A DNA stretch of 64,000 nucleotides from Stigmatella aurantiaca DW4/3-1 (GTDB taxonomy: Bacteria > Myxococcota > Myxococcia > Myxococcales > Myxococcaceae): positions 8,574,893-8,638,892 of the forward strand of contig NC_014623.1 in assembly GCF_000165485.1 (NCBI RefSeq). Direction: 5' to 3'. This document shows, in pieces, positions 1-64,000 of the stretch; positions within the stretch are counted from its first letter, which is position 1; every line of letters begins with the position of its first letter. The position numbers and the translations under genes were made by a program. Below the pieces are notes generated by a model that was not told the DNA's origin, ran no database searches, and was given only the letters and a program-made list of their open reading frames with translations.

Positions 1-1957
1 TGCCGCCCGCCTCGTCGAAGAAGCGCTCGGCCACCACCGTGGTGTGGGTGGGCACCACGCCCAGCATCTTCTGCCCCAGCCGCAGGTAGCCCAGCAGCGC
101 ATCCACCGCGGGCGCGGACATGCGCAGTTCCTTCTGGAGGAAGAGGGCCGGGTTCTCATGCCGCAGCAACTCCTCGCGCAGCCGCCCCACCTGCAAGGAC
201 AGCTCGTCCGTGCGCCCCGGGGCCTCGCCGCGCCAGAAGGGCACGTTGGGCGGCGCGCCCTTGGCGTCCTCCACCTGCACCGTGCTGCCGATGACGCGCT
301 GGATGCGCCACGCCGTGGAGCCCAGGAGGAAGATGTCCCCGGGGGAGGACTCCACCGCGAAGTCCTCGTCGAGCTGCCCCACCACCTTGCCCTCGGGCTC
401 GGCGGTGACGGAGAAGGTGAAGGTGTCGGGGATGGCCCCGCCGTTGGTCAACGCGGTGATGCGCACCCCGCGGCGCGCCTTCAGCCGGTGGTTCACCCGG
501 TCCCGGTGCAGGTGCACCCCGCTGCGGCCCCGGCGCAGCGCCACCCCCTCGGAGAGCATCTCCAGCACCGTCTGGTACTCCTCCCAGGTGAGGTCCCGGT
601 AGGGGTGCGCGCGCTGGAAGATGGCGAACAGGGCCCGCTCATCCCACTCCTCGCAGGCGCACGCGGCGACAATCTGCTGCGCCAGCACATCGAGCGGCTT
701 CTCCGGCATGCGCACCGCGTCCAGGTCCCCCTCGCGCACGGCGTTGAGCAGCGCGGCGCACTCCATCAACTCGTCGCGCGTCATCGCGAAGAGGATGCCC
801 TTGGAGATGCCTCCTTTATAGTGGCCCGCGCGGCCCACCCGCTGGAGCAGCACGGAGATGGCGCGCGTGCTGCCCAGCTGCACCACCATGTCCACGTTGC
901 CCACGTCGATGCCCAGCTCCAGGGAGGCGGTGGCCACCATCGCCGAGAGCTGGCCCGACTTGAGCCGCTCCTCCGCCGAGAGGCGAATCTCGCGGGACAT
1001 GCTGCCATGGTGCGCCGCCACCTTGTCGTGGCCCAGCCGCTCGCCCAGGTCGTGCGCCACGCGCTCGGCCAGCCGCCGCGTGTTGACGAAGATGAGCGTG
1101 GTGCGGTGCTCGGAGGTGAGCTGCACCAACCGGTCGTAGACCTGGCCCCACATCTCGTGGGTGGCCAGCGAGCCCAGCTCCTCGTCCGGAATCTCGACCG
1201 TCAGTTCCCACGGCCGCAGGTGTCCCACCTCCACCCGCCGGCACTCCGCGAGCGTGGCGCCGGTGAGGAAGCGGGCGATCATGTCGAGCGGCTTCTGCGT
1301 GGCCGACAGGCCGATGAGCTGCGGGCGCACCTCGGTGAGGGCCTTGAGGCGCTCCATGGAGAGCGCGAAGTGGCTGCCCCGCTTGTCGCGCGCCAGCGCG
1401 TGGATTTCATCCACGATGACGGTGCGCACGGAGCGCAGCGTGCCCCGGGCCCGCTCGGCCGTGAGGTACAGGTAGATGGACTCCGGCGTGGTGATGAGGA
1501 TGTGCGGGGGATGGCGCAGCATCCGCGCCCGCTCGGAGGCGGAGGTGTCTCCGGTGCGGACCTGCACGCGCAATTCCTGAGGCCGGTAGCCCTCCGCGCG
1601 GGCGCGCGCCAGCAACTCCTCCAGCGGCTGGAGGAGGTTCTTCTGCACATCGTTGCCCAGCGCCTTGAGCGGCGACACGTACAGCACCTGGGTGCTGTCC
1701 GGCAGCGAGCCTTCCAGGGCCTGACGGAAGAGCTGATCCACTGCGGCCAGGAAGGCCGTGAGCGTCTTGCCGCTGCCGGTGGGCGCGGCGATGAGGACGT
1801 CGGCGCCGGTCTGAATCAGGGGCCAGCCTTCGACCTGGGGCCGGGAAGGCTCTCCCAAGCGCTCGGCGAACCAGCGCCGCACCACGGGGTGAAACGGCTC
1901 CAACGCCGGGTGTGCCGCCGGGGCGGCGAGAAAGTCGATGGAGATTTGAGGGGCCAT
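1..1957 (-). CDS. lhr: Lhr-type superfamily 2 DEAD/DEAH helicase (3' end outside window)
   Basis: ATP-dependent nucleic-acid helicase of the Lhr group, probably acting in DNA repair in the cytoplasm. The protein starts MAPQISIDFL at 1957 and runs off the left edge, so only the first ~652 residues are seen. In order it shows motif I TGSGKT (about residue 65), VSPLKAL, the motif II variant VDEIHAL, motif III GLSAT, then in the second RecA lobe VNTRR, LELGIDVG, and motif VI QRVGRAGH. The DEIH box and the spacing of these motifs are typical of Lhr rather than RecQ or RNA helicases. Full-length Lhr proteins are 900-1500 residues, so a substantial C-terminal part lies upstream of base 1. The DUF2378 gene precedes it on the same strand with an 87-bp gap. 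Confidence 0.9.
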   Translation of the reverse strand, partial: MAPQISIDFLAAPAAHPALEPFHPVVRRWFAERLGEPSRPQVEGWPLIQTGADVLIAAPTGSGKTLTAFLAAVDQLFRQALEGSLPDSTQVLYVSPLKALGNDVQKNLLQPLEELLARARAEGYRPQELRVQVRTGDTSASERARMLRHPPHILITTPESIYLYLTAERARGTLRSVRTVIVDEIHALARDKRGSHFALSMERLKALTEVRPQLIGLSATQKPLDMIARFLTGATLAECRRVEVGHLRPWELTVEIPDEELGSLATHEMWGQVYDRLVQLTSEHRTTLIFVNTRRLAERVAHDLGERLGHDKVAAHHGSMSREIRLSAEERLKSGQLSAMVATASLELGIDVGNVDMVVQLGSTRAISVLLQRVGRAGHYKGGISKGILFAMTRDELMECAALLNAVREGDLDAVRMPEKPLDVLAQQIVAACACEEWDERALFAIFQRAHPYRDLTWEEYQTVLEMLSEGVALRRGRSGVHLHRDRVNHRLKARRGVRITALTNGGAIPDTFTFSVTAEPEGKVVGQLDEDFAVESSPGDIFLLGSTAWRIQRVIGSTVQVEDAKGAPPNVPFWRGEAPGRTDELSLQVGRLREELLRHENPALFLQKELRMSAPAVDALLGYLRLGQKMLGVVPTHTTVVAERFFDEAGG

Positions 1958-2044
1958 GGCGCGCACAGGCCAGCCTGAACACAGGTGCAGGCCGCCGTCA
2001 ACGCACGGCGTGTGCCCCCTGGCCCCCCCTCCACGGCCCGCCGG

Positions 2045-2638
2045 TCACCCCACGGCGGCGTGCGGCGCGGAGGGAGGCCTCCGGGCGGCCTGGGCCCAGG
2101 AAATCCGGAAGGTGGCCGAGCAGTCCTCGAAGGCCACGGGCTCCACGCGGATGTCCTGGGCGCCCGCGCCCCGGAGCGTCTCTGTCAGGAAACCGGCGCT
2201 GAAGAACGGATTGTCCGCGGCCACGTCCTTCAGCCACAGCGTGGCGGAGCGGTCCTTCAGCTCGTCCACGCGCGCCGCGTTGAAGTTGTTGCCGGCCCGG
2301 AAGTTGTGAGAGATGCGCTCGATCGTGCCCCGGGGCCCCATCTGGGAGATGAGCGACATGCTCGCGCGGCCCACCGCCGTCTGCCGGTAGCCCTGCACGA
2401 AGTGCTCGCCCAGCGCGAAGTGCGCGGCCTCGGTGGAGTTGGAGGGGAACACGGCCACCGCCGCCACCCTCAGAAAGGTTCGCCACTGCTCCAACAGATA
2501 TGCAGGCCGCAGGGGCTCGGACAGGTCCAGCCCTGCTTCACGCAGCCGGCGGCGCTCCTCGCGCATGATGCGTGGCCCCAGAGACCTTACGAACAGGGCT
2601 TCGACGGACTGAGCAAAGACAAGCTTCTCGTTCGGCAT
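2045..2638 (-). CDS. DUF2378 family protein (myxobacteria-restricted)
   Basis: Protein of 197 residues starting MPNEKLVFAQSVEALFVR. It carries the characteristic opening of the DUF2378 / TIGR02265 family: a KLVFAQSVEALF block, REAGLDL, LRPAYLLEQW, and a C-terminal GNNFNA region. The family is expanded in myxobacteria, usually as many paralogues per genome, and has no established biochemical function. I chose the ATG at 2638 because an AAGGTGG ribosome site lies just upstream and family homology begins at this methionine. The frame is open for 49 more codons upstream, but that part looks non-coding. It is probably cytoplasmic, as there is no signal peptide. Function unknown. Confidence 0.8.
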   Translation of the reverse strand: MPNEKLVFAQSVEALFVRSLGPRIMREERRRLREAGLDLSEPLRPAYLLEQWRTFLRVAAVAVFPSNSTEAAHFALGEHFVQGYRQTAVGRASMSLISQMGPRGTIERISHNFRAGNNFNAARVDELKDRSATLWLKDVAADNPFFSAGFLTETLRGAGAQDIRVEPVAFEDCSATFRISWAQAARRPPSAPHAAVG

Positions 2639-2815
2639 GCCCACCACCTTGGCAGGTCTTGGCAATCCGACGCGAGTCGGCCTGCCCTCCATCCGTTCGC
2701 TGGTGGAAGCTTGGGGGCCGCGGTCCATCCTGGAAAAAACAGTCTCCTGGCTGAGACGTCCTGTGACACGCTCCGTGACACCCATGATTCAAGCGCGAGA
2801 CACAAGGAGGGCCGC

Positions 2816-3118
2816 GTGGCTTTGAACCTCAAGAAGGCGGTGGGAAGCCGTTGGGTTCTGGGATTCCTGCTGCTGGGAGCGCCCGCATGCGGGACCGAGG
2901 AGCCACAGGAAGCGGTGGCCCCCCTGGACCCGGAGCCCGCGGCGCAGGCACGCATCCCTCCGCCCCAGCCCTACTGCTGGAACCTCGACAACACCGCCTG
3001 CACCTTCGTGGGCTCGACCCTGAGCTGTACAGATGGAAGCTTCACCAACTACGTGTGTACCTGCCGGCTGAACCCGGCGACCCACGCGCAGACCTGGGAC
3101 TGCCCCGAGGTTCGCTGA
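2816..3118 (+). CDS. Small putative lipoprotein
   Basis: A 100-residue protein from a GTG start with a strong AAGGAGG site (2804-2810) five bases upstream. The N-terminus has basic residues, a hydrophobic stretch (VLGFLLLGAP) and a cysteine at about residue 25 in the context GAPAC, consistent with signal peptidase II processing though not a perfect lipobox. The mature part is rich in proline, then has a C-terminal domain with five or six cysteines (CWN, ACTF, SCTD, VCTC, DCPE) likely to form disulphides outside the cytoplasm. The stop is nine bases before the cysteine-synthase-like gene, so the two are probably co-transcribed. No known family recognised. Confidence 0.7.
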   Translation: MALNLKKAVGSRWVLGFLLLGAPACGTEEPQEAVAPLDPEPAAQARIPPPQPYCWNLDNTACTFVGSTLSCTDGSFTNYVCTCRLNPATHAQTWDCPEVR

Positions 3119-3127
3119 AGGCCCACC

Positions 3128-4084
3128 ATGCCCCCTCGTTTGCCCTGCCGCCCCCTGCCCGCCGACGGCCGTTTCCTCCAGGCCATGGGCCCCACCCCGC
3201 TGGTGCCGGTCCGGCTGCGCGAGGAGTACCCCACGCTCTGGTGCAAGCTGGAGTTCCTCAACGCGAGCGGCTCCACGAAGGACCGCATCGCCCGCTACAT
3301 GTTGGAGAAGGCGTGGCGGATGGGCGAGCTGAGCCCCGGCGGCGAGGTGGTGGAGGCTTCCAGTGGCTCGACGAGCATCGCGCTGGCGCTGGCCTCGGCG
3401 CAGATGGGGGTGAAGTTCACCGCGGTCATGCCCGAGGGCGTCACCGGCGAGCGCGTGCTCACCATCCGGGCCTACGGCGGCAACGTGGTGCTCACCCCGC
3501 GCGGCGAGGGCATCCGGGGCGCCATCGCCCGGGCGGAGGAGCTGGCGCGCGAGCGGGGCGCCTTCGCGCCGCGCCAGTTCGAGAACCCGGACAATGCCGA
3601 GGCGCACCGGGTGTGGACGGGCCAGGAGATCCTCTCCCAGATTCCGGGAGGGCTGGTGCACGGCGTGGTGAGCGGGGTGGGCACGGGCGGCACCGTGGTG
3701 GGGCTGTACCAAGCCTTCGCGGAGGCGGGCTGTCCGGTGACACCCTTCGTGGCCCGGCCCATCTCCAGCCTGGGCACCGACATCGAGTGCTGTAGCTTCA
3801 GCTCGCGGGTGCCCGGCGTGGTGGACGGCCTGTCGCGGCTCTACCGGGAGCCGGACCTGCCGGGGCTGGTGGAGCTGAACATCTCGGACGAGGTGGCCAT
3901 GAACACCGCGCGCGCCCTCATCCAGCGAGGCTTTCCGGTGGGGCCCTCGTCGGGGCTCAACTACGCGGCGGCGGTGGAGGCGGCGAAGCGGCTGGGCCCC
4001 GGCGCCCAGGTGGTGACGGTGTTCCCGGACCGCATGGAGCGCTACTTCTCCACCGAGCTTCTCCAGCCGAAAGAGCCCGCGTAG
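3128..4084 (+). CDS. Cysteine synthase family PLP-dependent enzyme
   Basis: Fold-type II PLP enzyme of 318 residues, the usual length for O-acetylserine sulfhydrylase-type enzymes. Visible hallmarks are the PLP-lysine context SGSTKDR near residue 53, an SSGSTS substrate loop in place of the common TSGNTG, the phosphate-cradle GTGGT near residue 187, and PSSGLN near residue 275 (equivalent to SSGAN). This points to beta-replacement chemistry on serine or cysteine derivatives. The altered loop makes the exact substrate uncertain: CysK, CysM, cystathionine beta-synthase-like or a cysteine desulfhydrase are all possible. The start follows a GAAGG site. The stop is six bases from the convergent Rieske gene's stop. 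Confidence 0.85.
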   Translation: MPPRLPCRPLPADGRFLQAMGPTPLVPVRLREEYPTLWCKLEFLNASGSTKDRIARYMLEKAWRMGELSPGGEVVEASSGSTSIALALASAQMGVKFTAVMPEGVTGERVLTIRAYGGNVVLTPRGEGIRGAIARAEELARERGAFAPRQFENPDNAEAHRVWTGQEILSQIPGGLVHGVVSGVGTGGTVVGLYQAFAEAGCPVTPFVARPISSLGTDIECCSFSSRVPGVVDGLSRLYREPDLPGLVELNISDEVAMNTARALIQRGFPVGPSSGLNYAAAVEAAKRLGPGAQVVTVFPDRMERYFSTELLQPKEPA

Positions 4085-4090
4085 CGCCGC

Positions 4091-5173
4091 TCACACGAGC
4101 ATCTTCAGCCGCGTCTCCTGCACGGCCTCCAGCGCGGGCGCGCTCTTCTCCCGCTCCGCGGTGCGCAGGAGCCGGAGGATGGCGGGGCCGAGCACATCCA
4201 GCTCGGTGGAGACATACATCTCCGTGCCGAACCGGTGGATGGAGTCCGTCTGCTGCTTCAGGATGCGCGAGTCCTGCGAGAAGATGTGCAGCGCCACGGG
4301 GGTGAGGAACGGCTTCACCAGCCAGTGGGGGATGGGCAGCCGGAACGTCACCACCGCGTAGATGAGCGTGTCCCAGTCCGACACCGGCGTCATCGCGGAG
4401 CTCACCATCAGGTGGCTCTCCTGGCCGATGCGGTACTCCACCTGGGCGATGGACGGCATCAAGAAGCGGTCGAAGTGCTGCACCACCCCACCGCCCGGGG
4501 CGAGCACCCGGCCCACCAGCCCCTTCGGGCGCGGTTCGCCGATGTACTCGGCCTCCACGCGGTCCGGGCCCCTTCGCACCACCACCTCGATTTCGTTGCT
4601 CTTCTTCGCGGTGCGGAACAACCCTCCGTGGAGAAACGCGGTGTGCGGCACATCCAGCGTGTTCTCCAGCGCGGCATGCAGCGAGCCCGGGGCGCGCACC
4701 ACGCGGCGCACGGAGCTGTAGCCGGGCGCATCCAGCAGCGGAAAGCGGTAGGGCTCCGAGGTGGGCTCCACGCCGGGCGTCGAGTACACCCACACGAACC
4801 CGTCCTGCTCGCGCGTGGCGTACGAGGCAGCACAGCGGGCCTTGGCGCGCGTCTCCCCCGTCAGCCCGGGAATGGCGCGGCACTCCCCGGCCGCGTCGAA
4901 GCGCCACCCGTGGTAGCCACACTGGAGCTGGCCTTCGACGACACGCCCCAGGGACAGCGGCACGTTGCGGTGGGGGCAGCGATCCAGCAGCGCCGCGGGC
5001 CGCCCGCCGTCTCCTCGGAACAGCACCAGCGGGGTGCCCTGAAGGGTGCGCATGAGCGGCTTGCCACCCAACTCGCCCGAGGCGCAGAGGATGAACCAGC
5101 AGTTCGGCAGCCGGACCACCGAAATATTTCCGGCCGGCGCGCCTGGCGCCCGCGCCTCGTCACGAGGACTCAT
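4091..5173 (-). CDS. Rieske [2Fe-2S] non-haem iron oxygenase, terminal oxygenase subunit
   Basis: A 360-residue protein starting MSPRDEAR. The N-terminal Rieske domain has both cluster motifs: CPHRN near residue 67 and CGYHGW near residue 87. The catalytic domain has an ENTLDVPHTAFLH stretch that supplies the usual Asp and two His ligands of the mononuclear iron. Family members of this length (vanillate demethylase / pheophorbide oxygenase-like) hydroxylate or demethylate ring compounds and need a separate reductase, which is not seen nearby. The substrate cannot be told from sequence. The gene runs convergently against the cysteine-synthase-like gene. The start at 5173 was chosen because Rieske homology begins shortly after it. 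Confidence 0.88.
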   Translation of the reverse strand: MSPRDEARAPGAPAGNISVVRLPNCWFILCASGELGGKPLMRTLQGTPLVLFRGDGGRPAALLDRCPHRNVPLSLGRVVEGQLQCGYHGWRFDAAGECRAIPGLTGETRAKARCAASYATREQDGFVWVYSTPGVEPTSEPYRFPLLDAPGYSSVRRVVRAPGSLHAALENTLDVPHTAFLHGGLFRTAKKSNEIEVVVRRGPDRVEAEYIGEPRPKGLVGRVLAPGGGVVQHFDRFLMPSIAQVEYRIGQESHLMVSSAMTPVSDWDTLIYAVVTFRLPIPHWLVKPFLTPVALHIFSQDSRILKQQTDSIHRFGTEMYVSTELDVLGPAILRLLRTAEREKSAPALEAVQETRLKMLV

Positions 5174-5311
5174 GCTCCAGAGTCTATCGATGCAGGCACC
5201 GGTGGCGCCACGCTCCTGGCCGCAGAGCGGGCAGCCTGTCTGCCGGGCCAGACACGGTTTGGGGTGGTGCACACCTTCGGACCAGCAGCGGACCTTTACA
5301 GGAGACAGACC

Positions 5312-5548
5312 ATGGTCGACGCCAAGCAGGTGCAGCCCAAGATGCCGGTGATTTGCTCCAACAATGTCCCCTTTGCCCGGGTGGACCACATGGATGGCAG
5401 CGACACCATCAAGCTCGCCCGCGATGAGAACGGTGAGCACCACTACATCCCCCTGTCCTGGGTGCAATCGGTGGACGATGCGGGCATCCACCTCGACCGC
5501 CCCGGCAAGGAAGCCATGAAGCAGTGGTCCACCGAACCCCTGCACTGA
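5312..5548 (+). CDS. DUF2171 domain protein
   Basis: A 78-residue cytoplasmic protein starting MVDAKQVQPKMPV, preceded by a CAGGAGA ribosome site. It matches the small DUF2171 fold, a PRC-barrel-like domain with the pattern MPVxxSxxxxFARVDHMDG, then IKLARDENGEHHYIPLSWV and a closing stretch with HLDRPG. These proteins are often stress-associated in proteobacteria, but no activity is known. It lies divergent to the Rieske oxygenase with about 138 bp between starts, so they may share a regulatory region. Function unknown. Confidence 0.75.
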   Translation: MVDAKQVQPKMPVICSNNVPFARVDHMDGSDTIKLARDENGEHHYIPLSWVQSVDDAGIHLDRPGKEAMKQWSTEPLH

Positions 5549-5607
5549 GCCTCCCCGGCGACGGGACCTGGGGTAAATGAAATCCGAGAGGGCTTGTCTT
5601 TCATGAT

Positions 5608-5632
5608 TTTCGTGTTACAAATAAACACGAAA
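5608..5632. promoter_or_regulatory. Inverted repeat upstream of the xylanase gene
   Basis: TTTCGTGTT (5608-5616), a 7-base AT-rich spacer, and AACACGAAA (5624-5632) form a perfect 9-bp dyad. It lies in a locally AT-rich stretch 50-74 bases before the xylanase ATG and about 60 bases after the DUF2171 stop. No T-run follows, so an operator for a transcription factor fits better than an intrinsic terminator. The factor is unknown. Confidence 0.5.
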
Positions 5633-5681
5633 GATCTGCCCTGGCTGTACCGACTGCCGCTCTCGGCCCCCGGAGGTCCCG

Positions 5682-7187
5682 ATGTCCCGCCCCCTGCCCC
5701 TGCTCGTCACGCTCTGCCTTGCGGCCTGCGGAGGGCCCGAGGGTCTCCCGGACACGGCCTTCCCGGACACGGTGGGCGTGAGCCCCGCGGAAGCGGTGGC
5801 GGTGGGGGGAGGGCTCAAGACGCTGGCCGCCACCCATGGCATCACCTTTGGAGGGGTGGCCAAGCGCTCGGCGATCGACAACGACGCCGCCTTCCGGACC
5901 ACGTTGACGCGCGAGTTCAACCTGGTCACCCCCGAGAACGAGCTGAAGATGAAGTTCATCCAGCCCAACCGGAAGGACGAGTTCCTCTGGGGGGACGCCG
6001 ATGCGCTGGTGAACTACGCCAGGAGCAACGGCCTGGCCCTGCATGGCCACACCCTCGTCTGGTACAAGGTTCCCACCTGGGTCGAGAGCACCGCGCTCAG
6101 CGAGCGCGAGGCGGTGATGAAGAACTTCATCACCACGGTGGCCACCCGCTACAAGGGCAAGGTCTGGGCGTGGGATGTGGTCAACGAGGTCTTCAACGAC
6201 GATGGCTCGTACCGCAACTCCGTCTGGTACCAGGCCATGGGCACGGGCTTCATCGACAAGGCGTTCTGGACGGCGCGCACCGCGGACCCGGCCGCCAAGC
6301 TCGTCTACAACGACTATGGCATCGAGACCATCAACGCCAAGTCGAACGCCGTCTACGCGATGATCCAGGGCTTGATCGCCAAGGGCGTGCCCTTCGATGG
6401 GCTCGCCTTCCAGATGCACATCAAGCAGAAGGGCATCGACTACCAGAGCTTCGCGGACAACATGCGGCGCTTCGCGGCGCTGGGCATCCAGCTCTACGTC
6501 AGCGAGATGGACGTCGCGACCAACAGCCACCCGGCCACCCCGGCGGACCTGACGGCCCAGGCGGACGTCTACTGGAACATCCTCGACCGGGTGCTCCAGC
6601 AGCCCGCCGTCAAGGCGTTCCAGCTCTGGGGGGTGACCGACAAGTACACCTGGCTGCCGGAGAACGACCCCCTCATCTTCGACGCGGCCTACAACGCGAA
6701 GCCCGCCTACGCGGCGCTGGAGCACCGGCTCCAGACCGGAGGCTTCTCGGGCCGCTACACGCTGGTGAACAAGCGGACCGGCAAGGCCCTGCACGTGGCC
6801 GGCAGCGCGCAGACCAACGCGGCCGCGGTGGTGCAGTACGAGCTTCACGAGGACTGGGCCGCCCAGCAGTGGAGCTTCAACTACGTGGGAGGCCGCTCCT
6901 ACCAGGTCCTCAACCACCACAGCGCGCTGGCGCTGAAGGTCAAGGATGGCTCCACCTTGGAAGGGGCGCTGCTCGAGCAGTACACCCCCGATGTGTCGAT
7001 GGACAGCGAGCAGTGGGAGCTCATCTCCGCGGGCAACGGCTACCATGCCCTGCGCAACAAGCGCAGCCAGCGCCTGCTGGTGGCCTTCCCCGGGGACAAC
7101 AACACCCCGGTCCACCAGTACAGCCCCTACGTGCCCACGGCGGAGTTCACCGACAGCCAGCTCTGGACCCTGCGCCGCGTGCCGTGA
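5682..7187 (+). CDS. Endo-1,4-beta-xylanase, GH10, with C-terminal ricin-type lectin domain (lipoprotein)
   Basis: Secreted plant-polymer-degrading enzyme of 501 residues. The N-terminus (MSRPLPLLVTLCLAAC) is a lipoprotein signal with Cys16 as the likely lipidation site. Residues ~45-350 are a GH10 barrel: GHTLVW, then WAWDVVNEVFND with acid/base Glu169, and LYVSEMDV with nucleophile Glu275. Residues ~360-501 hold a beta-trefoil ricin-like lectin with QQWSF, SEQWEL and SQLWTL repeats, likely a carbohydrate-binding module. The enzyme hydrolyses internal beta-1,4-xylose linkages of xylan. The ATG follows GGAGG at five bases. A 9-bp dyad upstream may regulate it. Surface anchoring would keep the released sugars near the cell. 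Confidence 0.93.
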   Translation: MSRPLPLLVTLCLAACGGPEGLPDTAFPDTVGVSPAEAVAVGGGLKTLAATHGITFGGVAKRSAIDNDAAFRTTLTREFNLVTPENELKMKFIQPNRKDEFLWGDADALVNYARSNGLALHGHTLVWYKVPTWVESTALSEREAVMKNFITTVATRYKGKVWAWDVVNEVFNDDGSYRNSVWYQAMGTGFIDKAFWTARTADPAAKLVYNDYGIETINAKSNAVYAMIQGLIAKGVPFDGLAFQMHIKQKGIDYQSFADNMRRFAALGIQLYVSEMDVATNSHPATPADLTAQADVYWNILDRVLQQPAVKAFQLWGVTDKYTWLPENDPLIFDAAYNAKPAYAALEHRLQTGGFSGRYTLVNKRTGKALHVAGSAQTNAAAVVQYELHEDWAAQQWSFNYVGGRSYQVLNHHSALALKVKDGSTLEGALLEQYTPDVSMDSEQWELISAGNGYHALRNKRSQRLLVAFPGDNNTPVHQYSPYVPTAEFTDSQLWTLRRVP

Positions 7188-7220
7188 ACCGGCGGGCCCG
7201 ACAGGGCGCGGGGCAGCCCT

Positions 7221-10200
7221 TCACCGGGAGGCCTCCACCTGCTCCAGCGCCCGCTGAAGCTGGGACAGCGCATAGGGCTTGGCCAGCACCACCACACCCG
7301 CGATGCGCGCGCCCCCATCCTCGAGCACCGCGCTCCCATGCCCCGAGGCGATGATGATGCGCAGCCCCGCCCGCCGCCGCACCGCCTCGCGCGCCAGCTC
7401 CACCCCGGACATCCCCGGCAGCGTCACATCCGTGAACAGCACATCGAAGGCGTCCGCCACCAGCGCCCCCCGCGCCTCCTCGGCGCTCTCCACCGCCAGC
7501 ACGTCGTGGCCCAGGAAGCTCAGCAGCTCGCTCGCCGAGGCGCGGATGTCCTCATCGTCCTCCACCAGCAGCACGCGCAGCCGCCGCGGCTTGTCCAGGC
7601 CATGGGCCCGCTCGGGCCGGAAAGGCTCCCGCTCCACCCGCGGGGACTGGGCCGCCAGCCGCTGCCGGACGTTGAGCAGACCGCGCACCTTGCGCGCCAG
7701 GTCCTCGCGCCGGTAGGGCTTGCTCAGCAGGTGGACGCCCGGGTCGAGCCGCCCCCCGTGCACAATCGCGTTCTCCGAGTAGCCCGAGGTGAAGAGCACC
7801 TCGAGGTCCGGCAGCAGGGCCTTGGCCTCCCGTGCCATGTCGGGGCTGCGCAGCGGGCCGGGCATCACCACGTCGGTGAGCAGCAAGTCCACGTGTACAC
7901 CGCTCTGGACGATGGCCAGCGCGCTCTGCGCATCGACGGCCTTGAGGATGCGGTAGCCCAGCTCGCTCAGCATCTCCACCACGGTGGCCCGCACCGCGGC
8001 GTCATCCTCCACCACCAGGATGGTCTCGGAGCCCCCCTCGATGGGCCCTTCCACGGTTTCGGGGCGGTGCGTCTCGGACAGGAACGCACGGGGCAGGTAG
8101 ACCTTCACGCACGTGCCATGTCCCAGCTCGCTGTAGATCTTCACGTGGCCGCCGCTCTGCTTGACGAAGCCGTACACCATGCTCAGGCCCAGGCCCGTGC
8201 CGCGACCCTCGGACTTGGTGGTGAAGAAGGGCTCGAAGGCCCGCGCCACCACCTCGGGCGGCATGCCGCTGCCCGTGTCGGAGACCGCCAGCATCACGTA
8301 CTCACCGGGGACCGCCTCGGGGTGGAGCTGGGCATAGCGCTCATCGAGCATGGCGTTGCTGGCCTCGATCGTCAGCCGCCCATGGCCCGTCATGGCGTCC
8401 CGGGCGTTGATGGCCAGGTTGAGGATGACGTTCTCGAGCTGGTTGGGGTCCGCGAACGTGTTCCACAGGCCCCCCGTCACGACGGTCTCCACCTCGATGT
8501 CCTCCCCCAGCGAGCGGCGCAGCAGATCATCCATGCCGCGCACCAGCCGCCCCAGGTGCAGGGCCACTGGCTGCAACGGCTGCCGGCGTGAGAACGCGAG
8601 CAGTTGGGAGGCAAGCTTGGCCCCGCGCTCGACGGCCCCCAGGGCGGTCTGCACCCGGCGCAGGGCCCGCTCGTGGGTGGCCACGTCACGCTCCAGCAGT
8701 TGGAGGTTGCCGCCAATGATTTGCAGCAGGTTGTTGAAGTCGTGCGCCACGCCGCCCGTGAGGTTGCCCACGGCCTCCATCTTCTGGGCCTGCCGCAGCT
8801 GCTCTTCGATCTGACGCTGCTCGGTGATGTCGCGCGCGACGGCGTAGAGCAGCCCGTCCTCGGGCACGGGCACCGCCATCCAGGACAGCAAGCGGTAGGA
8901 GCCGTTCTTGTGGCGCATGGAGTTCTCGAAGGCCACCGTCCGGTGGCCCTCGGCCAGGCGCGCCACCTCGGCCCGCGTCCTCGCATGGTCCGCCGGGTGC
9001 TCGATCCACGTGGTGGTCTTCCCCAGCAGCTCTTCTTGCGTCCACCCGAGGATCGCCGTCCACGCCGGGTTCGCACTGATGAACCGGCCTTCCATGTCCG
9101 ACACCATCTGCAAGTCCTGGGAGACGTTCCAGATGCGGTCCCGCTCGCGCGTCCGCTGCGCCACGCGCTGTTCGAGCGTCTCGTTGGCCCGCCGCAGATC
9201 CGCCATCACCCTCACGCGCTCGCTGGCCACCCAGATGCGGTCCGCGACCGTGTTCATGAAGTGGATCTCGTCCTGCGACCAGGGGCGAACCTCCCGGTGG
9301 TGCAGGAACAGGAGGGCCACGAGGCGCCCCTGCTCGCACAGCGGCACGTCGAGCAGCGCCCGGACGCCGTAGGTCCGCAGGTGCGCCACCTGCCCAGCGG
9401 TCCTCGGATCGGCCTCCACGTCCGGGATGACGACGGGCTCGCCCCGCTTGAGGTTCTCGAAGTAGGTGCCATGGTCCGCGAACCGGTGGGTGCCCACCAC
9501 ACGGATGACGTCCGGCCCGGACACCCAGTCCCGCTCGACCTCGACGAGCCCCTGCGACACGTCGACCCGGCCATACCCCGCGCGCAGGACGCCGAAGTGG
9601 CGCCCGACCCGCTCCATGGCCTCCCCGGCGATGTCCGCCGTGCTGTCGAGCGACCTCAGCCGCTCGCCGATCTCGGCCAGGACCGCCTGGCGAAGCTCTG
9701 CCCGCTTCCGCTCATCGATGTTGAGCAGCACCCCCGGGAAGCGGAGCGGCTTGCCCTCCGTGTCGCGCTCGCAGTGGCCGTTCGCCTCCAACCAGAGGTA
9801 GGAGCCATCGAACTGCCGGGCGCGCAGCTCGGCGCGCAACGGCTTGCCCTGCTCCAGCGTCTGGAGGACGAGCGCCTCGACGCGAGGGTAATCCTCGGGG
9901 TGAATGGAGGCCGCAAGCACCTCGGGCGTCACCTCCTGGGAGACCGACTCGGACGCGAGCCCGAAGGACCTCGAGAAGCGCTCATCGACGGTGATCCGGA
10001 CGGCGGGGATGTCCCAAACCCAGGTGCCGAGCACGGCCCCCGCGTTCAGCGCGAGCTGGATGCGCTCATTGGCCGCGCGGAGCGCGTCCTCGGCGTGCCG
10101 GCGCTCGGTCACGTCCTGCACGACGCCAATGAGCCGGACGGCCCGGCCCTGCGCATCCCGGACGAACTCCGCGCGCCGGGAGATCCACCGCAGCTCGCCC

Positions 10201-10604
10201 GTGCGGGCATGGTGGATCCGATACTCGGCGTGCGGGGACGCCTTGCCCTGAAGCCGGGTGCGCTTGCTCGAGGCTACATTCCGGTCCTCGGCAACGATGA
10301 GCGCCTCGATCTGGGCGGCGGACACGGACTCCACCTCATCGATTCCGAACAGGCGGCAGAACTCCGGCGTCACGGACATGATGTCGGTGGCGATCTCCAC
10401 CGCGAACGCGCCGATGCCGCCTGCCTCCTGGGCGATGCGAAGCAGCTCCCCTTGCTCCCACGCGCTGCCCTGGGCGGACGCCGCGGGGGCCGTGCCAAGC
10501 ACCGCCGGGCCCGCGTCGATCCCCGCCTCCTGGAGCAGCCGCCGCAAGCGCGCGACCTCGGCCTCGAGGAGCTGTTCCTGGGTGGGCGGGGAAGGACGCA
10601 TCAT
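7221..10604 (-). CDS. Hybrid sensor histidine kinase: PAS-PAS-GAF-PAS-HisKA-HATPase-REC-REC
   Basis: A 1127-residue soluble hybrid kinase with no clear membrane segment. Order: a short N-terminal coiled coil, two PAS/PAC modules (about 45-290), a GAF domain (about 300-470), a third PAS, a dimerisation helix with the phospho-acceptor motif GGVAHDFNNLLQ (His621), the ATPase with N box NLAINARDAM, DTGSGM and GTGLGL, then two receiver domains (LLTDVVMPG and LFTDVTLPG, each followed by a conserved KPY). The PAS and GAF modules probably sense redox, light or a small ligand. The two receivers suggest an internal or onward phosphorelay. I took the ATG-ATG pair at 10604; a TTG start 18 codons earlier is possible but has no ribosome site. 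Confidence 0.9.
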   Translation of the reverse strand: MMRPSPPTQEQLLEAEVARLRRLLQEAGIDAGPAVLGTAPAASAQGSAWEQGELLRIAQEAGGIGAFAVEIATDIMSVTPEFCRLFGIDEVESVSAAQIEALIVAEDRNVASSKRTRLQGKASPHAEYRIHHARTGELRWISRRAEFVRDAQGRAVRLIGVVQDVTERRHAEDALRAANERIQLALNAGAVLGTWVWDIPAVRITVDERFSRSFGLASESVSQEVTPEVLAASIHPEDYPRVEALVLQTLEQGKPLRAELRARQFDGSYLWLEANGHCERDTEGKPLRFPGVLLNIDERKRAELRQAVLAEIGERLRSLDSTADIAGEAMERVGRHFGVLRAGYGRVDVSQGLVEVERDWVSGPDVIRVVGTHRFADHGTYFENLKRGEPVVIPDVEADPRTAGQVAHLRTYGVRALLDVPLCEQGRLVALLFLHHREVRPWSQDEIHFMNTVADRIWVASERVRVMADLRRANETLEQRVAQRTRERDRIWNVSQDLQMVSDMEGRFISANPAWTAILGWTQEELLGKTTTWIEHPADHARTRAEVARLAEGHRTVAFENSMRHKNGSYRLLSWMAVPVPEDGLLYAVARDITEQRQIEEQLRQAQKMEAVGNLTGGVAHDFNNLLQIIGGNLQLLERDVATHERALRRVQTALGAVERGAKLASQLLAFSRRQPLQPVALHLGRLVRGMDDLLRRSLGEDIEVETVVTGGLWNTFADPNQLENVILNLAINARDAMTGHGRLTIEASNAMLDERYAQLHPEAVPGEYVMLAVSDTGSGMPPEVVARAFEPFFTTKSEGRGTGLGLSMVYGFVKQSGGHVKIYSELGHGTCVKVYLPRAFLSETHRPETVEGPIEGGSETILVVEDDAAVRATVVEMLSELGYRILKAVDAQSALAIVQSGVHVDLLLTDVVMPGPLRSPDMAREAKALLPDLEVLFTSGYSENAIVHGGRLDPGVHLLSKPYRREDLARKVRGLLNVRQRLAAQSPRVEREPFRPERAHGLDKPRRLRVLLVEDDEDIRASASELLSFLGHDVLAVESAEEARGALVADAFDVLFTDVTLPGMSGVELAREAVRRRAGLRIIIASGHGSAVLEDGGARIAGVVVLAKPYALSQLQRALEQVEASR

Positions 10605-10708
10605 GTGGCACGGGCAGCGTGTCACATGAACTGTTGCTGGGCACCCCCTGTGACGCAATGGGAAACAGGCGGTGCCCCCCGGGCTTCATCGGTCTTGCAA
10701 CGAACGCT

Positions 10709-12367
10709 TCACTGCACGTTCAGGAAGATGGCCGAAGGCACCCCCCAGTTCCCCTGGCTGTCCCGGGCCTCGACGAAGAGGGTGTGCCGGCCGGGCGCCA
10801 GCCCCGAGGTGAAGACCGTGGCCTGGACGGACTCGGCGGTGCTGTTGAAGAGCCCGTCCACCGGGTTCATGGCGTAGGTGGGCGTGCCGGACACCCAGGA
10901 CGGCGCGTCAATGCTGTACCGGGCGCCGAGGATGACTTGCGAGGCCTCGGTCCCACCATTGGTGCCGTAGCGGGTGTCGTCGGCGCGGGCGAAGAGCGTC
11001 ACGTCCGTGCCTCGGGAGACGGTGCTCGCCGACACCGTGAGGGTGATGGCATCGGGGCCCGCGGCCACCTGGTAAGGCCTGCGCGCGGCCTTGAAGGCGT
11101 AGTAGAGCGCCGGCAGGTTCTTCGGGAGAATCGTGTTCTCGAAGGCGGAGCAGCTCTCGAAGAAGGCGTTGCCCATCTCGAAGGTGTAGGAGGCGACGCC
11201 GAGCTCTCCATAGGAGAACGCATCCGTGGAGCCCGTGGCCGCGTAGAGGCACGAGGCCACCTGGCACGCCTGGTAGCCATTGAAGTAGTTGAACTTACGC
11301 CCCAGGGTCCTCAGCTGGGTGGCGTTGGGCGGCGGCGTGGTGGTGGCGCCCCAGGGATAGAGCACATAGCCGCCATAGCTGTGGAGGCTGAGCAACAACC
11401 CGGTGGCATCCGCGGGCGCGGCGTCCGTGGAGCCCGGCCCCCGTTGGTCGGGGAAAATGGAGCGGATGTAATTCTCCAGCGCCAGGGTCTCGGGCTCGGA
11501 GGCAGAGGCGCGGCCCCGGTAGGTCTCATTGCACGCGCTGGTGCTCGCGCCCGCGCCGCCCCAGTCGAAGCTGCTGTTGCGGTTGAGATCCACGCCATAG
11601 GTCGTGGTGGAGCACGAGCCCTGGGAGGTGTTGGCGTTCTTGCGCTTGGAGGAGCCCGTCTCGGCGATGCGGCGGCCATCGGGATTGGCCTGCACCACCA
11701 CATGCAGCTCATGGTGGTCGAGCAGCCAGGTGGCGTCGGCCTCGGTGCCATAGCGGGTGACGAGCTGCTCGGCGAAGCGCGTGGCCAGCTCCGCGGTGGT
11801 GTACTCGCGCGCGTGGATGCCGCCCATGAGGAAGAAGCGCGGCTTGGGGCCGGGCAGCGACTTGTTGGTGAGGATCAACACCCGCAGGTCATCCCCGGGG
11901 TTGCCACCGGCGGTCACCTTGTCCCAGGTGTCGCCGATGTCTTTCCACTCGGCGAGGTTCGGGTAGGTGGTCTCCAGCCGGGCCATGGCGGCATAGGTCT
12001 CGGTCACGGTGCGGTAGCACGCGTAGCCGGAGATGCCCAGACGGCCCATCCCGTCCTCCCGGGGCGCGTTCATGAGCCGCGTCTGCTCTTCAAGCACCTC
12101 CACGGTGCGCCCGGACGCCACCAGGGCATCGAACTCCGCTTGCGAGAGGAGGGCCTCCACGGTGTGGTTCCCGTTGTCCACGGCGGCGGTGAGATCCAGC
12201 TTCTCGGCGAGCTGGTTGAGGTCTTCCCGGGAAGAGAAGGACACCTTGGCCACGAGAATGGAGGGCCGGAAGGCGACCCCCTTCGAGGGGGCGGACTGTG
12301 CCTGAACGGCCAAGGGGGAAAGGGTGAGCGCTGCGATGGCAACGAGACCTGCGGCGTGCGACGACAT
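10709..12367 (-). CDS. Secreted zinc carboxypeptidase, M14 family
   Basis: A 552-residue exported metallopeptidase. The N-terminus has a Sec signal ending AVQAQSA. After a propeptide-like region, the M14 domain shows zinc ligands in GGIHAREYT (His ~185, Glu ~188), ANPDGRR, DLNRN, and the third ligand in SLHSYGG, with the catalytic glutamate in YTFEMGN. The C-terminal ~120 residues form a beta-rich domain, probably for substrate binding or secretion. Carboxypeptidases of this type trim C-terminal residues from peptides, fitting a predatory or proteolytic lifestyle. A GAGGAG ribosome site precedes the ATG. It lies downstream of the copper ATPase on the same strand with 74 bp between. Confidence 0.9.
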   Translation of the reverse strand: MSSHAAGLVAIAALTLSPLAVQAQSAPSKGVAFRPSILVAKVSFSSREDLNQLAEKLDLTAAVDNGNHTVEALLSQAEFDALVASGRTVEVLEEQTRLMNAPREDGMGRLGISGYACYRTVTETYAAMARLETTYPNLAEWKDIGDTWDKVTAGGNPGDDLRVLILTNKSLPGPKPRFFLMGGIHAREYTTAELATRFAEQLVTRYGTEADATWLLDHHELHVVVQANPDGRRIAETGSSKRKNANTSQGSCSTTTYGVDLNRNSSFDWGGAGASTSACNETYRGRASASEPETLALENYIRSIFPDQRGPGSTDAAPADATGLLLSLHSYGGYVLYPWGATTTPPPNATQLRTLGRKFNYFNGYQACQVASCLYAATGSTDAFSYGELGVASYTFEMGNAFFESCSAFENTILPKNLPALYYAFKAARRPYQVAAGPDAITLTVSASTVSRGTDVTLFARADDTRYGTNGGTEASQVILGARYSIDAPSWVSGTPTYAMNPVDGLFNSTAESVQATVFTSGLAPGRHTLFVEARDSQGNWGVPSAIFLNVQ

Positions 12368-12385
12368 GGGGGATGCTCCTCTGCA

Positions 12386-12403
12386 TGGCCGAGTCTTCGG
12401 CCA
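12386..12403 (-). terminator. Short hairpin between the copper ATPase and the carboxypeptidase gene
   Basis: A perfect 7-bp stem (TGGCCGA / TCGGCCA) with a 4-base loop sits between the ATPase stop (12442) and the carboxypeptidase start (12367). No T-run follows, so it may be a weak terminator or a leader hairpin. It also lies close to the carboxypeptidase ribosome site. Confidence 0.35.
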
Positions 12404-12441
12404 GGGAGGATTTGCAAGCTATTCCAAGGATTCAGGTTTGG

Positions 12442-14781
12442 CTACATTGCCTTCTTCAACCGCAGCGCGTTTCCAATGACAGACACGGAGGACAGGCTCA
12501 TCGCCGCGCTGGCGAGCATGGGGCTCAGCAGCAGGCCGAAGGCGGGGTAGAGCACCCCGGCGGCCAGGGGCACCCCGAGCAGGTTGTAGACGAAGGCGAA
12601 GAACAGGTTCTGCCGGATGTTGCGCAGCGTGGCCTGGCTGAGCGCCCGGGCGCGGGCAATGCCCAGCAGATCGCCCTTCACCAGCGTCACCCCCGCGCTC
12701 TCCATGGCGATGTCCGTCCCCGTCCCCATGGCGATGCCCACGTCCGCCTGGGCGAGCGCGGGCGCATCGTTGACGCCATCCCCCGCCATGGCCACCACCC
12801 GCCCCTCGGCCTGAAGCCGCTTCACCACGTCTCCCTTCGCCTCCGGCAACACCTCGGCCAGCACCTCGCTCAGGCCCAGCTTCCGGGCCACCGCCTCCGC
12901 CGTGGTGCGGCTGTCCCCGGTGAGCATCACCACGCGCAGGCCCTCGCGCCGCAGGAGCGCCAGGGCCTCGGGCGTGGACGCCTTGAGCGGATCCTCCACC
13001 CCCAGCAGCCCCGCGGGCTGTCCTTCCACCACCACGAAGACCACCGTCTGCCCCTCGCGCCGCAACGCCTCGGCGCGTGCGGCCAGGGCGCCTGCCTCCA
13101 CCGCCAGAGCGGAGAGCAACGCCGCGTTGCCCAGCGCCACGGCGGTGCCCTCCACCCGCCCCGTCACCCCCTTGCCGGTGAGCGAGCGGAAGTCCTGCGT
13201 CCTCGCGAGCCCGGCCCCCCGCGCCTGGGCCCCGGCGACGATGGCGGCGGCCAGGGGGTGCTCGCTGCCCTGCTCCAGGCTCGCGGCCAGCCACAGCAGG
13301 CGGGCCTCCTCCATGCCCGCCACGGGCTCCACCGAAACGAGCCTGGGCTTGCCCTCGGTGAGCGTGCCCGTCTTGTCCACCACCAGGGTGTCCACGCGCT
13401 CCAGCCGCTCGAGCGCCGAGGCCTCCCGGATGAGCACCCCCATCTGCGCCCCGCGTCCGGTGCCCACCACCACGGAGATGGGCGTGGCGAGCCCCAGGGC
13501 GCACGGACAGGCGATGATGAGCACCGCCACCGCGTTCACCAGCGCATGGGAGAACCTCGGCTCCGGCCCCCACACGCCCCACACGAAGGCCGTGAGCACC
13601 GACACGGCGATGACGGCGGGGACGAAGACGGAGGCCACCTGGTCCGCGAGCCGCTGAATGGGGGCCCGGGTGCGCTGGGCCTCGCCCACCCGCTGAACGA
13701 TGCGTGACAGCAGCGTGTCCTTTCCCACGCGCTCCGCCTTCAGGATGAGGCTCCCCGTGCCGTTGACGGTGCCACCGGTCACCTTCGCGCCTGGCCCTTT
13801 CTCCACCGGCAGGGCCTCGCCCGTCACCATGGACTCGTCCACGGCGCCCTCCCCTTCCAGCACCACCCCATCCACGGGAACCTTCTCGCCCGGCCGCACG
13901 CGCAACCGGTCCCCCGGTTGGACCTGCTCCAGGGGCACGTCCTCTTCGCCCCCGTCCTCGCGGAGTCGCCGGGCCGTGGTGGGCGCCAGGCGCAACAGGG
14001 CTCGCAGCGCGCCCGAGGTGGCCCGGCGGGCCCGCAGCTCCAACACCTGTCCCAGGAGGACCAGCGTGGTGATGGTGGCGGCCGCCTCGAAATAGACGGG
14101 GATGGCGCCCCCATGGCCGGTGAAGGCGTGTGGCAACGCCCCCGGGAAAAAGGTGGCGAAGAGGCTGAAAAGGTACGCCGCGCCCGTGCCCAGCGCGATG
14201 AGGGTAAACATGTTGAGGTGCCGGTTGCGCACCGAGGCCCAGCCTCGCTGGAAGAAAGGCCATCCGCCCCAGAGCACGACGGGAGAGCTGAGCACGAGCT
14301 GTGCCCAGGCCAGGGCGCTGGGGGACATGAGCCGCTGCATCGGCTGGCCCGGCAGCATCTCCGGCATGCCCAGGAACAGCACCAGCACGCTGAAGGCCAG
14401 ACACGTCCAGAACCGGCGCGTCATGCTGATCAGCTCGGGATCCGGCGTCTCCTCCAGCGAGGGGGATTCCGGCTCCAGCGCCATGCCACACTTCGGACAT
14501 GAGCCCGGATGGTCTTGCCGGACCTCGGGATCCATCGGACAGATGTACATCGTCCCGGGCGGAGCCTCTGGTGCGGGGGTGGACGAGGGCTCCAGATACT
14601 TCCGGGGATCCGCGCGGAACTTCTCCCGGCATTTCGGGTTGCAGAAGAAATAGCGCTGGCCCTCGTGCTCGAAGGTGCCTCCCTTGGGCTGAACGGGGTC
14701 CACCCTCATTCCACAGACCGGGTCCACCGGCCGGGAATCCCCTGAACTGGCGGATGGCACACCCTCATGCGCTTCCTTCAT
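12442..14781 (-). CDS. Copper-type P1B ATPase with N-terminal YHS and heavy-metal-binding domains
   Basis: A membrane cation pump of 779 residues that exports Cu+ or Ag+ from the cytoplasm. It opens with a YHS domain (DPVCGM, FFCNPKC), then a zinc-ribbon-like metal-binding module whose usual CPMHPE reads CPMDPE, followed by CPKCGM. Then come eight expected membrane segments with ACPCALG, phosphorylation motif [20 protein letters not shown] and GDGVNDAP. Ordinary HMA domains are absent, as in the CopB/CopA subgroup common in environmental proteobacteria. I prefer the ATG at 14781 because AAGGA lies eight bases upstream; an ATG at 14790 is the alternative. It is divergent from a VOC gene only ~36 bp away. 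Confidence 0.9.
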
Positions 14782-14817
14782 GGACCTCATCCTTGGCTGT
14801 GGAAGGATTTCAGGCCC

Positions 14818-15228
14818 ATGCTTGAACTTCGTGCGTGTATCGATGTCAACGATCTGGACCACGGCATTGCCTTCTACACCCAGGCCCTGGGGCTGAAGCT
14901 TGGGCGTCGGCTCGGAGACGGTTGGGCGGAACTCCTTGGAGCCCCCTCCCCCATCGATCTGCTCGCCAAGCCCGAAGGAAGTTCCGCCAGCCCCACGGCG
15001 GCCTTGCCCCGGAGCTACCGCCGCCACTGGACCCCAGTCCATCTGGACTTCGTGGTCACCGATCTCGATGCGGCGGTCCAGCGGGCACGAAGCGCGGGGG
15101 CCACCGTCGAAAAAGAGATCGAGGAAACGAAGTGGGGACGCATTGCCCTGCTGGCAGACCCTTTCGGACACGGCCTCTGCCTGCTCGAGTTCCGGGGGCG
15201 GGGCTACGACGAACTCCTTGCCCCCTAA
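14818..15228 (+). CDS. VOC-family (glyoxalase/bleomycin-resistance-like) protein
   Basis: A 136-residue single-domain vicinal oxygen chelate protein. It starts [20 protein letters not shown] and shows the paired beta-alpha-beta-beta-beta halves: an ALGLKLGRR stretch, [13 protein letters not shown], and the closing [13 protein letters not shown]. Members bind a divalent metal and act as lyases, dioxygenases or drug-binding proteins, and the sequence does not decide which. A GGAAGG site lies 11 bases before the ATG. It is transcribed divergently from the copper ATPase with an unusually short shared promoter region of 36 bp. Confidence 0.8.
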
Positions 15229-15303
15229 GTCTTAAGGGCACAGTGGACTCGCGACCACTCCGTACAGCCCCGCACCAGCCGGTAACCACCAGGAGGAATC
15301 TCC

Positions 15304-15660
15304 GTGAAGTTGTGCTGTACAACCGCATTGCTGGTCGTCCTTACCGGCTGTGGCACTGCTTCTCAAGCGGTACGCCTAGACACGGGCCAGTCCAGCATCA
15401 TTGTCTTTACGCCACATTCCGGCGCCGGACCGGTCACGCTGGACGACGATGAATCCGAGAAGACCAGGGAGCTGTGCTGAACGAGATGATTGAGGCGTTC
15501 AAAGACATGACCGACCCCCACGCCATGGTCGCGTCAGGCCGAGACGCCAATAGGTATCCGTCTCGCGGCAGTCGGGGAAGTTGAGACGGTCACCTTATCT
15601 CCCGAAAGCTTGACCCTCACCCTCGCGCCAGGTGCAGTTGCCATGGCTGCGAATACACGG
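15304..15660 (+). pseudogene. Collapsed SitA5-like lipoprotein toxin gene
   Basis: Starts as a normal lipoprotein from GTG 15304, with AGGAGG upstream, signal MKLCCTTALLVVLTGC, then ASQAVRLDTGQSSIIVFTP. This parallels the opening of the intact toxin at 52453 (APVVRLDTGHGEPITYTP), but the frame stops after 58 residues at 15480. A second piece, roughly bases 15546-15660 in another frame, reads LTLAPGAVAMAANTRGA and matches the intact toxin's GLAPSAVAMAARDPRG region. The central hydrophobic part and the whole C-terminal toxin domain are missing. It is therefore a deletion-and-frameshift remnant of the same SIT toxin scaffold. The remaining 58-residue lipoprotein could still be made. Confidence 0.72.
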
Positions 15661-15865
15661 GGGGCACGACGATTCAGATGTGTTCGAAAGAAGCCACCCC
15701 ATTCTGCTGGCCGCACATGAGGATGGCGACTGGCAGTTCCTTTGTGGGGAAGAGCATAAGCCTGGCGATGGACCTCGAGTGGTTGGCTTGAACCATTCAC
15801 AAGACTGGGAAGCAGAACGTCTTGATGTGAGGGGGCCTTGGGTACACCGCCCCATTGGACCCTAA
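15632..15865 (+). pseudogene. Remnant of an immunity-like gene next to the collapsed toxin
   Basis: The open frame carries GGHDDSDVFERSHPILLAAH, then WQFLCGEE, RVVGLNH and DWEAERLDVRGPW. From memory this pattern (VF-x-RPILL ... DGDWQFLCG ... VVGL ... WEAxR) belongs to a small family often placed beside bacterial toxins as immunity proteins. The segment that normally sits between VVGLNH and the final WEAER part appears deleted, and no proper start codon with a ribosome site is present. Its frame follows immediately on the toxin fragment, so the deletion that removed the toxin's C-terminus probably also removed the start of this gene. Family assignment is tentative. Confidence 0.5.
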
Positions 15866-15971
15866 AAGATGGTTCAGGTTGGCGCCGTGCCCATCACCTG
15901 GGCGGTGCTGGCCTCGGAACTCCAGCGCGACTGGGCCCGGACGGCCCTCGCGGTGGCAAGGCAAGCCCCCT

Positions 15972-16220
15972 CTATGGAGCGGGGGGAGGCCGGGAAAAGA
16001 ACCCCCGGCAGAGTTTCATCGCTGCCCGGGGACCTTCGGTCACCGCGGTGAAGACAAGCATGAACACGAGGAGGAGCACGGACATGGCCATCAATCCTCC
16101 CAAGACGCCCGCGACGGCGCCCACCGCCCCCAGCAAGGGGTGAATGGGCCAACAGAGCACGGCCCCGACGACCGCTCCGGTGAGTGCGCTGACAACGCCG
16201 ATGGGCTCGATGAGGTTCAT
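15972..16220 (-). CDS. Small two-helix membrane protein
   Basis: An 82-residue protein starting MNLIEPIGVVSAL with two hydrophobic stretches (about residues 8-30 and 35-62) and a basic C-terminus (KLCRGFF). It probably sits in the inner membrane. The start is uncertain: the same frame is open to 16331, and no strong ribosome site precedes the ATG at 16220. It lies between a decayed toxin locus and a lipoprotein gene, and nothing links it firmly to either. Function unknown. Confidence 0.5.
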   Translation of the reverse strand: MNLIEPIGVVSALTGAVVGAVLCWPIHPLLGAVGAVAGVLGGLMAMSVLLLVFMLVFTAVTEGPRAAMKLCRGFFSRPPPAP

Positions 16221-16373
16221 GGCAGCGGGTGACGGCAAGAAGAAGTCCCGAGAGACTCCTTCAAGCCCTGTGCCACACCGCTCAGCCCTGGGTGCCCGCC
16301 TGCGCTGACACCCTTCCTGCCAGATCGGCACACCCCGCGACAGCCGCGCGTGACAGGCTGTCCCTGCGCTTGC

Positions 16374-17816
16374 TCACCGATCGAAGCCGAACAAGAAGAG
16401 GTCCGAGCGCCCCTCGGCCTCCCATGCTTCGGAGCCCACCGTGAGCGTGCTGGTGAATTGGCCCAGGACGAAGGATTGTCCTTCCTTCGTCACCGCGATG
16501 GAGGCGTTCTCGAGTCCAGGCGAGCCCGTATCGGGGCCGCTCGCGCTGAAGCCGCGTGACCAGAGCGGCTCGCCGTGCACCCGGTCGAACTTCGCGACGT
16601 AGACGTTGGCAAGGGTCTCCGGATTGCCGGGCAGGGGGCCCAGCACGCCCAGGTCGCCACTGCCCGCTTCGTAGCTGCCCGAGATCACCACGCCGTCCTT
16701 CTCATCCATGGCCACGTCCTCGACACTGAAGCCGAAGTTCCAGGCCCAACGCTCCTCTCCCTGACGGGTGAACGCGGCGACGAAGGCGTCTTGCTCGATG
16801 CCACCATTGGGGACCGCCGTATGGGCACGCCCCGCGAAGGTGAAGGTCTCGGCGAACGTCCCCACGATCACGACGCGGTTGCCATGGGTGGCCACGCCAA
16901 AGGCGAATCCGAGCGCCCCTTCCAGCCGCCGGACCCAGCGCATGTCGCCTTCCGGCGAAAGCATGAGGACGAAAGGCTCCGTCTGGATGCCCGTGAAGAC
17001 CGTGCCACACAGCAAGAGGTTGCCCTCCGTGTCCACGGCGGCGCCAAAGCCTTGGCTCTGGTGCTCCGCGTCGACGAAGGTCCAGAGGTTGGCGCCCGTG
17101 GGCGAGAACTTCGAGAGGAAGGCGCTGGAAGTCTGGCCCCCTTCTGGCAACTGGCGAGAAGAGACAGGACCGCGCCCGAAATCGACCGTGCCCGAGAGTA
17201 CTCCCCCTAGACTGATGTTGTTGTCCCGGTCCGTCACGATGCGACTCACGCCGGGAAAGCCCTTGCTGGTGTCAATGCGGTGTGCCCAGCGCAGACGTCC
17301 CTTGGAGTCGAGCTTCATGAGGTACTCGCCGAAGGGAAGCTCGCCACTCCCGAAGTCCACGCCCCCCACTTCGAGGAAGAGGATGATGTCCCGCTGCCGG
17401 TCCACCGTATGGCGGATGCCGAAGGCAGTGCCCACCGTGCCCGGCTGGGCACCGAAGACCTTCGCCCACTTCAGGTGCCCGTGGACGTCGTAGCGTGCGA
17501 GCGCCATCGCGGCGCTGGCCGGGCCCCCCGGGGCCAGGAGAGGCCCCTCGCCGAGATCGATGCTTCCGGTGAAGTTCACCATGGCGAGGAAGCCGCCATC
17601 CCTGTCGCTGACGATGTTCCCGGTGTTGTCATCCGGTCCGGTCAGCGGATGGGCCCACCTCAGTGGCCCGATCCAACTCGCGCGACCGCTCGCCTCCTGA
17701 ACCCTCGGGACACGCCCCCCAGACTCCGGCGCATCCCCTGCTCCACCCCCGCACGCGGCCACACCCGCCGCCAACAGCAACGACAGGGCCTGCCATGCTC
17801 CCACTTCGCGTCTCAT
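16374..17816 (-). CDS. Putative outer-membrane lipoprotein with beta-propeller-like repeats
   Basis: A 480-residue exported protein. Start MRREVGAWQALSLLLAAG with Cys22 in the context VAAC gives a lipoprotein signal. A GGGAAGG site precedes the ATG at 17816. The mature protein consists of repeated strands of the form (V/I)D(F/L)GxG followed by A-x-FLxKFxPxGxxxWxxx. Examples are SIDLGEGPLL, GVDFGSGELP and TVDFGRGPVS, then LSKFSPTG and VAKFDRVHG. This is the style of SBBP-like or PQQ-like beta-propellers abundant in myxobacterial lipoproteins. No catalytic motif is visible. It likely faces the periplasm or cell surface. Function unknown. Confidence 0.8.
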   Translation of the reverse strand: MRREVGAWQALSLLLAAGVAACGGGAGDAPESGGRVPRVQEASGRASWIGPLRWAHPLTGPDDNTGNIVSDRDGGFLAMVNFTGSIDLGEGPLLAPGGPASAAMALARYDVHGHLKWAKVFGAQPGTVGTAFGIRHTVDRQRDIILFLEVGGVDFGSGELPFGEYLMKLDSKGRLRWAHRIDTSKGFPGVSRIVTDRDNNISLGGVLSGTVDFGRGPVSSRQLPEGGQTSSAFLSKFSPTGANLWTFVDAEHQSQGFGAAVDTEGNLLLCGTVFTGIQTEPFVLMLSPEGDMRWVRRLEGALGFAFGVATHGNRVVIVGTFAETFTFAGRAHTAVPNGGIEQDAFVAAFTRQGEERWAWNFGFSVEDVAMDEKDGVVISGSYEAGSGDLGVLGPLPGNPETLANVYVAKFDRVHGEPLWSRGFSASGPDTGSPGLENASIAVTKEGQSFVLGQFTSTLTVGSEAWEAEGRSDLFLFGFDR

Positions 17817-17947
17817 GTCCTTCCCCTTCCCCTTCCCCAGGAACCTTGCGGCTCCACCGCAGACAAGCGTGCGCACGAGGGGCGCCCCCACCATTGTCCG
17901 AAGGTACGTGGCAAAGCTTCACTTGGAAACGCGGGGACTTGGCCCCC

Positions 17948-18351
17948 TCACGGAGTGAGGGCTGGACTCTCCCAACGGCGCTTCTCCTTCACGATGGCCA
18001 TGAAGGCGCGGAGCCCGGCACGCACGAGCCGGCCGCTGGGATGAAAGAGCTGGTGGCCACCGAAGCGGGGCGAATGACGCTGGAGCACGCGCACCAGCCG
18101 TCCGGAGTCGAGGTGCGGCCGCACCGCAGCATCACTCAGGGATGCGAAGCCGGCGCCGTCGAGCGCGGCTTGAAGAACAAACCTTCCGGTAGCGGAGGCA
18201 TTCGTGGGAAAGCACCTCCTGCGGCTTCTGGGGCGCACGCCTCGTCGCGAGGTATGACGGCGCCGCCACGATCGCAATGCCGAGATCAAGGCTACAGGGG
18301 CTCGACACCATGTCGCGCGGCACGGTCTCCGCGTACCGGGCACCTGCATCA
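17948..18351 (-). pseudogene. LysR-family regulator fragment
   Basis: Only the effector-binding half of a LysR-type regulator is left, in two frames. The first frame reads DAGARYAETVPRDMV, then AIVAAPSYLATR and HECLRYR. The second, after a small deletion near 18180-18200, reads QAALDGAGFASLSDAAVRP, HLDSGRLVRVL and LFHPSGR. The helix-turn-helix domain is missing. The recognisable sequence begins exactly at the inverted repeat of the adjacent element (18351), so the gene was cut by that element or by recombination at it. It cannot encode a working regulator. Confidence 0.7.
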
Positions 18352-18562
18352 TGAGCCTGCCCCGGTTGTGTGGTCCTCCCACATTTCGTGTGGAGCGCGT
18401 TCTGAGAAATTCACAAGGGCGTCGTGCAAGTCGCAGCCTCGCGGAACCTGTCTGCTTGTCGGACAGGTTCGTGCCTCCCCCCCGTCGGCAGGGGCGCAGC
18501 GGAGGCTCCTGGCGAGCAGCCACACAACGTGCGGGAGCGCCACACAACCGGGGCAGGCTCAT
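18351..18562. mobile_element. 0.2-kb element with long inverted ends (MITE-like, IS3-type termini)
   Basis: The ends are inverted copies: 18351-18393 against the reverse complement of 18520-18562, with the outer 23 bases identical (ATGAGCCTGCCCCGGTTGTG...) and about 37 of 43 matching overall. Ends beginning TGA and rich in GCCTGCCCC resemble IS3-family, IS407-group termini (from memory). There is no transposase reading frame in the ~125-bp interior. The interior also holds a perfect 9-bp inverted repeat GAACCTGTC-N9-GACAGGTTC (18444-18470). No target duplication is visible at the borders, and different truncated genes abut each end. Confidence 0.65.
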
Positions 18563-18715
18563 AACGGTCAAGTGTTCGCTGCGGAGAGCTTCGGCGACAA
18601 CAGCCATCTCTCATCAGCGGAGGTGTACGGCGCGGCCACAGGCACCTGGAGCGCCACCAGTTCGATGGCCTCGTCCCGCACCGGGCATACGGCGACATTA
18701 CTGCTGTTGGGCAGC
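18563..18715 (+). pseudogene. Kelch-motif protein fragment
   Basis: About 50 residues starting directly at the end of the inverted repeat read NGQVFAAESFGDN, SSAEVYG, TGTWSATSSMASSRTGHTATLL. This is one and a half kelch repeats of the type found in long myxobacterial galactose-oxidase-like secreted proteins. There is no start and the frame degenerates after ~18712. It is a remnant. Confidence 0.65.
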
Positions 18716-18752
18716 TTCTTTCAGTCGAAGGCTCTCGTCTCTTTGGCCAGCT

Positions 18753-19200
18753 CTAGAAATCAGGTTGGGAAGAGAAATCCACCCGCCTGAAGGCAGACCT
18801 GCGCTGGCGGGATGCCGCCTCCTCAGACGCACCAGCCTCCAGCCATCGAAATGACCTGTCCAGCCATGAAGAGGCCAGGACAAAGGCGTTTTGGGCCCCC
18901 CGTGCCGCGGAGTAGACGGCCAGCCCTGGGATGGCACGGACGGCAACGGCGCTGGTGAAAGCCACGATCTTGCCGGAGCGGCGCTCGATCATCTGCGGAA
19001 GGACCGCCCGAACGAAGCGGACCATGGGCCAGACGATCTCGTCCAGGTAAGCCTGGAAGTCTTCGTCGGCGAACTCCTGGACCTTTCCGAGCATCTTCGA
19101 GTAGGGCGTGATCCTCAGAGGACCGGCGAAATTGGCCACGAGCACGTCGATCTTTCCCGCTGCGTCGACGGCCCGCTGGGGGGCCTTGGGGTCAAATTGG
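18753..19200 (-). pseudogene. Short-chain dehydrogenase (SDR) fragment
   Basis: The middle of an SDR is readable: QFDPKAPQRAVDAAGKIDVL, VANFAG, then MVRFVRAVLPQMIERRSGKI, VAFTSAVAVRAIPGLAVYSA and ARGAQNAF. The N-terminal nucleotide-binding GxxxGxG segment is absent. After the active-site tyrosine, the lysine position reads Gln, and the C-terminal third is unrelated sequence. The gene is therefore broken at both ends. It lies among other fragments between 17.9 and 19.5 kb. Confidence 0.65.
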
Positions 19201-19420
19201 TGGTATCGAACCCGTCGAAGGGCTGACCGGACGGACCGTGAATCCGCTGGACGAGTTCGGAGAAGGGGCCATAAGGAACCTGAGACGCCACAAGCATCTG
19301 GCGAATCCCAGCACCTGTGCTGTCACGGTAGGTGAGAACTCCGGTCATGAAGCGCCAACCGCAGGAAACCCACTTGCGGTGGAGTTCTTCCATGTCTTCA
19401 CCAGGACCGATGTTATAGGC
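19196..19420 (-). other. Unidentified open segment, possible gene remnant
   Basis: An open stretch on the minus strand reads MEELHRKWVSCGWRFMTGVL, TYRDSTGAG, VASQVPYGPFSELVQRIHGP. The composition looks protein-like, but I recognise no family. It joins the SDR fragment by a frame change near 19200. It has no clear ribosome site. It is listed because something coding seems to have been here. Confidence 0.25.
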
Positions 19421-19586
19421 CACGTGCTGCGGTCCTGCCCCGTAGCGATGGACAAACTCTCGTCCTCGGCCGCAGCTACGTCAGTGATATGATCAATGTG
19501 CTGGATGATGGAGGTTTGGAACGAAACTACCCAGGAGGTAGTATCCGGAGAAGGCGAACGCAACCACCTCTCCCTGAAGGTGCCCC

Positions 19587-20945
19587 ATGGACAAGCTGTC
19601 CCCCCTCACGCTCCCATCCGGTACCGTCCTGGGGACATGGCAGTTGGAAGAGCGCGCGGGCTACGGGGCTTATGGGGCCGTCTACCGCGCCCATCGGGTG
19701 GGGCAACGCGCTCCCCAGCCCGTGGCCCTCAAGTTGGCGCTCTACTCGAGTGATCCACGCTTCGAACGCGAAGCGGAGCTGCTCGCCCGGGTTCAGCACC
19801 CCAACGTGCCTCGCCTCCTCGGACAAGGAACATGGAAGGGAGGCCACTGGAACACCTTGCACCCCTACCTCGTGATGGACTGGGTGGAGGGCCACCGGCT
19901 GTACGGCTGGGCTCAGCAGCACCCGTTGACCTCACGCCAGGCGCTGAGGATTCTCGCCCAGGTGGCCCGGGCCCTGGAGGCCACCCACGCTCGCCAGGGC
20001 CTCCACCGGGACGTGAAGGGAGGCAACATCCTGGTGGGCCCCCAAGGCCAAGCCTTTCTCATGGACTTCGGCTGTGGCACCTGGGCGGGGGCCGCTCCCC
20101 TGACGCGGGAGGCACTCGCTCCCGGCACTCGGCCCTACCGCAGCCCCCAGGCGTTGCGGTTCCACTGGAACCACCTCCGCTCGGCCAATGCCCACTACGA
20201 GGCCACGCCCGCCGATGACGTGTACGCACTCGGCGTCACCGCGTATCACCTGTGCACGGGAACCTATCCGCCCCCCGCGACGGACCCGACGATCCCGGGG
20301 GATGATGAACGTGACACACTGGCGGTGCTGGTGCCTCCCAGCCAACTGGTCCCGCTGGCTCCCGCCCTGGAGTCTCTCATCCTCCGCATGCTCTCCGACA
20401 ACCCCCTGGAGCGGGGCAGCGCCGCCGAGTTGGCCGCCGCCATGGAGAAGGCGGCGGCGGGCCCAGGCGACGGCCTGGATACCCCTCTGCGCCCGTCCCC
20501 ACCCATTGCGCCATCGGTGGGGGCTCATCCCTCGGTCTCTCTGCCGCGTCACGAGGGGCTCATCCCCCTGTCCCTCCTTCCCGTGGCCGTTGGACTCCTT
20601 GTCCTGTGCTCCGAGCACTTGGACGTTCGGGCGCTTTGGCCTCACACCTCGGACTCACAGGATGGAGGAACAGGAGGCGTGGCAGATGCGGCCGTGGAGG
20701 CGTTTCCGTTCTCCAGCGAGCCGATGGAGCCCAAACCCCGTGGGCTCAGCCTCGACATGCCCAAGGAGCCCTTACCGGGCCAACGCCGGCCGCCGTGTCC
20801 TCGTCCCCAGATTGGCATCCGGGGAGGCTGCTGGTTTGAATTGAGAGCTACGCCCCCCTGCGGAGAAGGCGCCTATGCCTGGAAAGACGCCTGTTATTCC
20901 CCCGTGCCGGCGCCTCAACGGCCCAACACCTCAGACAAACCTTAG
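19587..20945 (+). CDS. Ser/Thr protein kinase with membrane anchor and Cys-rich exported tail
   Basis: A 452-residue eukaryote-like kinase. The glycine loop GYGAYGAVY, Lys in VALKLAL, Glu in FEREAELL, catalytic loop HRDVKGGN (His140-Arg-Asp142) and DFGCG are all present, so activity is expected. Kinase lobes span about 15-290. A proline-rich linker and one membrane helix (SLLPVAVGLLVL, about 330-345) follow. The last ~65 residues would be periplasmic and carry a four-cysteine tail: GQRRPPC, GGCW, PPCG, and CY, ending TSD-KP. The tail is nearly repeated in the kinase at 48248. An AAGGTG site precedes the ATG. The stop is 20 bp from the stop of the broken sitI6. Confidence 0.88.
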   Translation: MDKLSPLTLPSGTVLGTWQLEERAGYGAYGAVYRAHRVGQRAPQPVALKLALYSSDPRFEREAELLARVQHPNVPRLLGQGTWKGGHWNTLHPYLVMDWVEGHRLYGWAQQHPLTSRQALRILAQVARALEATHARQGLHRDVKGGNILVGPQGQAFLMDFGCGTWAGAAPLTREALAPGTRPYRSPQALRFHWNHLRSANAHYEATPADDVYALGVTAYHLCTGTYPPPATDPTIPGDDERDTLAVLVPPSQLVPLAPALESLILRMLSDNPLERGSAAELAAAMEKAAAGPGDGLDTPLRPSPPIAPSVGAHPSVSLPRHEGLIPLSLLPVAVGLLVLCSEHLDVRALWPHTSDSQDGGTGGVADAAVEAFPFSSEPMEPKPRGLSLDMPKEPLPGQRRPPCPRPQIGIRGGCWFELRATPPCGEGAYAWKDACYSPVPAPQRPNTSDKP

Positions 20946-20965
20946 TCTCCTAAGATTCGGGAAAC

Positions 20966-21524
20966 TCAAACTCCGGGCAGTGGCTTGAAAGTGACGCCAT
21001 CGAGCCCCAGGCGATGACACGCGTCTGAAAAACGTTCAGTGCAGACCACCACGGTGGAGAAATCCGCCAGCCTGAAGACGTCAAATGGGCCTTGGACGGA
21101 TGAGGTATCCAACAATCGTTTCTTGGGTAGAGAAAGACCCGAACGGCCACAACGCGAACACGGCTGCACATAGCCCGAGGGAAAGCAATCCGGGTGGAGC
21201 CTTCCCTCCAAAGCGGCCTTGAGCCCTGCCTACAAGCGGCCCCAAAGAGGTGCCCGGCCCCAACTCGGCCCCAGGAGGAAGCGGATGCCGAACCAAGTCG
21301 CAGAGTCTTTCATACTCTTCAATGGGTTCGGCCCTGGCCTCCTCAAAGGAAGCCGATTGTGGCAGTGCTGTCAAATCAACCGATGGATAGGCTCGGCTGT
21401 TGTCGCCCCAAGTGGCTTGGCAGGCGGGGCATGCGAGAACGCCTGGAAGCCCCCACTTGTGCGAACCATCGATATCCCCCGTGTACCCCGAGGACAGATC
21501 ATGCTCGATGGTGAAGTAGGTCAT
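20966..21524 (-). pseudogene. SitI6-type double-CXXCG immunity gene, broken by internal deletion
   Basis: The N-terminal half, from ATG 21524, reads MTYFTIEHDLSSGYTG, HKWGLPGVLACPAC, AYPSVDLTALP and GPLVGRAQGRFG. The C-terminal half in another frame reads GRLHPDCFPSGY, PCSRCG, FRLADFSTVVV and RLGLDGVTF. Together these are the two ends of the double-CXXCG immunity family paired with SitA6 toxins. From memory intact members have about 45 more residues between RFG and GRLHPDC. Here they are missing and the frame shifts at about 21200. The first CXXCG reads CPACQ. The start overlaps the toxin fragment's stop by ATGA. The protein is unlikely to work. Confidence 0.72.
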
Positions 21525-21790
21525 GGTCGAGTTGCCTGCCCTTTTTCCTGGCTACAATCATAGGGAACGAGGTGACCATTCACTTTGAAACGTGACATGA
21601 GTTCTAGCGCAAACTGCCAAACCTGCTCAGCAGTCGCTCCTGGACTCTCTATCCGGAACTTTCGCCATGCCTCGTTCCACTGCCCCCCTTTGGAGCCTCC
21701 ACTGTGCAACCAAGAATGAAAGCTCCTGGGAAGGGGCAAAGTGAATGCATGAAGGCGGTGGGGATGCGTGATCAGGGGAGGGCGAAACCC
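21521..21790 (-). pseudogene. C-terminal remnant of a SitA6-type toxin gene
   Basis: An in-frame stop (21791-21793) precedes this 89-codon stretch, so no complete toxin is encoded. It reads LITHPHRLHAF, SFHSWL, SKGGQWNEAWRKFRIE, SPGATAEQVWQFALELMSRF, VPYD. This closely follows the end of SitA6-family lipoprotein toxins, where GGxWNxAWRxFR and a final F-x-(V/L)-x-G-x-VVPY are conserved. The lipoprotein signal and most of the protein are gone. Its stop overlaps the sitI6 start, the gene order expected for a sitA-sitI pair. Confidence 0.68.
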
Positions 21791-21923
21791 CTAGGGATTG
21801 GGCGAAGTAGCGCAGGCATTGACCAATACACATAGGAGCACAACCCATTTCTGGGTTGCCGTGAGGGGCATCGTTGGATTCGCTCTCGTCATGGACCCTC
21901 CGCCAAAACCCGCTCGGTCCAGA

Positions 21924-22949
21924 CTACCCCACGAGTCCCACCACCAGCTTGGTGATTCCGTAGACCATCACCGCCACCAGCGCCGCCGCGGGGATGGTGA
22001 ACACCCACGCCCAGATGATGCGTCCGGCCGTGCCCCATCGCACCGCCTGCCACCCCTTGGTCGTTCCCACACCCACGATGGCTCCCGTGATCGTGTGCGT
22101 CGTGGACACCGGAATGCCCAGCTTCGCCAACGCGATAATGGTGACGCCTCCGCCCGTCTCCGCGCAGAAGCCGCCGATCGGCGCCAGCTTCGTCAGGCTG
22201 TGGCCCATCGTCCGGACGATCCGCCACCCGCCAAAGAACGTCCCCAGCGCGATCGCCGTGTGGCACGAGATGATCATCCACCAGTCGATGTGGAACGGCC
22301 GGTCCTTCCAGATGGTGCCAAAGAGCACCACCGCGATGATGCCCATCACCTTCTGCGCGTCGTTCGTCCCGTGGCTGAAGGAGAAGATGGCCGACGACAC
22401 GAGTTGCAGCCGCCGGAACCACGCGTCCACCCTCAGCGGGGTCTGCTTGCGCACCGTCCAGATGCTCCCCAGCATCATCGCCGTGCCCAACACCAGGCCG
22501 ATCATCGGCGAGAGCACGATGAAGGCGGCGATCTTCGCGATCCCCGAGCCCACCAGCCCCTGGAACCCCAGCACCGGCACCGTGGCGCCAATCATGCCCC
22601 CCGCCAGCGCGTGGGACGACGAGGACGGCAACCCCCACCACCACGTCAGCAGGTTCCACACGATGGCGCCCATCAGCGCCGAGAAGATGACCATCAGCAC
22701 CGCCGAGGGCCCCGCCGCGCGCAACATCTCGAAGTCGATGATGCCCTTGCCCACCGTGTTGGCGACCTGCACGCCCCCACCAAAGGCCGCGATGAAGTTG
22801 AAGAATGCCGCCCAGGCGACCGCGAGGTTCGGCGACAGCACGCGCGTGGACACCACCGTGGCGATGGAGTTCGCCGCGTCGTGGAAGCCATTGATGAAGT
22901 CGAAGACGAGCGCGACCGCGACGATGAAGATGACAGCGGAGAGCAGCAT
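21924..22949 (-). CDS. pit: Low-affinity inorganic phosphate transporter, Pit family
   Basis: A 341-residue inner-membrane carrier with about nine or ten hydrophobic segments. It contains both Pit signature repeats: FINGFHDAANSIATVVSTR near the N-terminus and SFSHGTNDAQKVMG in the second half, plus SSSSHAL and PVSTTHTITGA. These transport phosphate, as a metal-phosphate complex, coupled to protons or sodium. It starts one base after the stop of the DUF47 gene, so the two are translationally linked. It is slightly shorter than E. coli PitA (499 aa), as is usual for DUF47-linked Pit proteins. Confidence 0.92.
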   Translation of the reverse strand: MLLSAVIFIVAVALVFDFINGFHDAANSIATVVSTRVLSPNLAVAWAAFFNFIAAFGGGVQVANTVGKGIIDFEMLRAAGPSAVLMVIFSALMGAIVWNLLTWWWGLPSSSSHALAGGMIGATVPVLGFQGLVGSGIAKIAAFIVLSPMIGLVLGTAMMLGSIWTVRKQTPLRVDAWFRRLQLVSSAIFSFSHGTNDAQKVMGIIAVVLFGTIWKDRPFHIDWWMIISCHTAIALGTFFGGWRIVRTMGHSLTKLAPIGGFCAETGGGVTIIALAKLGIPVSTTHTITGAIVGVGTTKGWQAVRWGTAGRIIWAWVFTIPAAALVAVMVYGITKLVVGLVG

Positions 22950-22950
22950 C

Positions 22951-23577
22951 TCAGGAATGCTCCAGGACCACGCCTTCGATGACGTTGGCGACGCCGTTGC
23001 ACTTGTCCGTGGCCGTCTCGATCAAGTCGTAGATTTCCTTCCACTTGATGATCGTCAGCGTGTCCACGCCGCTCTTGAAGAGCCGGCCCATGCCCGCGCG
23101 CAGCGCCTCGTCCGTCTGGGACTCCAGCCGCTTGATGTCCTTGCACCCCGCGAGGATCTGGTCCGGCTTCTTGATGAGCCGCAACGCCGCCACCACCTCC
23201 TGGACCTTCTCGGTGGACAGCACCAGGAGCCGCGCCAGTTCAGCCGCGTCGGGTTGGGTGGTTTCGATCTCGTAGTAATGCAGCCGCGCCGCCGCCGCGT
23301 TGGTGAGGTCCAACACGTCATCGATGCGCGACAGCAGCGTGTGAATCTGCGCCCGGTCGAACGGGGTGATGAACTCCTTGTGCAGCCGGTTGAAGGCCGC
23401 GTGCGTCACGTCATCGCCCCGGTGCTCGACCTCCCGGAGCGCCTGGACGCGGACGGCCACGTCCCGGTAGTCCACCAGCAAGGCGTGCAGCATCTTCGCC
23501 CCCTCCACCGTCACGGCACACTGCGCGTCGAAGGCGTCGAAGAACTCATCGGACTTGGGCATCAGCCTCTTGAGCAT
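22951..23577 (-). CDS. DUF47 (PhoU-like) Pit accessory protein
   Basis: A 208-residue all-helical cytoplasmic protein starting MLKRLMPKSDEFFDAFDAQ. It shows the DUF47 pattern: LREVEHRGDDVTHA, TPFDRAQIHTLLSRIDDVLD, and a C-terminal KWKEIYDLIETATDKCNGVANVIEGVV, with acidic clusters that bind metal in PhoU-like folds. It is encoded directly ahead of pit, and in other bacteria this pair moves phosphate at low affinity or modulates it. The upstream 374-bp gap contains a tandem repeat (23766-23827) but no clear pho box. Confidence 0.9.
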   Translation of the reverse strand: MLKRLMPKSDEFFDAFDAQCAVTVEGAKMLHALLVDYRDVAVRVQALREVEHRGDDVTHAAFNRLHKEFITPFDRAQIHTLLSRIDDVLDLTNAAAARLHYYEIETTQPDAAELARLLVLSTEKVQEVVAALRLIKKPDQILAGCKDIKRLESQTDEALRAGMGRLFKSGVDTLTIIKWKEIYDLIETATDKCNGVANVIEGVVLEHS

Positions 23578-23951
23578 CGTGTCTCCTGAGCGCCCGCCTC
23601 CGCGGGCACGGAATGCGACACGAGTCTGTGACCCTCGCGTTGCGGGCCCGTGACTATCCCACCTGACGAGAATCTCCAGCGCTCAATGCAAAGGGCTGAT
23701 TTTTCAGCACAAAAACGGCCCGAGCCCCCTGGACGGAGGCCCCAGGGCCGCCGACCGGAGGACTCGGGGCTGGCGCGTCAACGGCCGAGGCGGACACGTC
23801 AATGGGGAGGCTGACACGTCCATTCGGTGGTTCCGCCGCAGCGTCCAAGCGAACTCCAGAGGCATCACGGACCGCCGCCCCCCTGGCATCTCGATTGCTC
23901 TGAGCCGGGCCCGGCGGGACGAACCCGCCTCAAGAAGGGACTGGCAAGCAC
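23578..23951. other. 374-bp intergenic region between DUF47-pit and a divergent gene
   Basis: Divergent promoter region with no credible reading frame. It holds short GC-rich inverted sequences around 23725-23760 and a three-copy tandem repeat at 23766-23827, listed separately. No tRNA or small RNA was recognised. Confidence 0.5.
23766..23827. repeat. Three-copy imperfect tandem repeat, period 20-21 bp
   Basis: The copies are 23766-23786 (GGGGCTGGCGCGTCAACGGC...), 23787-23806 (GAGGCGGACACGTCAATGGG) and 23807-23827 (GAGGCTGACACGTCCATTCG...). The core is G(A/G)GGC(T/G)G(A/G)C(A/G)CGTC(A/C)A. Two helical turns of spacing would place all three on one DNA face, as expected for binding sites of a regulator. 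They lie 125-186 bp before the gene at 23952. Confidence 0.6.
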
Positions 23952-24536
23952 ATGACCACGAAGATCACTTTCCTGATCGACTCCAGCACACTCCCCAAAG
24001 GGGGGGCCTCCATCAACACCGCGGTCGCTGTCGCCCATCCTCCGTTTCTCCTGAATGGAACGCTCTCGGACCCGAAGTACAAGGTCCCCGTCGCAGGCGG
24101 GGACACGGTCTTCATCTACACGCAGGAAAAGAACCTCCTCCCGACGGTGAAGGTGGCGCCCAATGGCGTCATCGCGCATTCGTTCCAGGGCGATCCGCTC
24201 AGCGTCGACATCATGAAGAACTCCTCGCTGCGGCCCATCGACATCCCCAACTTCGATATGGACCCAGGCCCCTCGCCTGATTTCATCGCGTACCTCGACG
24301 ACAACAGCCAGTGGTCGCCGACCCCCTCTTCCTGGACGAACTGGGCCAACAATCCCTATATCTCGCAAGATCTCCAGGCCAGCATGACGCGCACCTACGT
24401 CCCGTACACCACGTTCCAAACCAGCACCCTCGTGAGCGGTGAGCTCCAGTACGGGGTGGTGTTCGGGCTGACGCGGGATGGGAAGAGCGTCGAGTACTTC
24501 TACTTCGACCCCTATCTCGTCATCAGCAACCCGTGA
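23952..24536 (+). CDS. Hypothetical protein, possibly PixA/AidA-like
   Basis: A 194-residue protein starting MTTKITFLIDSSTLPKGGAS with no signal peptide and a beta-rich composition. Segments such as GGDTVFIYTQE and the C-terminal YGVVFGLTRDGKSVEYFYFD followed by PYLVIS recall the PixA/AidA inclusion-body protein family, where the last strand commonly reads Y-x-W-D-P-Y. The match is by eye only and weak in the N-terminal half. It stands alone behind a three-copy tandem repeat. It could be an abundant stress- or development-related protein, but this is inference. Confidence 0.6.
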   Translation: MTTKITFLIDSSTLPKGGASINTAVAVAHPPFLLNGTLSDPKYKVPVAGGDTVFIYTQEKNLLPTVKVAPNGVIAHSFQGDPLSVDIMKNSSLRPIDIPNFDMDPGPSPDFIAYLDDNSQWSPTPSSWTNWANNPYISQDLQASMTRTYVPYTTFQTSTLVSGELQYGVVFGLTRDGKSVEYFYFDPYLVISNP

Positions 24537-24542
24537 AGTGGA

Positions 24543-24700
24543 TCAACGCACCCCTGCGTGCGCTGGCCGCTCAAACCAGACACTATTGAAATAGCCTTCC
24601 TTACCCGCTGCTGCCTGCATGGCCTTGAAGTTGCGCGCCGCGCCCGCCGACATGTACTGCCCGTTGCCCACCGGCACCACTTCTACGCCGACACTTCCGT
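24543..24700 (-). pseudogene. Fragment resembling a peptidoglycan peptidase (M15-like)
   Basis: The minus strand reads VEVVPVGNGQYMSAGAARNF, KAMQAAAGKEG, then YFNSVWFERPAHAGVR and a stop. The middle part (G-x-G-x-Y-x-xxAAxxFxAMQAAA-x-xG) is the style of the start of M15-type D,D-carboxypeptidases or phage endolysins, but the zinc motifs are absent. There is no start codon with a ribosome site. It is likely a remnant and the family is uncertain. Confidence 0.3.
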
Positions 24701-24765
24701 ACAAAGGCACTACGCCTCCCCCGCCCTCCAGGTTGTCCCTATATAAGGAGGGAAAGGAGGCCTCC

Positions 24766-25701
24766 ATGGCGCCGCGCTTCAAGAACCTCGATGGCAGCGT
24801 GCCGCACGGCTTCAACACCGTCTTCAAATGGGCCGTGGCGGACAAACTGGCGGGCAGGCGGCGCAAGTCCCCGGACCGGGCCGCCGTGCCCCGCGTCGAG
24901 CCGGACCTCGCCGCGCTGGCCACCCCTCCGGCCCCGGGCGAGGGCTCGCGGCTGACGTGGCTGGGGCATGCCAGCTGGCTCGTGCAGCTCGATGGCCTCT
25001 CGCTCCTCATTGATCCGGTGCTGCGAGACACCCTCAACCTCGTCATCCATCGCAACGTGCCCCCCGGGGTGCCCGCCGGGAAGCTGCCGCCCATCGCCGC
25101 CAGCCTCGTCTCCCACAACCACTACGACCACCTGGACCTGCCCTCGCTCCGGGAGGTGGGGGCCCCCATCGTCACCGGGCTGGGCCACGCCCCGCTCTTC
25201 CGGGGAACCTCCATGCCCTGCACGGAGCTGGACTGGTGGCAGTCCACGAAGGTGGGCCCCGTCACCGTCCACTACGTACCCTCGCAGCACTGGAGCCGCC
25301 GGTCGCTGGCGGATGCCAACCGCATGCTCTGGGGAGGCTTCATCATCGAGGGCTCCAGCGCCCGGCTCTACCACTCCGGCGACACCGCCTATTTCGAGGG
25401 CTTCCGGGAGATCGGCCGCCGCTACCCAGGCATCGACGCGGCCATGCTGCCCATCGGGGCGTATGATCCGGCGTGGTTCATGAGCAAGCAGCACATGAAC
25501 CCCGAGGAGGCGGTGCAGGCCTTCGAGGACCTGGGGGCCGCGCGCTTCCTCGCCATGCACTGGGGCACCTTCAAGCTGACGGACGAGCCGCTCGACGAGC
25601 CCCCCCAGCGCCTGGATGCGGAGTGGACCCGCCGCCAGTGGCCGCGCGAGAAGCTCCACGTGCTCGCCGTGGGCGAGAGCCTCACCGTTCGCCACGGTTG
25701 A
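24766..25701 (+). CDS. MBL-fold metallo-hydrolase
   Basis: A 311-residue hydrolase starting MAPRFKNLDGSVPHGF after a strong AAGGAGG site. The metallo-beta-lactamase fold is shown by LTWLGHASWLVQ, the zinc motif HNHYDHLD (about 125), a later SQHWSRR, YHSGDTAY and the closing AMHWGTFKL. This set is typical of the UPF0173 / RomA / NAPE-PLD-like branch, which cleaves phosphoester or lactone bonds; the substrate is unknown. It has no signal peptide, so it is cytoplasmic. The next gene starts 35 bp downstream on the same strand, so the two may form a unit. Confidence 0.88.
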   Translation: MAPRFKNLDGSVPHGFNTVFKWAVADKLAGRRRKSPDRAAVPRVEPDLAALATPPAPGEGSRLTWLGHASWLVQLDGLSLLIDPVLRDTLNLVIHRNVPPGVPAGKLPPIAASLVSHNHYDHLDLPSLREVGAPIVTGLGHAPLFRGTSMPCTELDWWQSTKVGPVTVHYVPSQHWSRRSLADANRMLWGGFIIEGSSARLYHSGDTAYFEGFREIGRRYPGIDAAMLPIGAYDPAWFMSKQHMNPEEAVQAFEDLGAARFLAMHWGTFKLTDEPLDEPPQRLDAEWTRRQWPREKLHVLAVGESLTVRHG

Positions 25702-25735
25702 GTCAGGCCCGGGGGTGTGGTTTGGGAGCACTCCC

Positions 25736-27502
25736 ATGCTCCTGCCCTCGCTGCTTGCCGCCGTGCTTGCTCAGGCCCCACTGGCCCCGCTCACCACTGT
25801 CGCCGAGCAGAGCCAGTGGACCCGGACCGGCCGCTATGACGAAGTGGAGACGCTCTGCCGCGCCTTCCCCAAGGCCTTTCCCGGCAAGGTGCGCTGCGAG
25901 ACGTTCGGCACCACCCCGGAGGGCAGGCCCCTGCTCGCGCTCGTGGCCAGCACCGACGGCACCCTCACCCCCGCGGCCGCCGCCAAGAAGGGACGCCCCG
26001 TCTTCTTCTTTCAGGGCGGCATCCACGCCGGGGAGGTCGACGGCAAGGACGCGGGCTTCTGGCTGCTCCGGGACATGCTCGCGGGCAAGGCGCTGCCGGG
26101 CGTGCTCCAGCAGGTGACGGCCGTCTTCGTCCCCGTCTTCAACGTGGATGGCCACGAGCGCTTCGGCCCCAACCAACGCCCCAACCAGGTGGGCCCCGAG
26201 GAGATGGGCTGGCGCGTCACCGCGCGCAACCTCAACCTCAACCGGGACTACGTGAAGGCGGACGCCCCAGAGATGACCGCCCTGCTCACCTTCCTCCACA
26301 CGTGGGATCCGCTGCTCTACGCGGACCTCCACGTCACCGACGGCGCCCAGTTCGAGTCCAGCGTCGCCCTCCTCCTGGAGCCCCAGAAGGGCGGCCCCCC
26401 CTCCCTGCGCCCGTTCGGCGCGAAGATGATCTCCGAGTTCCTCACGGTGCTGGAGGGCCAGGGCTACCTGCCGGTCTCCTTCTATCCCTCCTTCAACAAG
26501 GCCGACGATCCGATGTCCGGCTTCAGCTACGGCATCTCCCCGCCCCGCTTCAGCCAGAATTACTGGTCGGCCCAGCGCCGCTTCGGCGTGCTGGTGGAGA
26601 CGCACTCGTGGAAGCCCTACGCGCACCGCGTGAAGACGACGCGCGACGTGCTGGAGGCCATGCTGCGGCTCCTGGCGCGGGACGGGGCCGCCCTGCGCGC
26701 CGCCGTGAAGGCCGCGGACGCGGAGGCCGAATCCGGGGCGGTGAAGGACGTGGTGCTGCTCTGGAAGACCGCCGAGCAGAACCACCCCATTGAATTCCGA
26801 GGCTATGCCTACACCCGGGAGACCTCCGCCCTCTTCCAGCAGCCCGTGGTCCACTACGACACCACGAAGCCCCAGGTGTGGACGGTGCCTTACTTCGACG
26901 AGGTACGGCCCGCGCTCACCGCCTCCCTGCCTGGCGGCGGGTACCTGATCCCCGCCGCGCATGCGGACTGGGTGGTCCCGAAGCTCCGGGCCCACGGCCT
27001 GCGCTTTCAACGCCTGGAGCGCGCGGTGCCCTCGGCCGAGGTCGAGGTGTTCCGCGCCACCGAGGCCAAGCCCCGGCCGCAGACGTCGGAAGGCCGCACG
27101 GTCTTCTCGTTCCAGGGAGACTGGAAGCGCGGCTCACAGCCCTTGCCCGCTGGCACGCTCTATGTCCCGGTCGCCCAGCGCGGCGTGGAGGTGCTGGCCC
27201 ACCTGCTGGAGCCGCTCGGGCCGGACTCCCTCGCCGCGTGGGGCTTCTTCGCCGCTCACTTCGAGCAAAAAGAGTACATCGAGGAGTACGTGCTGGAGCC
27301 CTATGCCCGGGAGTTGCTCGCGAAGGACGCCTCGGTGAAGGCCGCCTGGGAGGCCCGGCTGAAGGAGCCCGCCTTCGCGGCGGATCCAGCCGCCCGGGTC
27401 CAGTTCTTCGCCGAGCGCCACCCCGCCTTCGATGCCCGCTTCAACCTCTACCCTGTCTTCCGCACCGCCACGCCCCCCCCGGGTCTGCGCGCGGTGAAGT
27501 GA
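25736..27502 (+). CDS. Exported zinc carboxypeptidase-like protein, M14 family (large form)
   Basis: A 588-residue protein. The N-terminus MLLPSLLAAVLAQAPLA is a cleavable Sec signal. The M14 core has GGIHAGEVDGKD (zinc His and Glu), FNVDGHERF, NLNRDYVKADAPE, DLHVTDG (third ligand) and VETHSWKPY with the catalytic Glu. The HAGE motif and following NLNRD are typical of the large M14 branch, which is bigger than digestive carboxypeptidases. The ~250-residue C-terminal extension has no recognised domain. It is probably periplasmic or secreted and involved in peptide breakdown. It lies 35 bp after the MBL-fold gene. Confidence 0.88.
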   Translation: MLLPSLLAAVLAQAPLAPLTTVAEQSQWTRTGRYDEVETLCRAFPKAFPGKVRCETFGTTPEGRPLLALVASTDGTLTPAAAAKKGRPVFFFQGGIHAGEVDGKDAGFWLLRDMLAGKALPGVLQQVTAVFVPVFNVDGHERFGPNQRPNQVGPEEMGWRVTARNLNLNRDYVKADAPEMTALLTFLHTWDPLLYADLHVTDGAQFESSVALLLEPQKGGPPSLRPFGAKMISEFLTVLEGQGYLPVSFYPSFNKADDPMSGFSYGISPPRFSQNYWSAQRRFGVLVETHSWKPYAHRVKTTRDVLEAMLRLLARDGAALRAAVKAADAEAESGAVKDVVLLWKTAEQNHPIEFRGYAYTRETSALFQQPVVHYDTTKPQVWTVPYFDEVRPALTASLPGGGYLIPAAHADWVVPKLRAHGLRFQRLERAVPSAEVEVFRATEAKPRPQTSEGRTVFSFQGDWKRGSQPLPAGTLYVPVAQRGVEVLAHLLEPLGPDSLAAWGFFAAHFEQKEYIEEYVLEPYARELLAKDASVKAAWEARLKEPAFAADPAARVQFFAERHPAFDARFNLYPVFRTATPPPGLRAVK

Positions 27503-27634
27503 AGTCCCGGAGGACCTGGCACAACGTGCTACAGCCATCAGAGCAGGCGTCGGCCGCTCACTCGCTGACGGGCCGGTAGAACTTTCTTGCCAGAGATGTG
27601 GAGGACGTAAACGCCTCGGGTATGTTCCCACGGC

Positions 27635-28645
27635 GTGCCAACCTTCAGTCTCGCAGCGTTGTGGAACGCCTCCGCCATTCCCGGCCATGTGGCCGGTATC
27701 GTGGAAGCCATCGAGGAGCTGTTGCCCTCGACGCAGCCCGTCGCCATCACCGTGGCGTTGCGTGAGAACGAAGCCCACCTCGAGCTCAAGCTGGAGATGA
27801 CCACCTTCCCCCGGCTCGAGATGGACCGGTTCTCGTGGGAGATCAAAGCCAGCAAGGGAACGCTCGTGGAGCTGTGGCGCCTGCCCAAGGCGGAGCGGGA
27901 CGCGTTCCGTGCCGCCGCCTTCTCCGGCAACGTCATCACCGCGCCCGACTACTTCACCGCGGCGCGCACCCTCCAGGAGCACCTGGAGGGCATCATCGCC
28001 CGCGACCGGCGCCCGGTGCAGGTCCCCGTGGTCGTTCCTCCCACCGCCCAGCGGGCCCCCGCCCAGGCGCCCGCCCCAGCCGATGAGCCGCTGGGGGAGG
28101 CGGTGGATGAGCCGCTCGTTCCCAGCGAGGACGTGGAGGAAGAGCCGCTCGAGCCCATCGAGGAGCTGGAAGAAGAAGAGCCGATCGAGCCCATCGAGGA
28201 GGCGGCCGATGAGCCCATCGAGCCCATCGAGGAGGCCCTGGATGAGCCCATGGGCGAAGCCCTCGACGAGCCCATCGCGGCCGTGGACACCCGGCCTGCA
28301 CGGGTCACCGAGCCGCCCGCGGGCCCCGAGCTGCGCCGCGCCAAGCGCTTCCCCGTCATGCTGGAGATGGAGTTCCGCTCCGAGCTGGACTTCGTCCGGG
28401 AGCACGCCACGAACATCTCCAACGGCGGCCTCTTCGTGCGCACCGCCCACCGGCCGCCCATCGACACCATCGTCACCGTGGACGTGAGGCTGCCCAATGG
28501 CGAGAGCCTCCAGGGAGAGGCCATGGTGGTCCACCTGGTGGATGATCCCTACAAGGGCGGGGTGGGCCTGGCCTTCCTCACCGACGATCCCACCTTCGCG
28601 CAGACGCTGGACAACTACCTGGCGAGCCTCGCCGGGCCCACCTAA
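27635..28645 (+). CDS. PilZ-domain protein with acidic repeat linker
   Basis: A 336-residue cytoplasmic protein from a GTG start. Residues ~1-120 form an unassigned N-terminal domain (STQPVAITVALREN, ELWRLPKAERDAF). Residues ~145-215 are a strongly acidic linker built of repeats such as EPIEE, DEPLGEA and DEPIEPIEEA. Residues ~230-335 are a PilZ domain with RRAKRFP and NISNGGLFVRT, the two motifs that can bind cyclic di-GMP, followed by the myxobacterial-type VVHLVDDPYKGGVGLAF. The motif RRxxR is present, so ligand binding is possible. Such proteins in Myxococcus affect motility and polysaccharide. No convincing ribosome site was found for the GTG. Confidence 0.82.
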   Translation: MPTFSLAALWNASAIPGHVAGIVEAIEELLPSTQPVAITVALRENEAHLELKLEMTTFPRLEMDRFSWEIKASKGTLVELWRLPKAERDAFRAAAFSGNVITAPDYFTAARTLQEHLEGIIARDRRPVQVPVVVPPTAQRAPAQAPAPADEPLGEAVDEPLVPSEDVEEEPLEPIEELEEEEPIEPIEEAADEPIEPIEEALDEPMGEALDEPIAAVDTRPARVTEPPAGPELRRAKRFPVMLEMEFRSELDFVREHATNISNGGLFVRTAHRPPIDTIVTVDVRLPNGESLQGEAMVVHLVDDPYKGGVGLAFLTDDPTFAQTLDNYLASLAGPT

Positions 28646-28713
28646 GAGACTGTTGAGGAGCCGCTTGGCATGGCAACCGCCACGCCCTCCGCCTTCGGCA
28701 GCATGTCCCGGGG

Positions 28714-29088
28714 TCAGGCCTCCGGCCCTTGGAAAACCGCTTCAATATTGTGCCCGTCCGGCGCAATGACGAAAGCCGCATAGTAGTTCGCGTGATACTT
28801 CGGGCGCAGCCCGGGCGCACCGTTATCCTTGCCGCCCGCCTCCAGCGCTGCGCGATAGAACGCATCGACCTGTTCGCGATTCTCGGCCATGAACGCCAGG
28901 TGGAGATGCGCCGGCTTTTCTTCGGTCTGGAACAGGACCAAGGAAGGGATGCCCTTCCCGCCAAGTTCGACACCGTACGTCGGTACGCCCTCCGCGAGGA
29001 CGGCTACGCCGAGCGGTTCGAGCGCCTTGACGAAGAAAGCTTTGCTCGCTGCATAGTCGCTGACGCCGAATTTGACGTGGTCGAACAT
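28714..29088 (-). CDS. VOC-family (glyoxalase-like) protein
   Basis: A 124-residue single-domain protein starting MFDHVKFGVSDYAASKAFF after AGGAGG. It shows the VOC pattern: HVKFGVSD, FYRAALEAGG, HANYYAAFVIAPDGHNIEAV. The last block supplies the metal-binding Glu in this fold. It is close to the common PhnB/glyoxalase-like proteins that may detoxify electrophiles, but no substrate is evident. It lies directly downstream of an IS5-type transposase remnant on the same strand, whose tail runs up to its ribosome site, so the gene may be an import or have lost its native promoter. Confidence 0.85.
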   Translation of the reverse strand: MFDHVKFGVSDYAASKAFFVKALEPLGVAVLAEGVPTYGVELGGKGIPSLVLFQTEEKPAHLHLAFMAENREQVDAFYRAALEAGGKDNGAPGLRPKYHANYYAAFVIAPDGHNIEAVFQGPEA

Positions 29089-29119
29089 GATTCCTCCTGA
29101 AGTGTATGGGCACACGGGA

Positions 29120-29336
29120 AGCGCAACCGAGCTCAGAGACTATGCACTTTTCCCAGCGCACCAGCAGCCTGCGGAAGCGGTTCATCCACGCGTGAGTGCG
29201 TTCACCCCCCAACGGCGGGCCTTCTTGCGGCGGCTCTTCTTCGCAGGCGTGGCAGGGGCACACCGCGGGCGAATGTGCAGGTGGTCGTAGCCTGCATCCA
29301 CGCACAGATGCTGCTCGTCATCCTTGGCGGACTCCG
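29120..29336 (-). pseudogene. IS5-family transposase C-terminal remnant
   Basis: Reading the minus strand gives DEQHLCVDAGYDHLHIRPRC, KKSRRKKARRWG, then after a one-base shift in a run of G's, GERTHAWMNRFRRLLVRWEK. The last block is the highly conserved C-terminal signature of IS5/IS1182-type DDE transposases (RRWVVERTHAWMNRFRRL). The rest of the element, including the DDE Asp residues and the inverted repeats, is missing. Confidence 0.75.
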
Positions 29337-29370
29337 GTCCAGTGACTGAAACAGGCTCTCAGCCCCGGCC

Positions 29371-32300
29371 TCACGCCACCCGCTGCCCCGGCTTCACCGT
29401 GGGCAGGGCGCCCAGGCCCAGGTCCGCCTCCACCACGAGGCGGCTGCGCCCCCCGCCCTGCTTCACCACGCGCACCTGGACACCGATGCGCTCGGCCAGT
29501 CCGGACACGTGGGAGATGATCCCCACCTGGCGGCCCGTCGCCTGGAGCGCATCGAGCGTGGCCAGCGCCACCTCCAGCGTCTGCGGATCCAACGTCCCGA
29601 AGCCCTCGTCGATGAAGAGCGTCTCCACCTGGGCGGTCTCCGACGAGAGCGAGGCCAACCCCAGCGCCAGCGCCAGCGAGACGAGGAACGACTCGCCCCC
29701 CGACAAGCTCGCGACGGCCCGGACCTCGTCTCCCATGTCCTGATCCACCACCTGAAGGTCCAAGTCATGCCCGGGCACGCGCATCAACCGGTAGCGCCGG
29801 GCGAGTTCCTGGAGGTGGGCGTTGGCATGGAGCAGCAGCGCGTCCAGCGTGAGGCTCTGGGCGAACACCTTGAACTTCTTTCCGTCCGCCGAGCCGATCA
29901 GCTCGTGCAGCGTCTTCCACACCCCGGCGGCGCGGCGCCGCTCCTCCAGCGCGCGCTCCTGCGCGCCATGCCGCTCGCGGGCCTCGTGGTCCTGGTCGAG
30001 CCGGGCCTTCCACCGCGCCGCGTTGGCCCGGTGCCCCTCCACCTGCGCGCGAGCCCGCTCCAGGACAGCCTCCACTTCGGGCTCGGGCAGCGCGGGGGGC
30101 GCGGAGGCCTCGTGCCGTGCACGCCAGCCCCGGCGCTCGTCGAGCACCGCTCGGGCTCGCGCGTGCGCCTCGCGGATCCCCTCCAGGGCGCGGGCCTCGG
30201 CCTCGCACCAGGCGGCGTCCCGAGCCAGCAGGGCGCGCACCTCGTCCAGGGCCAGCCCTTGCCCCCGGAGCAACCCCTCGAGTGACGTCAGCGCTTGCGC
30301 GTGCGCCTCGGCGGCCGAGGCGCGGGCCTTCACCGCCTCCTCGGCGCGCGCCGTGGCCACCGCGTCCTCCCGGCCCGCCGCTTCCGCCCGCTCCCGGGCC
30401 TTCTCGAAAGCGGCGGTGGCGGCGTCCACGGCCGCCCGCAGCTGCGCGCGCACCTCCTCGGTGGGCCGTCCGTTCAGCATCCCCCCGCGCTCGGCCTGGG
30501 TGCGCTGGAGCGCCTCCACCGCGCGCTGAGAAGCGGCGGCATGACCCTCGGCGACGCTTCGCAGGGTCTCCGCCTTGGCTTCGGCGGCGGCCCGGGCCTG
30601 GCGCCCCTCGGCTTCGCGCTCCTGGGCGGCCCTCAGGGCGTCCTGGTGGGCATGCCACGTGGCCACCCGCTCCGAGCCGCGCTTGCGGAAACCCGAAGGA
30701 TTCTCCGCCAGCCGGGCCTCCCAATCGCCCCACCCCGTGAAGGCGGGCCCCAGTTCCACGAGGGACTGCCGGCGAACCTCCGCGGCCTGCTCAGCCTCGC
30801 GCTCCGCCTGCTGCAAGGCCCGCTCGGCCTCGCCCAGCGCATCCTCCGCCCGCCGCAGCGCCTCTGCCGCCGCCTCCACCTTCGCACGCCAAGACTCCAG
30901 CGCCGCGCGCGCCTCTTTCGCTGCCCGGGCCCGCTGCTCCGCGGCCTCCTCCTCCGCGCGCACCGAGGCCAGCCGCGCGAGGAGCTCCTTCTGGGCGCCC
31001 TCCAGCCACGCAGCGGCCTCCGCCTCCTCCGGGGTCTCGGGAGGCAAGGGGGCCTCCAATCGCGCCCTCGCGGCAGCCCACGCCCCACGATGTCCCGCGA
31101 GCCGAAGGTTTGTGGCGTGCTTCCGGCTCTCTGCCTGGGCCCCCCTGGAAAGGGCGCCCTGCGCTCGCGCGAGCGCCGAGGCTTCCACCCGCTCCGTCCG
31201 AGCCCGCTCCGACTCCAGCGTCTCGACACGCGCGGAGGCTTCCACGACGAGCCCATCCAGCGCCGCTCCCGCGTGGCCATACGGGTGTTCCTTCGCCCCG
31301 CACAGCGGACACGCCTCCCCTTCCTTCAGCGCGGCCCGCTGCGAGGCGTACCCCTGGGCCAGCTGCGCCTGGGTCAAGGCCCGCCTCGCCTCGGTGCACG
31401 AGGCCTCCAGCACCCCTCGCCGGGCCGCCGCGTCACGCGCTTCCGCCTGCGCAGCCTCCGCTTCACGCCGGGCCCCTTCCACTTCCTCGAGGGCTTCCCG
31501 CTCCGCCGCCGCCTCCGCGACACCGCCGACCTGGGCTGCCCCCAGGCTCCGCAGCACCTCCTGCCGCGCGAGCAGGGATTCCCTCAAAGCACGCCGGGCC
31601 GAGCCCGCGTCCTCGCCCACCTCGGCTTCGGCCTGGAGGGCCGCGGCCTGCGCCTTCTCCATGGACGCCCCATGGGCCTCCCGCTCCCGGCGCCGCTGAT
31701 CCGCGGCCTCCCGCAGGCCCTTCACCTCGGAGCCCTTCTGCGTGGCCACCTGGCGTGCTTCCCGCTCGGAGCCAGCCGCGCGCTCGTACCGGCTCAGCTC
31801 CGCCTCCCAGCGAGGCCACTCCTTGGCGATCGCCTCCAGACGGGGCTGACTGGACAGCCACGTCCGGGCCGCTTCCGCCGCCCCTCGGGCCGCCTCCTCC
31901 TGCTGGGAGAGATCCGCCAGCACCGCCCGCTGGCGCGCCTCGTCGGACCGGGAAGACGCCGCCCGCTGAGAGGCCTCGTGGGCGTCCCGGCGTTCCATGA
32001 CCAGTTGCGCATCCAGCCGCGCTGCCTCGGCCAACGCCGGCACCTGGGTGGCCTCCTCCGCCAATGCCGCCGAGCGGGCCTGCTCCGCCGTCCGCAGCGC
32101 GTCTTGCCGCGCCCCCACCACTTCGTGGGTCTTCGCAGCCTCCGCCGCCCTCGACGCCTGTGCCGCGGAGGCCTCCGCCAACATGCGCTCAGCGGTCTCC
32201 ACCGAGACCACCGGCGCCCGGAAGGTTTCCGCCGCGCGAACCCGCGCGAGCAGGTCTTCCCGAGGTGCCGCGGCCCCCACCTCCTTCTCCGCCCGGACCC

Positions 32301-33150
32301 ATGCCTCCGAGGCCTCGCGCTCGGACGCCACCCGCCGGACACGCTCGGCGTACCAGTCCATCGCGGCCGAGGCGTCCTTCAACACCCGCTCCTGCTGCAC
32401 CCGGGCCGCCTCTTCCACCGCGAGCGCGCCTTCCGCCGCGGCGCGCTCCTCGTCCGTCAACCGGGAGATGGCCGCGAGTCCTTGCGACATCCGCTCCAGT
32501 CCGGCCTGCTCCGTCTTGTGGCGCTCGTGCGCGGCGATGGACAGGCGGCTGTAGATCTCCGTGCCCGTCATCCGCTCCAGCAGCTCCGCGCGCTCGTTGG
32601 CGTCCGCGCGCAGGAAGGCGGCGAATTCCCCCTGGGCCAGCAGCGCGGAGCGGCGGAACTGATCAAAGGACAGCCCGAGCTTCTGCTCGATGGCCTCCAG
32701 GACTTCCAGCTTGGTGCGTCCGAAGAGCTGCCCGGAGGCCACATCCGTGAGGCTCAGCTCCTGGGGCCGGAAGCGCCCCTCGGCCTTGTTCCGGGCCCGC
32801 CACACGGACCACCGCGCCCGGTAGCGCTTGCCGTCCCGGCCCTGGAAGTCCACCTCGGCGAAGCCCTCGGCCGCCCCGCGCCGCAGCACGCCGCGCACGT
32901 CGTGGGAGAGCAGCCGGTCCTCGTCCTCTTCTCCGGAGCGCCCCACCGGCACGCCGCCGCGGCCGCCCAGCCTCGGCGTGCGGTCAAAGAGCGCCAGACA
33001 CAGCGCGTCCAGCAGCGTGCTCTTGCCCGCGCCCGTGGCGCCGGTGATGGCGAACAGGCCCAGCTTGTCCAGGGGCGGCTCGTCCAGCGCCAGCGCGAAG
33101 TCCCCGGCGAGGCTCGTCAGGTTGCGTCCCCGGATGGCGAGGATCTTCAT
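29371..33150 (-). CDS. sbcC: Exonuclease subunit SbcC (SMC-like ATPase)
   Basis: A 1259-residue ATPase partner of SbcD in DNA double-strand-end processing, cleaving hairpins and protein-blocked ends. The N-terminus MKILAIRGRNLTSLAGDF leads to the Walker A GATGAGKST. Long Ala/Glu/Arg-rich coiled coils flank the zinc hook CPLCGAKEHPYG (about 611). The C-terminus carries the ABC signature LSGGESF and the Walker B LFIDEGFGTLD. It is longer than E. coli SbcC (1048 aa), mostly in the coiled coils. Its ATG overlaps the sbcD stop by four bases (ATGA), so translation is coupled. The coding strand is very GC-rich, and long open frames on the opposite strand are artefacts. Confidence 0.95.
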   Translation of the reverse strand: MKILAIRGRNLTSLAGDFALALDEPPLDKLGLFAITGATGAGKSTLLDALCLALFDRTPRLGGRGGVPVGRSGEEDEDRLLSHDVRGVLRRGAAEGFAEVDFQGRDGKRYRARWSVWRARNKAEGRFRPQELSLTDVASGQLFGRTKLEVLEAIEQKLGLSFDQFRRSALLAQGEFAAFLRADANERAELLERMTGTEIYSRLSIAAHERHKTEQAGLERMSQGLAAISRLTDEERAAAEGALAVEEAARVQQERVLKDASAAMDWYAERVRRVASEREASEAWVRAEKEVGAAAPREDLLARVRAAETFRAPVVSVETAERMLAEASAAQASRAAEAAKTHEVVGARQDALRTAEQARSAALAEEATQVPALAEAARLDAQLVMERRDAHEASQRAASSRSDEARQRAVLADLSQQEEAARGAAEAARTWLSSQPRLEAIAKEWPRWEAELSRYERAAGSEREARQVATQKGSEVKGLREAADQRRREREAHGASMEKAQAAALQAEAEVGEDAGSARRALRESLLARQEVLRSLGAAQVGGVAEAAAEREALEEVEGARREAEAAQAEARDAAARRGVLEASCTEARRALTQAQLAQGYASQRAALKEGEACPLCGAKEHPYGHAGAALDGLVVEASARVETLESERARTERVEASALARAQGALSRGAQAESRKHATNLRLAGHRGAWAAARARLEAPLPPETPEEAEAAAWLEGAQKELLARLASVRAEEEAAEQRARAAKEARAALESWRAKVEAAAEALRRAEDALGEAERALQQAEREAEQAAEVRRQSLVELGPAFTGWGDWEARLAENPSGFRKRGSERVATWHAHQDALRAAQEREAEGRQARAAAEAKAETLRSVAEGHAAASQRAVEALQRTQAERGGMLNGRPTEEVRAQLRAAVDAATAAFEKARERAEAAGREDAVATARAEEAVKARASAAEAHAQALTSLEGLLRGQGLALDEVRALLARDAAWCEAEARALEGIREAHARARAVLDERRGWRARHEASAPPALPEPEVEAVLERARAQVEGHRANAARWKARLDQDHEARERHGAQERALEERRRAAGVWKTLHELIGSADGKKFKVFAQSLTLDALLLHANAHLQELARRYRLMRVPGHDLDLQVVDQDMGDEVRAVASLSGGESFLVSLALALGLASLSSETAQVETLFIDEGFGTLDPQTLEVALATLDALQATGRQVGIISHVSGLAERIGVQVRVVKQGGGRSRLVVEADLGLGALPTVKPGQRVA

Positions 33151-34388
33151 GTCGCTTCCTCCTCAACCTCGGTCAGCAGCGCATGAAAGGCTTCCAGCAG
33201 GTGGGGCGCCAGGGCCTCTTTGTAGTCGCGGGCATAGCGGGCCTTGAAGACCTCCTCGGGGGTGCGCTCGCGCAGGGAGATTCCCGGCTGGACATCCGCC
33301 AGCGCCACACCCGTGCCGGTATAGGCGGGCGTCAGCTTGACCAGCCGCGCCGCCTTGCCCACCAAGGCTTCCTCCACCTTGCGCCGCAGCGCGGGCTCGG
33401 GCCGGGGAAGCGTCACACAGACCTCCAAGTACGGCCACGCGCGCTCAGCCGCCCCCGCCTCCGCCTTGGGCAACGCCGCCAGTTGCACCAGCACCTCTTC
33501 CAGGGTGGCCTCGTTGCGCTCGGGCACACGCCACATGTCCACGGTCCGAGGCACGGGGAGCGAGCGCACCGAGCCGAGCGTCTCCGCCTCCAGTTCCACC
33601 AGGAGCACCTGGTGCTGGTAACCCGCCTCGCTCAGCGACAGCGGCAGGGGCGAGCCGCTGTAGCGCACGGCCTCGCGCCCTCCCACGCGCTGGGCCTTGT
33701 GCAGGTGGCCCAGGGCGGCATAGGCCACGTCCTCGGGGAAGAGGTCCACCGGCAGCGCATGCTGGTTGCCCCCGAGAATCCTCCGCTCGCTGAGCTGGGA
33801 CAGCTCTGTCCCCACCATGAAGCAGTGCCCCATGGCCACGAGCGCCTGTCCCGGCTGCCGTCGCCTCCGGGCCGCCTCCAGCGTCAGGCCATACACCTCG
33901 CGCACACCCTCGATGAGCCGGTCCCCCTCCGTGGCGATCAAGGGGAGATCCGCGGGCCGCAGATATGGCACCGCCGCCACCCAGGCCTGGACCTGTCCCC
34001 GCGCGTCGTGCAGCGGAACGAGCAGCCGCTCGAAGTCCAACGACTCCGGCCCCCGCGGTAGCCCTCCCACCACGCGCACCTTCAGGGCGGCGAAAAGGGG
34101 ATCCGGCGCCTCCAGGCGTGCCGCCGAGTCGTGGTTTCCACCAATGACGACGATGTCCAGGAGGGGCAACCGCTCCCGGGCGCGGGCGATGAACCGGAAC
34201 CAGGCCGCCTGGGCCTCGGCGCTGGGATTGGCGGTGTCGAAGACATCCCCGGCCACCAGGAGCGCATCGACGGACTGGGCCTCCAGCGTGTCCAGGAGCC
34301 AGTCCAGAAACGCGGCGTGCTCCGCCTCCCGGGAGACGTCGTACAGCGTGTGCCCGAGGTGCCAGTCCGACGTGTGCAGCAGACGCAT
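33147..34388 (-). CDS. sbcD: Exonuclease subunit SbcD (Mre11-like nuclease)
   Basis: A 413-residue metallophosphoesterase that forms the nuclease core with SbcC. All phosphoesterase motifs are visible: HTSDWHLGH at residues 5-13, VAGDVFD near 46, GGNHDS near 79, then GHCFM and ALGHLHKAQ, with the expected order and spacing. The C-terminal part is the SbcC-binding region. It is the first gene of the sbcD-sbcC unit and has a 225-bp divergent region before the next gene. It starts MRLLHTSDWHLG. Confidence 0.95.
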   Translation of the reverse strand: MRLLHTSDWHLGHTLYDVSREAEHAAFLDWLLDTLEAQSVDALLVAGDVFDTANPSAEAQAAWFRFIARARERLPLLDIVVIGGNHDSAARLEAPDPLFAALKVRVVGGLPRGPESLDFERLLVPLHDARGQVQAWVAAVPYLRPADLPLIATEGDRLIEGVREVYGLTLEAARRRRQPGQALVAMGHCFMVGTELSQLSERRILGGNQHALPVDLFPEDVAYAALGHLHKAQRVGGREAVRYSGSPLPLSLSEAGYQHQVLLVELEAETLGSVRSLPVPRTVDMWRVPERNEATLEEVLVQLAALPKAEAGAAERAWPYLEVCVTLPRPEPALRRKVEEALVGKAARLVKLTPAYTGTGVALADVQPGISLRERTPEEVFKARYARDYKEALAPHLLEAFHALLTEVEEEAT

Positions 34389-34527
34389 CCGGTACCACCC
34401 CTCCTTGGCCGCCCCGTGCAGCCTCCATCACCGTGGTCGCCCGGTCCAAGAACCAGGAGGGCGCCCGCTTACTCCCTCGGTCTGACATGGCGATTTTCCC
34501 CCGTCTTTTCAGGGTGTTCCGCGCGCA

Positions 34528-34553
34528 CCCACCGCCGTGGGTGGGGCGGTGGG
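34528..34553. promoter_or_regulatory. GC-rich hairpin in the leader of the membrane protein gene
   Basis: CCCACCGCC, an 8-base loop and GGCGGTGGG form a perfect 9-bp stem about 61 bp ahead of the start at 34614, in the divergent region shared with sbcD. It may be an operator, an attenuator or chance in GC-rich DNA. Confidence 0.35.
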
Positions 34554-34613
34554 GCCCAACATGAGGCAGCAAAGACTTCTCCAAGCCGGGTCCGTCAGGG
34601 ACGATGCCGCCCC

Positions 34614-36518
34614 ATGGGTTGGCTCGTCTGGATGGGCGAAACATGGATGGCACTGGGGGCCAGCTGGCTCGTGGCGGCGGCCCTCTATCCGGACAAGGGC
34701 GTGCTGCACCGGCTCATCGTCACGCTCCTCGTCCTGCCCGCGCTCATCCTCACGGCCATGCAGGCCTTGGGCATTCCAGGCCTGCTGCGGCCCCTCTGGC
34801 TGGGGGTGCTGGCACCGGGGGTGTTCGCCGTTCCGGGATGGCTCGCCTGGCGGCGGCTCGGGCGTGCACAGGCCCTGGCGCTGCTGCGCTCGGATGTGAG
34901 CGCTCCCGCCCGGCTGGTGCGAGAGGCCTGGCGCGATCGCGAGCCCGCGGCGCTCACCGTGCCGGTGGCCACGGCCGTGCTGCTCCTGGCCTGCGTGCTG
35001 GTGTGGATCTTCAAGTCCTGGACGTGGGATCCGGTGTGGTACCACGTGCCCATCACCGCCTACGCCATCCAGACCGGCTCGCTCGACTGGATCGACACCT
35101 CGGTGCCGTGGACGCAGAGCCACCCGAAGAACGTCGAGCTGCTGGCGGCGTGGAACTGCCTCTTCCCGCTCGACAACCGGCTGGATGACAGCTCCCAGTT
35201 GCCGTTCGCGCTGCTCGGGGCGGCGGTGACCGCGGCGTGGGCCCGGGCCATGGGCGCGCGCCCTGCCTTCGCCGCGGGCGCGGGCGCGGCCTGGGTGCTG
35301 CTGCCCCCCATCTTCCTCCAGGTGTGGAGCACGCACGTGGATGTGGCCTGCGGGGCCCTGCTGAGCGCCACGGTGTTCTTCATGCGCGAGCGCCCCACCG
35401 CCCGAGACCGGTGGATGAACCTGCTGGCGCTCGGGCTGTACGCGGGCACGAAGATGACGGGCGCGTTCCACCTGCTGATGCTCGGCCCCTGGATCGCCGT
35501 CCGGACCGTGCTCGAGCTGCGCGAGGCCCGGGGGGCCGTGGGACGGCGGCTGGGCAGCGTGGCGCTCTCGGTGCTCCTGCTGGTGAGCCTGAGCGCGTTC
35601 AAATACGTCCAGAACCTGCTGAAGACGGGCAACCCGCTGTGGGCCTTCCGCGTGAAGGTGCCCCTGACGGACACCTGGCTGCCCGGCTTGTATGATCCGT
35701 CCATCTTCTACGGCGCCGCGCCAGGCCAGAGCCCCCTGTTCTTCGGCTCCAAGGGAGATGTGGGGCACCTGCTGGAGAGCTGGTATGGGCTGGTTCCCGC
35801 GGCCTACTTCCCGGACGTGCGCACCGGGGGCTTCGGCCCGGTGTTCGCCTTCCTGCTGGTGCCGTGTCTGCTCGCCCTGCTGATGAGCCCCCGGCGCTGG
35901 AGAAGCACCCTGCCCATCCTCGCGCTGGGCCTGCTCGCGTTGACGGTGCAGGCGGCGTGGTGGCCGCGCTTCACCATCGGCGTGGCCACCGCGGGGCTGG
36001 TGGCGTTGGGGGCGCTTCACGGCCGGCTGGCAGCGTGGGCGGGGCCGCGGCGGGGCCTGTCACTCCTCTTCCTGGGGCTGACGCTCTACACCTTCTGGCA
36101 AGGGGCCAGTGCCCAGGTGCACCAGGCGGACCTGCTCATGTACTCGAAGCACCTCGCCGAGGCGTGGCGCGCCAGCCCCCACGAGCGGGCCGCCTTGCAG
36201 GTGGTGGACTGGCTGTGGCCCACCTCGTGGAACCTCCTCAAGGAGCAGGAGCTGAAGAAGGGGGACGTGGTCGCCTACGACCAGTCCGTGGAGTTCCTCG
36301 CGGAGTTCTTCACCCGCGACTACCGCACCCGCGTGGAATACGTGCCGAGCCACGGAGCGGTCAGCGATTACCTGGCCCGCATCGACGCGCTGAAACCCCG
36401 CTGGGTGGGGGTCCAACGAGGCTCCGCGGCCGCACAAGCGTTAGTACAGGAGCGCGGCGCGGAGTTCCTCTTCGACGCGCCCCGCTCCCACATTTCGCTC
36501 TACCGCATGCCTCCTTAG
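34614..36518 (+). CDS. Polytopic membrane protein, glycosyltransferase (GT-C)-like
   Basis: A 634-residue inner-membrane protein with about ten to twelve hydrophobic segments, starting MGWLVWMGETWMALGASWLV. Features of membrane-embedded sugar transferases are visible: an early luminal loop with WDPVWYHVPITAY and an acidic DD motif (LDNRLDD), tryptophan-rich helices, and a soluble C-terminal tail that begins near PTSWNLLKE and ends SHISLYRMPP. These resemble GT-C enzymes that use polyprenyl-phosphate sugars, but no definitive family was read. The ATG follows AGGGACG. The gene ends against a strong terminator and a convergent neighbour. It probably works in envelope glycan or lipid glycosylation, an inference from topology only. 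Confidence 0.7.
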   Translation: MGWLVWMGETWMALGASWLVAAALYPDKGVLHRLIVTLLVLPALILTAMQALGIPGLLRPLWLGVLAPGVFAVPGWLAWRRLGRAQALALLRSDVSAPARLVREAWRDREPAALTVPVATAVLLLACVLVWIFKSWTWDPVWYHVPITAYAIQTGSLDWIDTSVPWTQSHPKNVELLAAWNCLFPLDNRLDDSSQLPFALLGAAVTAAWARAMGARPAFAAGAGAAWVLLPPIFLQVWSTHVDVACGALLSATVFFMRERPTARDRWMNLLALGLYAGTKMTGAFHLLMLGPWIAVRTVLELREARGAVGRRLGSVALSVLLLVSLSAFKYVQNLLKTGNPLWAFRVKVPLTDTWLPGLYDPSIFYGAAPGQSPLFFGSKGDVGHLLESWYGLVPAAYFPDVRTGGFGPVFAFLLVPCLLALLMSPRRWRSTLPILALGLLALTVQAAWWPRFTIGVATAGLVALGALHGRLAAWAGPRRGLSLLFLGLTLYTFWQGASAQVHQADLLMYSKHLAEAWRASPHERAALQVVDWLWPTSWNLLKEQELKKGDVVAYDQSVEFLAEFFTRDYRTRVEYVPSHGAVSDYLARIDALKPRWVGVQRGSAAAQALVQERGAEFLFDAPRSHISLYRMPP

Positions 36519-36525
36519 AGACGGA

Positions 36526-36567
36526 GCCCGGGAACGGAGTGGGCCTCTCCTCTCCCCGTTCCCGGGC
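36526..36567. terminator. Strong bidirectional hairpin terminator
   Basis: A perfect 12-bp stem, GCCCGGGAACGG (36526-36537) with CCGTTCCCGGGC (36556-36567), lies between two convergent genes (stops at 36518 and 36577). The stem can extend outward with CGGA/TCCG. T-runs are absent, as often in GC-rich genomes. Confidence 0.7.
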
Positions 36568-36576
36568 ACTCCGAAC

Positions 36577-37173
36577 TCACCACGGATCGTTGCCGTTCAG
36601 CTCCGGCGGCGTGGGACGGCTGAGCGAGGAGCTGCCAAGACCTTGCAGGAGCGACATGCCGGTGCCGCCCACGGTGTTGAGCCCAGCGCCGAAGGCCTCC
36701 ACCGCCCCTTGCAGGGGACGGCCGTGCCGGAAGCTCTGCACGGCGTCCTGCGCGAAGCTGGACGCCTCGTTGAAGTGCGCGGTGCCCTGGGACATGTTGC
36801 CCGAGCTCACCTGCTGCAGGTTGTTCATGACGCTCTGGTGCGAGGCGGGGGAGATGCCAAACCCGCTCTGCTGGAGGGCGCCATTCACCCCGCCCACGAG
36901 CCGGCCGTAGAAGCTCGGGTTGCTCTGCGCCTGCTGGGAGATCTGCGGCCGCATCGACTGGGCCAGCTGCGGGTTGGCCAGGTGCGGGTTGACCAACGGC
37001 TGCCGGGCGGGCGTGAAGGACGACCCCCCACCGAAGGGGCTCTGCCCCAGGGGACGGCTGCTGGGGGCCGACGGGTTGGGCAGCTGGGAGCTCGGACGCG
37101 TGTTGTCCAGGGAGCGGGGGGAGTCAGAGGGACCACCGCGAAGCGACGGGGAAGAGAAGCCTTTGATCTTCAT
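36577..37173 (-). CDS. Hypothetical Ser/Pro/Gln/Asn-rich protein
   Basis: A 198-residue protein starting MKIKGFSSPSLRGGPS after a GAGGA site. The first ~85 residues are low-complexity, rich in Ser, Pro, Asn and Gln (QLPNPSAPSSRP). The rest is predicted to be helical and glycine-rich (FYGRLVGGVNGALQQSG, GMSLLQGLGSSSLS). It has no signal peptide or membrane helix and no recognised family. This composition resembles secreted effector or structural proteins, but that is speculative. It is convergent with the membrane protein gene and separated from plsC by 216 bp that show nothing notable. Confidence 0.6.
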   Translation of the reverse strand: MKIKGFSSPSLRGGPSDSPRSLDNTRPSSQLPNPSAPSSRPLGQSPFGGGSSFTPARQPLVNPHLANPQLAQSMRPQISQQAQSNPSFYGRLVGGVNGALQQSGFGISPASHQSVMNNLQQVSSGNMSQGTAHFNEASSFAQDAVQSFRHGRPLQGAVEAFGAGLNTVGGTGMSLLQGLGSSSLSRPTPPELNGNDPW

Positions 37174-37389
37174 GGGGATGTCCTCGAAAGAAGGGAGCAG
37201 GAAGAGTGCTCGTGACGGACGGACCTATTGCACCCCCGATGCCAACCCGTGCCGTCCCCCGCCTGGACCCTCCACCCCCGTCAAATCCAGCACTTACACG
37301 CGCGGCTCCGCCCCACACCGCCTGGAGGACCCTGTCGGCCCCTGTGCGCGGTGGTGACCCGTGTCATCACCTGGTGACCGGTGTTCGGC

Positions 37390-38172
37390 TCAAGCGCATT
37401 GCTGGGTTTCCGCCTGGGCCTGCGCGGCGGTCAGGGGCGGCAGGCGGAGCGCCTCGAAGTAGAGGGCCCGCACCCGCTCGGCGAGATGCTCGGGATCGTC
37501 TCCCAGGGCCTCCACGGGGATGGGCGGCAGCACGCGCACGCGCACCGAGGCGCGGGGGCCCATCCACGGGCCATCCCCCTCCAGCACCTGGGTGGTGCCC
37601 TCCAGCACCACCGGCACGACGGGCACCCGCGCCTGGATGGCGAGCTGAAAGGCGCCCCGCTTGAACGGCAATGGCTTCCGGGTGGGGGCGTAGGTGCCCT
37701 CCGGATAGATGAGCACGGGAACCCCCCGCTCCAGCCAGCGGCGGCAGTCGTCCAGCATCCGCGACAGGGCCCGAGGGTGGTTGCGCACCACCGCCACGTA
37801 CTCCATCAGGCGCATCAACCAGCCCACCATGGGCGTGCGGAAGAGCGAGGCCTTGGCGACGAACTTGAACGGGTGGAACAGCCCCATCGCGGCGAGGATG
37901 TCCGAGGCGGACTGGTGGTTGGCCACGAGGACGGCGGGCCCCGGGGGCAGGTGCTCGCGCCCCTCGACGCGCACGCGCCAGCCTGGCCACGCATGCAGGT
38001 AAATCCCATGGCACCAGCGGCAGACGAAGGCGTGCAGCACGGCCCGGTTCCGATCCACCGGCCAGGTGACGAGCCACAGCGTGACGCCCAGCACCGTGCA
38101 CACGGGGGCGGTGACCATGAAGACCAGCCAGAACCAGAGCGTGACCAGGTACTTCATCGGATTGCCTCGCAT
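37390..38172 (-). CDS. plsC: 1-acyl-sn-glycerol-3-phosphate acyltransferase (PlsC family)
   Basis: A 260-residue membrane-associated acyltransferase that forms phosphatidate for phospholipid synthesis. An N-terminal hydrophobic stretch (VTLWFWLVFMVTAPVCTVLG) precedes the active-site NHQSASD (HX4D, His about 85). Later come VAKASLF, the phosphate-binding YPEGTYAPTRKPLPFKRGAF block and VPVVPVVLEGT. The length and motif order match PlsC/LPLAT enzymes. AGGAGG lies upstream of the ATG at 38172. It follows an SDR gene on the same strand at 109 bp, a lipid-related pairing. Confidence 0.88.
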   Translation of the reverse strand: MRGNPMKYLVTLWFWLVFMVTAPVCTVLGVTLWLVTWPVDRNRAVLHAFVCRWCHGIYLHAWPGWRVRVEGREHLPPGPAVLVANHQSASDILAAMGLFHPFKFVAKASLFRTPMVGWLMRLMEYVAVVRNHPRALSRMLDDCRRWLERGVPVLIYPEGTYAPTRKPLPFKRGAFQLAIQARVPVVPVVLEGTTQVLEGDGPWMGPRASVRVRVLPPIPVEALGDDPEHLAERVRALYFEALRLPPLTAAQAQAETQQCA

Positions 38173-38281
38173 GGAGCCTCCTGGAAACGAACGCCGTCAC
38201 GGGGCTGCCCACCACACCACGTCCTCCGCCAGCGAGACAGCCTCCCGGGGGCTGGAAGCGCTCCGCCGCCCGCTCCCCTCC

Positions 38282-39085
38282 CTAGCGTGCCGGGCGCATG
38301 AGGCGGCTGGCGAACTGCATCGCGTAGTTGACCTCCAGGCCCCCATCGACGACGAGGGTCTGGCCGTTGACGTAGGCGGAGGCCTCGGAGCACAGCCACT
38401 CGATGGGGGCGGCGATCTCGTCCGCGCTGGCCACGTGCCCGGACGGCACGCTCTCCTTCACCTGAACCTCCAGCTCCTGCCAGCCCTCGCCCAGGTAGAA
38501 GCGGCTGGAGTCGGTGTCGATGTAGCCCGGGTTCACGGCGTTCACGCGCACACCCGAGCTGGCCAGCTCCGCGGCGAAGTACTTCACGAGAATCTCCATG
38601 GAGCCCTTCATGGCCCCTAGGAGGCCGTGGAAGGGCATGGGCATGCGCGCGTCCATTCCGGACACCGCGACGATGCGCCCCTTGCGGCCCTCCATGAGGG
38701 GCACGGCGCGCTGAACGCCGAGCACGAAGCTCTTCACCGTGACATTGAACGTCTTGTCCATCTGGTGGAGCTTCATCTGCATCAGCGGCAGGAAGGCCGT
38801 GGAGGCCGCGTTGGCGACGAAGACATCCAACCTCCCGAACTCCTGCTGAACGGTGTCGAAGGCGCCGTGGAGGCTTGCGGGCTCGAGCTGATCCGCCACC
38901 ACGGTGCGGCACCGCCTGCCGAGCGCCTCCACCTCGTGGGTGAGCGAGGCGGCCGCCTCGGTGTCCCGCCGGTAGGTGGAGACAATGTCGTAGCCCGCCT
39001 TGGCGAGCCGCAGGGAGACGCTGCGGCCCACGCCTCGTGAGCCACCGGTGATGAGCGCCACGGGAGAAGTCATGACCTTCGGCAT
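38282..39085 (-). CDS. SDR protein resembling enoyl-ACP reductase FabL, catalytic tyrosine absent
   Basis: A 267-residue Rossmann-fold protein. The cofactor motif [10 protein letters not shown] (about 13-22), NAAS and a C-terminal [23 protein letters not shown] and GQTLVVDGG are typical of SDRs and close to FabL/InhA-like reductases. At the active site, FHGLLGAMK gives Lys160, but the residue seven before it (the FabL tyrosine) is His153, and no other tyrosine is placed for a YxxxK. It may be a catalytically altered reductase or bind rather than reduce a substrate. It sits between plsC and zwf. Alternative start: an ATG four codons in, with AAGG upstream. Confidence 0.8.
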
Positions 39086-39252
39086 ACCACCATCCCGGCG
39101 CTCCAGCGCCAGGGCAATGCCCGTCTGTGAACGGCACGACCCCGGAAATCCTCGCCATCACTGGTCCCTGACATTTGGAGGCGGATTCTCGCGCCCCGGG
39201 GGACCGGACCTCTTAAGGTATGCCCGTTCTTCCTCCTTCTGGGAAAGGCAGT

Positions 39253-40790
39253 ATGGAAACGCAGGGACTCCACATCGAAACCACGCCGCGCGAAGGAGAG
39301 CCCATCGTCCGCGCGGGCCAGCCGGACCCTTGTGTCATCGTGCTCTTCGGGGCCACGGGAGACTTGGCCCAACGCAAGCTCTTCCCCGCCCTCTTCGAGT
39401 TGGCACGCGAGAAACTCTTGCCCCCGGCCTTCGCGGTCGTGGCCTTCAGCCGCTCCTCGCACGACAACGACGCCTTCCGCGCCCAGGTGAAGAAGGCCCT
39501 CGAGGAATTCGCCCGCACCCAGCCCCTGGACGAGGCCACCTGGAAGCACTTCTCCTCCCGCCTGGAGTGCATCGCGGGCGCCTACGACGACCCGGCCTCC
39601 TTCGAGCGGCTGCGCGAGCGGCTGGAGGAGGTCGGCAAGCGCCACGGGACGCAGGGCAACCAGCTCTATTACCTGGCCACCCCCGCCTCCACCTTCCCGG
39701 CGTTGATTCACGGTCTGGCCGGCGCGGGCCTGCTGCCCCGGCAGGAGCAGCCCGGCACGAAGCCCTGGCGGCGGCTCGTCATCGAGAAGCCCTTTGGCCG
39801 GGACCTGGAGACGGCGCGCGAGCTCAACCGGGAGCTGGCCACGGTGCTGGACGAGCAGCAGATCTTCCGCATCGACCACTACCTGGGCAAGGAGACGGTG
39901 CAGAACATCCTCGTCTTCCGCTTCGCCAACTCCATCTTCGAGCCGCTGTGGAACCGCAACCACATCGACCACGTGGAGATCTCCGCGCTGGAGAAGCTGG
40001 ACGTCGAGGACCGCGGCCACTTCTACGACGAGACGGGCGTCATCCGCGACATCGTCCAGAACCACCTCTTGCAGGTGCTGGCGCTGTGCGCGATGGAGGC
40101 ACCCACCTCCTTCGGCGCGGAGGAGATCCGCGACGAGAAGAGCAAGGTGTTCCGCGCGCTGCGCTCCCTGGAAGGCCCCGACGTGGCCCGTCACGTGGTG
40201 GTGGGGCAGTACCAGGGCTTCCGGGACACCAAGGGCGTGGCCAAGGACTCGCACACGCCCACCTTCGTGGCGATGAAGCTGAACGTGGACAACTGGCGCT
40301 GGCAGGGCGTGCCCTTCTACCTGCGCGCGGGCAAGAACCTGTCCAAGCGGGTGACGGAGGTCTCCATCCACTTCAAGACGGTGCCCTTCTGCCTGTTTGG
40401 CACCAGCGACACGTGCCAGCGCCTGCAACCCAACGTGCTGCGGCTGCGCATCCAACCCCAGGAAGGCATCGGCCTGTCCATTGAATCCAAGGTGCCTGGC
40501 GAGGACGTGAACATCGCCGGCGTCAACATGCAGTTCAGCTACGCGGAGACCTTCGACAAGCCGGTGCCGGAGGCCTACGAGCGGCTGCTCCTGGACTGCA
40601 TGCGCGGCAACGCCACCCTCTTCGCGCGCAAGGACAGCGTGGAGCAGGCGTGGGCGTACATCACCCCCATTCTCCAGGCGCTGGAGGCGGGCAACGGCGG
40701 CACCGTCCACGAGTACAAGCCCGGCAGCGAGGGGCCGCGCGCGGCCGCGGAGCTGCTGGCCCGGGATGGCCGCCACTGGACGGTGTTCCC

Positions 40791-40794
<4 letters not shown>
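39253..40794 (+). CDS. zwf: Glucose-6-phosphate 1-dehydrogenase
   Basis: First enzyme of the oxidative pentose phosphate route, oxidising glucose-6-phosphate to 6-phosphogluconolactone and making NADPH. It is 513 residues. The cofactor motif GATGDLAQRKLFPALFELA is near the N-terminus, the substrate-binding RIDHYLGKETVQN near 210, and later NHLLQVLALCAME and a conserved C-terminal AWAYITPILQ. The start METQGLHIE was chosen because AAAGG precedes it; an in-frame ATG 11 codons upstream is possible. The stop overlaps the pgl start (GTGA), so the genes form one unit zwf-pgl-gnd. Confidence 0.96.
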
Positions 40795-41459
<665 letters not shown>

Positions 41460-41499
41460 ATCCTTCAATGGTTCACGCAAGACTTCTCGAGGATCACGG

Positions 41500-42921
41500 A
41501 TGAGCACTGCCAAGCCTTCTCAATTCGGTGTTGCTGGCCTGGGCGTGATGGGGGTGAACCTCGCGCTCAACATCGCGGACCATGGGTTCTCGGTGGCAGG
41601 GTGGGAGTTCAGCCCCAAGCGGCTCGCGGCCGTCCAGGCGGAGAAGCCGTACGAGCGGCTGAAGACCACGGGCTCGCTGGAGGAGTTCGTGGGCATGCTC
41701 GAGCGCCCGCGCCGCATCCTGCTGATGGTGACCGCCGGAGACCCGGTGGACCAGATGATGGACCGGCTGGCGCCGCTGCTGTCACCGGGGGACGTGCTCA
41801 TCGACGGCGGCAACTCCTGGTTCCAGGACACGCAGCGCCGGGAGAAGGCCTACCGGGAGAAGGGGCTGCGCTTCATCGGCATGGGCGTCTCCGGCGGAGA
41901 AGAGGGCGCACGCCACGGCCCCTCGCTGATGCCAGGCGGCCCCGCCGAGGCATACGAGCACATCCGCCCCGTGGTGGAGGCCATCGCCGCGAAGACCGAC
42001 CAGGGGGCGTGCGTCACCCACGTGGGCCCCGGCGGCGCGGGGCACTTCGTGAAGATGGTGCACAACGGCATCGAGTACGCGGACATGCAGCTCCTGGCGG
42101 AGACGTATGACGTGCTCCGCCGGGGGCTGGGCCTGTCCCCGGATGCGCTCGTGAACACCCTGGCGGAGTGGAACGAGGGCATCTCCGGCTCCTTCCTGCT
42201 GGAGACCACCCTCCAGGTGCTGCGCAAGAAGGATCCCGAGACGGGCAAGCCCCTGGTGGACCTGGTGCTGGACAAGGCCGGCCAGAAGGGCACCGGCAAG
42301 TGGACGGTGCAGGTGTCGCTGGATCTGGGCGTCCCCGTGCCCTCCATCGCCTCGGCGCTCGATGCGCGCAACCTCTCGGCCATGAAGGACGAGCGCGTGG
42401 CGGCGAGCGCGAAGCTCCCGGCCCCGCAGGCGGCGCTCACGGACGAGGAGAAACAGCACCTGGCCGCCTGGACCCATGACGCCCTCTACGCGGCGCGGGT
42501 GGTCACCTATGCCCAGGGCATGCGGCTCATCCAGGCGGCGTCCAAGGAGTACCAGTGGAACGTCTCCCTGGCGGAGCTGGCGCGCATCTGGCGGGGCGGC
42601 TGCATCATCCGCGCGAAGCTGCTCACCCCGCTGCGCGAGGCCTTCACGCAGCAGCCGGACCTGCCCAACCTCGTCGTCTCGGAGGCCTTCGCCCCGGTGC
42701 TGACGCGGATGGCCCCCGCCTGGCGGCGCGTGGTGGGCACGGCCACCCGGCTGGGCATCCCCGTGCCGGTGTTCTCCTCGAGCCTGGCCTACCTGGACAG
42801 CTACCGGAGCGCCGAGCTGCCCCAGAACCTCACCCAGGCCCAGCGCGATGCCTTCGGCGCCCACACCTACCAGCGCCGCGACCGGCCAGAAGCAGGCTTC
42901 GTCCACTCCGACTGGAGCTGA
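41500..42921 (+). CDS. gnd: 6-phosphogluconate dehydrogenase (decarboxylating)
   Basis: Third enzyme of the oxidative pentose phosphate route, giving ribulose-5-phosphate, CO2 and NADPH. A 473-residue protein, the usual length. The N-terminus has GVAGLGVMGVNLALNIADHG with the GxGxMG cofactor loop, then DGGNSWFQDT, GVSGGEEGARHGPSLMPGG, VGPGGAGHFVKMVHNGIEY with the catalytic Lys, and KGTGKWTVQVSLDLGVPVP in the helical domain. It closes the zwf-pgl-gnd cluster, 40 bp after pgl. A 30-bp palindrome lies shortly after its stop. Confidence 0.96.
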   Translation: MSTAKPSQFGVAGLGVMGVNLALNIADHGFSVAGWEFSPKRLAAVQAEKPYERLKTTGSLEEFVGMLERPRRILLMVTAGDPVDQMMDRLAPLLSPGDVLIDGGNSWFQDTQRREKAYREKGLRFIGMGVSGGEEGARHGPSLMPGGPAEAYEHIRPVVEAIAAKTDQGACVTHVGPGGAGHFVKMVHNGIEYADMQLLAETYDVLRRGLGLSPDALVNTLAEWNEGISGSFLLETTLQVLRKKDPETGKPLVDLVLDKAGQKGTGKWTVQVSLDLGVPVPSIASALDARNLSAMKDERVAASAKLPAPQAALTDEEKQHLAAWTHDALYAARVVTYAQGMRLIQAASKEYQWNVSLAELARIWRGGCIIRAKLLTPLREAFTQQPDLPNLVVSEAFAPVLTRMAPAWRRVVGTATRLGIPVPVFSSSLAYLDSYRSAELPQNLTQAQRDAFGAHTYQRRDRPEAGFVHSDWS

Positions 42922-42941
42922 CCCCCGGAGCAGGGCAGGCA

Positions 42942-42971
42942 GGCGGATGTCGAAATATTTCGACATCCGCC
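42942..42971. promoter_or_regulatory. Perfect 30-bp palindrome ahead of the response regulator
   Basis: GGCGGATGTCGAAAT (42942-42956) is followed immediately by its reverse complement ATTTCGACATCCGCC (42957-42971), with no spacer. It lies 20 bp after gnd and about 65 bp before the response regulator start. It may be an operator for the downstream two-component system or a terminator of gnd. The lack of a loop and of a T-run favours a protein-binding site. Confidence 0.65.
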
Positions 42972-43036
42972 CGAAGTCTTCCGGACATGCACGATTGGGA
43001 CGGTTCGCCGTCATGATGCAACCGGGAGTCCCGAGC

Positions 43037-43771
43037 ATGGAGCCAATGGAGCGCCCCACGGGCGACGACACCACCGCCACCATTCAAGTCCTGCTGGTCG
43101 AGGATGACGAGCGCCTGGCCCGGCTCACCAGCCGCTATCTCCAGGAACATGGCCTCATCGTCACCATCGCCCGGACAGGCCCCGAGGGGCTCGCCGAGGC
43201 GGGCCGCCACGCCTACGACGTCCTCCTGCTCGACCTGATGCTGCCCGGCCGGGACGGGCTGGAGGTGTGCCGCGAGCTGCGCACGCGCAGCGATGTGCCC
43301 ATCATCATGGTCACCGCCCGGGGCGAGGAGATCGACCGGGTGCTCGGGCTGGAGACGGGCGCTGACGACTACCTCCCCAAACCGTACTCCTCGCGGGAGC
43401 TGCTCGCGCGCATCCGGGCGCAGGTGCGGCGGGCCCGGGGCAACGCCGGGCCCTCGCTCCAGCCGCTCAACGTGGGCCGGCTCCAGATGGACCCGCGCAG
43501 CCTCACCGCGGTGCTCAATGGCAAGACCCTGTCGCTCACCAGCTACGAGTTCAACCTCCTGCGCGTCCTGGCCGAGCGGGCCGGGCGCGTGCTCAGCCGC
43601 GAGCAGCTCCTGGACCTCATCAAGGGCAGCGCGGACGAGGTGTTCGACCGCTCCATCGACGTCCACATCTTCCGCTTGAGACAGAAGCTGGAGGAGGATC
43701 CGCGCAACCCGCGGATGCTCAAGACGGTGCGGGGGGCGGGCTACCTGCTCGCCCGGGGAGATGAACCGTGA
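43037..43771 (+). CDS. OmpR/PhoB-type response regulator
   Basis: A 244-residue DNA-binding regulator. The receiver domain holds LLVEDDERLARL, phospho-acceptor Asp66 in LLLDLMLPGRDG, VTARGEE and Lys in LPKPYSSREL. The winged-helix domain follows with LTSYEFNLLRVLAERAGRVL, the DNA-contact helix SREQLLDLI, DRSIDVHIFRLRQKL and the terminal VRGAGYLL. It acts with the kinase whose GTG start overlaps its stop. I chose the ATG at 43037 with GGGAG upstream; earlier ATGs at 43013 and 43016 are in frame. A perfect palindrome lies between this gene and gnd. Confidence 0.92.
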   Translation: MEPMERPTGDDTTATIQVLLVEDDERLARLTSRYLQEHGLIVTIARTGPEGLAEAGRHAYDVLLLDLMLPGRDGLEVCRELRTRSDVPIIMVTARGEEIDRVLGLETGADDYLPKPYSSRELLARIRAQVRRARGNAGPSLQPLNVGRLQMDPRSLTAVLNGKTLSLTSYEFNLLRVLAERAGRVLSREQLLDLIKGSADEVFDRSIDVHIFRLRQKLEEDPRNPRMLKTVRGAGYLLARGDEP

Positions 43772-45204
43772 GCGAGGGTGGCCACCGGCGCCGCTGGCTC
43801 CCGGGGCCCCTGCTGCTGCGCATCTACCTGGTGGGACTGGCGCAGTTGCTGCTCATCGCCTTGAGCCTCATGGGGATCCGGCGGCTGGAGGACAATGACT
43901 TCAACAAGCGCTTCGCGGGCCGACACCCGGCCTACTTCTCCGCGGAGTGGTCCCGCCTGCTGACACAACCCGGAGAGCTCCAGGACGCGATGGACCGGTC
44001 CCGGCGCATCCTCTCCCGGGCCACGGTGCGGTCCCTGGACGGTGGGCTCCTGGCCTCCAGCGCCTCGCCTCCCCTCGAAGCGCTCTCGCCGGAGCAGTTG
44101 CGCCGGCTCATGCAGGAGCGCATCGTCACCTTCGATGAGCCGCACCTCACGGCCGTCGCCATGCCCGAGAGCGGACCGGTGGAAGCCTACGCCGTGTTCA
44201 TGCAGCGCCCACCGCCCCCGGGGCCTCCCGGCAATCCCGCGCTGCCCATCGTGCTCATGCTCGTGTGCACGGGCATCACCTCCCTGCTCCTCACGCGCAC
44301 CCTGGCCCCCCCGCTCCAGCGGCTGGCCAAGGTGGCGAGGGCCTTCGGCTCCGGCAAGCTGGACATCCGCACGGGGCTGCGCCGGAGGGACGAGTTGGGC
44401 CAGGTGGCCGAGGCCTTCGACGAGATGGCCGACCGGATTGCCCACCTCTTGAGTTCGCAGAAGCAGCTCCTGGCCAACGTGTCCCACGAGCTGCGCACGC
44501 CGCTGGCCCGGATCCGCGTGGCGTTGGATCTCGTCGAGGAGGGCGATGCGCAACTGGCGCGCGAGTCGATCTCGGACATCACCACGGACCTGGCCGAGCT
44601 GGATCGGCTGATCGACGATGTGCTCACCGCGGCGCGGCTGGACATCACCCCCGAGCAGGTGCCTGGAGCCACCCCGCCGCTGCGCAGGGAGCTCCTGGAT
44701 GCGCGGACGCTGGTGGACAAGGCCGCGGCGCGCTTCAGCACCACCTGGCCGAAGCACAAGCTGGAAGTGACCCTGGAGGGCACCCTGCCCACACTGGACG
44801 CGGATCCGGTGCTCCTGCGCCGCGCGCTCGACAACCTGCTGGACAACGCGGGCAAGTACTCCGAGCCGGGCACGACGGTGCGGCTGCGCGCCCAGGCCCT
44901 GCCCACGGGCCTCCAACTCGAGGTCATCGACGAGGGCATCGGCATCGATGCGAGCGACCTGCCGCACCTGTTCACCCCGTTCTTCCGCAGCGACCGGAGC
45001 CGGGCGCGGACCACGGGGGGCGTGGGCCTGGGGCTCGCGCTCGCACGCCGCATCATCGTCGTGCACGGGGGAAACCTCACCCTGGAGAGCCAACCGGGCC
45101 AGGGCACTTCGGTCCGGGTGTTTCTGCCCGCCACGCCCCTGGATCCATCCACCTTCGCGAACGAAGCCACGGCCCCCCCGCCCCGGAGAACCCAAGCACC
45201 GTAA
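43768..45204 (+). CDS. Membrane-bound sensor histidine kinase (HAMP-HisKA-HATPase)
   Basis: A 478-residue kinase from a GTG that overlaps the regulator stop (GTGA), so the pair is co-translated. The first membrane helix is near residues 10-35 (LLLRIYLVGLAQLLLIALSL), then ~110 periplasmic residues, a second helix near 160-185, a HAMP linker (LARTLAPPLQRLAKVARAFG style), the phospho-acceptor His240 in NVSHELRTPLARIRV, and the ATPase domain with DNLLDNAGKYS, DEGIGI and GGVGLGLALARRI. It resembles CpxA/RstB-type envelope-stress kinases. The signal sensed is unknown. The last ~20 residues are Pro/Ala-rich. Confidence 0.92.
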   Translation: MSEGGHRRRWLPGPLLLRIYLVGLAQLLLIALSLMGIRRLEDNDFNKRFAGRHPAYFSAEWSRLLTQPGELQDAMDRSRRILSRATVRSLDGGLLASSASPPLEALSPEQLRRLMQERIVTFDEPHLTAVAMPESGPVEAYAVFMQRPPPPGPPGNPALPIVLMLVCTGITSLLLTRTLAPPLQRLAKVARAFGSGKLDIRTGLRRRDELGQVAEAFDEMADRIAHLLSSQKQLLANVSHELRTPLARIRVALDLVEEGDAQLARESISDITTDLAELDRLIDDVLTAARLDITPEQVPGATPPLRRELLDARTLVDKAAARFSTTWPKHKLEVTLEGTLPTLDADPVLLRRALDNLLDNAGKYSEPGTTVRLRAQALPTGLQLEVIDEGIGIDASDLPHLFTPFFRSDRSRARTTGGVGLGLALARRIIVVHGGNLTLESQPGQGTSVRVFLPATPLDPSTFANEATAPPPRRTQAP

Positions 45205-45255
45205 CCTTCCTCGGCGCTCCGCTTTCTCAGACGGGGGCAGCCTTTTCACATGCGG

Positions 45256-45990
45256 TTAGTAGCAGGTGCCGACGCCGCTGCAGCTGCAGTTGTTGCTCGC
45301 GAAGGAGTAGTCGTCGGAGGCCGCCGCGAAGCTCCCGAGGCCGTAGTCGTGCTTGGCGCAGTCCTGGGTGTACGCCGTGGTGCCCACGCACTTGGGCGTG
45401 CTGGTGATGCCACAGCCCTGGCCGCAACGGCCCTTGCACCCGTTGTCACCGCCATTGCAGCTGCAGCCCCGGCCCGCCTGACGCGTGTAGCCACCGATGT
45501 TCTGGTTGCCGCAAGTGCAGGAGAGGTGAACCCAGCCGCGCTCCGCGACGTACTGGTACGGCGTGAGGGTCTCGCCCACCGGGACAATCTGCATGAAGCT
45601 CGTCTGGCGCATCGCCGTGTCCTCGATGCGCGTGCGCTCCGTTTCCGGAACGGCCTTCTCGAGCCCTTCCGCCAAACCGTTGATCAACCGGCTCTGGGCC
45701 GCATCCAGCGGGTTGCCGCTCGGCATGAAGCGGCCAACCCCTTGGTTGTAGTCGATGCGGAAGCCGACGATCGACTCCCCGAAGTCATAGGTCACCTCAA
45801 TGACGTTGGGCGAACTCTCCGTGACCAACGCGCGCACGGACGTGCCGCCCGAGCGGTAGGTGGCCTCGAGCGCGGTCGCGTCGTGGCGGAGCAGGGTGAA
45901 GCCCTCCGTCTCGTCTACCCGGTCCGCGGACTCGTTCGAACAGCCCAGCACCATCGTCATCGCGATACAGCACAGGAACAGCTTTTTCAT
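45256..45990 (-). CDS. Cys-rich lipoprotein with phospholipase A2-like CxxHD motif
   Basis: A 244-residue exported protein starting MKKLFLCCIAMTMVLGC, a clean lipobox with Cys17. Residues ~25-150 have no recognised family. The C-terminal ~95 residues hold about 14 cysteines: SCTCGNQN, GRGCSCNGGDNG, CKGRCGQGCG, then YTQDCAKHDYGLGSF and NNCSCSG. The DCAKHD element with a preceding glycine- and cysteine-rich loop is the pattern of prokaryotic phospholipase A2-like domains, where the HD dyad is catalytic and binds calcium. It may cleave phospholipids or be an adhesive relative. Convergent with the histidine kinase gene, 51 bp apart. Confidence 0.82.
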   Translation of the reverse strand: MKKLFLCCIAMTMVLGCSNESADRVDETEGFTLLRHDATALEATYRSGGTSVRALVTESSPNVIEVTYDFGESIVGFRIDYNQGVGRFMPSGNPLDAAQSRLINGLAEGLEKAVPETERTRIEDTAMRQTSFMQIVPVGETLTPYQYVAERGWVHLSCTCGNQNIGGYTRQAGRGCSCNGGDNGCKGRCGQGCGITSTPKCVGTTAYTQDCAKHDYGLGSFAAASDDYSFASNNCSCSGVGTCY

Positions 45991-46276
45991 GGGGGTCTCG
46001 GCTTTGCTTGTTTCAGGGTGGATACAGCGAATGAGACGCTAGAGAACACATTCGCCGCATGTCCAGATCCATCGGAATAAGCAGCATTGCCTCCACACCC
46101 AGCAAAGCGAGTCTTTTCTCACCCCAGCCTTGGACCCGGGTTGCCACTGCCCTCCCAACGGGTGAGTCCTGACTCCGCCGCTCTCAAGCGTGCGCTTCCT
46201 CCCGGGCGACCCGCTTTACAGGAGCAGGGCGCGGCACCCAGGTTGATGGGATGGCCCGTCTTGATGAGGTGGTGTC

Positions 46277-46927
46277 ATGTCCAATCCCCCGCTGCCCTCT
46301 CCCAGCACCATCGCGGACGCGCTCCTCGCCGGCGACAGCGCGACCGTCCTCGATGCCGTGAGCCGCTACATGAGCTTCGGAGGCGCCCCGTTCCTCGTGG
46401 ATGCGCTTGCCCATCCCGTCATGGAGCAGGTGGGTGAGCGCTGGCATGCTGGCACTGCATCCGTGGCGGATGAACACGCTGCCTCGGAGCTATTGCGTGA
46501 GATCTTCTCGACCCTTTTGCCAAGCCTGGCATGGCACCAGGGCGGCCCCAAGGCCGTCGTCACCTGCGCTCCCGGCGAGCAGCACCTTCTCGGAGCCAGG
46601 CTCATTTCCCAGGTCCTGGCGCTCGACGGCTGGCGCGTGCGATTTCTCGGCGCGGCCCCCCCTGCCAAGGACCTCGCCCTGTTCGTCGCCCGCGAGCAGC
46701 CGGTCTTCGTGGGGCTCTCGGTCACCATGGCCGACCACATTCCCGCCGCGCGCACCGCGCTCGAGTGGATCCACCGCACGGCGCCCCAGGTCCGTCTCGT
46801 GGCAGGCGGGAGCGCATCAGAGGCGCTGATGCCTGCCGAGAAGGAGACGTGGGCCGTGCTCTCATCCACCCAGGATCTCTTGTGGATGACGCGCGGCGGC
46901 ACCGACGGACTCATCGTCTCCCGCTAA
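46277..46927 (+). CDS. Free-standing B12-binding protein with CarH-type W-x9-EH signature
   Basis: A 216-residue cytoplasmic protein after GAGGTGG. Residues ~10-85 form a helical bundle containing Trp56 and Glu66-His67 (WHAGTASVADEH), the W-x9-EH signature that caps adenosylcobalamin in the CarH/LitR photoreceptors. Residues ~90-205 are a B12-binding Rossmann domain with the base-off ligand motif GEQHLLG (His103), then VFVGLSVTM and LVAGGSAS. The MerR-type DNA-binding domain of CarH is missing. So it may be a B12- or light-responsive signalling module acting through partners. Its 3' end overlaps the convergent histidine kinase by 17 bp. Confidence 0.85.
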   Translation: MSNPPLPSPSTIADALLAGDSATVLDAVSRYMSFGGAPFLVDALAHPVMEQVGERWHAGTASVADEHAASELLREIFSTLLPSLAWHQGGPKAVVTCAPGEQHLLGARLISQVLALDGWRVRFLGAAPPAKDLALFVAREQPVFVGLSVTMADHIPAARTALEWIHRTAPQVRLVAGGSASEALMPAEKETWAVLSSTQDLLWMTRGGTDGLIVSR

Positions 46928-48152
46928 CCTTCGGCAGGACCACGATGAAGGTCGCCCCCCTCCCGGGCTGGCTGCGTACGGCGATGGTCCCCCCGTGGGC
47001 CTCGATGATTTGCCGCGCCACATACAACCCGAGCCCCATTCCCCCGTAGTGCTTGGGGGAGACCGCCCGCTCGAAGCGCTCGAAGATGCGGCTCGCGTCC
47101 TCGGGCGCAAGGCCGATTCCCTGGTCCTGGACGCACAGGCGCACCACCTCCTCCTTCCCTTCCACGGACACGTCGATGGGATGCCCCGCCCCATACTTGA
47201 TCGCATTCGAGATGAGACTCGAGAGCACCTGCTCCAGCCGCAGCTGGTCCCACACACCTCTCACCCGGCCAGGGGTGTGGACTTCCAACGGGCACCCCGC
47301 CCCCTCCGCCTCTTCCTGGAAACGGTCCGTCACCTCGATGGTCAGTGCGGACAAATCCATGTCCTCGAGCAAGAGGCCCAGCCGCCCAGTCGCGATGCGC
47401 GACACATCCAGCAGGCGATCCACGAGTTGAAGCAGGCGCTGCACCTGGACCGAGGACCGTTCGAGGTGCCGCATCACCCAGGGGTCGTCGATCCCCGCGG
47501 CCACCACGCTGCGACGGAGCGTCTCCAGTTGCAGCTTCAGGGGGGTCAGGGGCGTGCGCAGTTCGTGGGCGGCAATGGAGAGAAACTCGTCCCGTGATTT
47601 GACCCCCTCGCGCTCCTTCTGGAGCAGCTGCTCGAATTCGCGTGTCGCCCGGAATTCCACCTCGGTCATCACGCAAGCCGCGAGATCCTTGAGAATCTTC
47701 GCCTCGCGGTCCGTCCAACGGCGCGGGACTGTGTCCAGGACGCAGAGTGTCCCCAGGGCCTGGCCGCCGGGGTTGATGAGCGGAACGCCTGCATAGGCAA
47801 CCGCTCCCAATGTCTCCATGTCCAGGCACTTTCGGAGCAGGGGGTGTTTGCGGGTGTCCTCCACGAAGAGGGGCGCCCCCGCGGCCACCGTGTGCTGACA
47901 CACCGAATGCGACAGCGGCATCGCGCGTTGGCGAAGCCATGGCTCCGGGAAGCCGTGACAGCTCTTACAGAACAGGCGCTCTTCATCCAGGAAGTTCACC
48001 ATCCCCATGGGGGTGAGGAGACAGTGGCATGCCAGCCGGGAGAGGCGATCGAACGCCTCCTCCGCCGGGCTGTCCATGAGCCGCGTCAGGCGCAGGGCAT
48101 CCAGGCGCTCCTGCGAGCGCAAGAGGCTCTGCATGTTGACGCTCTCCCCCAT
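46911..48152 (-). CDS. GAF-domain sensor histidine kinase
   Basis: A 413-residue soluble kinase with no membrane helix. The N-terminal GAF domain (about 20-165) follows the GAF style of light- and redox-linked kinases: LTPMGMVNFLDEERLF, PLSHSVCQHTV, LGTLCVLD. Then comes a dimerisation helix with phospho-acceptor His196 in IAAHELRTPLTPLKLQLETL, and an ATPase domain with SLISNAIKYG, DQGIGLAPED and GGMGLGLYVARQI. No receiver domain is attached. Its tail overlaps the B12-binding gene on the other strand. The partner regulator is not adjacent. The ATG at 48152 has AGGGG upstream. Confidence 0.9.
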   Translation of the reverse strand: MGESVNMQSLLRSQERLDALRLTRLMDSPAEEAFDRLSRLACHCLLTPMGMVNFLDEERLFCKSCHGFPEPWLRQRAMPLSHSVCQHTVAAGAPLFVEDTRKHPLLRKCLDMETLGAVAYAGVPLINPGGQALGTLCVLDTVPRRWTDREAKILKDLAACVMTEVEFRATREFEQLLQKEREGVKSRDEFLSIAAHELRTPLTPLKLQLETLRRSVVAAGIDDPWVMRHLERSSVQVQRLLQLVDRLLDVSRIATGRLGLLLEDMDLSALTIEVTDRFQEEAEGAGCPLEVHTPGRVRGVWDQLRLEQVLSSLISNAIKYGAGHPIDVSVEGKEEVVRLCVQDQGIGLAPEDASRIFERFERAVSPKHYGGMGLGLYVARQIIEAHGGTIAVRSQPGRGATFIVVLPKVSGRR

Positions 48153-48247
48153 GGCCAGGCCCCTGGCTGCACGCCCTCACCCCGCGCTTGACCGGATGGG
48201 GTGCGCCACCCTTGACGTAGACATGGGCAGACCCTGGCGCACCGGCG

Positions 48248-49717
48248 ATGAGCAGGCAGCCACGGGTTCCGCTGCCTCGCAGGGTGTCCACCGCCGAGGG
48301 AGTCCACGCCCCATCATCACCCCATTCAGCCCCCCCCCGCTTGGCGCTACGCTCCCAGCGCGTGAGCCCTGCCCCTGTCCTTCCCGATGCAGAAGTGGGT
48401 CCCTGGCGTGTGCGGAGTCTGCGCGGCCAAGGGTCCTATGGGGTCGTCTACCAGGTCGAGTCCGTGGAGAACGGCAAGGCGGGTCCCTTCGCCCTGAAAC
48501 TGGCGCTCTATGCAGGGGATCCGCGCTTCGAGCGGGAGGGGGAGTTGCTCTCGCGCCTGCGCCACCCGAATGTTCCCAGGCTGCGCGCCCGAGGCGGATG
48601 GGAACCGAGAGGGGGCGGTCTGTTCCCGTACCTCGTCATGGATTGGGTAGAAGGCATACCCCTCTATGAGTGGGCCACGCCATACGCCCTCACCTCCCGG
48701 CAGGTGCTGTGGATCCTGGCCCAAGTGGCCAGGGCGCTGGAGGCCACCCATGCCGTGGGCGGAGTGCACCGGGACGTCAAGGGCGACAACATCCTGATCC
48801 AACCCCATGGCCGGGCCGTGCTGATGGACTTCGGCTCGGGGAATTACCAGGGCGCACCGGTGCTCACGCGGCACCTCCCACCGCCGGGCACGCCTGAGTA
48901 CTACAGCCCCGAGTCGCTGCGCTTTCAGTGGGAACACCGGCACCACCCCCTGGCGCGCTACGAAGCCCAACCCTCGGATGACGTGTACGCGCTGGGGGTG
49001 ACGGCCTACCGCCTCGTGACCGGGAAATATCCCGAGGCCCTCGACATGGAGCTGACCGCGGAAGGCTTCCGGCCCATTCCACCCAAGTGGGTGCCGCCTC
49101 AATCGGACGAGGTGAACCTGTGCCCGGAGTTGGCGGAGCTCATTCAACGGATGCTCTCCCAGGATCCCTCGTCACGGGGGAGCGCGCGGGAAATGGCACG
49201 AGCGCTCGAACGGGCAGCGAAGACGGCGCGAGCCTCTGCGGATCAGCCCATTCACCCCCGCTCGGCCGCGTCACCCTTCGTGGGCGCGCCGCCGTTCACG
49301 CCCGCCCATCGAATCCTTTCGACAAGGCCTGCGTTGGCAGTGGCCCTGGGCGTGTGTTTGGGCATTGGGGTTTGGTGGGCAGGGCGTCCATCCAGAGAGG
49401 GCACTCCAGACCCCGAGTTCCAAGAAGCACAGGATGGTGGCGTGGTGGGCCTCGCGGACGCTGGGCTTGAAACCTCTGAAGGGCAGTCGCTCCACGCTCC
49501 AATGCGCTGGGAGATCGGCCGCGACATGCCCAAGAAACCCCTCGCGGGACAGCGCCGACCACCTTGTGGAAAACGTGAACTCGAGATCAACGGAGGGTGC
49601 TGGATTCATGACGAGGGAAGGACTCCTCCCTGCGGTGACGAGCTGGCCGAGTGGAAGAATGGCTGTTACTGGCCCCTTTTGAAGTTCCCCCTCCCCGCCA
49701 CCTCGGACACCCCGTAG
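48248..49717 (+). CDS. Ser/Thr protein kinase with membrane anchor and Cys-rich exported tail (paralogue)
   Basis: A 489-residue kinase closely similar in layout to the one at 19587. GQGSYGVVY, Lys in FALKLALY, FEREGELL, HRDVKGDN (His174) and DFGSG are all present, so it should be active. One membrane helix follows the kinase (ALAVALGVCLGIGVWW). The exported tail repeats the four-cysteine pattern: GQRRPPC, GGCW, PPCG, CYWP and TSD near the end. A GTG at 48362 is a possible later start, aligning better with the sister gene; no start has a strong ribosome site. It is divergent from the GAF kinase. Confidence 0.86.
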   Translation: MSRQPRVPLPRRVSTAEGVHAPSSPHSAPPRLALRSQRVSPAPVLPDAEVGPWRVRSLRGQGSYGVVYQVESVENGKAGPFALKLALYAGDPRFEREGELLSRLRHPNVPRLRARGGWEPRGGGLFPYLVMDWVEGIPLYEWATPYALTSRQVLWILAQVARALEATHAVGGVHRDVKGDNILIQPHGRAVLMDFGSGNYQGAPVLTRHLPPPGTPEYYSPESLRFQWEHRHHPLARYEAQPSDDVYALGVTAYRLVTGKYPEALDMELTAEGFRPIPPKWVPPQSDEVNLCPELAELIQRMLSQDPSSRGSAREMARALERAAKTARASADQPIHPRSAASPFVGAPPFTPAHRILSTRPALAVALGVCLGIGVWWAGRPSREGTPDPEFQEAQDGGVVGLADAGLETSEGQSLHAPMRWEIGRDMPKKPLAGQRRPPCGKRELEINGGCWIHDEGRTPPCGDELAEWKNGCYWPLLKFPLPATSDTP

Positions 49718-49744
49718 ACACCTTCCTCAGAGTGACAATCGAAC

Positions 49745-50665
49745 TCAGATGCCCATCATCCAATCCCAGTAAAGCGGCTGGCATGAGAAGGGTCCTTGCT
49801 CCCAACTGCGGCTACAGTGATAGCCCTCGCCACATGCTTCAGGCGGACCCGCAGGGTCGCAGGCGGGCAGGCAATGCCAGCCGTCGCAGACTTTCCCAGC
49901 GCCGCAGAGAGGCTTGCCTTCGCCGCACGGCTCGACACACTCCATCCATACCTTGCCAGGAAACGCTGGCTCCCTAGCCACATGACACTCGAGGCCATCC
50001 GGGCAAGAGGCCTGTCGGCACTGCGGGCCATACACCTGCGCGCATATCGAGGCGCCCTCCTCGAACGGAATGCATTGCTGATCCGCAGGGCATCCGCGCG
50101 CTTTGCATGTGGGCAGACACAGGGGTTGGGGAAGGGTATCCGCGCAGAGGAAACCCTCGGGGCAACGCTCGCTGTCACCCAGATAGCATGGCCGGGCACA
50201 CCATGCGTGCTCGCGGCCACCGCACAGCAATCCAGCTGCACAGGCGCTCCGCTTGTCATCCGGAAGCTCGATGCACCCCTCGCCTTCCTGGCGCTCGCCT
50301 ACGGGGATGCAGCGGCGTACAGCGGGTCCACCGCCCCAGGTGACCAGGATGCGGCAGACCTCGTCCTCCAGACATTGCTCATCCTTCACGCATTCACTGT
50401 CGGTGCGGGTGGACCGTAAACGACGGCCGTCAAACAAGCAGCCCAACGGAGCTTCGCACGCGCCCCCTGGAGCGCATCTTCGGCCATACGTCACCAGTTG
50501 CATGCGCCGCTCGTCAGTCAGGATGGGACTGATGCGCACCCCGGAGCGCGCGTCCATTGAAACCTCTGGCCTGAGCCCTCCCCACAACAGCAGAAACAGT
50601 GGCAACGGCAAGAGCACGCCCAAGACAACAGCACCCCCTTTGTGCCAGCAGCTCCTTCTCGGCAT
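49745..50665 (-). CDS. Cys-rich exported protein with EGF/disintegrin-like repeats
   Basis: A 306-residue protein starting MPRRSCWHKGGAVVLGVLLP with a long N-terminal hydrophobic anchor (LPLPLFLLLWGGL). The rest contains about 34 cysteines in repeated short modules of the form CPxGxxC, CxxxCxxxGC and GCPADQQC, for example RCPEGFLC, SCPDGLEC, LCGAGKVCDGWHC and ACGEGYHC. These look like extracellular disulphide-rich repeats common in myxobacterial surface proteins. No catalytic residues are evident. GGAGGA lies upstream of the ATG. It sits 115 bp downstream of the annotated end of the GntR regulator on the same strand and may be its target. Function unknown. Confidence 0.75.
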   Translation of the reverse strand: MPRRSCWHKGGAVVLGVLLPLPLFLLLWGGLRPEVSMDARSGVRISPILTDERRMQLVTYGRRCAPGGACEAPLGCLFDGRRLRSTRTDSECVKDEQCLEDEVCRILVTWGGGPAVRRCIPVGERQEGEGCIELPDDKRSACAAGLLCGGREHAWCARPCYLGDSERCPEGFLCADTLPQPLCLPTCKARGCPADQQCIPFEEGASICAQVYGPQCRQASCPDGLECHVAREPAFPGKVWMECVEPCGEGKPLCGAGKVCDGWHCLPACDPAGPPEACGEGYHCSRSWEQGPFSCQPLYWDWMMGI

Positions 50666-50780
50666 TTACGGCGGTCCTCCACACTGGACACCTCCGCGCC
50701 GGGCGCCCCGCCTACCAGAGGGTCGTGTGAGTCAGGGGAGGGAACCTCGGGTGGGGGTCCACCCGTGGGCGGCCGTTGGC

Positions 50781-51626
50781 TCAAACCTGTAGGGCAAGCA
50801 GACAGGGTGGGACCCTTCTCCTCCGACAACCTCTCCGGGGCATCCTCCTGCTCCGGTGTGGGGTGAGAGGCGGCTGTGTCTGCGCACAGTGGGGGCCGTG
50901 ACGACTCCCTGGATTCCTGCGGCGGTGGAAGGCTGGCCAGCAGGTGCTCATCGCTGGCCTGGAGGCGGGCCACTCCCGGCGCAGCGACTGCGCGTCCTTG
51001 GCGGCCAGGGAATGCATCGCACACAGTGCCCACTGCCGAGTGGCCTGCCCATTCAGGTGCGGCCTCAGCCGCCGAGCCATTCCTCGGTACGCGCGCTCTA
51101 GCGACTGCAACAGCAGCGCCTGTCCGGGACGGTCCACCGCGCGGGCGGCTTGCCTCAGCAACTCGAACTCCAACTCCGCCCACCTGCCGGGGTTGTCGTC
51201 CCAGCGGGCCGCCTCCGCCAACTCGAAGCACAGGCCTGCCAGCGTGGCCAAGTCCCTGGCAGAGGCTTGCTGGCAACTCGCCGCCAGCAACTCCACCGCC
51301 GTCTCTCGCTTGAGGGCCAGAAAACCCTCCAGCAGCCTCCGCCTCTCCGGATGTGCGGCGCCCGGGCCCTCCAGCACCACCCCCAGGTTCTCCAGGGTCA
51401 CCGCCCCCTCCAAGGGCAGGACTCGACTGCGGCGGCCCGGGCGCTGCTCTATCAACTCTCTGGCCGCCAAGCGCTTCAGCGCTTCACGCACGGTGCTGCG
51501 GGAGAGGCCGTAGCGCTTGGCCAGAGTGTTTTCCGAGGGAAGAAATCCGTCCTGGGGCAGCAGGCCTTGGGAAATCATCCGCTCCAGGTCCTGCTCCACT
51601 CGCCCGACGAGCCCCCACCCTTCCAT
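50781..51626 (-). CDS. GntR/FadR-family transcriptional regulator (likely frameshift near the 3' end)
   Basis: A regulator with an N-terminal winged helix: LVGRVEQDLERMI, LPSENTLAKRYGLSRSTVRE, ALKRLAARELIEQRPGRRSRV, then a helical FCD-type effector domain (residues ~100-205). As read, the frame ends after 281 residues with an Arg- and Pro-rich tail. In the neighbouring frame, from about base 51000, more protein-like sequence continues the domain: ARLQASDEHLLASLPPPQES and then an acidic Pro-rich stretch. A one- or two-base shift near 51000 would join them, so the native product probably has a different tail. A dyad at 51641-51666 near the start may be its own operator. Confidence 0.72.
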   Translation of the reverse strand: MEGWGLVGRVEQDLERMISQGLLPQDGFLPSENTLAKRYGLSRSTVREALKRLAARELIEQRPGRRSRVLPLEGAVTLENLGVVLEGPGAAHPERRRLLEGFLALKRETAVELLAASCQQASARDLATLAGLCFELAEAARWDDNPGRWAELEFELLRQAARAVDRPGQALLLQSLERAYRGMARRLRPHLNGQATRQWALCAMHSLAAKDAQSLRREWPASRPAMSTCWPAFHRRRNPGSRHGPHCAQTQPPLTPHRSRRMPRRGCRRRRVPPCLLALQV

Positions 51627-51640
51627 GTCCGTCCCCCTCC

Positions 51641-51666
51641 TGGTTTCAGGCAGGGCTATTAAACCA
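51641..51666. promoter_or_regulatory. Dyad upstream of the GntR gene
   Basis: TGGTTT-N14-AAACCA lies 15-40 bp before the GntR start. GntR/FadR regulators often bind such two-fold sites with TGGT/ACCA half-sites near their own promoters. The half-sites are short, so this is tentative. Confidence 0.35.
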
Positions 51667-51729
51667 CCTGGGGCTGACAGGGTGGGGAGAGCTTGCCCCG
51701 CTTGGGGGACTCTCCCTCACTTCTCCTGG

Positions 51730-52372
51730 ATGACGCCGCCGATGACCGGCAAGACCGACTGGGAGCCAATCCGAGCACTGGCGCGGCGCGTGTTGGAGCA
51801 GGGCAAGCCCCCTGGACTAGACGGACGAAGTGCAAACCCTGCTGCGGCGTTCCGCGCGGGAGGTGGCAACCCCCGCCAGAAGGCCCTCCGCAGTCTGCCC
51901 ACCGCGACGGCCCTGCTCCGGAAGCTCAGAAAGCACATCCGGGACGGTTCACAGCGGCTGACGGATGCCAATCTCCGAGCCGACCGCCTGCGAGATATCG
52001 GCGACTGGAAGGGAGCACGTGAAAAGTTCTCGGAGGGTGCTCGCCGTCGAAGTCGTGCCGCTCTACCGCAGGCACGCCAAGAATGCGCTGGCCAGCCTCA
52101 CCCGGTTCCAGAAGGTTGCGACGAGTGGGCGGGTGGATCCGAAACCGTCCGAGCACTCTCAGCTCTTGATCCTTCTGCACCGCCTCGATCTGGATCAGGG
52201 AAAGCCCCTGAACCTCACCCTGGGGATGCGCGCCTTCCTACGCCATGCCGCCTCGGAAGTGGCCATCAGCAAGGCTGAGACGAAAGAAGCTCTGGCGAGT
52301 CCCGATACGGACGACCTCGAAAGGACTCGCCAGCCGACGTATCTCTGCGCGAGAGCCTCGTCATTCACGTGA
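51730..52372 (+). pseudogene. DUSAM-domain protein gene, frameshifted
   Basis: DUSAM (duplicated in Stigmatella and Myxococcus) proteins have two copies of a short helical domain. Here the pieces are MTGKTDWEPIRALARRVLEQ GK, then in another frame DEVQTLLRRSAREVA, then back in the first LRSLPTATALLRKLRKHIRD GSQ, and finally in a third AVEVVPLYRRHAKNALASL followed by the second copy LILLHRLDLDQGKPLNL with AASEVAISKAETKEAL. Three frame changes are needed to read it through. It ends just before the toxin gene at 52453. Its job in other species is unknown. Confidence 0.7.
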
Positions 52373-52452
52373 GCCCCACAAGGAGAATGTCAGACTGGCA
52401 TGTTACTCCCAGACTTCATATCCCGTGCGTGGGACAAGGTACGGAGGTCTGC

Positions 52453-53817
52453 ATGAAGTGGCATTGGGGGGGAGTGCTGCTGTTGGCGAATCTTTGGGCA
52501 GGCTGTGCGACTGCACCGGTGGTGCGCCTGGACACAGGCCATGGAGAGCCCATCACCTACACGCCACCGAAAGACATCGAGCCCATTGAGATTGACGATG
52601 GTGAATTTCAGACGGTGATGACCCTGCTTGTGCTGGACATGCGCTTCGCGATCCGTCCCGAAGAGGAGAGGCCCCCACGCGTCCGTCTCGCCTCGTGGGA
52701 CTCTGAGCCACACCCCCAAGGAAGGGACTATGGGGCATGGTGCTCTCGGCAAGACAATCCAGGCGAGTGCCTCTCATTGCTGGAGGACGGCTTTGCTTTC
52801 TTGGATGCCAAGGCTCGGCGAAAGATGGCGCTATCCTTCGCCTGGGACGGCGTATGGAGCGGCGTGCAAGGTGCTGTCAAGGAGGTTGTCAATCCCTTGG
52901 CGCTCAAGGCGATGATTACCTCGGCGATGGCCGCATACATGCTTTTGGCCTTGGCGCCAGAACCCGTGACCAAACTCGTTGCCATCGCGCTGACGACCTA
53001 CATCATCGCGTACATCGGATTGGACTCATTCTCCAACCTCGCGCAAGGATGGCAGCGGCTCTCTGTGGATTCAGAGAAAGCGCTCTCGTTCGAGGAACTG
53101 GAGGACGCAGGGCACCGGTTCGGGCGGGTGATGGGAGCGAATGGGGCGAGAGTCCTCATCCTGGCACTGACAGCGGCCTTGGGGGGAGGTGCCACCAACA
53201 TGGTTTCGAAAGGCCCCATGCTCCCGGGCTTCGCGAGGGCGGTGCTGGCCACCGAAACCAATGTGGGCTTCCAGATGTCCGCAGCGATGACTGGCGGTGT
53301 TCGTTCCATTTCCATGAGTGAAGGCGCCCTGACTGTAGGACTTGCCCCCAGCGCAGTCGCCATGGCAGCCCGAGACCCCAGAGGCCAGAGTGCGGCGCAG
53401 ACAGGCAATTCAACTTCAGCACAGCTCTTCGAAAATCAACTGCCAGAGCGACTCTCTTCTGAATTGGAGATCGCTCAGCAGTTAGGGGTCAAACCAGTCA
53501 GTGTGGACTCGGCTGGATTCACGCGCTATGCGAGCACGGATCGGATCAAGTGGGTTGTCACCGAAGAAGGTCAGTTGCGGATCATTCCACACACATGGCA
53601 CCAAACAGAGATCTCGCATGCCGTGGCCAGCGGAGGCCGCCCCGTGCTGGCCGCCGGGGAAGCAGAACTGGCCATCCATGGCTCCACGCGCCTCGGTATC
53701 GAGATCACTTCTCGCAGTGGCCATTATCTGAATGGGTCTTCCAAGGCTGTGAATGATAAGGTCCTGGAAACCGGGCGGAAGGCGTTCGCCCGATTCGGCA
53801 TTACTTTCCCTCCTTGA
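52453..53817 (+). CDS. SitA5-scaffold lipoprotein polymorphic toxin
   Basis: A 454-residue lipoprotein toxin candidate. Start MKWHWGGVLLLANLWAGC follows GGAGG at five bases and has a textbook lipobox (Cys18). The N-terminal scaffold APVVRLDTGHGEPITYTP and GECLSLLEDG are those of the SitA5 group. Two hydrophobic regions (about 153-200 and 233-248) and AVAMAARDPRGQ (about 300) follow. The C-terminal ~135 residues, expected to be the toxin, read GQLRIIPHT, HQTEISHAVASGGRPVLAAG, GIEITSRSGHYL and ARFGITF. I do not recognise a nuclease such as AHH. In the known system SitA passes between cells by TraA-dependent outer-membrane exchange. Confidence 0.78.
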   Translation: MKWHWGGVLLLANLWAGCATAPVVRLDTGHGEPITYTPPKDIEPIEIDDGEFQTVMTLLVLDMRFAIRPEEERPPRVRLASWDSEPHPQGRDYGAWCSRQDNPGECLSLLEDGFAFLDAKARRKMALSFAWDGVWSGVQGAVKEVVNPLALKAMITSAMAAYMLLALAPEPVTKLVAIALTTYIIAYIGLDSFSNLAQGWQRLSVDSEKALSFEELEDAGHRFGRVMGANGARVLILALTAALGGGATNMVSKGPMLPGFARAVLATETNVGFQMSAAMTGGVRSISMSEGALTVGLAPSAVAMAARDPRGQSAAQTGNSTSAQLFENQLPERLSSELEIAQQLGVKPVSVDSAGFTRYASTDRIKWVVTEEGQLRIIPHTWHQTEISHAVASGGRPVLAAGEAELAIHGSTRLGIEITSRSGHYLNGSSKAVNDKVLETGRKAFARFGITFPP

Positions 53818-53826
53818 CGCTGATCC

Positions 53827-54372
53827 ATGGAACCTAAGCCCTCCCTCTTACAAACAGTCCTGGAATGGCCGCTCCCTCGGGTGAGGGCATGGCTCGATGG
53901 GCTCTCCATCGGCGAGCCCGTGGACGGCGCCCCCTTTCACTGGGATGGCTTCGCCTTCACCGCCGCATCCAGGGCGAGAGAAGAGCGGAGTCTTCCCTGG
54001 GCGCACATCGCCCTTCTGGTGTATGGGGTGCTCGCGGAACGCCCGCCCACCCGAGACACACACTCCCTCATGCTCTCGGCCATGAGCCTGCGAGCATGGA
54101 TGATCAAGGAACTGGGCGCCCAGGAAGGTGACGCCGTCCTGGACACAGACATCCTCTTCGCGTGGTTCCAGAGCTTGGCCACCCTTCCCATCGAGGAAGC
54201 GGCCAGGCTGGTGTCCTCGGAAAACTGGCATACCCTTCCCATCGAGACGCTTCTCCAACTGCGCCGCATCAAGAGCGCGCTCAATCTCCTGTCCCCTCTT
54301 TCGGAAACAGGGATCGTGCAGAAGCACCCTGAGCTGAACGGCTGGCTACAGCTCAGAAGCCATCTCCCGTGA
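53827..54372 (+). CDS. Putative cognate immunity protein of the SitA-like toxin
   Basis: A 181-residue cytoplasmic protein starting MEPKPSLLQTVLEWPLPRVR, nine bases after the toxin stop, so co-transcribed. It is predicted to be mostly helical, with conserved-looking WLDGLSIGEPVDGAPF and HWDGFAFTAAS near the N-terminus. No signal or membrane segment is seen, which suits an immunity protein that neutralises a toxin in the cytoplasm. I recognise no family; it is unlike the double-CXXCG SitI6 or the remnant at 15.6 kb. The immunity role is inferred from its place directly behind the toxin, as in all known sitA-sitI pairs. Confidence 0.68.
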   Translation: MEPKPSLLQTVLEWPLPRVRAWLDGLSIGEPVDGAPFHWDGFAFTAASRAREERSLPWAHIALLVYGVLAERPPTRDTHSLMLSAMSLRAWMIKELGAQEGDAVLDTDILFAWFQSLATLPIEEAARLVSSENWHTLPIETLLQLRRIKSALNLLSPLSETGIVQKHPELNGWLQLRSHLP

Positions 54373-54386
54373 GGGTTTGGGTGACT

Positions 54387-55379
54387 TCAGGATTCGTCCG
54401 GCGGCCCTGAAGCGGGGCTTGGGCCGTTCAGGGCCGCCATCTGCATGCCCACCTCATGGAGACGCCGCCGCAAGGACAGGGGTTCGAGCACCTCGATGCC
54501 GCCCCCCAGCCCGGCGAGCTGCTCAGCCGCCACATCCTCTCCCTCCAGTTGGAGTTCCACCGTTCGCCACCCCTCCGCATCGGGTGCTCCCGCCTCCTCC
54601 AGCATGCGGCGGACGGCATCATGCGGAATCACCGTTCTCAGGAGGGCCTGCGCGTGTGGCGACAGACGCGCGCGGCAGCGGTACGTCAGCAAGGAACGGT
54701 CGAACGCCACCGAGGACTCGGCCCACCAAGCGGCCAGATCGAAGTCCGCGGGGCGGGTAAATGTCTCGGCCCTCGCCTCGGCCCGGTGGATCCGGCTGAT
54801 CCGGTAGGTCCTCAGAGACTGCTCATGCCTCGCCACCAGGTACCAGGTGCCCGCCTTGAGCACGAGGCCGAACGGATCCACACGTCGACGCTTGGGCGGA
54901 GCGCCGTACTGAAGATCGAGCCGGCGCCCTTCCCAGACAGCCTCGGCCACCGCCGGCAGGGCGTCCAGGGACTCGCTCCGGGAAAACCAGCCGGGCGCAT
55001 CGAGCAGGAACCGCTCCCGGATCCGGTGGGCCCGGCCCCGCAGCTCCTTGGGGAGCGTGGCATCCACCTTGGCCCGCGCGCTGACGGCCACCGTGGCCAG
55101 GCCCAGGTCCGCCATGGCCTGCGGCGCGCCGAACAGGAACAGGGCGTTCGCCTCGTCGGCGGTCAGCCCGTCGAGCCGGGTGCGCCAACCCTCCATCAGC
55201 CGGATGCCCCCATGCGGGCCCGGCTCCGTCCACACGGGCACCCCCGCCGCCATCAGCGCCGCCACGTCCCGGTAGAGCGTGCGAACGGAGACTTCCAGTT
55301 CCTCGGCGAGTTCCGAGGCCTTGGCGGTTCCCCGCCGCTGGAGCACGAGGAGCAAGGCGAGCAGGCGGCTGGATTTCAT
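54387..55379 (-). CDS. WYL-domain HTH transcriptional regulator (YafY/DeoR-like)
   Basis: A 330-residue regulator starting MKSSRLLALLLVLQRRGTAK. The N-terminal winged helix reads ASELAEELEVSVRTLYRDVAAL and PVWTEPGPHGGI. A central WYL domain has RVDPFGLVLKAGTWYLVARH, and a C-terminal part has RLSPHAQALL and the final arginine-rich helix. WYL domains bind nucleic acids or nucleotides and switch the DNA-binding activity. The divergent RibD-like reductase gene lies 65 bp away, and between them is a 25-bp dyad, so the regulator probably controls both. An ATG 24 codons upstream exists, but homology starts at MKSSR. Confidence 0.88.
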   Translation of the reverse strand: MKSSRLLALLLVLQRRGTAKASELAEELEVSVRTLYRDVAALMAAGVPVWTEPGPHGGIRLMEGWRTRLDGLTADEANALFLFGAPQAMADLGLATVAVSARAKVDATLPKELRGRAHRIRERFLLDAPGWFSRSESLDALPAVAEAVWEGRRLDLQYGAPPKRRRVDPFGLVLKAGTWYLVARHEQSLRTYRISRIHRAEARAETFTRPADFDLAAWWAESSVAFDRSLLTYRCRARLSPHAQALLRTVIPHDAVRRMLEEAGAPDAEGWRTVELQLEGEDVAAEQLAGLGGGIEVLEPLSLRRRLHEVGMQMAALNGPSPASGPPDES

Positions 55380-55400
55380 CTCCCCGCACCCTGCCAGAAA

Positions 55401-55425
55401 ATCCCTGACAGGAACTGTCAGGGAT
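55401..55425. promoter_or_regulatory. Operator dyad between the WYL regulator and RibD-like gene
   Basis: ATCCCTGACAG (55401-55411), GAA, CTGTCAGGGAT (55415-55425): a perfect 11-bp inverted repeat. It sits 22 bp before the WYL start on one side and 20 bp before the reductase start on the other. CTGACAG-type dyads recur ahead of YafY-like WYL regulators. It very probably is the shared operator. Confidence 0.72.
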
Positions 55426-55444
55426 GCGTGGGCATCTTTCGCCC

Positions 55445-56002
55445 ATGACACGCACCCAATATTACGTAGCGGCCAGCATCGATGGGTACATCGCCGACAG
55501 CGCCGGGAAGCTGGACTGGCTCTTCCAGTTCAACGACACCCCAGGCTTGACCGAGCACTACCAAGCGTTCATCGACAGCGTGGGCCCCCTGGCCATGGGC
55601 GCCGCCACCTATGAGTTCATCCTCGGCGAAAATCAGCCCTGGCCCTATGCGGACCGGCCCACCTGGGTCTTCACCCATCGCCCGCTGCCCGCCATCCCTG
55701 GAGCGAACCTCCGCTTCACCACCGAGGACGTGAGCGCCGTCCACGCCCAGATGGTGGAGGCCGCCGCGGGGAAGAACCTCTGGCTCATCGGCGGCGGCAA
55801 CCTCGTCGCGCAGTTCGTGCGGCAGGGGCTGCTGGACGAAATCCTCCTGAGCGTCGTTCCCGTTGTCCTCGGGGGAGGAATCCCGCTGCTGCCCGCGGCC
55901 CTCACGCGCCCGCTCGAGCTCACCGGGCTCACCCGGTTCGACCGGGGCATGGTCGAGTTGCGGTACACGCTCCCCTCCCGCGCCCCGGCGCCCAAAGGCT
56001 GA
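55445..56002 (+). CDS. RibD C-terminal / dihydrofolate-reductase-like protein
   Basis: A 185-residue reductase starting MTRTQYYVAASIDGYIADS. It shows the RibD_C/DHFR-like fold: YYVAASIDGYIA, DWLFQF, MGAATYEFIL, LWLIGGGNLVAQFVRQGLLD, ILLSVVPVVLGGGIPLL. The GGGNL loop binds the nicotinamide cofactor. Members reduce deaminated riboflavin precursors or other substrates, and the stand-alone form is often linked to WYL regulators with no known target. The shared dyad and divergent layout suggest control by the WYL protein. It ends three bases before the convergent acyl-CoA synthetase stop. Confidence 0.85.
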   Translation: MTRTQYYVAASIDGYIADSAGKLDWLFQFNDTPGLTEHYQAFIDSVGPLAMGAATYEFILGENQPWPYADRPTWVFTHRPLPAIPGANLRFTTEDVSAVHAQMVEAAAGKNLWLIGGGNLVAQFVRQGLLDEILLSVVPVVLGGGIPLLPAALTRPLELTGLTRFDRGMVELRYTLPSRAPAPKG

Positions 56003-56005
56003 CGC

Positions 56006-57637
56006 CTATCGCGCGGAGCCCCGCAGCTCGGCCCGGCGGATCTTCCCACTCACCGTCTTCGGCAGCTCCGTCACGAATTCGATCTCCCGGGGGTACTTGT
56101 ACGCGGCCGTCGTCCGCTTCACGTGCTCCTGGAGCTCCGTGGCCAGCGCCGGGGAGCCCGTGTACCCCGGCGCCAGCACCACGTAGGCCTTGATGCGCTG
56201 GCCGATGCGCTCGTCCGGCACCCCGATGACCGCCGACTCGGCCACCGCCGCGTGCTCGATGAGCGCGGACTCCACCTCGAATGGCCCCACCCGGTAGCCC
56301 GAGGTCTTGATGACGTCGTCCGCGCGCCCCACGAAATAGAAGTAGCCGTCCGCGTCCTTCACCGCCCGGTCCCCCGTCACGTACCAGTCCCCGCGCCGGC
56401 AGGCCTCGTTGGCCGCGTCATCCTGGAGATAGCCCTGGAACAGCCCCACCGGCCGCTCCGGCGCCACGCGCACCGCGATGTCCCCCTCCTGCCCCGGGCC
56501 CACCTCCTGGCCTTGCTCGTCAATGACGGACACCGTGAAGCCCGGGGAGGGCTTGCCCATGGAGCCCACGCGCGGCTCCAGCGCCGGGAACATCCCCACC
56601 ACCACCACCGTCTCCGTCTGCCCGTACCCCTCGCGGATGTGCAGCCCCGTTGCCGCCTTCCAGCTGTCGATGACTTCGGGGTTCAACGGCTCGCCCGCGC
56701 TCACCGCGTGGCGGATGGCGCTCAGGTCGTACTTCGACAGGTCCTGCAACACGAGCGCCCGCCACGCCGTGGGCGGCGCGCAAAACGTCGTCACCCGCTG
56801 CGTCTCCAGCATCTTCAGAATGCGCGGCGCATCGAACCGCCCGCGGTAGTCGTACACGACATTGCACGCCCCCTGGCTCCAAGGCCCGAACAACTTGCCC
56901 CACGCGCACTTGGCCCAGCCCGTGTCCGACAGCGTCAGGTGCCGGTCCTCGGGCGTCAAATCCAACCAGTAGCGCCCCGTCACCGTGTGCCCCAAGCCAT
57001 AGCTGGCATGGGTGTGGAGCACCATCTTCGGCATGCCCGTGGTGCCCGAGGTGAAATAGAGGAGCATGGGCTCATCCGCCCGCGTGGGCTCGAAGGACAC
57101 GCCATCCGTGGCCGTCCCCTCCTCCGGCGCGTAGCGGATCCACGGCGAGGGGACCTCGCCCAGGGCAATCCAGTGCTTCACCTGCCCCGTGCCCACCAGC
57201 CCCTCGAAGCGCTCCAGGCAGCTCGCCTCGGTGATGACCGCCCGCGCCTCCGCGGCCGCCAGCCGGTAGCGAATGTCCTTCGCCGTGAGCATGGGCGTGC
57301 CGGGCATGAAGACGATGCCCGCGCGCATGCACCCGAGCACGATGAACCACCACTCTGGAATGCGCGGCATCAGGACGAACACCCGGTCGCCCCGCCGCAA
57401 CCCCAGGTCCGTCAGGAAGCGGGCCGCCTGAAGCGAGTGCCGCCGCAGCTCCGCGAAGGTGAAGCGCCGCGCCTGGCCGCCCTCGTCCGACCAGAGCAGT
57501 GCCAGGGCCTCGGGGCGCCCGGATGCCTGCACGTCGATGACGTCCGTGGCGAAGTTGAAGTGCTCGGGCCGCTCCCACCGGAAGGACCGGTACACCGCCT
57601 CGTAGTCCGTCATGTTGCGGGGGGATGCAGAGGACAT
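56006..57637 (-). CDS. Medium-chain acyl-CoA synthetase (ACSM-like)
   Basis: A 543-residue ATP-dependent synthetase that activates medium-chain or branched fatty acids to acyl-CoA through an adenylate. It starts MSSASPRNMTDYEAVY with AAGGAGC upstream. The P-loop YFTSGTTGMPKMVLHTH, the adenylate motif EGYGQTE, GDRAVKDADGYFYFVGRADD and the hinge-domain KTSGYRVGPFEVES are present, with the catalytic lysine near the C-terminus in KTVSGKIRRAELR. The R-V-G-P-F-E-V-E-S wording is characteristic of ACSM enzymes. It would feed beta-oxidation or branched-chain lipid synthesis typical of myxobacteria. Convergent with the RibD-like gene. Confidence 0.93.
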   Translation of the reverse strand: MSSASPRNMTDYEAVYRSFRWERPEHFNFATDVIDVQASGRPEALALLWSDEGGQARRFTFAELRRHSLQAARFLTDLGLRRGDRVFVLMPRIPEWWFIVLGCMRAGIVFMPGTPMLTAKDIRYRLAAAEARAVITEASCLERFEGLVGTGQVKHWIALGEVPSPWIRYAPEEGTATDGVSFEPTRADEPMLLYFTSGTTGMPKMVLHTHASYGLGHTVTGRYWLDLTPEDRHLTLSDTGWAKCAWGKLFGPWSQGACNVVYDYRGRFDAPRILKMLETQRVTTFCAPPTAWRALVLQDLSKYDLSAIRHAVSAGEPLNPEVIDSWKAATGLHIREGYGQTETVVVVGMFPALEPRVGSMGKPSPGFTVSVIDEQGQEVGPGQEGDIAVRVAPERPVGLFQGYLQDDAANEACRRGDWYVTGDRAVKDADGYFYFVGRADDVIKTSGYRVGPFEVESALIEHAAVAESAVIGVPDERIGQRIKAYVVLAPGYTGSPALATELQEHVKRTTAAYKYPREIEFVTELPKTVSGKIRRAELRGSAR

Positions 57638-58033
57638 GATCGCTCCTTCGATGGATGGGAAAGCATGACACGCGCCCACCCCAGAAACCGGCGTTTCCCA
57701 GGCTGAAGCAGGCAACCGCTCAGGGGTCTTCTGTCTCGCCCCACCCCCTGGCCTCCCGCGCCAGGCCGCCCCACGGGCAGGCCCGCTTCCCAGAGTCCCT
57801 GAGCCCTCTGTAGGCCCTTGCGTACACGGCATTCGTGCACGCCATTCCTTTGAAACCAAAGGTTTTTACCGCATCCACGGGGGGGATGAAGGTGGCAAGG
57901 CCTCGCCGTCCTGTCGGGTGTGCGGGCGAGGCAGGCGGGGCACGGTCCGCTGGGGCTTGGCAGGCGAGGGCGACGGGAAGGGATTTTTTCCCCCATTTGT
58001 CCGACCGCCGCACCTGGAACGAAAGGACCCGAA
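57638..58033. other. 396-bp intergenic region between divergent genes
   Basis: It separates the acyl-CoA synthetase and the polysaccharide lyase, which are transcribed divergently. It is less GC-rich in places (around 57855-57880) and likely holds promoters for both, but no clear dyad, riboswitch or small gene was seen. Confidence 0.5.
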
Positions 58034-59074
58034 TTGAAGCGTTTCCTTCTGCTCATCACCGCCCTGCTGATGCCCACCCTTGCGTCGGCCACCACCCTCT
58101 GGAAGGGGGACTTCGAGCCCGGCAACACCTCTCAGTGGTCCAGCAGCCAGAGCGTCGCCTCGGACAGGCTCCAAGTCGTCACGGACACCGTGCGGGAGGG
58201 GCGCTATGCGCTCAAGGTGACGGTGAAGAAGGGGGACAATCCCATCAGCGCCAGCGGCAACCGCAACGAGCTGCTGTACCTGAGCCGGGAGACCCCCAAC
58301 ACCGAGTATTTCTATAAGTGGAGCACCCTGTTCCCCAAGGGCTACCCCTCGGTGGACAAGTGGCAAGTCTTCGCGCAGTGGCACCAGGATGGCTGCTGCG
58401 GCTCGCCCCCCCTGGAGTTCTATGTGGTGGGAGAGGAGATGCGGCTGCGCGTGGGCGGAAGCTCCGGCCGCGTGGTGTGGAAGGCCCCCCTCAAGCGCGA
58501 GCAGTGGCATGACTTCGTGATGCGCGTGAAGTGGTCCTCCGATGCCAAGGTGGGCTTCGTCGAGCTCTACAAGGACGGCAAGCTCGTGCTGCCCAAGACG
58601 ATGGCGGCCACCCAGTTCGGCAAGGAGAAGAACTACCTGAAGCTCGGCCTGTACCGGGATGCGAGCGTCTCCCCCACCGCCACGCTCTACCACGATGGGT
58701 TCGTCATGGCCTCGACCCTGGCGGACGTGATGCCCCCGCCCCCCGCCCCCGTCCCCGTCCCCGTCCCCGAGGAGCAGCCGGCGCCCGCGCCCACGCCCGC
58801 TCCGGAGACCGAGATCGGCACCGAGCTGCCCACGTCCCCCCTGCCGGAGACCGGCGTGGACACGCCCTCCCTCCCCTCGCCGCCTTCCTACACCACCCTG
58901 CCGGGCGACCCGGGGGATGACCGGCAGGACCTGGAGTTCGGCGCCCCGCAGGGCTGCGGTGCCTCCGCCAGCGGTGGCATGCCCGCCATGGCCGCGGTGG
59001 GCCTGCTCGGCGCGGCCCTGCTCATGCGCCGCCGCTCCGCGCTCGTCCGCGTTCGCGCCTCGAAGCGGCGGTAA
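58034..59074 (+). CDS. Secreted polysaccharide lyase with MYXO-CTERM sorting tail
   Basis: A 346-residue surface enzyme from a TTG start with AAAGGA six bases upstream. The Sec signal (MKRFLLLITALLMPTLASA) leads to a beta-jelly-roll resembling the heparinase-I/alginate-type polysaccharide lyases: WKGDFEPGN, RNELLYLSRE, YFYKWSTLFP, WQVFAQWHQDG, FVMRVKWS, KNYLKLGLYRD. A Pro-rich linker (PVPVPVPEE) follows. The final residues GCGASASGGM plus a membrane helix and RRRS form a MYXO-CTERM tail, which sorts proteins to the cell surface with cleavage at the GC. It cleaves acidic polysaccharides by beta-elimination; the exact substrate is unknown. Confidence 0.85.
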   Translation: MKRFLLLITALLMPTLASATTLWKGDFEPGNTSQWSSSQSVASDRLQVVTDTVREGRYALKVTVKKGDNPISASGNRNELLYLSRETPNTEYFYKWSTLFPKGYPSVDKWQVFAQWHQDGCCGSPPLEFYVVGEEMRLRVGGSSGRVVWKAPLKREQWHDFVMRVKWSSDAKVGFVELYKDGKLVLPKTMAATQFGKEKNYLKLGLYRDASVSPTATLYHDGFVMASTLADVMPPPPAPVPVPVPEEQPAPAPTPAPETEIGTELPTSPLPETGVDTPSLPSPPSYTTLPGDPGDDRQDLEFGAPQGCGASASGGMPAMAAVGLLGAALLMRRRSALVRVRASKRR

Positions 59075-59079
59075 GCGCC

Positions 59080-59106
59080 AGGGGCCTCCCTCGAGGGGGG
59101 GCCCCT
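59080..59106 (+). terminator. GC-rich terminator after the lyase gene
   Basis: AGGGGCCTCCCTC (59080-59092) pairs with GAGGGGGGGCCCCT (59093-59106) with one bulge, six bases after the TAA. The stem is strong, with no T-run. Confidence 0.6.
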
Positions 59107-59137
59107 GCAGCCCCCGCCGCCCGGTTAGGATGGGCCC

Positions 59138-59671
59138 ATGAACCCCATCGTTCATGCGGAGCTGTCCTGGCTGGCCGCCCAAGGGCTGCGCGAGCGCCGG
59201 GACCGGGTGCTCGTCACGTGCGCGGGGCTGGCGCCGGATCTCGATGGCCTCTCCCTGCTCGGGGGAGAGGCCTTCTACGCCCGCTACCACCACGTTCTCT
59301 TTCATGGGTATGTGGGCGCGCTGATCACCGTGGCCGTCTGCGCGGCGCTCGCGCGGCAGCGCAAGGCGGTGGCCCTGCTGTCCCTGGCCGCTTTCCACCT
59401 GCACCTGCTGTGCGATCTGGTGGGAAGCGGGCCTGGCTGGGGCATTGTCTATTTTTGGCCCACCCTGCCCCAGGAGTTCTTCTGGCGCGGCCAGTGGAAC
59501 CTGGCCTCCTGGCAGAACAGCCTCATTGGGTTGGCGGCGACCCTGGCCTGTCTGGCCTGTGCCCTGCGCTGGCGCCGCACCGCCGTAGAGGTGTTGTCGG
59601 CCCGGTGGGATGCCGAGGTGACGCGCGCCCTGCGGCGACGCTTCCTGGGAGAGGGTCCCCCTTCCGTATAA
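59138..59671 (+). CDS. YdjM-like membrane-bound metal-dependent hydrolase
   Basis: A 177-residue inner-membrane protein starting MNPIVHAELSWLAAQGLRER. It has the pattern of the YdjM / LexA-binding membrane hydrolase family: an N-terminal H-x-E with APDLDGL, a histidine-rich YHHVLFHGYVGAL and FHLHLLCDLVGSG, which could bind a metal, within about four hydrophobic segments. The reaction is unknown; members often have an SOS link in enterobacteria. The start has no strong ribosome site. It stands alone between two terminator-like regions. Confidence 0.75.
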   Translation: MNPIVHAELSWLAAQGLRERRDRVLVTCAGLAPDLDGLSLLGGEAFYARYHHVLFHGYVGALITVAVCAALARQRKAVALLSLAAFHLHLLCDLVGSGPGWGIVYFWPTLPQEFFWRGQWNLASWQNSLIGLAATLACLACALRWRRTAVEVLSARWDAEVTRALRRRFLGEGPPSV

Positions 59672-59724
59672 CTAAAACAAACCTGGCAGCCTGAAACCCC
59701 AGGGGGAGCAAAGCCGCAGGAAGT

Positions 59725-59742
59725 ACTTGCCCCCCTGCAAGT
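59725..59742. promoter_or_regulatory. Dyad upstream of the large kinase gene
   Basis: ACTTGC-N6-GCAAGT lies 29-46 bp before the GTG at 59771. It is a candidate operator or promoter element in the otherwise GC-rich leader. Half-sites are only six bases long. Confidence 0.4.
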
Positions 59743-59770
59743 CTTTGGCGGAGGCGCGTAGAGTGGGGGC

Positions 59771-62700
59771 GTGCCGCGCTGTCAGACATGCGGACGCCGC
59801 TGGGAAACCTCCCATGCGCAGTGTCCGCGGGGAGCATCGTCTTCCGCAGGAACCCCCCGGACGCCGGAGGTGGATTACACCTTTGCGTTGACCTTGCCGG
59901 GCTACCGCATCGAGAACCTCATCGCCCGCGGCGGCTTCGGCACCCTGGTCAGTGCCCTCCGCCAGGAGGATGGGACGCGGGTGGCCATCAAGGTGGCCCA
60001 TGCCGGCAACCCGCTGGCGGAGCTCCAGTTGGCGCGCGAAGCGGAGGTGCTCTACACCCTGGGCCCGCCCACCGTGCCCACCCTGTATGAGGTGGGCTCG
60101 ATGGAGGAGGGGCGCCCCTTCCTCGCCATGGAGTACGTCTCGCTGCCCACCCTCGGGGAGCACCTGGGGCGGCTGTCCGGGCCCATGAGCCCCAGCGAGT
60201 TTCCCTCGCGCGCGCTGGCCCTCATCCATGCGCTGGCCCTCATCCACACCCAGGGCTTCGTCCATTGCGATCTCAAGCCGGAGAACATCTTCCTGGATGA
60301 CGCGGCCTCGCGCGTGCGCGTCTTCGACTTCGGACTGGCCCACGCGCTGGGCGCCCCGGGCACCCCCAGCGAGCCCACCCTGAGCACCAGCCACGGCACC
60401 TACGCGGGCACCGCGGAGTACATGGCCCCCGAGCAATGCGCGGGCAACCAGGCGGTGGATGCGCGCACGGACGTGTACGCCCTGGGCGTCATCCTCTACG
60501 AGATGCTCACCGGCCGCCCGCCCTTCTTCGGGACCCCCGCGGAGGTGTTCCAGGCCCACCTCTCCCTGAGGCCCCCACGCCCCTCCGAGATGGCCCCGGT
60601 GTCGCCCGACGTGGAGGAGATGGTGCTGCGGTGTCTGACCAAGGAGCGCGCCCGGCGCTTCCCCACCATGGCCGCCGCCGGAGAGGCGCTGCGCGCGGCG
60701 CTGCTCCAGAACACCCCCCGCGTGAGCGCTTCGTCCCGCCCCACCCCGCCCCCCGCCGAGGAGGCTTCGCGCGCCTCCCAGACGCGCCGCTCGGTGGCGG
60801 TGCTGCTCTTCCACTCCACCGCCAACCCGCTCGCCGTGCAGAAGGCGCTGGCCACCTGCGGCGGGCAGGTGGCCTTCCGCGAGGGCTCGCGCTTCGCCGG
60901 GGTGTTTGATCCCGATGCCGGGGAGAACCCGGTGCGCCGCGCGCTGCGCGCGGCGGAGGCGCTGGAGGAGCACCGGCTGGCCGCCAGCGTCCTGGTGGAC
61001 GTGGCCACCGTCACCGTGCAGCGCCGCCCGGGCTCCACCCCCCGCTATTTCGGCGGCCCCTTCACCCAGAAGGAGCGCTACCCCACCGGCGCCGGCACCC
61101 CGCCGCTGCTGGTCACCACCGCGGCGGCGGACGCCGTGCCGGACGTGCGCTGCGTCTCCATTCCGGATCGCGAGGGGCTGCTGCGCCCCGCCGAGCCCGA
61201 GTTGGCCCCGCGCGCGGACATGACGGTGCTCAAGCTGGGCAGCGAGCTGCTGATCGGCCGGGGCGAGGAGCTGGAGGGGCTCTGGCAGAGCGCGCAAGAG
61301 GCCGTGAATGACAGCGCCCCCACCGTGGCCACGATGCTGGGCGACCGGGGCTACGGCAAGAGCCACTTCAGCGCCACGCTCACCCGGAAGCTCCAGCAGA
61401 CGCTGCCCCAAGCCCGCGTGTATGAGTTGCGCGCCCGCGAGCCGATAGGCGGCGACCCCGACGGCACCCTGCGCATGCTGCTGCGGTGCGCGCTGCACGA
61501 CTTCGAGCGGGATGACACGGGCTCGGAGGGCACGAGCCGCACCTCCTTCTTCAAGCGGCTGGGGCCCACGCTGGCCACCGAGCTGTGGCCCGGCGTGTCC
61601 ACCACCTTGGGCTGGTCCGCGCCCGACAGCCCCGAGGTGCAGAGCCGGGCCGCGGCCCCGGGCGCGCTGCGCTCGCTGGCCATGCGCGCCACGGCGGAGC
61701 TGCTGGCGGCCACCGCGCGCATCCACCCCCTGTGCCTGCTCTTGGATGACGCGCACTTCGCCGAGGAGACGGCGCTGGACGCGCTGGAGTACGCCTGCCT
61801 CGCCGAGCGGCGCGCCCCGCTGTGGGTGTGCGTCCTGGCCCGCCCCGAGTTCGAGCGCAGCCGCCCAGCCTGGGGCTCGCGCGCGGCCCGCAAGTACAGC
61901 CTCACCCTCGGGCCGCTGTCCCCCGTGCACGCCCAGGCCCTGTGCCGCGTGCTGCTGCGCCCCGTGCAGAACGTGCCGGCGATGGCCGTGGAGCGCATCG
62001 TCGAGCGCACCCGGCGCGTGCCCCTCTTCCTGGTGGAGCTGGTGCGCGGCCTCAAGCGCCAGGGGCTGATGCGCCAGCGGGGCCCCGGCGGCAGCTGGTA
62101 CCTCGTCACCGACGAGCTGGACCATGTGCCGGAGATGCGGCTGGTGGAGTGGCTGGCGGACCGGGAGCTGGGCGTATTGCCCCCGGCCCTCGCGGCGCAC
62201 GCGCGGCTGTGCGCCCTGTTGGGCTCGGACTTCACCCTGGCCACGGCCGAGGGCGTGGTGCGCGAGTTGGAGCGCGAGGGCGGCGCCGCGGACTTCCCGC
62301 TGGACCCGCGCCATGCCACGCGCCGGTTGCTGGATCTCGGACTGCTCGTGGGCCACCGGCAGGACGACCTGAGCTTCCGCAACGAGCTGGTGCGCGAGGC
62401 GGCGGCGCGCACGCTGCCGGAGGCCGAGCGCGTCCGCATCCACCGCGCGGCCGTCAACTTCTACCAGAGCCCCGCCGCCGCCCCGGAGCGGCAACGGTTG
62501 CCGCGCCTGGCCTTCCATGCCGCCGCCGCCGGGCTGCGGGACGAGGCCGTGGCGCTCTACCTGGACCTGGCCGAGTCGGCCCGGGGCCGCCACGCGTACC
62601 TGGACGCCGAAAGCATGTACTCGCGCGTGCTGGAGCTGGTGGACCCGGCGGACGAGCTGCGCGGCCTCACCGCGCTCCGGGGGCGCGGCCTGATGCGCTA

Positions 62701-63823
62701 CCGCATCGGCCGGTATGACGACTCGCTCGCCGACTTCGCCCGCGCCCGGGAGATGGCCCGGCGGCGAGGGGACGCACAGGTGGAGGTCGAGGTGTTGCTG
62801 GACGAGGCGGTGGCCCTCGACTGGGTGAATGACTACACCCGCTCGGATGAGTGCGTGCAGGAGGCGCGGGTGCGCGCCGCCGACGTGCCCTCCTCCCATG
62901 TCCAGACCCACCTGCTCCTGGGCGTGGGCCGCTCCTGGTTCCGCCAGGGCCGGTGGGAGCGCGCCTGCCCGCCGCTGGAGGCCGCGGTGGACCGCTCCCG
63001 CACGCTGGGGGACGCGGGCTATGAGACGCGGGTCGTGGCCCAGTTGCTCCTGGCCGTCATCCTCCCCAACCTGGGCCGCATCGATGAAGCCGAGGCCGTG
63101 CTGGAAGAGGTGATCTCCGCCTGCGTCCGGCGCGGGGACCGGTTCCACCTGGGGGGCGCCATCAATAACCGCCGCAACCTCTGGGTGGCGCGCAAGGACC
63201 TGGGGCACGCGATCAAGGACCAGGAGCGCTTCATGCACCTGGGCCGCGAGCTGGGCGTGGTGGGCTGGGAGTACTTCGCCGAGTACAACCTTGGCGAGTT
63301 GCTCTACCAGGCCGGCAACACTTCCGCCGCCGCGCCCCACATCGCCCGCGCCATCGAGTTGGAGCGGGGCCACCCGGAGGTGGCTTCCCAGCCGTGGGCG
63401 CTCCTGCTCCAGGCGCGCGCGCTGGCCTGGGAGGGCCAGGCGGAGCCCGCGCGGGAAGTGCTCGAACAGGTGAGCGAGGCGCTCTCCGTGCGGCGCCCAC
63501 TGCGGGAGCTGAGCCCCTCCGAGGCCGTGCTCTTCGCCATGGTGGAGCTGGCCACGCGCCAGGCCAGCCCCGAGGAGTGGACAGCCCTCCAGGCCCGCTC
63601 CTCGGAAGTCTCCGTGGAGCAGGAACCCCTGGAGGTGCTGGAGCTGATGGCGCTCTCGGCACTGCGGCGGGGAGAGCAACCCCAGGCCGTGCGCATCCTC
63701 CAGGAGGCGCTCCTGCGTGCCGAGAGCATCCCCAACCTCATGGAGGGGAGGCTGCGCCGGACGCTGGAGCGGGCGCTCAGCCTGGGCGTTGAATCAGCTC
63801 CAGAGCTACCAGCGCGGCGATGA
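59771..63823 (+). CDS. Large Ser/Thr kinase with AAA-type ATPase and helical repeats
   Basis: A 1350-residue cytoplasmic signalling protein from a GTG start. A short CQTCGRRW zinc-finger-like head precedes the kinase (about 40-310): ARGGFGTLVSA, VAIKVAHA, catalytic loop HCDLKPEN (His165, Cys in place of Arg, so non-RD) and DFGLAHAL. Then an AAA/STAND-type ATPase with GDRGYGKS (about 524-531) and LLLDDAHF (about 660), followed by ~500 residues of tetratricopeptide-like repeats (LDAESMYSRVLELVDP, VEVEVLLDEAVALDW). This layout is that of the PknK-like regulators abundant in myxobacteria. The 3' end overlaps the convergent OPT gene by 47 bp. Confidence 0.9.
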   Translation: MPRCQTCGRRWETSHAQCPRGASSSAGTPRTPEVDYTFALTLPGYRIENLIARGGFGTLVSALRQEDGTRVAIKVAHAGNPLAELQLAREAEVLYTLGPPTVPTLYEVGSMEEGRPFLAMEYVSLPTLGEHLGRLSGPMSPSEFPSRALALIHALALIHTQGFVHCDLKPENIFLDDAASRVRVFDFGLAHALGAPGTPSEPTLSTSHGTYAGTAEYMAPEQCAGNQAVDARTDVYALGVILYEMLTGRPPFFGTPAEVFQAHLSLRPPRPSEMAPVSPDVEEMVLRCLTKERARRFPTMAAAGEALRAALLQNTPRVSASSRPTPPPAEEASRASQTRRSVAVLLFHSTANPLAVQKALATCGGQVAFREGSRFAGVFDPDAGENPVRRALRAAEALEEHRLAASVLVDVATVTVQRRPGSTPRYFGGPFTQKERYPTGAGTPPLLVTTAAADAVPDVRCVSIPDREGLLRPAEPELAPRADMTVLKLGSELLIGRGEELEGLWQSAQEAVNDSAPTVATMLGDRGYGKSHFSATLTRKLQQTLPQARVYELRAREPIGGDPDGTLRMLLRCALHDFERDDTGSEGTSRTSFFKRLGPTLATELWPGVSTTLGWSAPDSPEVQSRAAAPGALRSLAMRATAELLAATARIHPLCLLLDDAHFAEETALDALEYACLAERRAPLWVCVLARPEFERSRPAWGSRAARKYSLTLGPLSPVHAQALCRVLLRPVQNVPAMAVERIVERTRRVPLFLVELVRGLKRQGLMRQRGPGGSWYLVTDELDHVPEMRLVEWLADRELGVLPPALAAHARLCALLGSDFTLATAEGVVRELEREGGAADFPLDPRHATRRLLDLGLLVGHRQDDLSFRNELVREAAARTLPEAERVRIHRAAVNFYQSPAAAPERQRLPRLAFHAAAAGLRDEAVALYLDLAESARGRHAYLDAESMYSRVLELVDPADELRGLTALRGRGLMRYRIGRYDDSLADFARAREMARRRGDAQVEVEVLLDEAVALDWVNDYTRSDECVQEARVRAADVPSSHVQTHLLLGVGRSWFRQGRWERACPPLEAAVDRSRTLGDAGYETRVVAQLLLAVILPNLGRIDEAEAVLEEVISACVRRGDRFHLGGAINNRRNLWVARKDLGHAIKDQERFMHLGRELGVVGWEYFAEYNLGELLYQAGNTSAAAPHIARAIELERGHPEVASQPWALLLQARALAWEGQAEPAREVLEQVSEALSVRRPLRELSPSEAVLFAMVELATRQASPEEWTALQARSSEVSVEQEPLEVLELMALSALRRGEQPQAVRILQEALLRAESIPNLMEGRLRRTLERALSLGVESAPELPARR

Positions 63824-64000
63824 GCAGGCCCATGATGGATTCGCCCGCGATGGCCCCCGCGCCGAGCGCGGGCATGTGCGCGTCCACCATGTCCGGACGC
63901 ACCCGCCGCGCGACGGTCACCAGCAGGGCGCCCAGGCCAATCGTGATGGCGTAGTGCGCCGGCAGGAGCATGCCCAGCCCCATCGCCACCGCCGAGGGAA
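63777..64000 (-). CDS. OPT-family oligopeptide/metal-chelate transporter (3' part only)
   Basis: The last ~74 residues of a polytopic membrane protein whose 5' part lies beyond the right edge. Visible pieces: SAVAMGLGMLLPAHYAITIG, LGALLVTVARR, and the closing GAGAIAGESIMGLLIAALVA. The GMLLP-x-H and GAGLIAGE-S-x-x-G wording is typical of the OPT/YSL transporter C-terminus, which moves oligopeptides or iron-siderophore complexes. It ends inside the kinase gene on the opposite strand, overlapping by 47 bp. Confidence 0.75.
   Translation of the reverse strand, partial: PSAVAMGLGMLLPAHYAITIGLGALLVTVARRVRPDMVDAHMPALGAGAIAGESIMGLLIAALVALELIQRPG

What the first reader, a model, noticed from the sequence alone, without database searches (positions are those of the whole stretch)
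46277..46927. CarH-type B12 photoreceptor module without a DNA-binding domain
W56-x9-E66-H67 and GEQH103LLG are the residues that bind and cap adenosylcobalamin in CarH/LitR. Here the MerR domain is absent, so light or B12 sensing would have to act through another protein. A GAF histidine kinase overlaps it on the opposite strand.
Basis: partly seen in the sequence, partly recalled or inferred. Interest (0 to 1): 0.68.

Follow-up and report, generated by a model that had tools for sequence, protein, structure and literature searches.

The report
Stand-alone B12 light sensor with kinase
This myxobacterial gene encodes a small vitamin-B12 protein carrying the light-sensing signature of the CarH photoreceptor but no DNA-binding part, and it is always found tail to tail with the same histidine kinase gene, which suggests a light (or B12) sensor that signals through a kinase rather than by binding DNA.

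Summary
Window 46277-46927 (+) encodes a 216-aa protein made only of a four-helix B12 cap and a Rossmann B12 domain. It carries every published element of light-responsive cobalamin domains: GxxW56, W-x9-E66H67, GEQH103 within ExHx2Gx41SxT..GG, and GxxxP129. No MerR domain is in frame: a stop lies three codons upstream, and orthologs lack one too. The AlphaFold model (pLDDT 92) matches CarH-type and photocobilin B12 domains best.

The new evidence is about the partner. The convergent GAF-histidine kinase (46911-48152, -) overlaps by only 17 bp at the 3' ends, but the two genes are inseparable: orthologs of both occur in the same 11 of 96 family genomes, adjacent and tail to tail each time, in three otherwise unrelated neighbourhoods. 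More distant stand-alone relatives (other myxobacteria, Bacillaceae) also sit next to kinases.

Best reading: an AdoCbl light/B12 sensor acting by protein contact on its dedicated kinase. Cofactor binding, photolysis and kinase control are inferred, not shown. In a tree it lies outside the CarA/CarH clade, so it is not a CarH that recently lost its DNA-binding domain. Stand-alone B12 sensors (AerR, SasPcob) are known; a dedicated kinase partner was not found in the papers held. New variant of a known kind.

The parts
46277..46927 (+). Gene for the stand-alone CarH-type cobalamin-binding protein, 216 aa
   Evidence: ORF; Pfam B12-binding_2 + B12-binding; purifying selection dN/dS about 0.3-0.45 against congeners; AF2 pLDDT 91.6
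46265..46267 (+). In-frame TGA stop three codons upstream of the ATG, excluding an N-terminal HTH
   Evidence: Read from the sequence; open frame 219 aa
46266..46269 (+). Probable ribosome-binding site (GAGG) 7 nt before the ATG
   Evidence: Read from the sequence; inference
46310..46516 (+). Four-helix cap subdomain (residues 12-80, B12-binding_2)
   Evidence: Pfam PF02607; helices 9-17, 21-57, 63-80 in the model
46442..46477 (+). W56-x9-E66-H67 motif that caps the adenosyl group; H57 aligns with CarH H132
   Evidence: motif role from PMC8156234 and PMC11796333
46550..46819 (+). Rossmann B12-binding subdomain (residues 92-181)
   Evidence: Pfam PF02310
46577..46594 (+). E101-Q-H103-L-L-G106: lower axial His motif
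   Evidence: E101, H103 and G106 invariant in A1
46649..46663 (+). GxxxP element (G125-P129) of the published light signature
   Evidence: PMC11796333
46911..48152 (-). Partner GAF-histidine kinase, 413 aa, convergent with the B12 gene
   Evidence: Pfam GAF, HisKA, HATPase_c; ortholog always adjacent
47670..48062 (-). GAF domain of the kinase (residues 31-161)
   Evidence: Pfam PF01590 E 1.1e-14
47388..47594 (-). HisKA dimerisation/phosphoacceptor domain (residues 187-255)
   Evidence: Pfam PF00512 E 2.3e-14
46929..47249 (-). HATPase_c catalytic domain (residues 302-408)
   Evidence: Pfam PF02518 E 1.2e-29
46911..46927 (.). 17-bp 3'-3' overlap of the two genes
   Evidence: ORF coordinates; distance -45 to +14 bp in the 11 pairs

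Best explanation
A soluble, stand-alone cobalamin-binding sensor of the light-responsive (CarH/photocobilin) type, working as a two-protein unit with the convergent GAF-histidine kinase. In the dark AdoCbl sits between cap and Rossmann subdomains, held by H103 below and capped by W56/E66/H67 above. Green light (or loss of AdoCbl) removes the adenosyl group, shifts the cap, and changes how the protein contacts the kinase, altering kinase activity and an unlinked response regulator. Shown here: the architecture, the complete motifs, the fold, and the conserved exclusive pairing with the kinase. Inferred: AdoCbl binding, photolysis, physical contact, the direction of control and the output.
For: All published elements of light-responsive cobalamin domains are present (GxxW, EH, GxxH, GxxxP: against PMC11796333; Wx9EH and ExHx2Gx41SxV/Tx22-27GG: against PMC8156234). 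The closest solved relatives by sequence and by fold are CarH, CtMerR and photocobilins. The kinase ortholog (at least 69% identity, or 71-77% over the kinase part in three genomes) occurs in exactly the 11 of 96 family genomes that hold the B12 ortholog (at least 61%), adjacent and convergent in all 11; the next-best kinase matches are paralogs over part of the protein, nearly all at 43-58%. Across three separate neighbourhoods these two genes are the only ones shared. Both genes evolve under similar constraint (dN/dS about 0.25-0.45). More distant stand-alone relatives in G053, G137 and Bacillaceae also neighbour kinases. The genome encodes a cobalamin adenosyltransferase. Published precedent: SasPcob, a stand-alone photocobilin, regulates a separate enzyme by protein contact (PMC10979010).
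Against: No biochemistry. The pair is convergent, so the genes are not co-transcribed. W56 is Tyr in G079 and the CarH H132 position is Cys or Ala in most of the second genus's orthologs, though published CBDs vary at that position and still respond to light. G092 (49% identity) has lost H67 and has no adjacent kinase. dN/dS of 0.3-0.45 is moderate. The seven pairs in the second genus share one neighbourhood, so there are about three independent contexts, not eleven.
Confidence: 0.55

Rival explanations
1. Same pair, but the signal is cobalamin status or redox state rather than light: the protein reports AdoCbl availability to the kinase.
For: Apo-CarH and lit CarH are functionally alike, so sequence cannot separate the two; H57 (CarH H132) is not conserved in most orthologs of the second genus.
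Against: The adenosyl-capping motif Wx9EH and the GxxxP element, tied to light response in the literature, are kept in nearly all orthologs.
Confidence: 0.22
2. An AerR/PpaA-like antirepressor: the protein acts on a DNA-binding regulator (for example CarH or CarA encoded about 32 kb away) and the kinase is a mere neighbour.
For: AerR is a stand-alone cobalamin domain working on CrtJ (PMC9144470); the carA-carH-crt cluster lies about 32 kb downstream in this genome and about 39 kb in G077.
Against: The kinase, not the car cluster, is conserved beside the gene; in G078 and G079 the car locus is on another contig. AerR is a weak match (E 2.8e-4), and P0001 has no N-terminal His like AerR His10. 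Kinase pairing is exclusive in 11 of 11.
Confidence: 0.1
3. A corrinoid carrier for a methyltransferase (MtaC/MtbC type), not a sensor.
For: Weak NCBIfam matches to pyl_corrinoid, MtbC and MtgC.
Against: All lie far below their cut-offs (for example 25.7 against 215 bits); no methyltransferase nearby; the capping motif Wx9EH fits CarH, not MetH (PMC8156234); CarH-type structures rank first.
Confidence: 0.03
4. Chance neighbours: a B12 sensor and a kinase kept together by hitch-hiking or one recent transfer, without functional link.
For: Myxobacterial genomes hold very many kinases (about 200 candidates per genome), and convergent genes need not be related in function.
Against: Three different neighbourhoods share only this pair, and no genome of 96 has one close ortholog without the other.
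Confidence: 0.1

Closest known systems
CarH / LitR (MerR-type AdoCbl photoreceptor repressor)
   Same: Cap plus Rossmann cobalamin domain, Wx9EH, ExHx2G...GG, and H57 at the CarH H132 position; phmmer E 5e-19 to T. thermophilus CarH; fold TM about 0.7
   Different: No MerR DNA-binding domain; outside the CarA/CarH/TtCarH clade in the tree; linked to a kinase rather than to crt genes
AerR / PpaA (stand-alone B12 co-regulator of CrtJ/PpsR)
   Same: B12-binding protein without a DNA-binding domain that works through another protein (PMC9144470)
   Different: Distant in sequence (E 2.8e-4); no N-terminal His10-like ligand; neighbour is a histidine kinase, not CrtJ/PpsR
Photocobilins (SasPcob, AbDPcob; B12 plus bilin globin-like domain)
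   Same: Light-type cobalamin domain, among the best sequence and fold matches; the stand-alone form can regulate an enzyme in trans (PMC10979010)
CtMerR and other signature-positive CBD proteins (SignatureFinder set)
   Same: All four signature elements; best Foldseek match is CtMerR 8jbt/8jbs
   Different: Those named are fused to HTH, GGDEF, GAF, MEDS or bilin domains; no stand-alone CBD paired with a dedicated kinase was described in the sections read

Membership tests
CarH/LitR family | AdoCbl-binding bidomain with Wx9EH | tested here: met
CarH/LitR family | Classic ExHx2Gx41SxV/Tx22-27GG B12 motif | tested here: met
   residues 101-178
CarH/LitR family | N-terminal MerR DNA-binding domain | tested here: not met
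   Pfam; in-frame stop; MerR_1 search of the genome; long ortholog frames also lack HTH
CarH/LitR family | NCBIfam CarH equivalog NF052513 above cut-off | tested here: not met
   Best hit but 80.7 against 400 bits
CarH/LitR family | Groups with CarH in a tree of cobalamin domains | tested here: not met
   TtCarH, own CarH and own CarA fall in a branch at 100/98 that excludes P0001; P0001 orthologs form their own clade (100/96 with G092) (long branches noted)
CarH/LitR family | Light-dependent change of oligomer and DNA binding | not testable with these tools
   Needs purified protein
Light-responsive cobalamin-binding domains (SignatureFinder) | GxxW, EH, GxxH, GxxxP | tested here: met
   GERW56, E66H67, GEQH103, GAAPP129 (PMC11796333)
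Light-responsive cobalamin-binding domains (SignatureFinder) | AdoCbl binding and photolysis at 530 nm | not testable with these tools
   Needs purified protein
AerR/PpaA | Stand-alone cobalamin domain without DNA-binding domain | tested here: met
AerR/PpaA | N-terminal His ligand (His10) and CrtJ/PpsR partner | tested here: inconclusive
   First His of P0001 is H46, so no His10 equivalent; a CrtJ/PpsR partner was not searched for
Photocobilin | Cobalamin domain plus globin-like bilin-binding domain | tested here: not met
   216 aa fully accounted for by cap and Rossmann domains
Corrinoid methyltransferase carrier proteins | Family model above cut-off and methyltransferase neighbour | tested here: not met
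   scores far below cut-offs; neighbours
Sensor histidine kinase (partner gene) | HisKA and HATPase_c | tested here: met
   both above cut-off

The most novel reading that the evidence does not exclude
A two-protein B12 photoreceptor-kinase: a stand-alone AdoCbl domain that photoregulates a dedicated GAF-histidine kinase in trans, giving myxobacteria a green-light input to two-component signalling (perhaps to development) separate from phytochromes and from CarH-controlled carotenoid synthesis; a recurrent arrangement, also seen with unrelated kinases in other myxobacteria and in Bacillaceae.
Probability: 0.45. Interest if true: 0.75.

Novelty: new variant of a known kind. Interest (0 to 1): 0.55.

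Why it matters
Characterised AdoCbl photoreceptors act through a fused DNA-binding or enzyme domain, on a repressor, or (SasPcob, in vitro) on a diguanylate cyclase. A conserved stand-alone sensor with its own kinase would extend B12 light sensing to two-component signalling and give a directly testable pair, and a possible green-light kinase switch for optogenetics. If the organism is Stigmatella aurantiaca (suspected from genome size and gene content), it is also one whose fruiting is controlled by light.

Tried and rejected
An upstream or frame-shifted HTH: rejected by the in-frame stop, the genome MerR search and the orthologs. The kinase GAF as a bilin (phytochrome-type) receptor: its PDB match is a diguanylate-cyclase GAF (4zmu), while phytochromes match only through the kinase part. 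Linkage to the car/crt cluster about 32 kb away: no sign that it is kept, since in G078 and G079 it is on another contig. Linkage to the RR/HK pair at 42848-45204: absent from the other neighbourhoods. A fused CBD-kinase protein among the relatives: the Bacillaceae cases proved to be separate adjacent genes; none was found, but the search was not exhaustive. Rfam: no RNA element at 45700-48500. Promoter/terminator scan: nothing. The original photoglobin paper was not held.

Full report
CHECK. The ORF 46277-46927 (+) encodes 216 aa. Pfam finds only B12-binding_2 (12-80) and B12-binding (92-181). The ATG is preceded by GAGG, and by an in-frame TGA three codons upstream, so no DNA-binding domain is missed. 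MerR_1 matches elsewhere in the genome include the CarH and CarA genes about 32 kb away, none here.

WHAT IT IS. By sequence the nearest solved structures are T. thermophilus CarH (E 5e-19), then photocobilins and CtMerR; AerR is far (E 2.8e-4). With a profile of orthologs, photocobilins and CtMerR come first. An AlphaFold2 model built on 39 sequences has mean pLDDT 91.6; its best Foldseek matches are CtMerR, CarH and photocobilin B12 domains (TM 0.6-0.8). The paper that defined a signature for light-responsive cobalamin domains (PMC11796333) lists GxxW, EH, GxxH and GxxxP; all four are present (GERW56, E66H67, GEQH103, GAAPP129). CarA, the B12-independent paralog, lacks the Trp of Wx9EH (PMC9304148); the protein here keeps it. 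In a maximum-likelihood tree the protein and its orthologs form their own clade; own CarH, own CarA and T. thermophilus CarH fall together elsewhere (100/98), with a warning about long branches. So it works like the sensor half of CarH but is not a CarH that recently lost its HTH.

CONSERVED PARTNER. The overlap is 17 bp, between the two 3' ends. What matters is conservation. Orthologs of the B12 gene (61-87% identity) occur in 3 of the 6 other genomes of the genus and in 7 genomes of a second genus, named Myxococcus/Pyxidicoccus where titles are available. A separate search with the kinase over 96 family genomes finds orthologs (69-86%, or 71-77% over the kinase part in three genomes) in exactly those genomes and nowhere else; the next hits are partial matches at 43-58% with E-values 37 or more orders of magnitude weaker. 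In all 11 the two genes are adjacent and convergent with stop-to-stop distances of -45 to +14 bp. Three unrelated neighbourhoods are seen (window and G077; G078 and G079; the seven of the second genus), and between them only these two genes are shared within 9 kb. Both genes are under similar purifying selection (dN/dS 0.25-0.45). In G094, G104 and G109 the kinase has an extra divergent insert between its first GAF and the kinase core, yet keeps the B12 partner. A 49%-identical relative in G092 has lost H67 and has no kinase beside it, which fits decay of sensing when the partner is absent, but is one case.

RECURRENCE. Stand-alone relatives at 26-38% identity are also beside kinases: after a kinase in G137, before one in G053, and directly before a HisKA/HATPase gene in Bacillaceae. 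A photocobilin-like Desulfobacterales protein precedes a hybrid kinase. The actinobacterial relatives mostly show no kinase within 6 kb, so it is not a feature of every relative. A second, widespread myxobacterial stand-alone domain (own copy at G000:C1:373586) lies in a same-strand cluster with two hybrid kinases.

MECHANISM. Proposed: in the dark AdoCbl is held by H103 and capped by W56/E66/H67; green light removes the adenosyl group, the cap moves, and the protein changes its contact with the kinase. In T. thermophilus CarH a His beside the Trp becomes the new ligand; P0001 has it (H57) but most orthologs of the second genus have Cys or Ala, and published domains with Arg, Gln or Tyr there still respond to light. 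A stand-alone photocobilin regulates a separate diguanylate cyclase by protein contact (PMC10979010), so action in trans has precedent. The genome has the adenosyltransferase to make AdoCbl. Whether the signal is light or cobalamin status cannot be settled from sequence.

ORGANISM AND SETTING. The genome is one contig of 10,260,756 bases with CarA, CarH, crt genes and two phytochromes. Size and content are what I remember of Stigmatella aurantiaca DW4/3-1 (own recollection; one search did not confirm it). That species forms fruiting bodies under control of red and far-red light, with a role for bacteriophytochromes (PMC12048173). A link of this pair to development is speculation.

LITERATURE. 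In the held papers, stand-alone B12 sensors (AerR; SasPcob) and fusions to HTH, GGDEF, GAF, MEDS and bilin domains are described; searches combining CarH or cobalamin-binding domain with histidine kinase gave no description of a dedicated kinase partner in titles, abstracts or the passages read. Many subscription papers, including the original photoglobin survey, are not held, so novelty of the pairing is provisional.

VERDICT. Observation confirmed; interpretation partly supported and extended. New variant of a known kind.

Noticed in passing
L052:2181-7234 (G000:C1, near 373586): A second stand-alone CarH-type cobalamin domain (247 aa, Wx9EH), present across most of the family, in a same-strand cluster with a 246-259 aa protein without Pfam or PDB match and two hybrid histidine kinases (682 and 528 aa).
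   Followed up: partly
L078, L082, L084, L089 (around 5900-7750): In Bacillaceae (Robertmurraya and relatives) a stand-alone cobalamin domain is immediately followed by a separate HisKA/HATPase kinase gene.
   Followed up: partly
L065:9004-9672 (G092): 49% ortholog in which the EH of Wx9EH is changed (E-T) and no kinase is adjacent: perhaps a decayed or repurposed sensor.
   Followed up: partly
L060:6961-8928, L062:7099-8910, L063:9737-11704: In three genomes the partner kinase carries an extra divergent GAF-like segment between its first GAF and the kinase core.
   Followed up: partly
window 42848-45204: OmpR-type response regulator followed by a HAMP histidine kinase, a separate two-component pair conserved only in the nearest relative's copy of this neighbourhood.
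   Followed up: no
window 45256-45990 (-): 244-aa probable lipoprotein with a Cys-rich C-terminal region and no Pfam match, 93% identical in the nearest relative.
   Followed up: no
L098:5497-6627 and 6485-9145: Desulfobacterales photocobilin-like protein (N-terminal extension plus cobalamin domain) directly upstream of a PAS hybrid kinase with receiver and Hpt domains.
   Followed up: partly

What the first reader, a model, noticed from the sequence alone, without database searches (positions are those of the whole stretch)
52453..54372. Intact SitA5-scaffold toxin with unfamiliar effector domain and immunity gene
The lipoprotein has the SIT scaffold (lipobox, RLDTGHGEP, hydrophobic middle, AVAMAARDPRG), but its C-terminal ~135 residues (EISHAV, GGRPVLAAGE, SGHYL, GITF) are not the AHH nuclease I would expect for the group. 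The neighbouring 181-residue gene fits the immunity position and has no family I recognise. Together they could be an undescribed toxin-immunity type that moves between cells by outer-membrane exchange.
Basis: partly seen in the sequence, partly recalled or inferred. Interest (0 to 1): 0.85.

Follow-up and report, generated by a model that had tools for sequence, protein, structure and literature searches.

The report
SitA5 toxin with EDA39C-like effector domain
A myxobacterial lipoprotein, probably passed between touching cells, ends in a toxin domain that other toxin systems in several bacterial phyla also carry, followed by a likely protective gene; the toxin type was predicted in 2012, and I found no test of it and no entry in the family catalogues searched.

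Summary
The pair is real and where stated. The 454-aa lipoprotein has a curated SitA5 escort domain (272.5 bits, cut-off 160). Its 136-residue C-terminal domain (CTD) and the 181-aa neighbour match no Pfam, NCBIfam or PADLOC family. CTD homologues end RHS, pretoxin-HINT and WXG100 proteins. A relative of the 181-aa protein lies directly downstream in 17 of 17 full-length SitA5-borne CTDs (195 genomes) and in 28 of 31 loci outside Myxococcaceae; most loci lacking it carry an unrelated cupin-like gene, a second candidate immunity family. Profile comparison ties the CTD to proteins with an HHSSFLAGG…SGHY pattern, which fits Tox-EDA39C, predicted in 2012 as a two-histidine, RNase A-like toxin shared with plants. 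New here: its SitA5 carriage, two candidate immunity families, AlphaFold models without a PDB match. RNase activity, immunity and transfer by outer-membrane exchange are inferred. Side finding: a 1.05-kb GntR-carrying repeat next door has 26 further near-full copies in this genome.

The parts
52443..52447 (+). ribosome-binding site GGAGG of the sitA gene
   Evidence: read from sequence
52453..53817 (+). sitA5 gene, 454-aa lipoprotein polymorphic toxin
   Evidence: ORF; NCBIfam NF050093 272.5 bits, cut-off 160
52453..52506 (+). lipoprotein signal peptide, lipobox LWAGC with Cys18
   Evidence: read from sequence; lipobox rule recalled
52483..53193 (+). SitA5 escort domain (residues 11-247)
   Evidence: hmmscan NCBIfam
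53407..53814 (+). C-terminal toxin domain (residues 319-454), EDA39C-like
   Evidence: homologues as C-terminal domains of other toxin scaffolds; hhalign with EDA39C-like set 98.2%; AlphaFold pLDDT 87.5
53617..53619 (+). codon of His389 (His71 of the CTD), first candidate catalytic histidine
   Evidence: invariant in 37 of 37 rows of A3; matching His in 12 of 12 rows of A4
53722..53724 (+). codon of His424 (His106 of the CTD) in S-G-H-Y, second candidate catalytic histidine
   Evidence: invariant in 37 of 37 rows of A3; matching His in 12 of 12 rows of A4
53827..54372 (+). candidate sitI immunity gene, 181 aa, predicted nearly all-helical
   Evidence: linked homologue in 17 of 17 full-length SitA5-borne CTD loci and 28 of 31 loci outside Myxococcaceae; AlphaFold pLDDT 92.3

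Best explanation
This is a SitA5-family toxin-immunity operon. The lipoprotein is anchored in the outer membrane, handed to a neighbouring cell by outer-membrane exchange, and its escort domain carries the C-terminal domain towards the cytoplasm (inferred from the SitA5 literature). The C-terminal domain is a divergent member of the Tox-EDA39C superfamily. It probably cleaves RNA without a metal, using His389 and His424 (CTD His71 and His106), perhaps with Lys366 (CTD Lys48) (inferred from conservation and a 2012 prediction). The 181-aa helical protein stays in the producer's cytoplasm and probably blocks the domain by binding it (inferred from linkage). Shown here: SitA5 scaffold, domain modularity, toxin-partner linkage across phyla, homology to EDA39C-like sequences. 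Inferred: delivery, RNase activity, immunity by binding.
For: SitA5 escort 272.5 bits over a cut-off of 160; 15 of 25 SitA5 matches in this genome are over cut-off, with several CTD types. Same CTD at the ends of RHS (L044, L077), RHS+PT-HINT (L049, L050), PT-HINT (L051, L056) and WXG100 (L055) proteins; L043 had no family (8 scanned); also of an E. coli Rhs. Linked 181-aa family: 17/17 full-length SitA5-borne CTDs and 3/3 CTD fragments, 28/31 loci outside Myxococcaceae; the iterated profile hit, at E<1e-3, only ORFs behind the CTD (incl. tandem copies of L037), next best E 0.088, among + strand ORFs of 43 loci. Tandem and orphan copies. The toxin tree separates by partner type with one change, 0 of 500 shuffles as low. 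hhalign to the EDA39C-like set: prob 98.2, E 2.8e-14; control 0.3. Pattern H, Sx[HS]Y and the RNase A-like prediction are in PMC3482391.
Against: No activity was measured, here or in any paper found (one search finds only PMC3482391 for 'EDA39C'). Position 107 is Tyr or Phe in this clade, not always the Tyr of the published motif, and Lys48 is not kept in the EDA39C-like set. That this set is Tox-EDA39C rests on motif and description; Zhang's sequence file is not held. No solved structure matches the fold. Zhang lists Imm-SuFu as partner, not this family. The branch that separates the partner types on the toxin tree is weak (49/83). Distances of the partner correlate more with the escort domain (r 0.74) than with the CTD (r 0.56), and escort with CTD hardly (r 0.12), so CTD and partner do not look like a clean two-part module (17 loci).
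Confidence: 0.68

Rival explanations
1. Same toxin-immunity pair and delivery, but the EDA39C-like domain is not an RNase: it modifies or cleaves something else (protein, nucleotide or cofactor) through the two histidines.
For: RNase function is a prediction by analogy to RNase A; no solved structure is similar; the zinc-ribbon relatives keep only the first histidine, so the fold may have roles other than RNase.
Against: The abstract of PMC8546572 calls SitA C-termini polymorphic nucleases that target the cytoplasm; two invariant histidines, one Lys and one Ser fit metal-independent RNA cleavage (inference).
Confidence: 0.27
2. The CTD is one more BECR-fold (EndoU/colicin D/barnase-like) RNase and the resemblance to EDA39C is superficial.
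For: Alpha+beta with two beta-hairpins, helices and a K/H/H/S set as in several BECR toxins (BECR residues).
Against: hhalign to EDA39C-like sequences spans 92 columns including both motifs; no BECR structure was among the matches listed, which does not exclude it.
Confidence: 0.08
3. The pair is not delivered by outer-membrane exchange in this strain: it is a silent or decaying SitA locus.
For: 10 of 25 SitA5 matches in the genome are below the cut-off, several of them short fragments; TraA and expression were not tested.
Against: ORF, ribosome-binding site, lipobox, candidate catalytic residues and partner gene are all intact.
Confidence: 0.12

Closest known systems
SitA5 family polymorphic toxins (NCBIfam NF050093; PMC8546572, passages read)
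   Same: Lipoprotein signal, escort domain over the curated cut-off, C-terminal toxin, immunity-type gene next to it
   Different: CTD is neither HNH nor AHH, the two SitA5 toxins tested in that paper; whether this CTD is among the 40 SitA toxin domains counted in its ref. 14 could not be checked (the PNAS paper I looked up is not held)
Tox-EDA39C (Zhang et al. 2012, PMC3482391; table rows and passages read)
   Same: Alpha+beta, one His in each half, H and S-x-H-Y pattern, attached to RHS and HINT; predicted RNase A-like
   Different: Clade of its own with an extra invariant Lys48 and Tyr or Phe after the second His; partners are a helical 181-aa family or a cupin-like family, not the Imm-SuFu listed there; occurs on SitA5 and in cyanobacteria, neither listed there
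AHH nuclease (Pfam PF14412) of other SitA5 toxins
   Same: Same position behind the SitA5 escort domain, in the same genome
   Different: No match of this CTD to PF14412 at E<=1

Membership tests
SitA5 polymorphic toxin | SitA5 escort domain over NCBIfam cut-off | tested here: met
   272.5 bits, cut-off 160
SitA5 polymorphic toxin | lipoprotein signal with lipobox cysteine | tested here: met
   LWAGC, Cys18, by eye on the sequence; Trp at -3 is unusual but allowed by the PROSITE rule as recalled
SitA5 polymorphic toxin | adjacent cognate immunity gene | tested here: met
   adjacent gene and its linkage in 17 of 17 full-length SitA5-borne CTDs; protection itself not testable here
SitA5 polymorphic toxin | TraA/TraB-dependent transfer and killing | not testable with these tools
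   needs co-culture
SitA5 polymorphic toxin | traA present in the same genome | not tested
   no TraA query at hand
Tox-EDA39C | one conserved His in each half, H and Sx[HS]Y | tested here: met
   H71, S104 and H106 invariant in 37 of 37 rows; residue 107 is Tyr or Phe, so the last letter of the motif is met only in part
Tox-EDA39C | sequence homology to the family | tested here: inconclusive
   hhalign 98.2% to 12 sequences that fit the description; Zhang's own sequences are not held, so that set is assigned by motif and recall
Tox-EDA39C | alpha+beta fold | tested here: met
   AlphaFold H-H-E-E-H-E-E-H, pLDDT 87.5
Tox-EDA39C | RNase activity (itself only predicted) | not testable with these tools
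   needs biochemistry
AHH nuclease (PF14412) | match to the Pfam profile | tested here: not met
   no match at E<=1, whereas 3 of 9 paralogous CTDs scanned match strongly
BECR-fold RNase | BECR sheet topology | tested here: inconclusive
   no solved structure with Foldseek E<=0.001 or VIA Z>=5
Imm-SuFu (PF05076) | match to the profile by the partner gene | tested here: not met
   PF05076 is not among the 5 families matched by any of 21 family members at E<=1; model is nearly all helix

The most novel reading that the evidence does not exclude
The CTD and its plant, fungal and bacterial EDA39C relatives form an enzyme superfamily with a fold not yet solved and an activity not yet known (not necessarily RNase). 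In bacteria it is neutralised by two unrelated immunity families that split the toxin tree. The SitA5 pair would then give a genetically tractable way to find what the EDA39/IQM-type domain does in plants.
Probability: 0.27. Interest if true: 0.78.

Novelty: new variant of a known kind. Interest (0 to 1): 0.55.

Why it matters
Tox-EDA39C was predicted in 2012 from sequence, is shared with plants, fungi and many bacteria, and in the library held here no later paper names it. The CTD clade has no convincing Pfam or NCBIfam match (best E 0.019 and 0.094 among 19 members; 37 members in Pfam). A small, intact toxin-partner pair on a scaffold whose domains could be swapped in M. xanthus (PMC8546572, passages) makes activity, target and immunity directly testable. 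Two alternative candidate immunity families for one toxin also allow a clean study of how immunity is replaced.

Tried and rejected
AHH or another catalogued nuclease for the CTD: rejected. Solved-structure relatives by sequence: searches found none, only chance matches (best E 0.35). Foldseek against the PDB for the CTD: best E 0.43, TM at most 0.35 in the 50 rows shown; VIA best Z 3.0 (72 residues, 4.2 A). For the immunity model: best Foldseek E 1.4, best Z 8.4 to designed or TPR-like helical repeats, not informative. Foldseek against viral models gave two unnamed proteins with prob 1.00, TM 0.44-0.46 of the query (G8DGH9, E5EQ39); no names held, not followed. No phage-record relative by tblastn; no relative in viral contigs for A3 or for one EDA39C-like protein. 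L033 dropped as a low-complexity chance hit (E 0.032 against the A3 profile). No Rfam match at gathering score in 49500-55500. Mantel tests on 17 loci: CTD-partner r 0.56 (p 0.0002), escort-CTD 0.12 (p 0.07), escort-partner 0.74 (p 0.0002); partial CTD-partner given escort 0.71, CTD-escort given partner -0.54; they do not show that CTD and partner move as one block. Papers: passages of PMC5562445 and PMC8546572; section 5 parts 2, 3 and 5 and passages of PMC3482391; search listings otherwise.

Full report
WHAT IS THERE. Two genes in the same direction: a 454-aa lipoprotein (52453-53817) and, 9 nt later, a 181-aa protein (53827-54372). The lipoprotein matches the curated SitA5 escort model over residues 11-247 (272.5 bits, cut-off 160). 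The last 136 residues and the partner match nothing in Pfam at E<=1, and only the escort model is found in NCBIfam. The genes are lower in GC (0.598 and 0.625) than the window (0.685). Of six congeners searched, three (G095, G096, G097) keep the right flank nearly in full. In these three, a 12-kb stretch holding the right flank (from about 54420) and a left flank has neither gene; 7-9 kb of other DNA lies between. So the pair sits in a variable locus.

THE SCAFFOLD IS MODULAR. The genome has 25 matches to the escort model, 15 over the cut-off. I scanned 9 of the 18 other SitA5 ORFs or fragments listed: three C-termini are AHH, two Tox-REase-5, one a sub-threshold HNH_2; three have no toxin family. 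The CTD search of the whole genome finds only this one gene. PMC8546572 (passages) states that SitA5 toxin domains are polymorphic and modular, and that three of four escort-toxin chimeras with SitA3 worked. An unfamiliar CTD on SitA5 is therefore expected in kind.

THE CTD IS A TOXIN DOMAIN USED BY MANY SYSTEMS. In 195 genomes of the window's phylum, 21 have a match at E<=1e-3, 24 places in all: 17 full-length SitA5-borne copies including the window's, three short C-terminal pieces (L029, L035, L036), three copies not on SitA5 (L030 and L031, and L032 in a 104-aa frame) and one chance hit (L033). L030 and L031 end 2263- and 2564-aa frames, the CTD directly behind sequence that in L050, the named record of L030, is a PT-HINT domain. 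Of 8 carriers scanned with Pfam, RHS repeats (L044, L049, L050, L077), PT-HINT (L049, L050, L051, L056) or WXG100 (L055) lie ahead of the CTD; L043 showed no family. The longest carrier is a 7095-aa frame on Oscillatoria plasmid pOSC7112.01. In E. coli it is the end of an Rhs protein in strains MEI003 and 64A, in MEI003 behind a DcrB-related gene; in 1 of 5426 E. coli genomes a single place covers 80% or more of the 1200-base query. It is rare: profile A3 matches 6 of 396 Actinomycetota, 6 of 291 Cyanobacteriota and 2 of 398 Pseudomonadota genomes at E<=1e-3, each count including the centre genome, which was chosen because it holds the domain; apart from the centres only one match is strong (G823), the rest are distant relatives. 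Not all first-look candidates were scored, so these are lower bounds.

THE PARTNER. A homologue of the 181-aa protein lies beside the CTD in 17 of 17 full-length SitA5-borne copies and all three pieces, and in none of L030-L033. In the 31 other loci an iterated profile finds it directly downstream in 28 (all but L043, L045, L049; in L066 and L072 incomplete). Searched against the + strand frames of at least 60 residues in 43 loci, it hit at E<1e-3 only frames behind the CTD (including tandem copies in L037); the next best was E 0.088. Tandem copies occur in L034 (G129) and L037 (G113), and orphan copies, some of them partial, in genomes without the CTD (G074, G097, G099, G100, G114). Of 21 genomes with a CTD match and 23 with a partner match, 18 have both; in one of these (G123) they are not adjacent. 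AlphaFold gives a nearly all-helical protein (pLDDT 92.3, pTM 0.87) without a specific solved relative.

A SECOND PARTNER. L043, L045 and L050 carry instead a 97-115-aa gene; L045 and L050 match Cupin_3/Cupin_2 under the cut-offs, L043 and the E. coli gene match no cupin family. The four were aligned as one family: the first three match each other by blastp at E 1.9e-11 or better, the E. coli gene matches L050 at E 1e-5. Their profile finds the same gene behind L030 (same contig as L050), L031 (two copies) and L032. L049 has neither. On the CTD tree (39 rows) the six cupin-type rows form one side of a branch with one change of partner, 0 of 500 shuffles as low, but the branch is weak (49/83). 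Residue 49 next to invariant Lys48 is Phe or Tyr in five of six cupin-type toxins and Trp in all 32 of the other type.

WHAT THE CTD IS. Profile A3 reaches distant proteins with the pattern HHSSFLAGG...AGE...SGHYRP; one of these found further members. Profile-profile comparison of A3 with 12 of them gives probability 98.2, E 2.8e-14 over 92 columns; the immunity profile as a negative control gives 0.3. With the narrower A1 profile it is 94.5, E 7.8e-8. Zhang et al. 2012 describe Tox-EDA39C as 'alpha+beta; H, Sx[HS]Y', found with RHS and HINT and in plants, fungi and other eukaryotes, with two conserved histidines reminiscent of RNase A (PMC3482391). EDA39 is, as I recall, the Arabidopsis protein IQM1, whose C-terminal pattern I recall as the same; no call shows this. 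In our CTDs H71, S104 and H106 are invariant in 37 of 37, as is K48; the two His are also kept in 12 of 12 EDA39C-like rows, K48 is not. The AlphaFold model (pLDDT 87.5, pTM 0.83) is H-H-E-E-H-E-E-H and matches no solved structure.

HOW IT LIKELY WORKS. Export as an outer-membrane lipoprotein, exchange with a neighbour, escort-dependent entry (PMC8546572 implicates ExbB1 for SitA5), RNA cleavage by the two-histidine domain, and neutralisation by the helical partner in cells that have it. Only the sequence relations are shown here; every functional step is inferred.

WHAT IS NEW. The scaffold and the superfamily are known in kind. Not found in print by searches for 'EDA39C', 'EDA39' with 'toxin', or 'SitA5' with 'toxin': EDA39C-like toxins on SitA, these two partner families, or a test of the activity. 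The PNAS 2019 survey of SitA families (recalled) is not held, so this CTD may already be in its list.

Noticed in passing
window 50689-51740: A 1.05-kb dispersed repeat with sharp ends, carrying a GntR-type regulator ORF (PF00392). Besides the window copy, 26 near-full copies at 83-89% identity are listed in this genome and no near-full copy in six congeners. Five other copies examined share further flanking sequence with each other but not with the window copy, so the mobile unit may be larger. One copy and some partial ones lie within about 5 kb of other SitA5 matches.
   Followed up: partly
window 15328-15465: A fragment of a second SitA5 escort domain (34.9 bits, below cut-off) in the same window.
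   Followed up: no
L089, L090, L093, L095: Frames of 154-199 residues with a zinc ribbon, from the Actinomycetota and Cyanobacteriota surveys, related to the CTD (hhalign 97.4) with SEHxACAGG and NQSTGYCP or NQSTGFCP: the second histidine is lost. No Pfam family over its cut-off.
   Followed up: partly
L037:6403-9001: Tandem array of up to five copies or pieces of the 181-aa family behind one SitA5 toxin in Myxococcus dinghuensis.
   Followed up: no
L029, L035, L036: Short C-terminal pieces of the CTD (61-75 matched residues) without scaffold, each still followed by the partner gene: displaced toxin modules.
   Followed up: no
L040 (BNCN01000012.1): Record named Comamonas sp. KCTC 72670 holds a SitA5 locus on a contig of the same length as that of genome G125, which genome search places in the window's own family: probably mislabelled.
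   Followed up: no
L076:6001-6757 and L079: E. coli Rhs tip with this CTD and a cupin-like partner, found in two strains (64A, MEI003); the 64A record is filed as a plasmid of 4.9 Mb.
   Followed up: partly
L086 and L138: EDA39C-like proteins with LQRQLGNRT or LQRSVGNEAV stretches; I recall such motifs from extracellular contractile injection system cargo.
   Followed up: no
L096: Large Pseudomonadota frame (776 residues shown) with a distant form of the pattern, GHPALVAGGQARIAGEM...NHSGRY.
   Followed up: no
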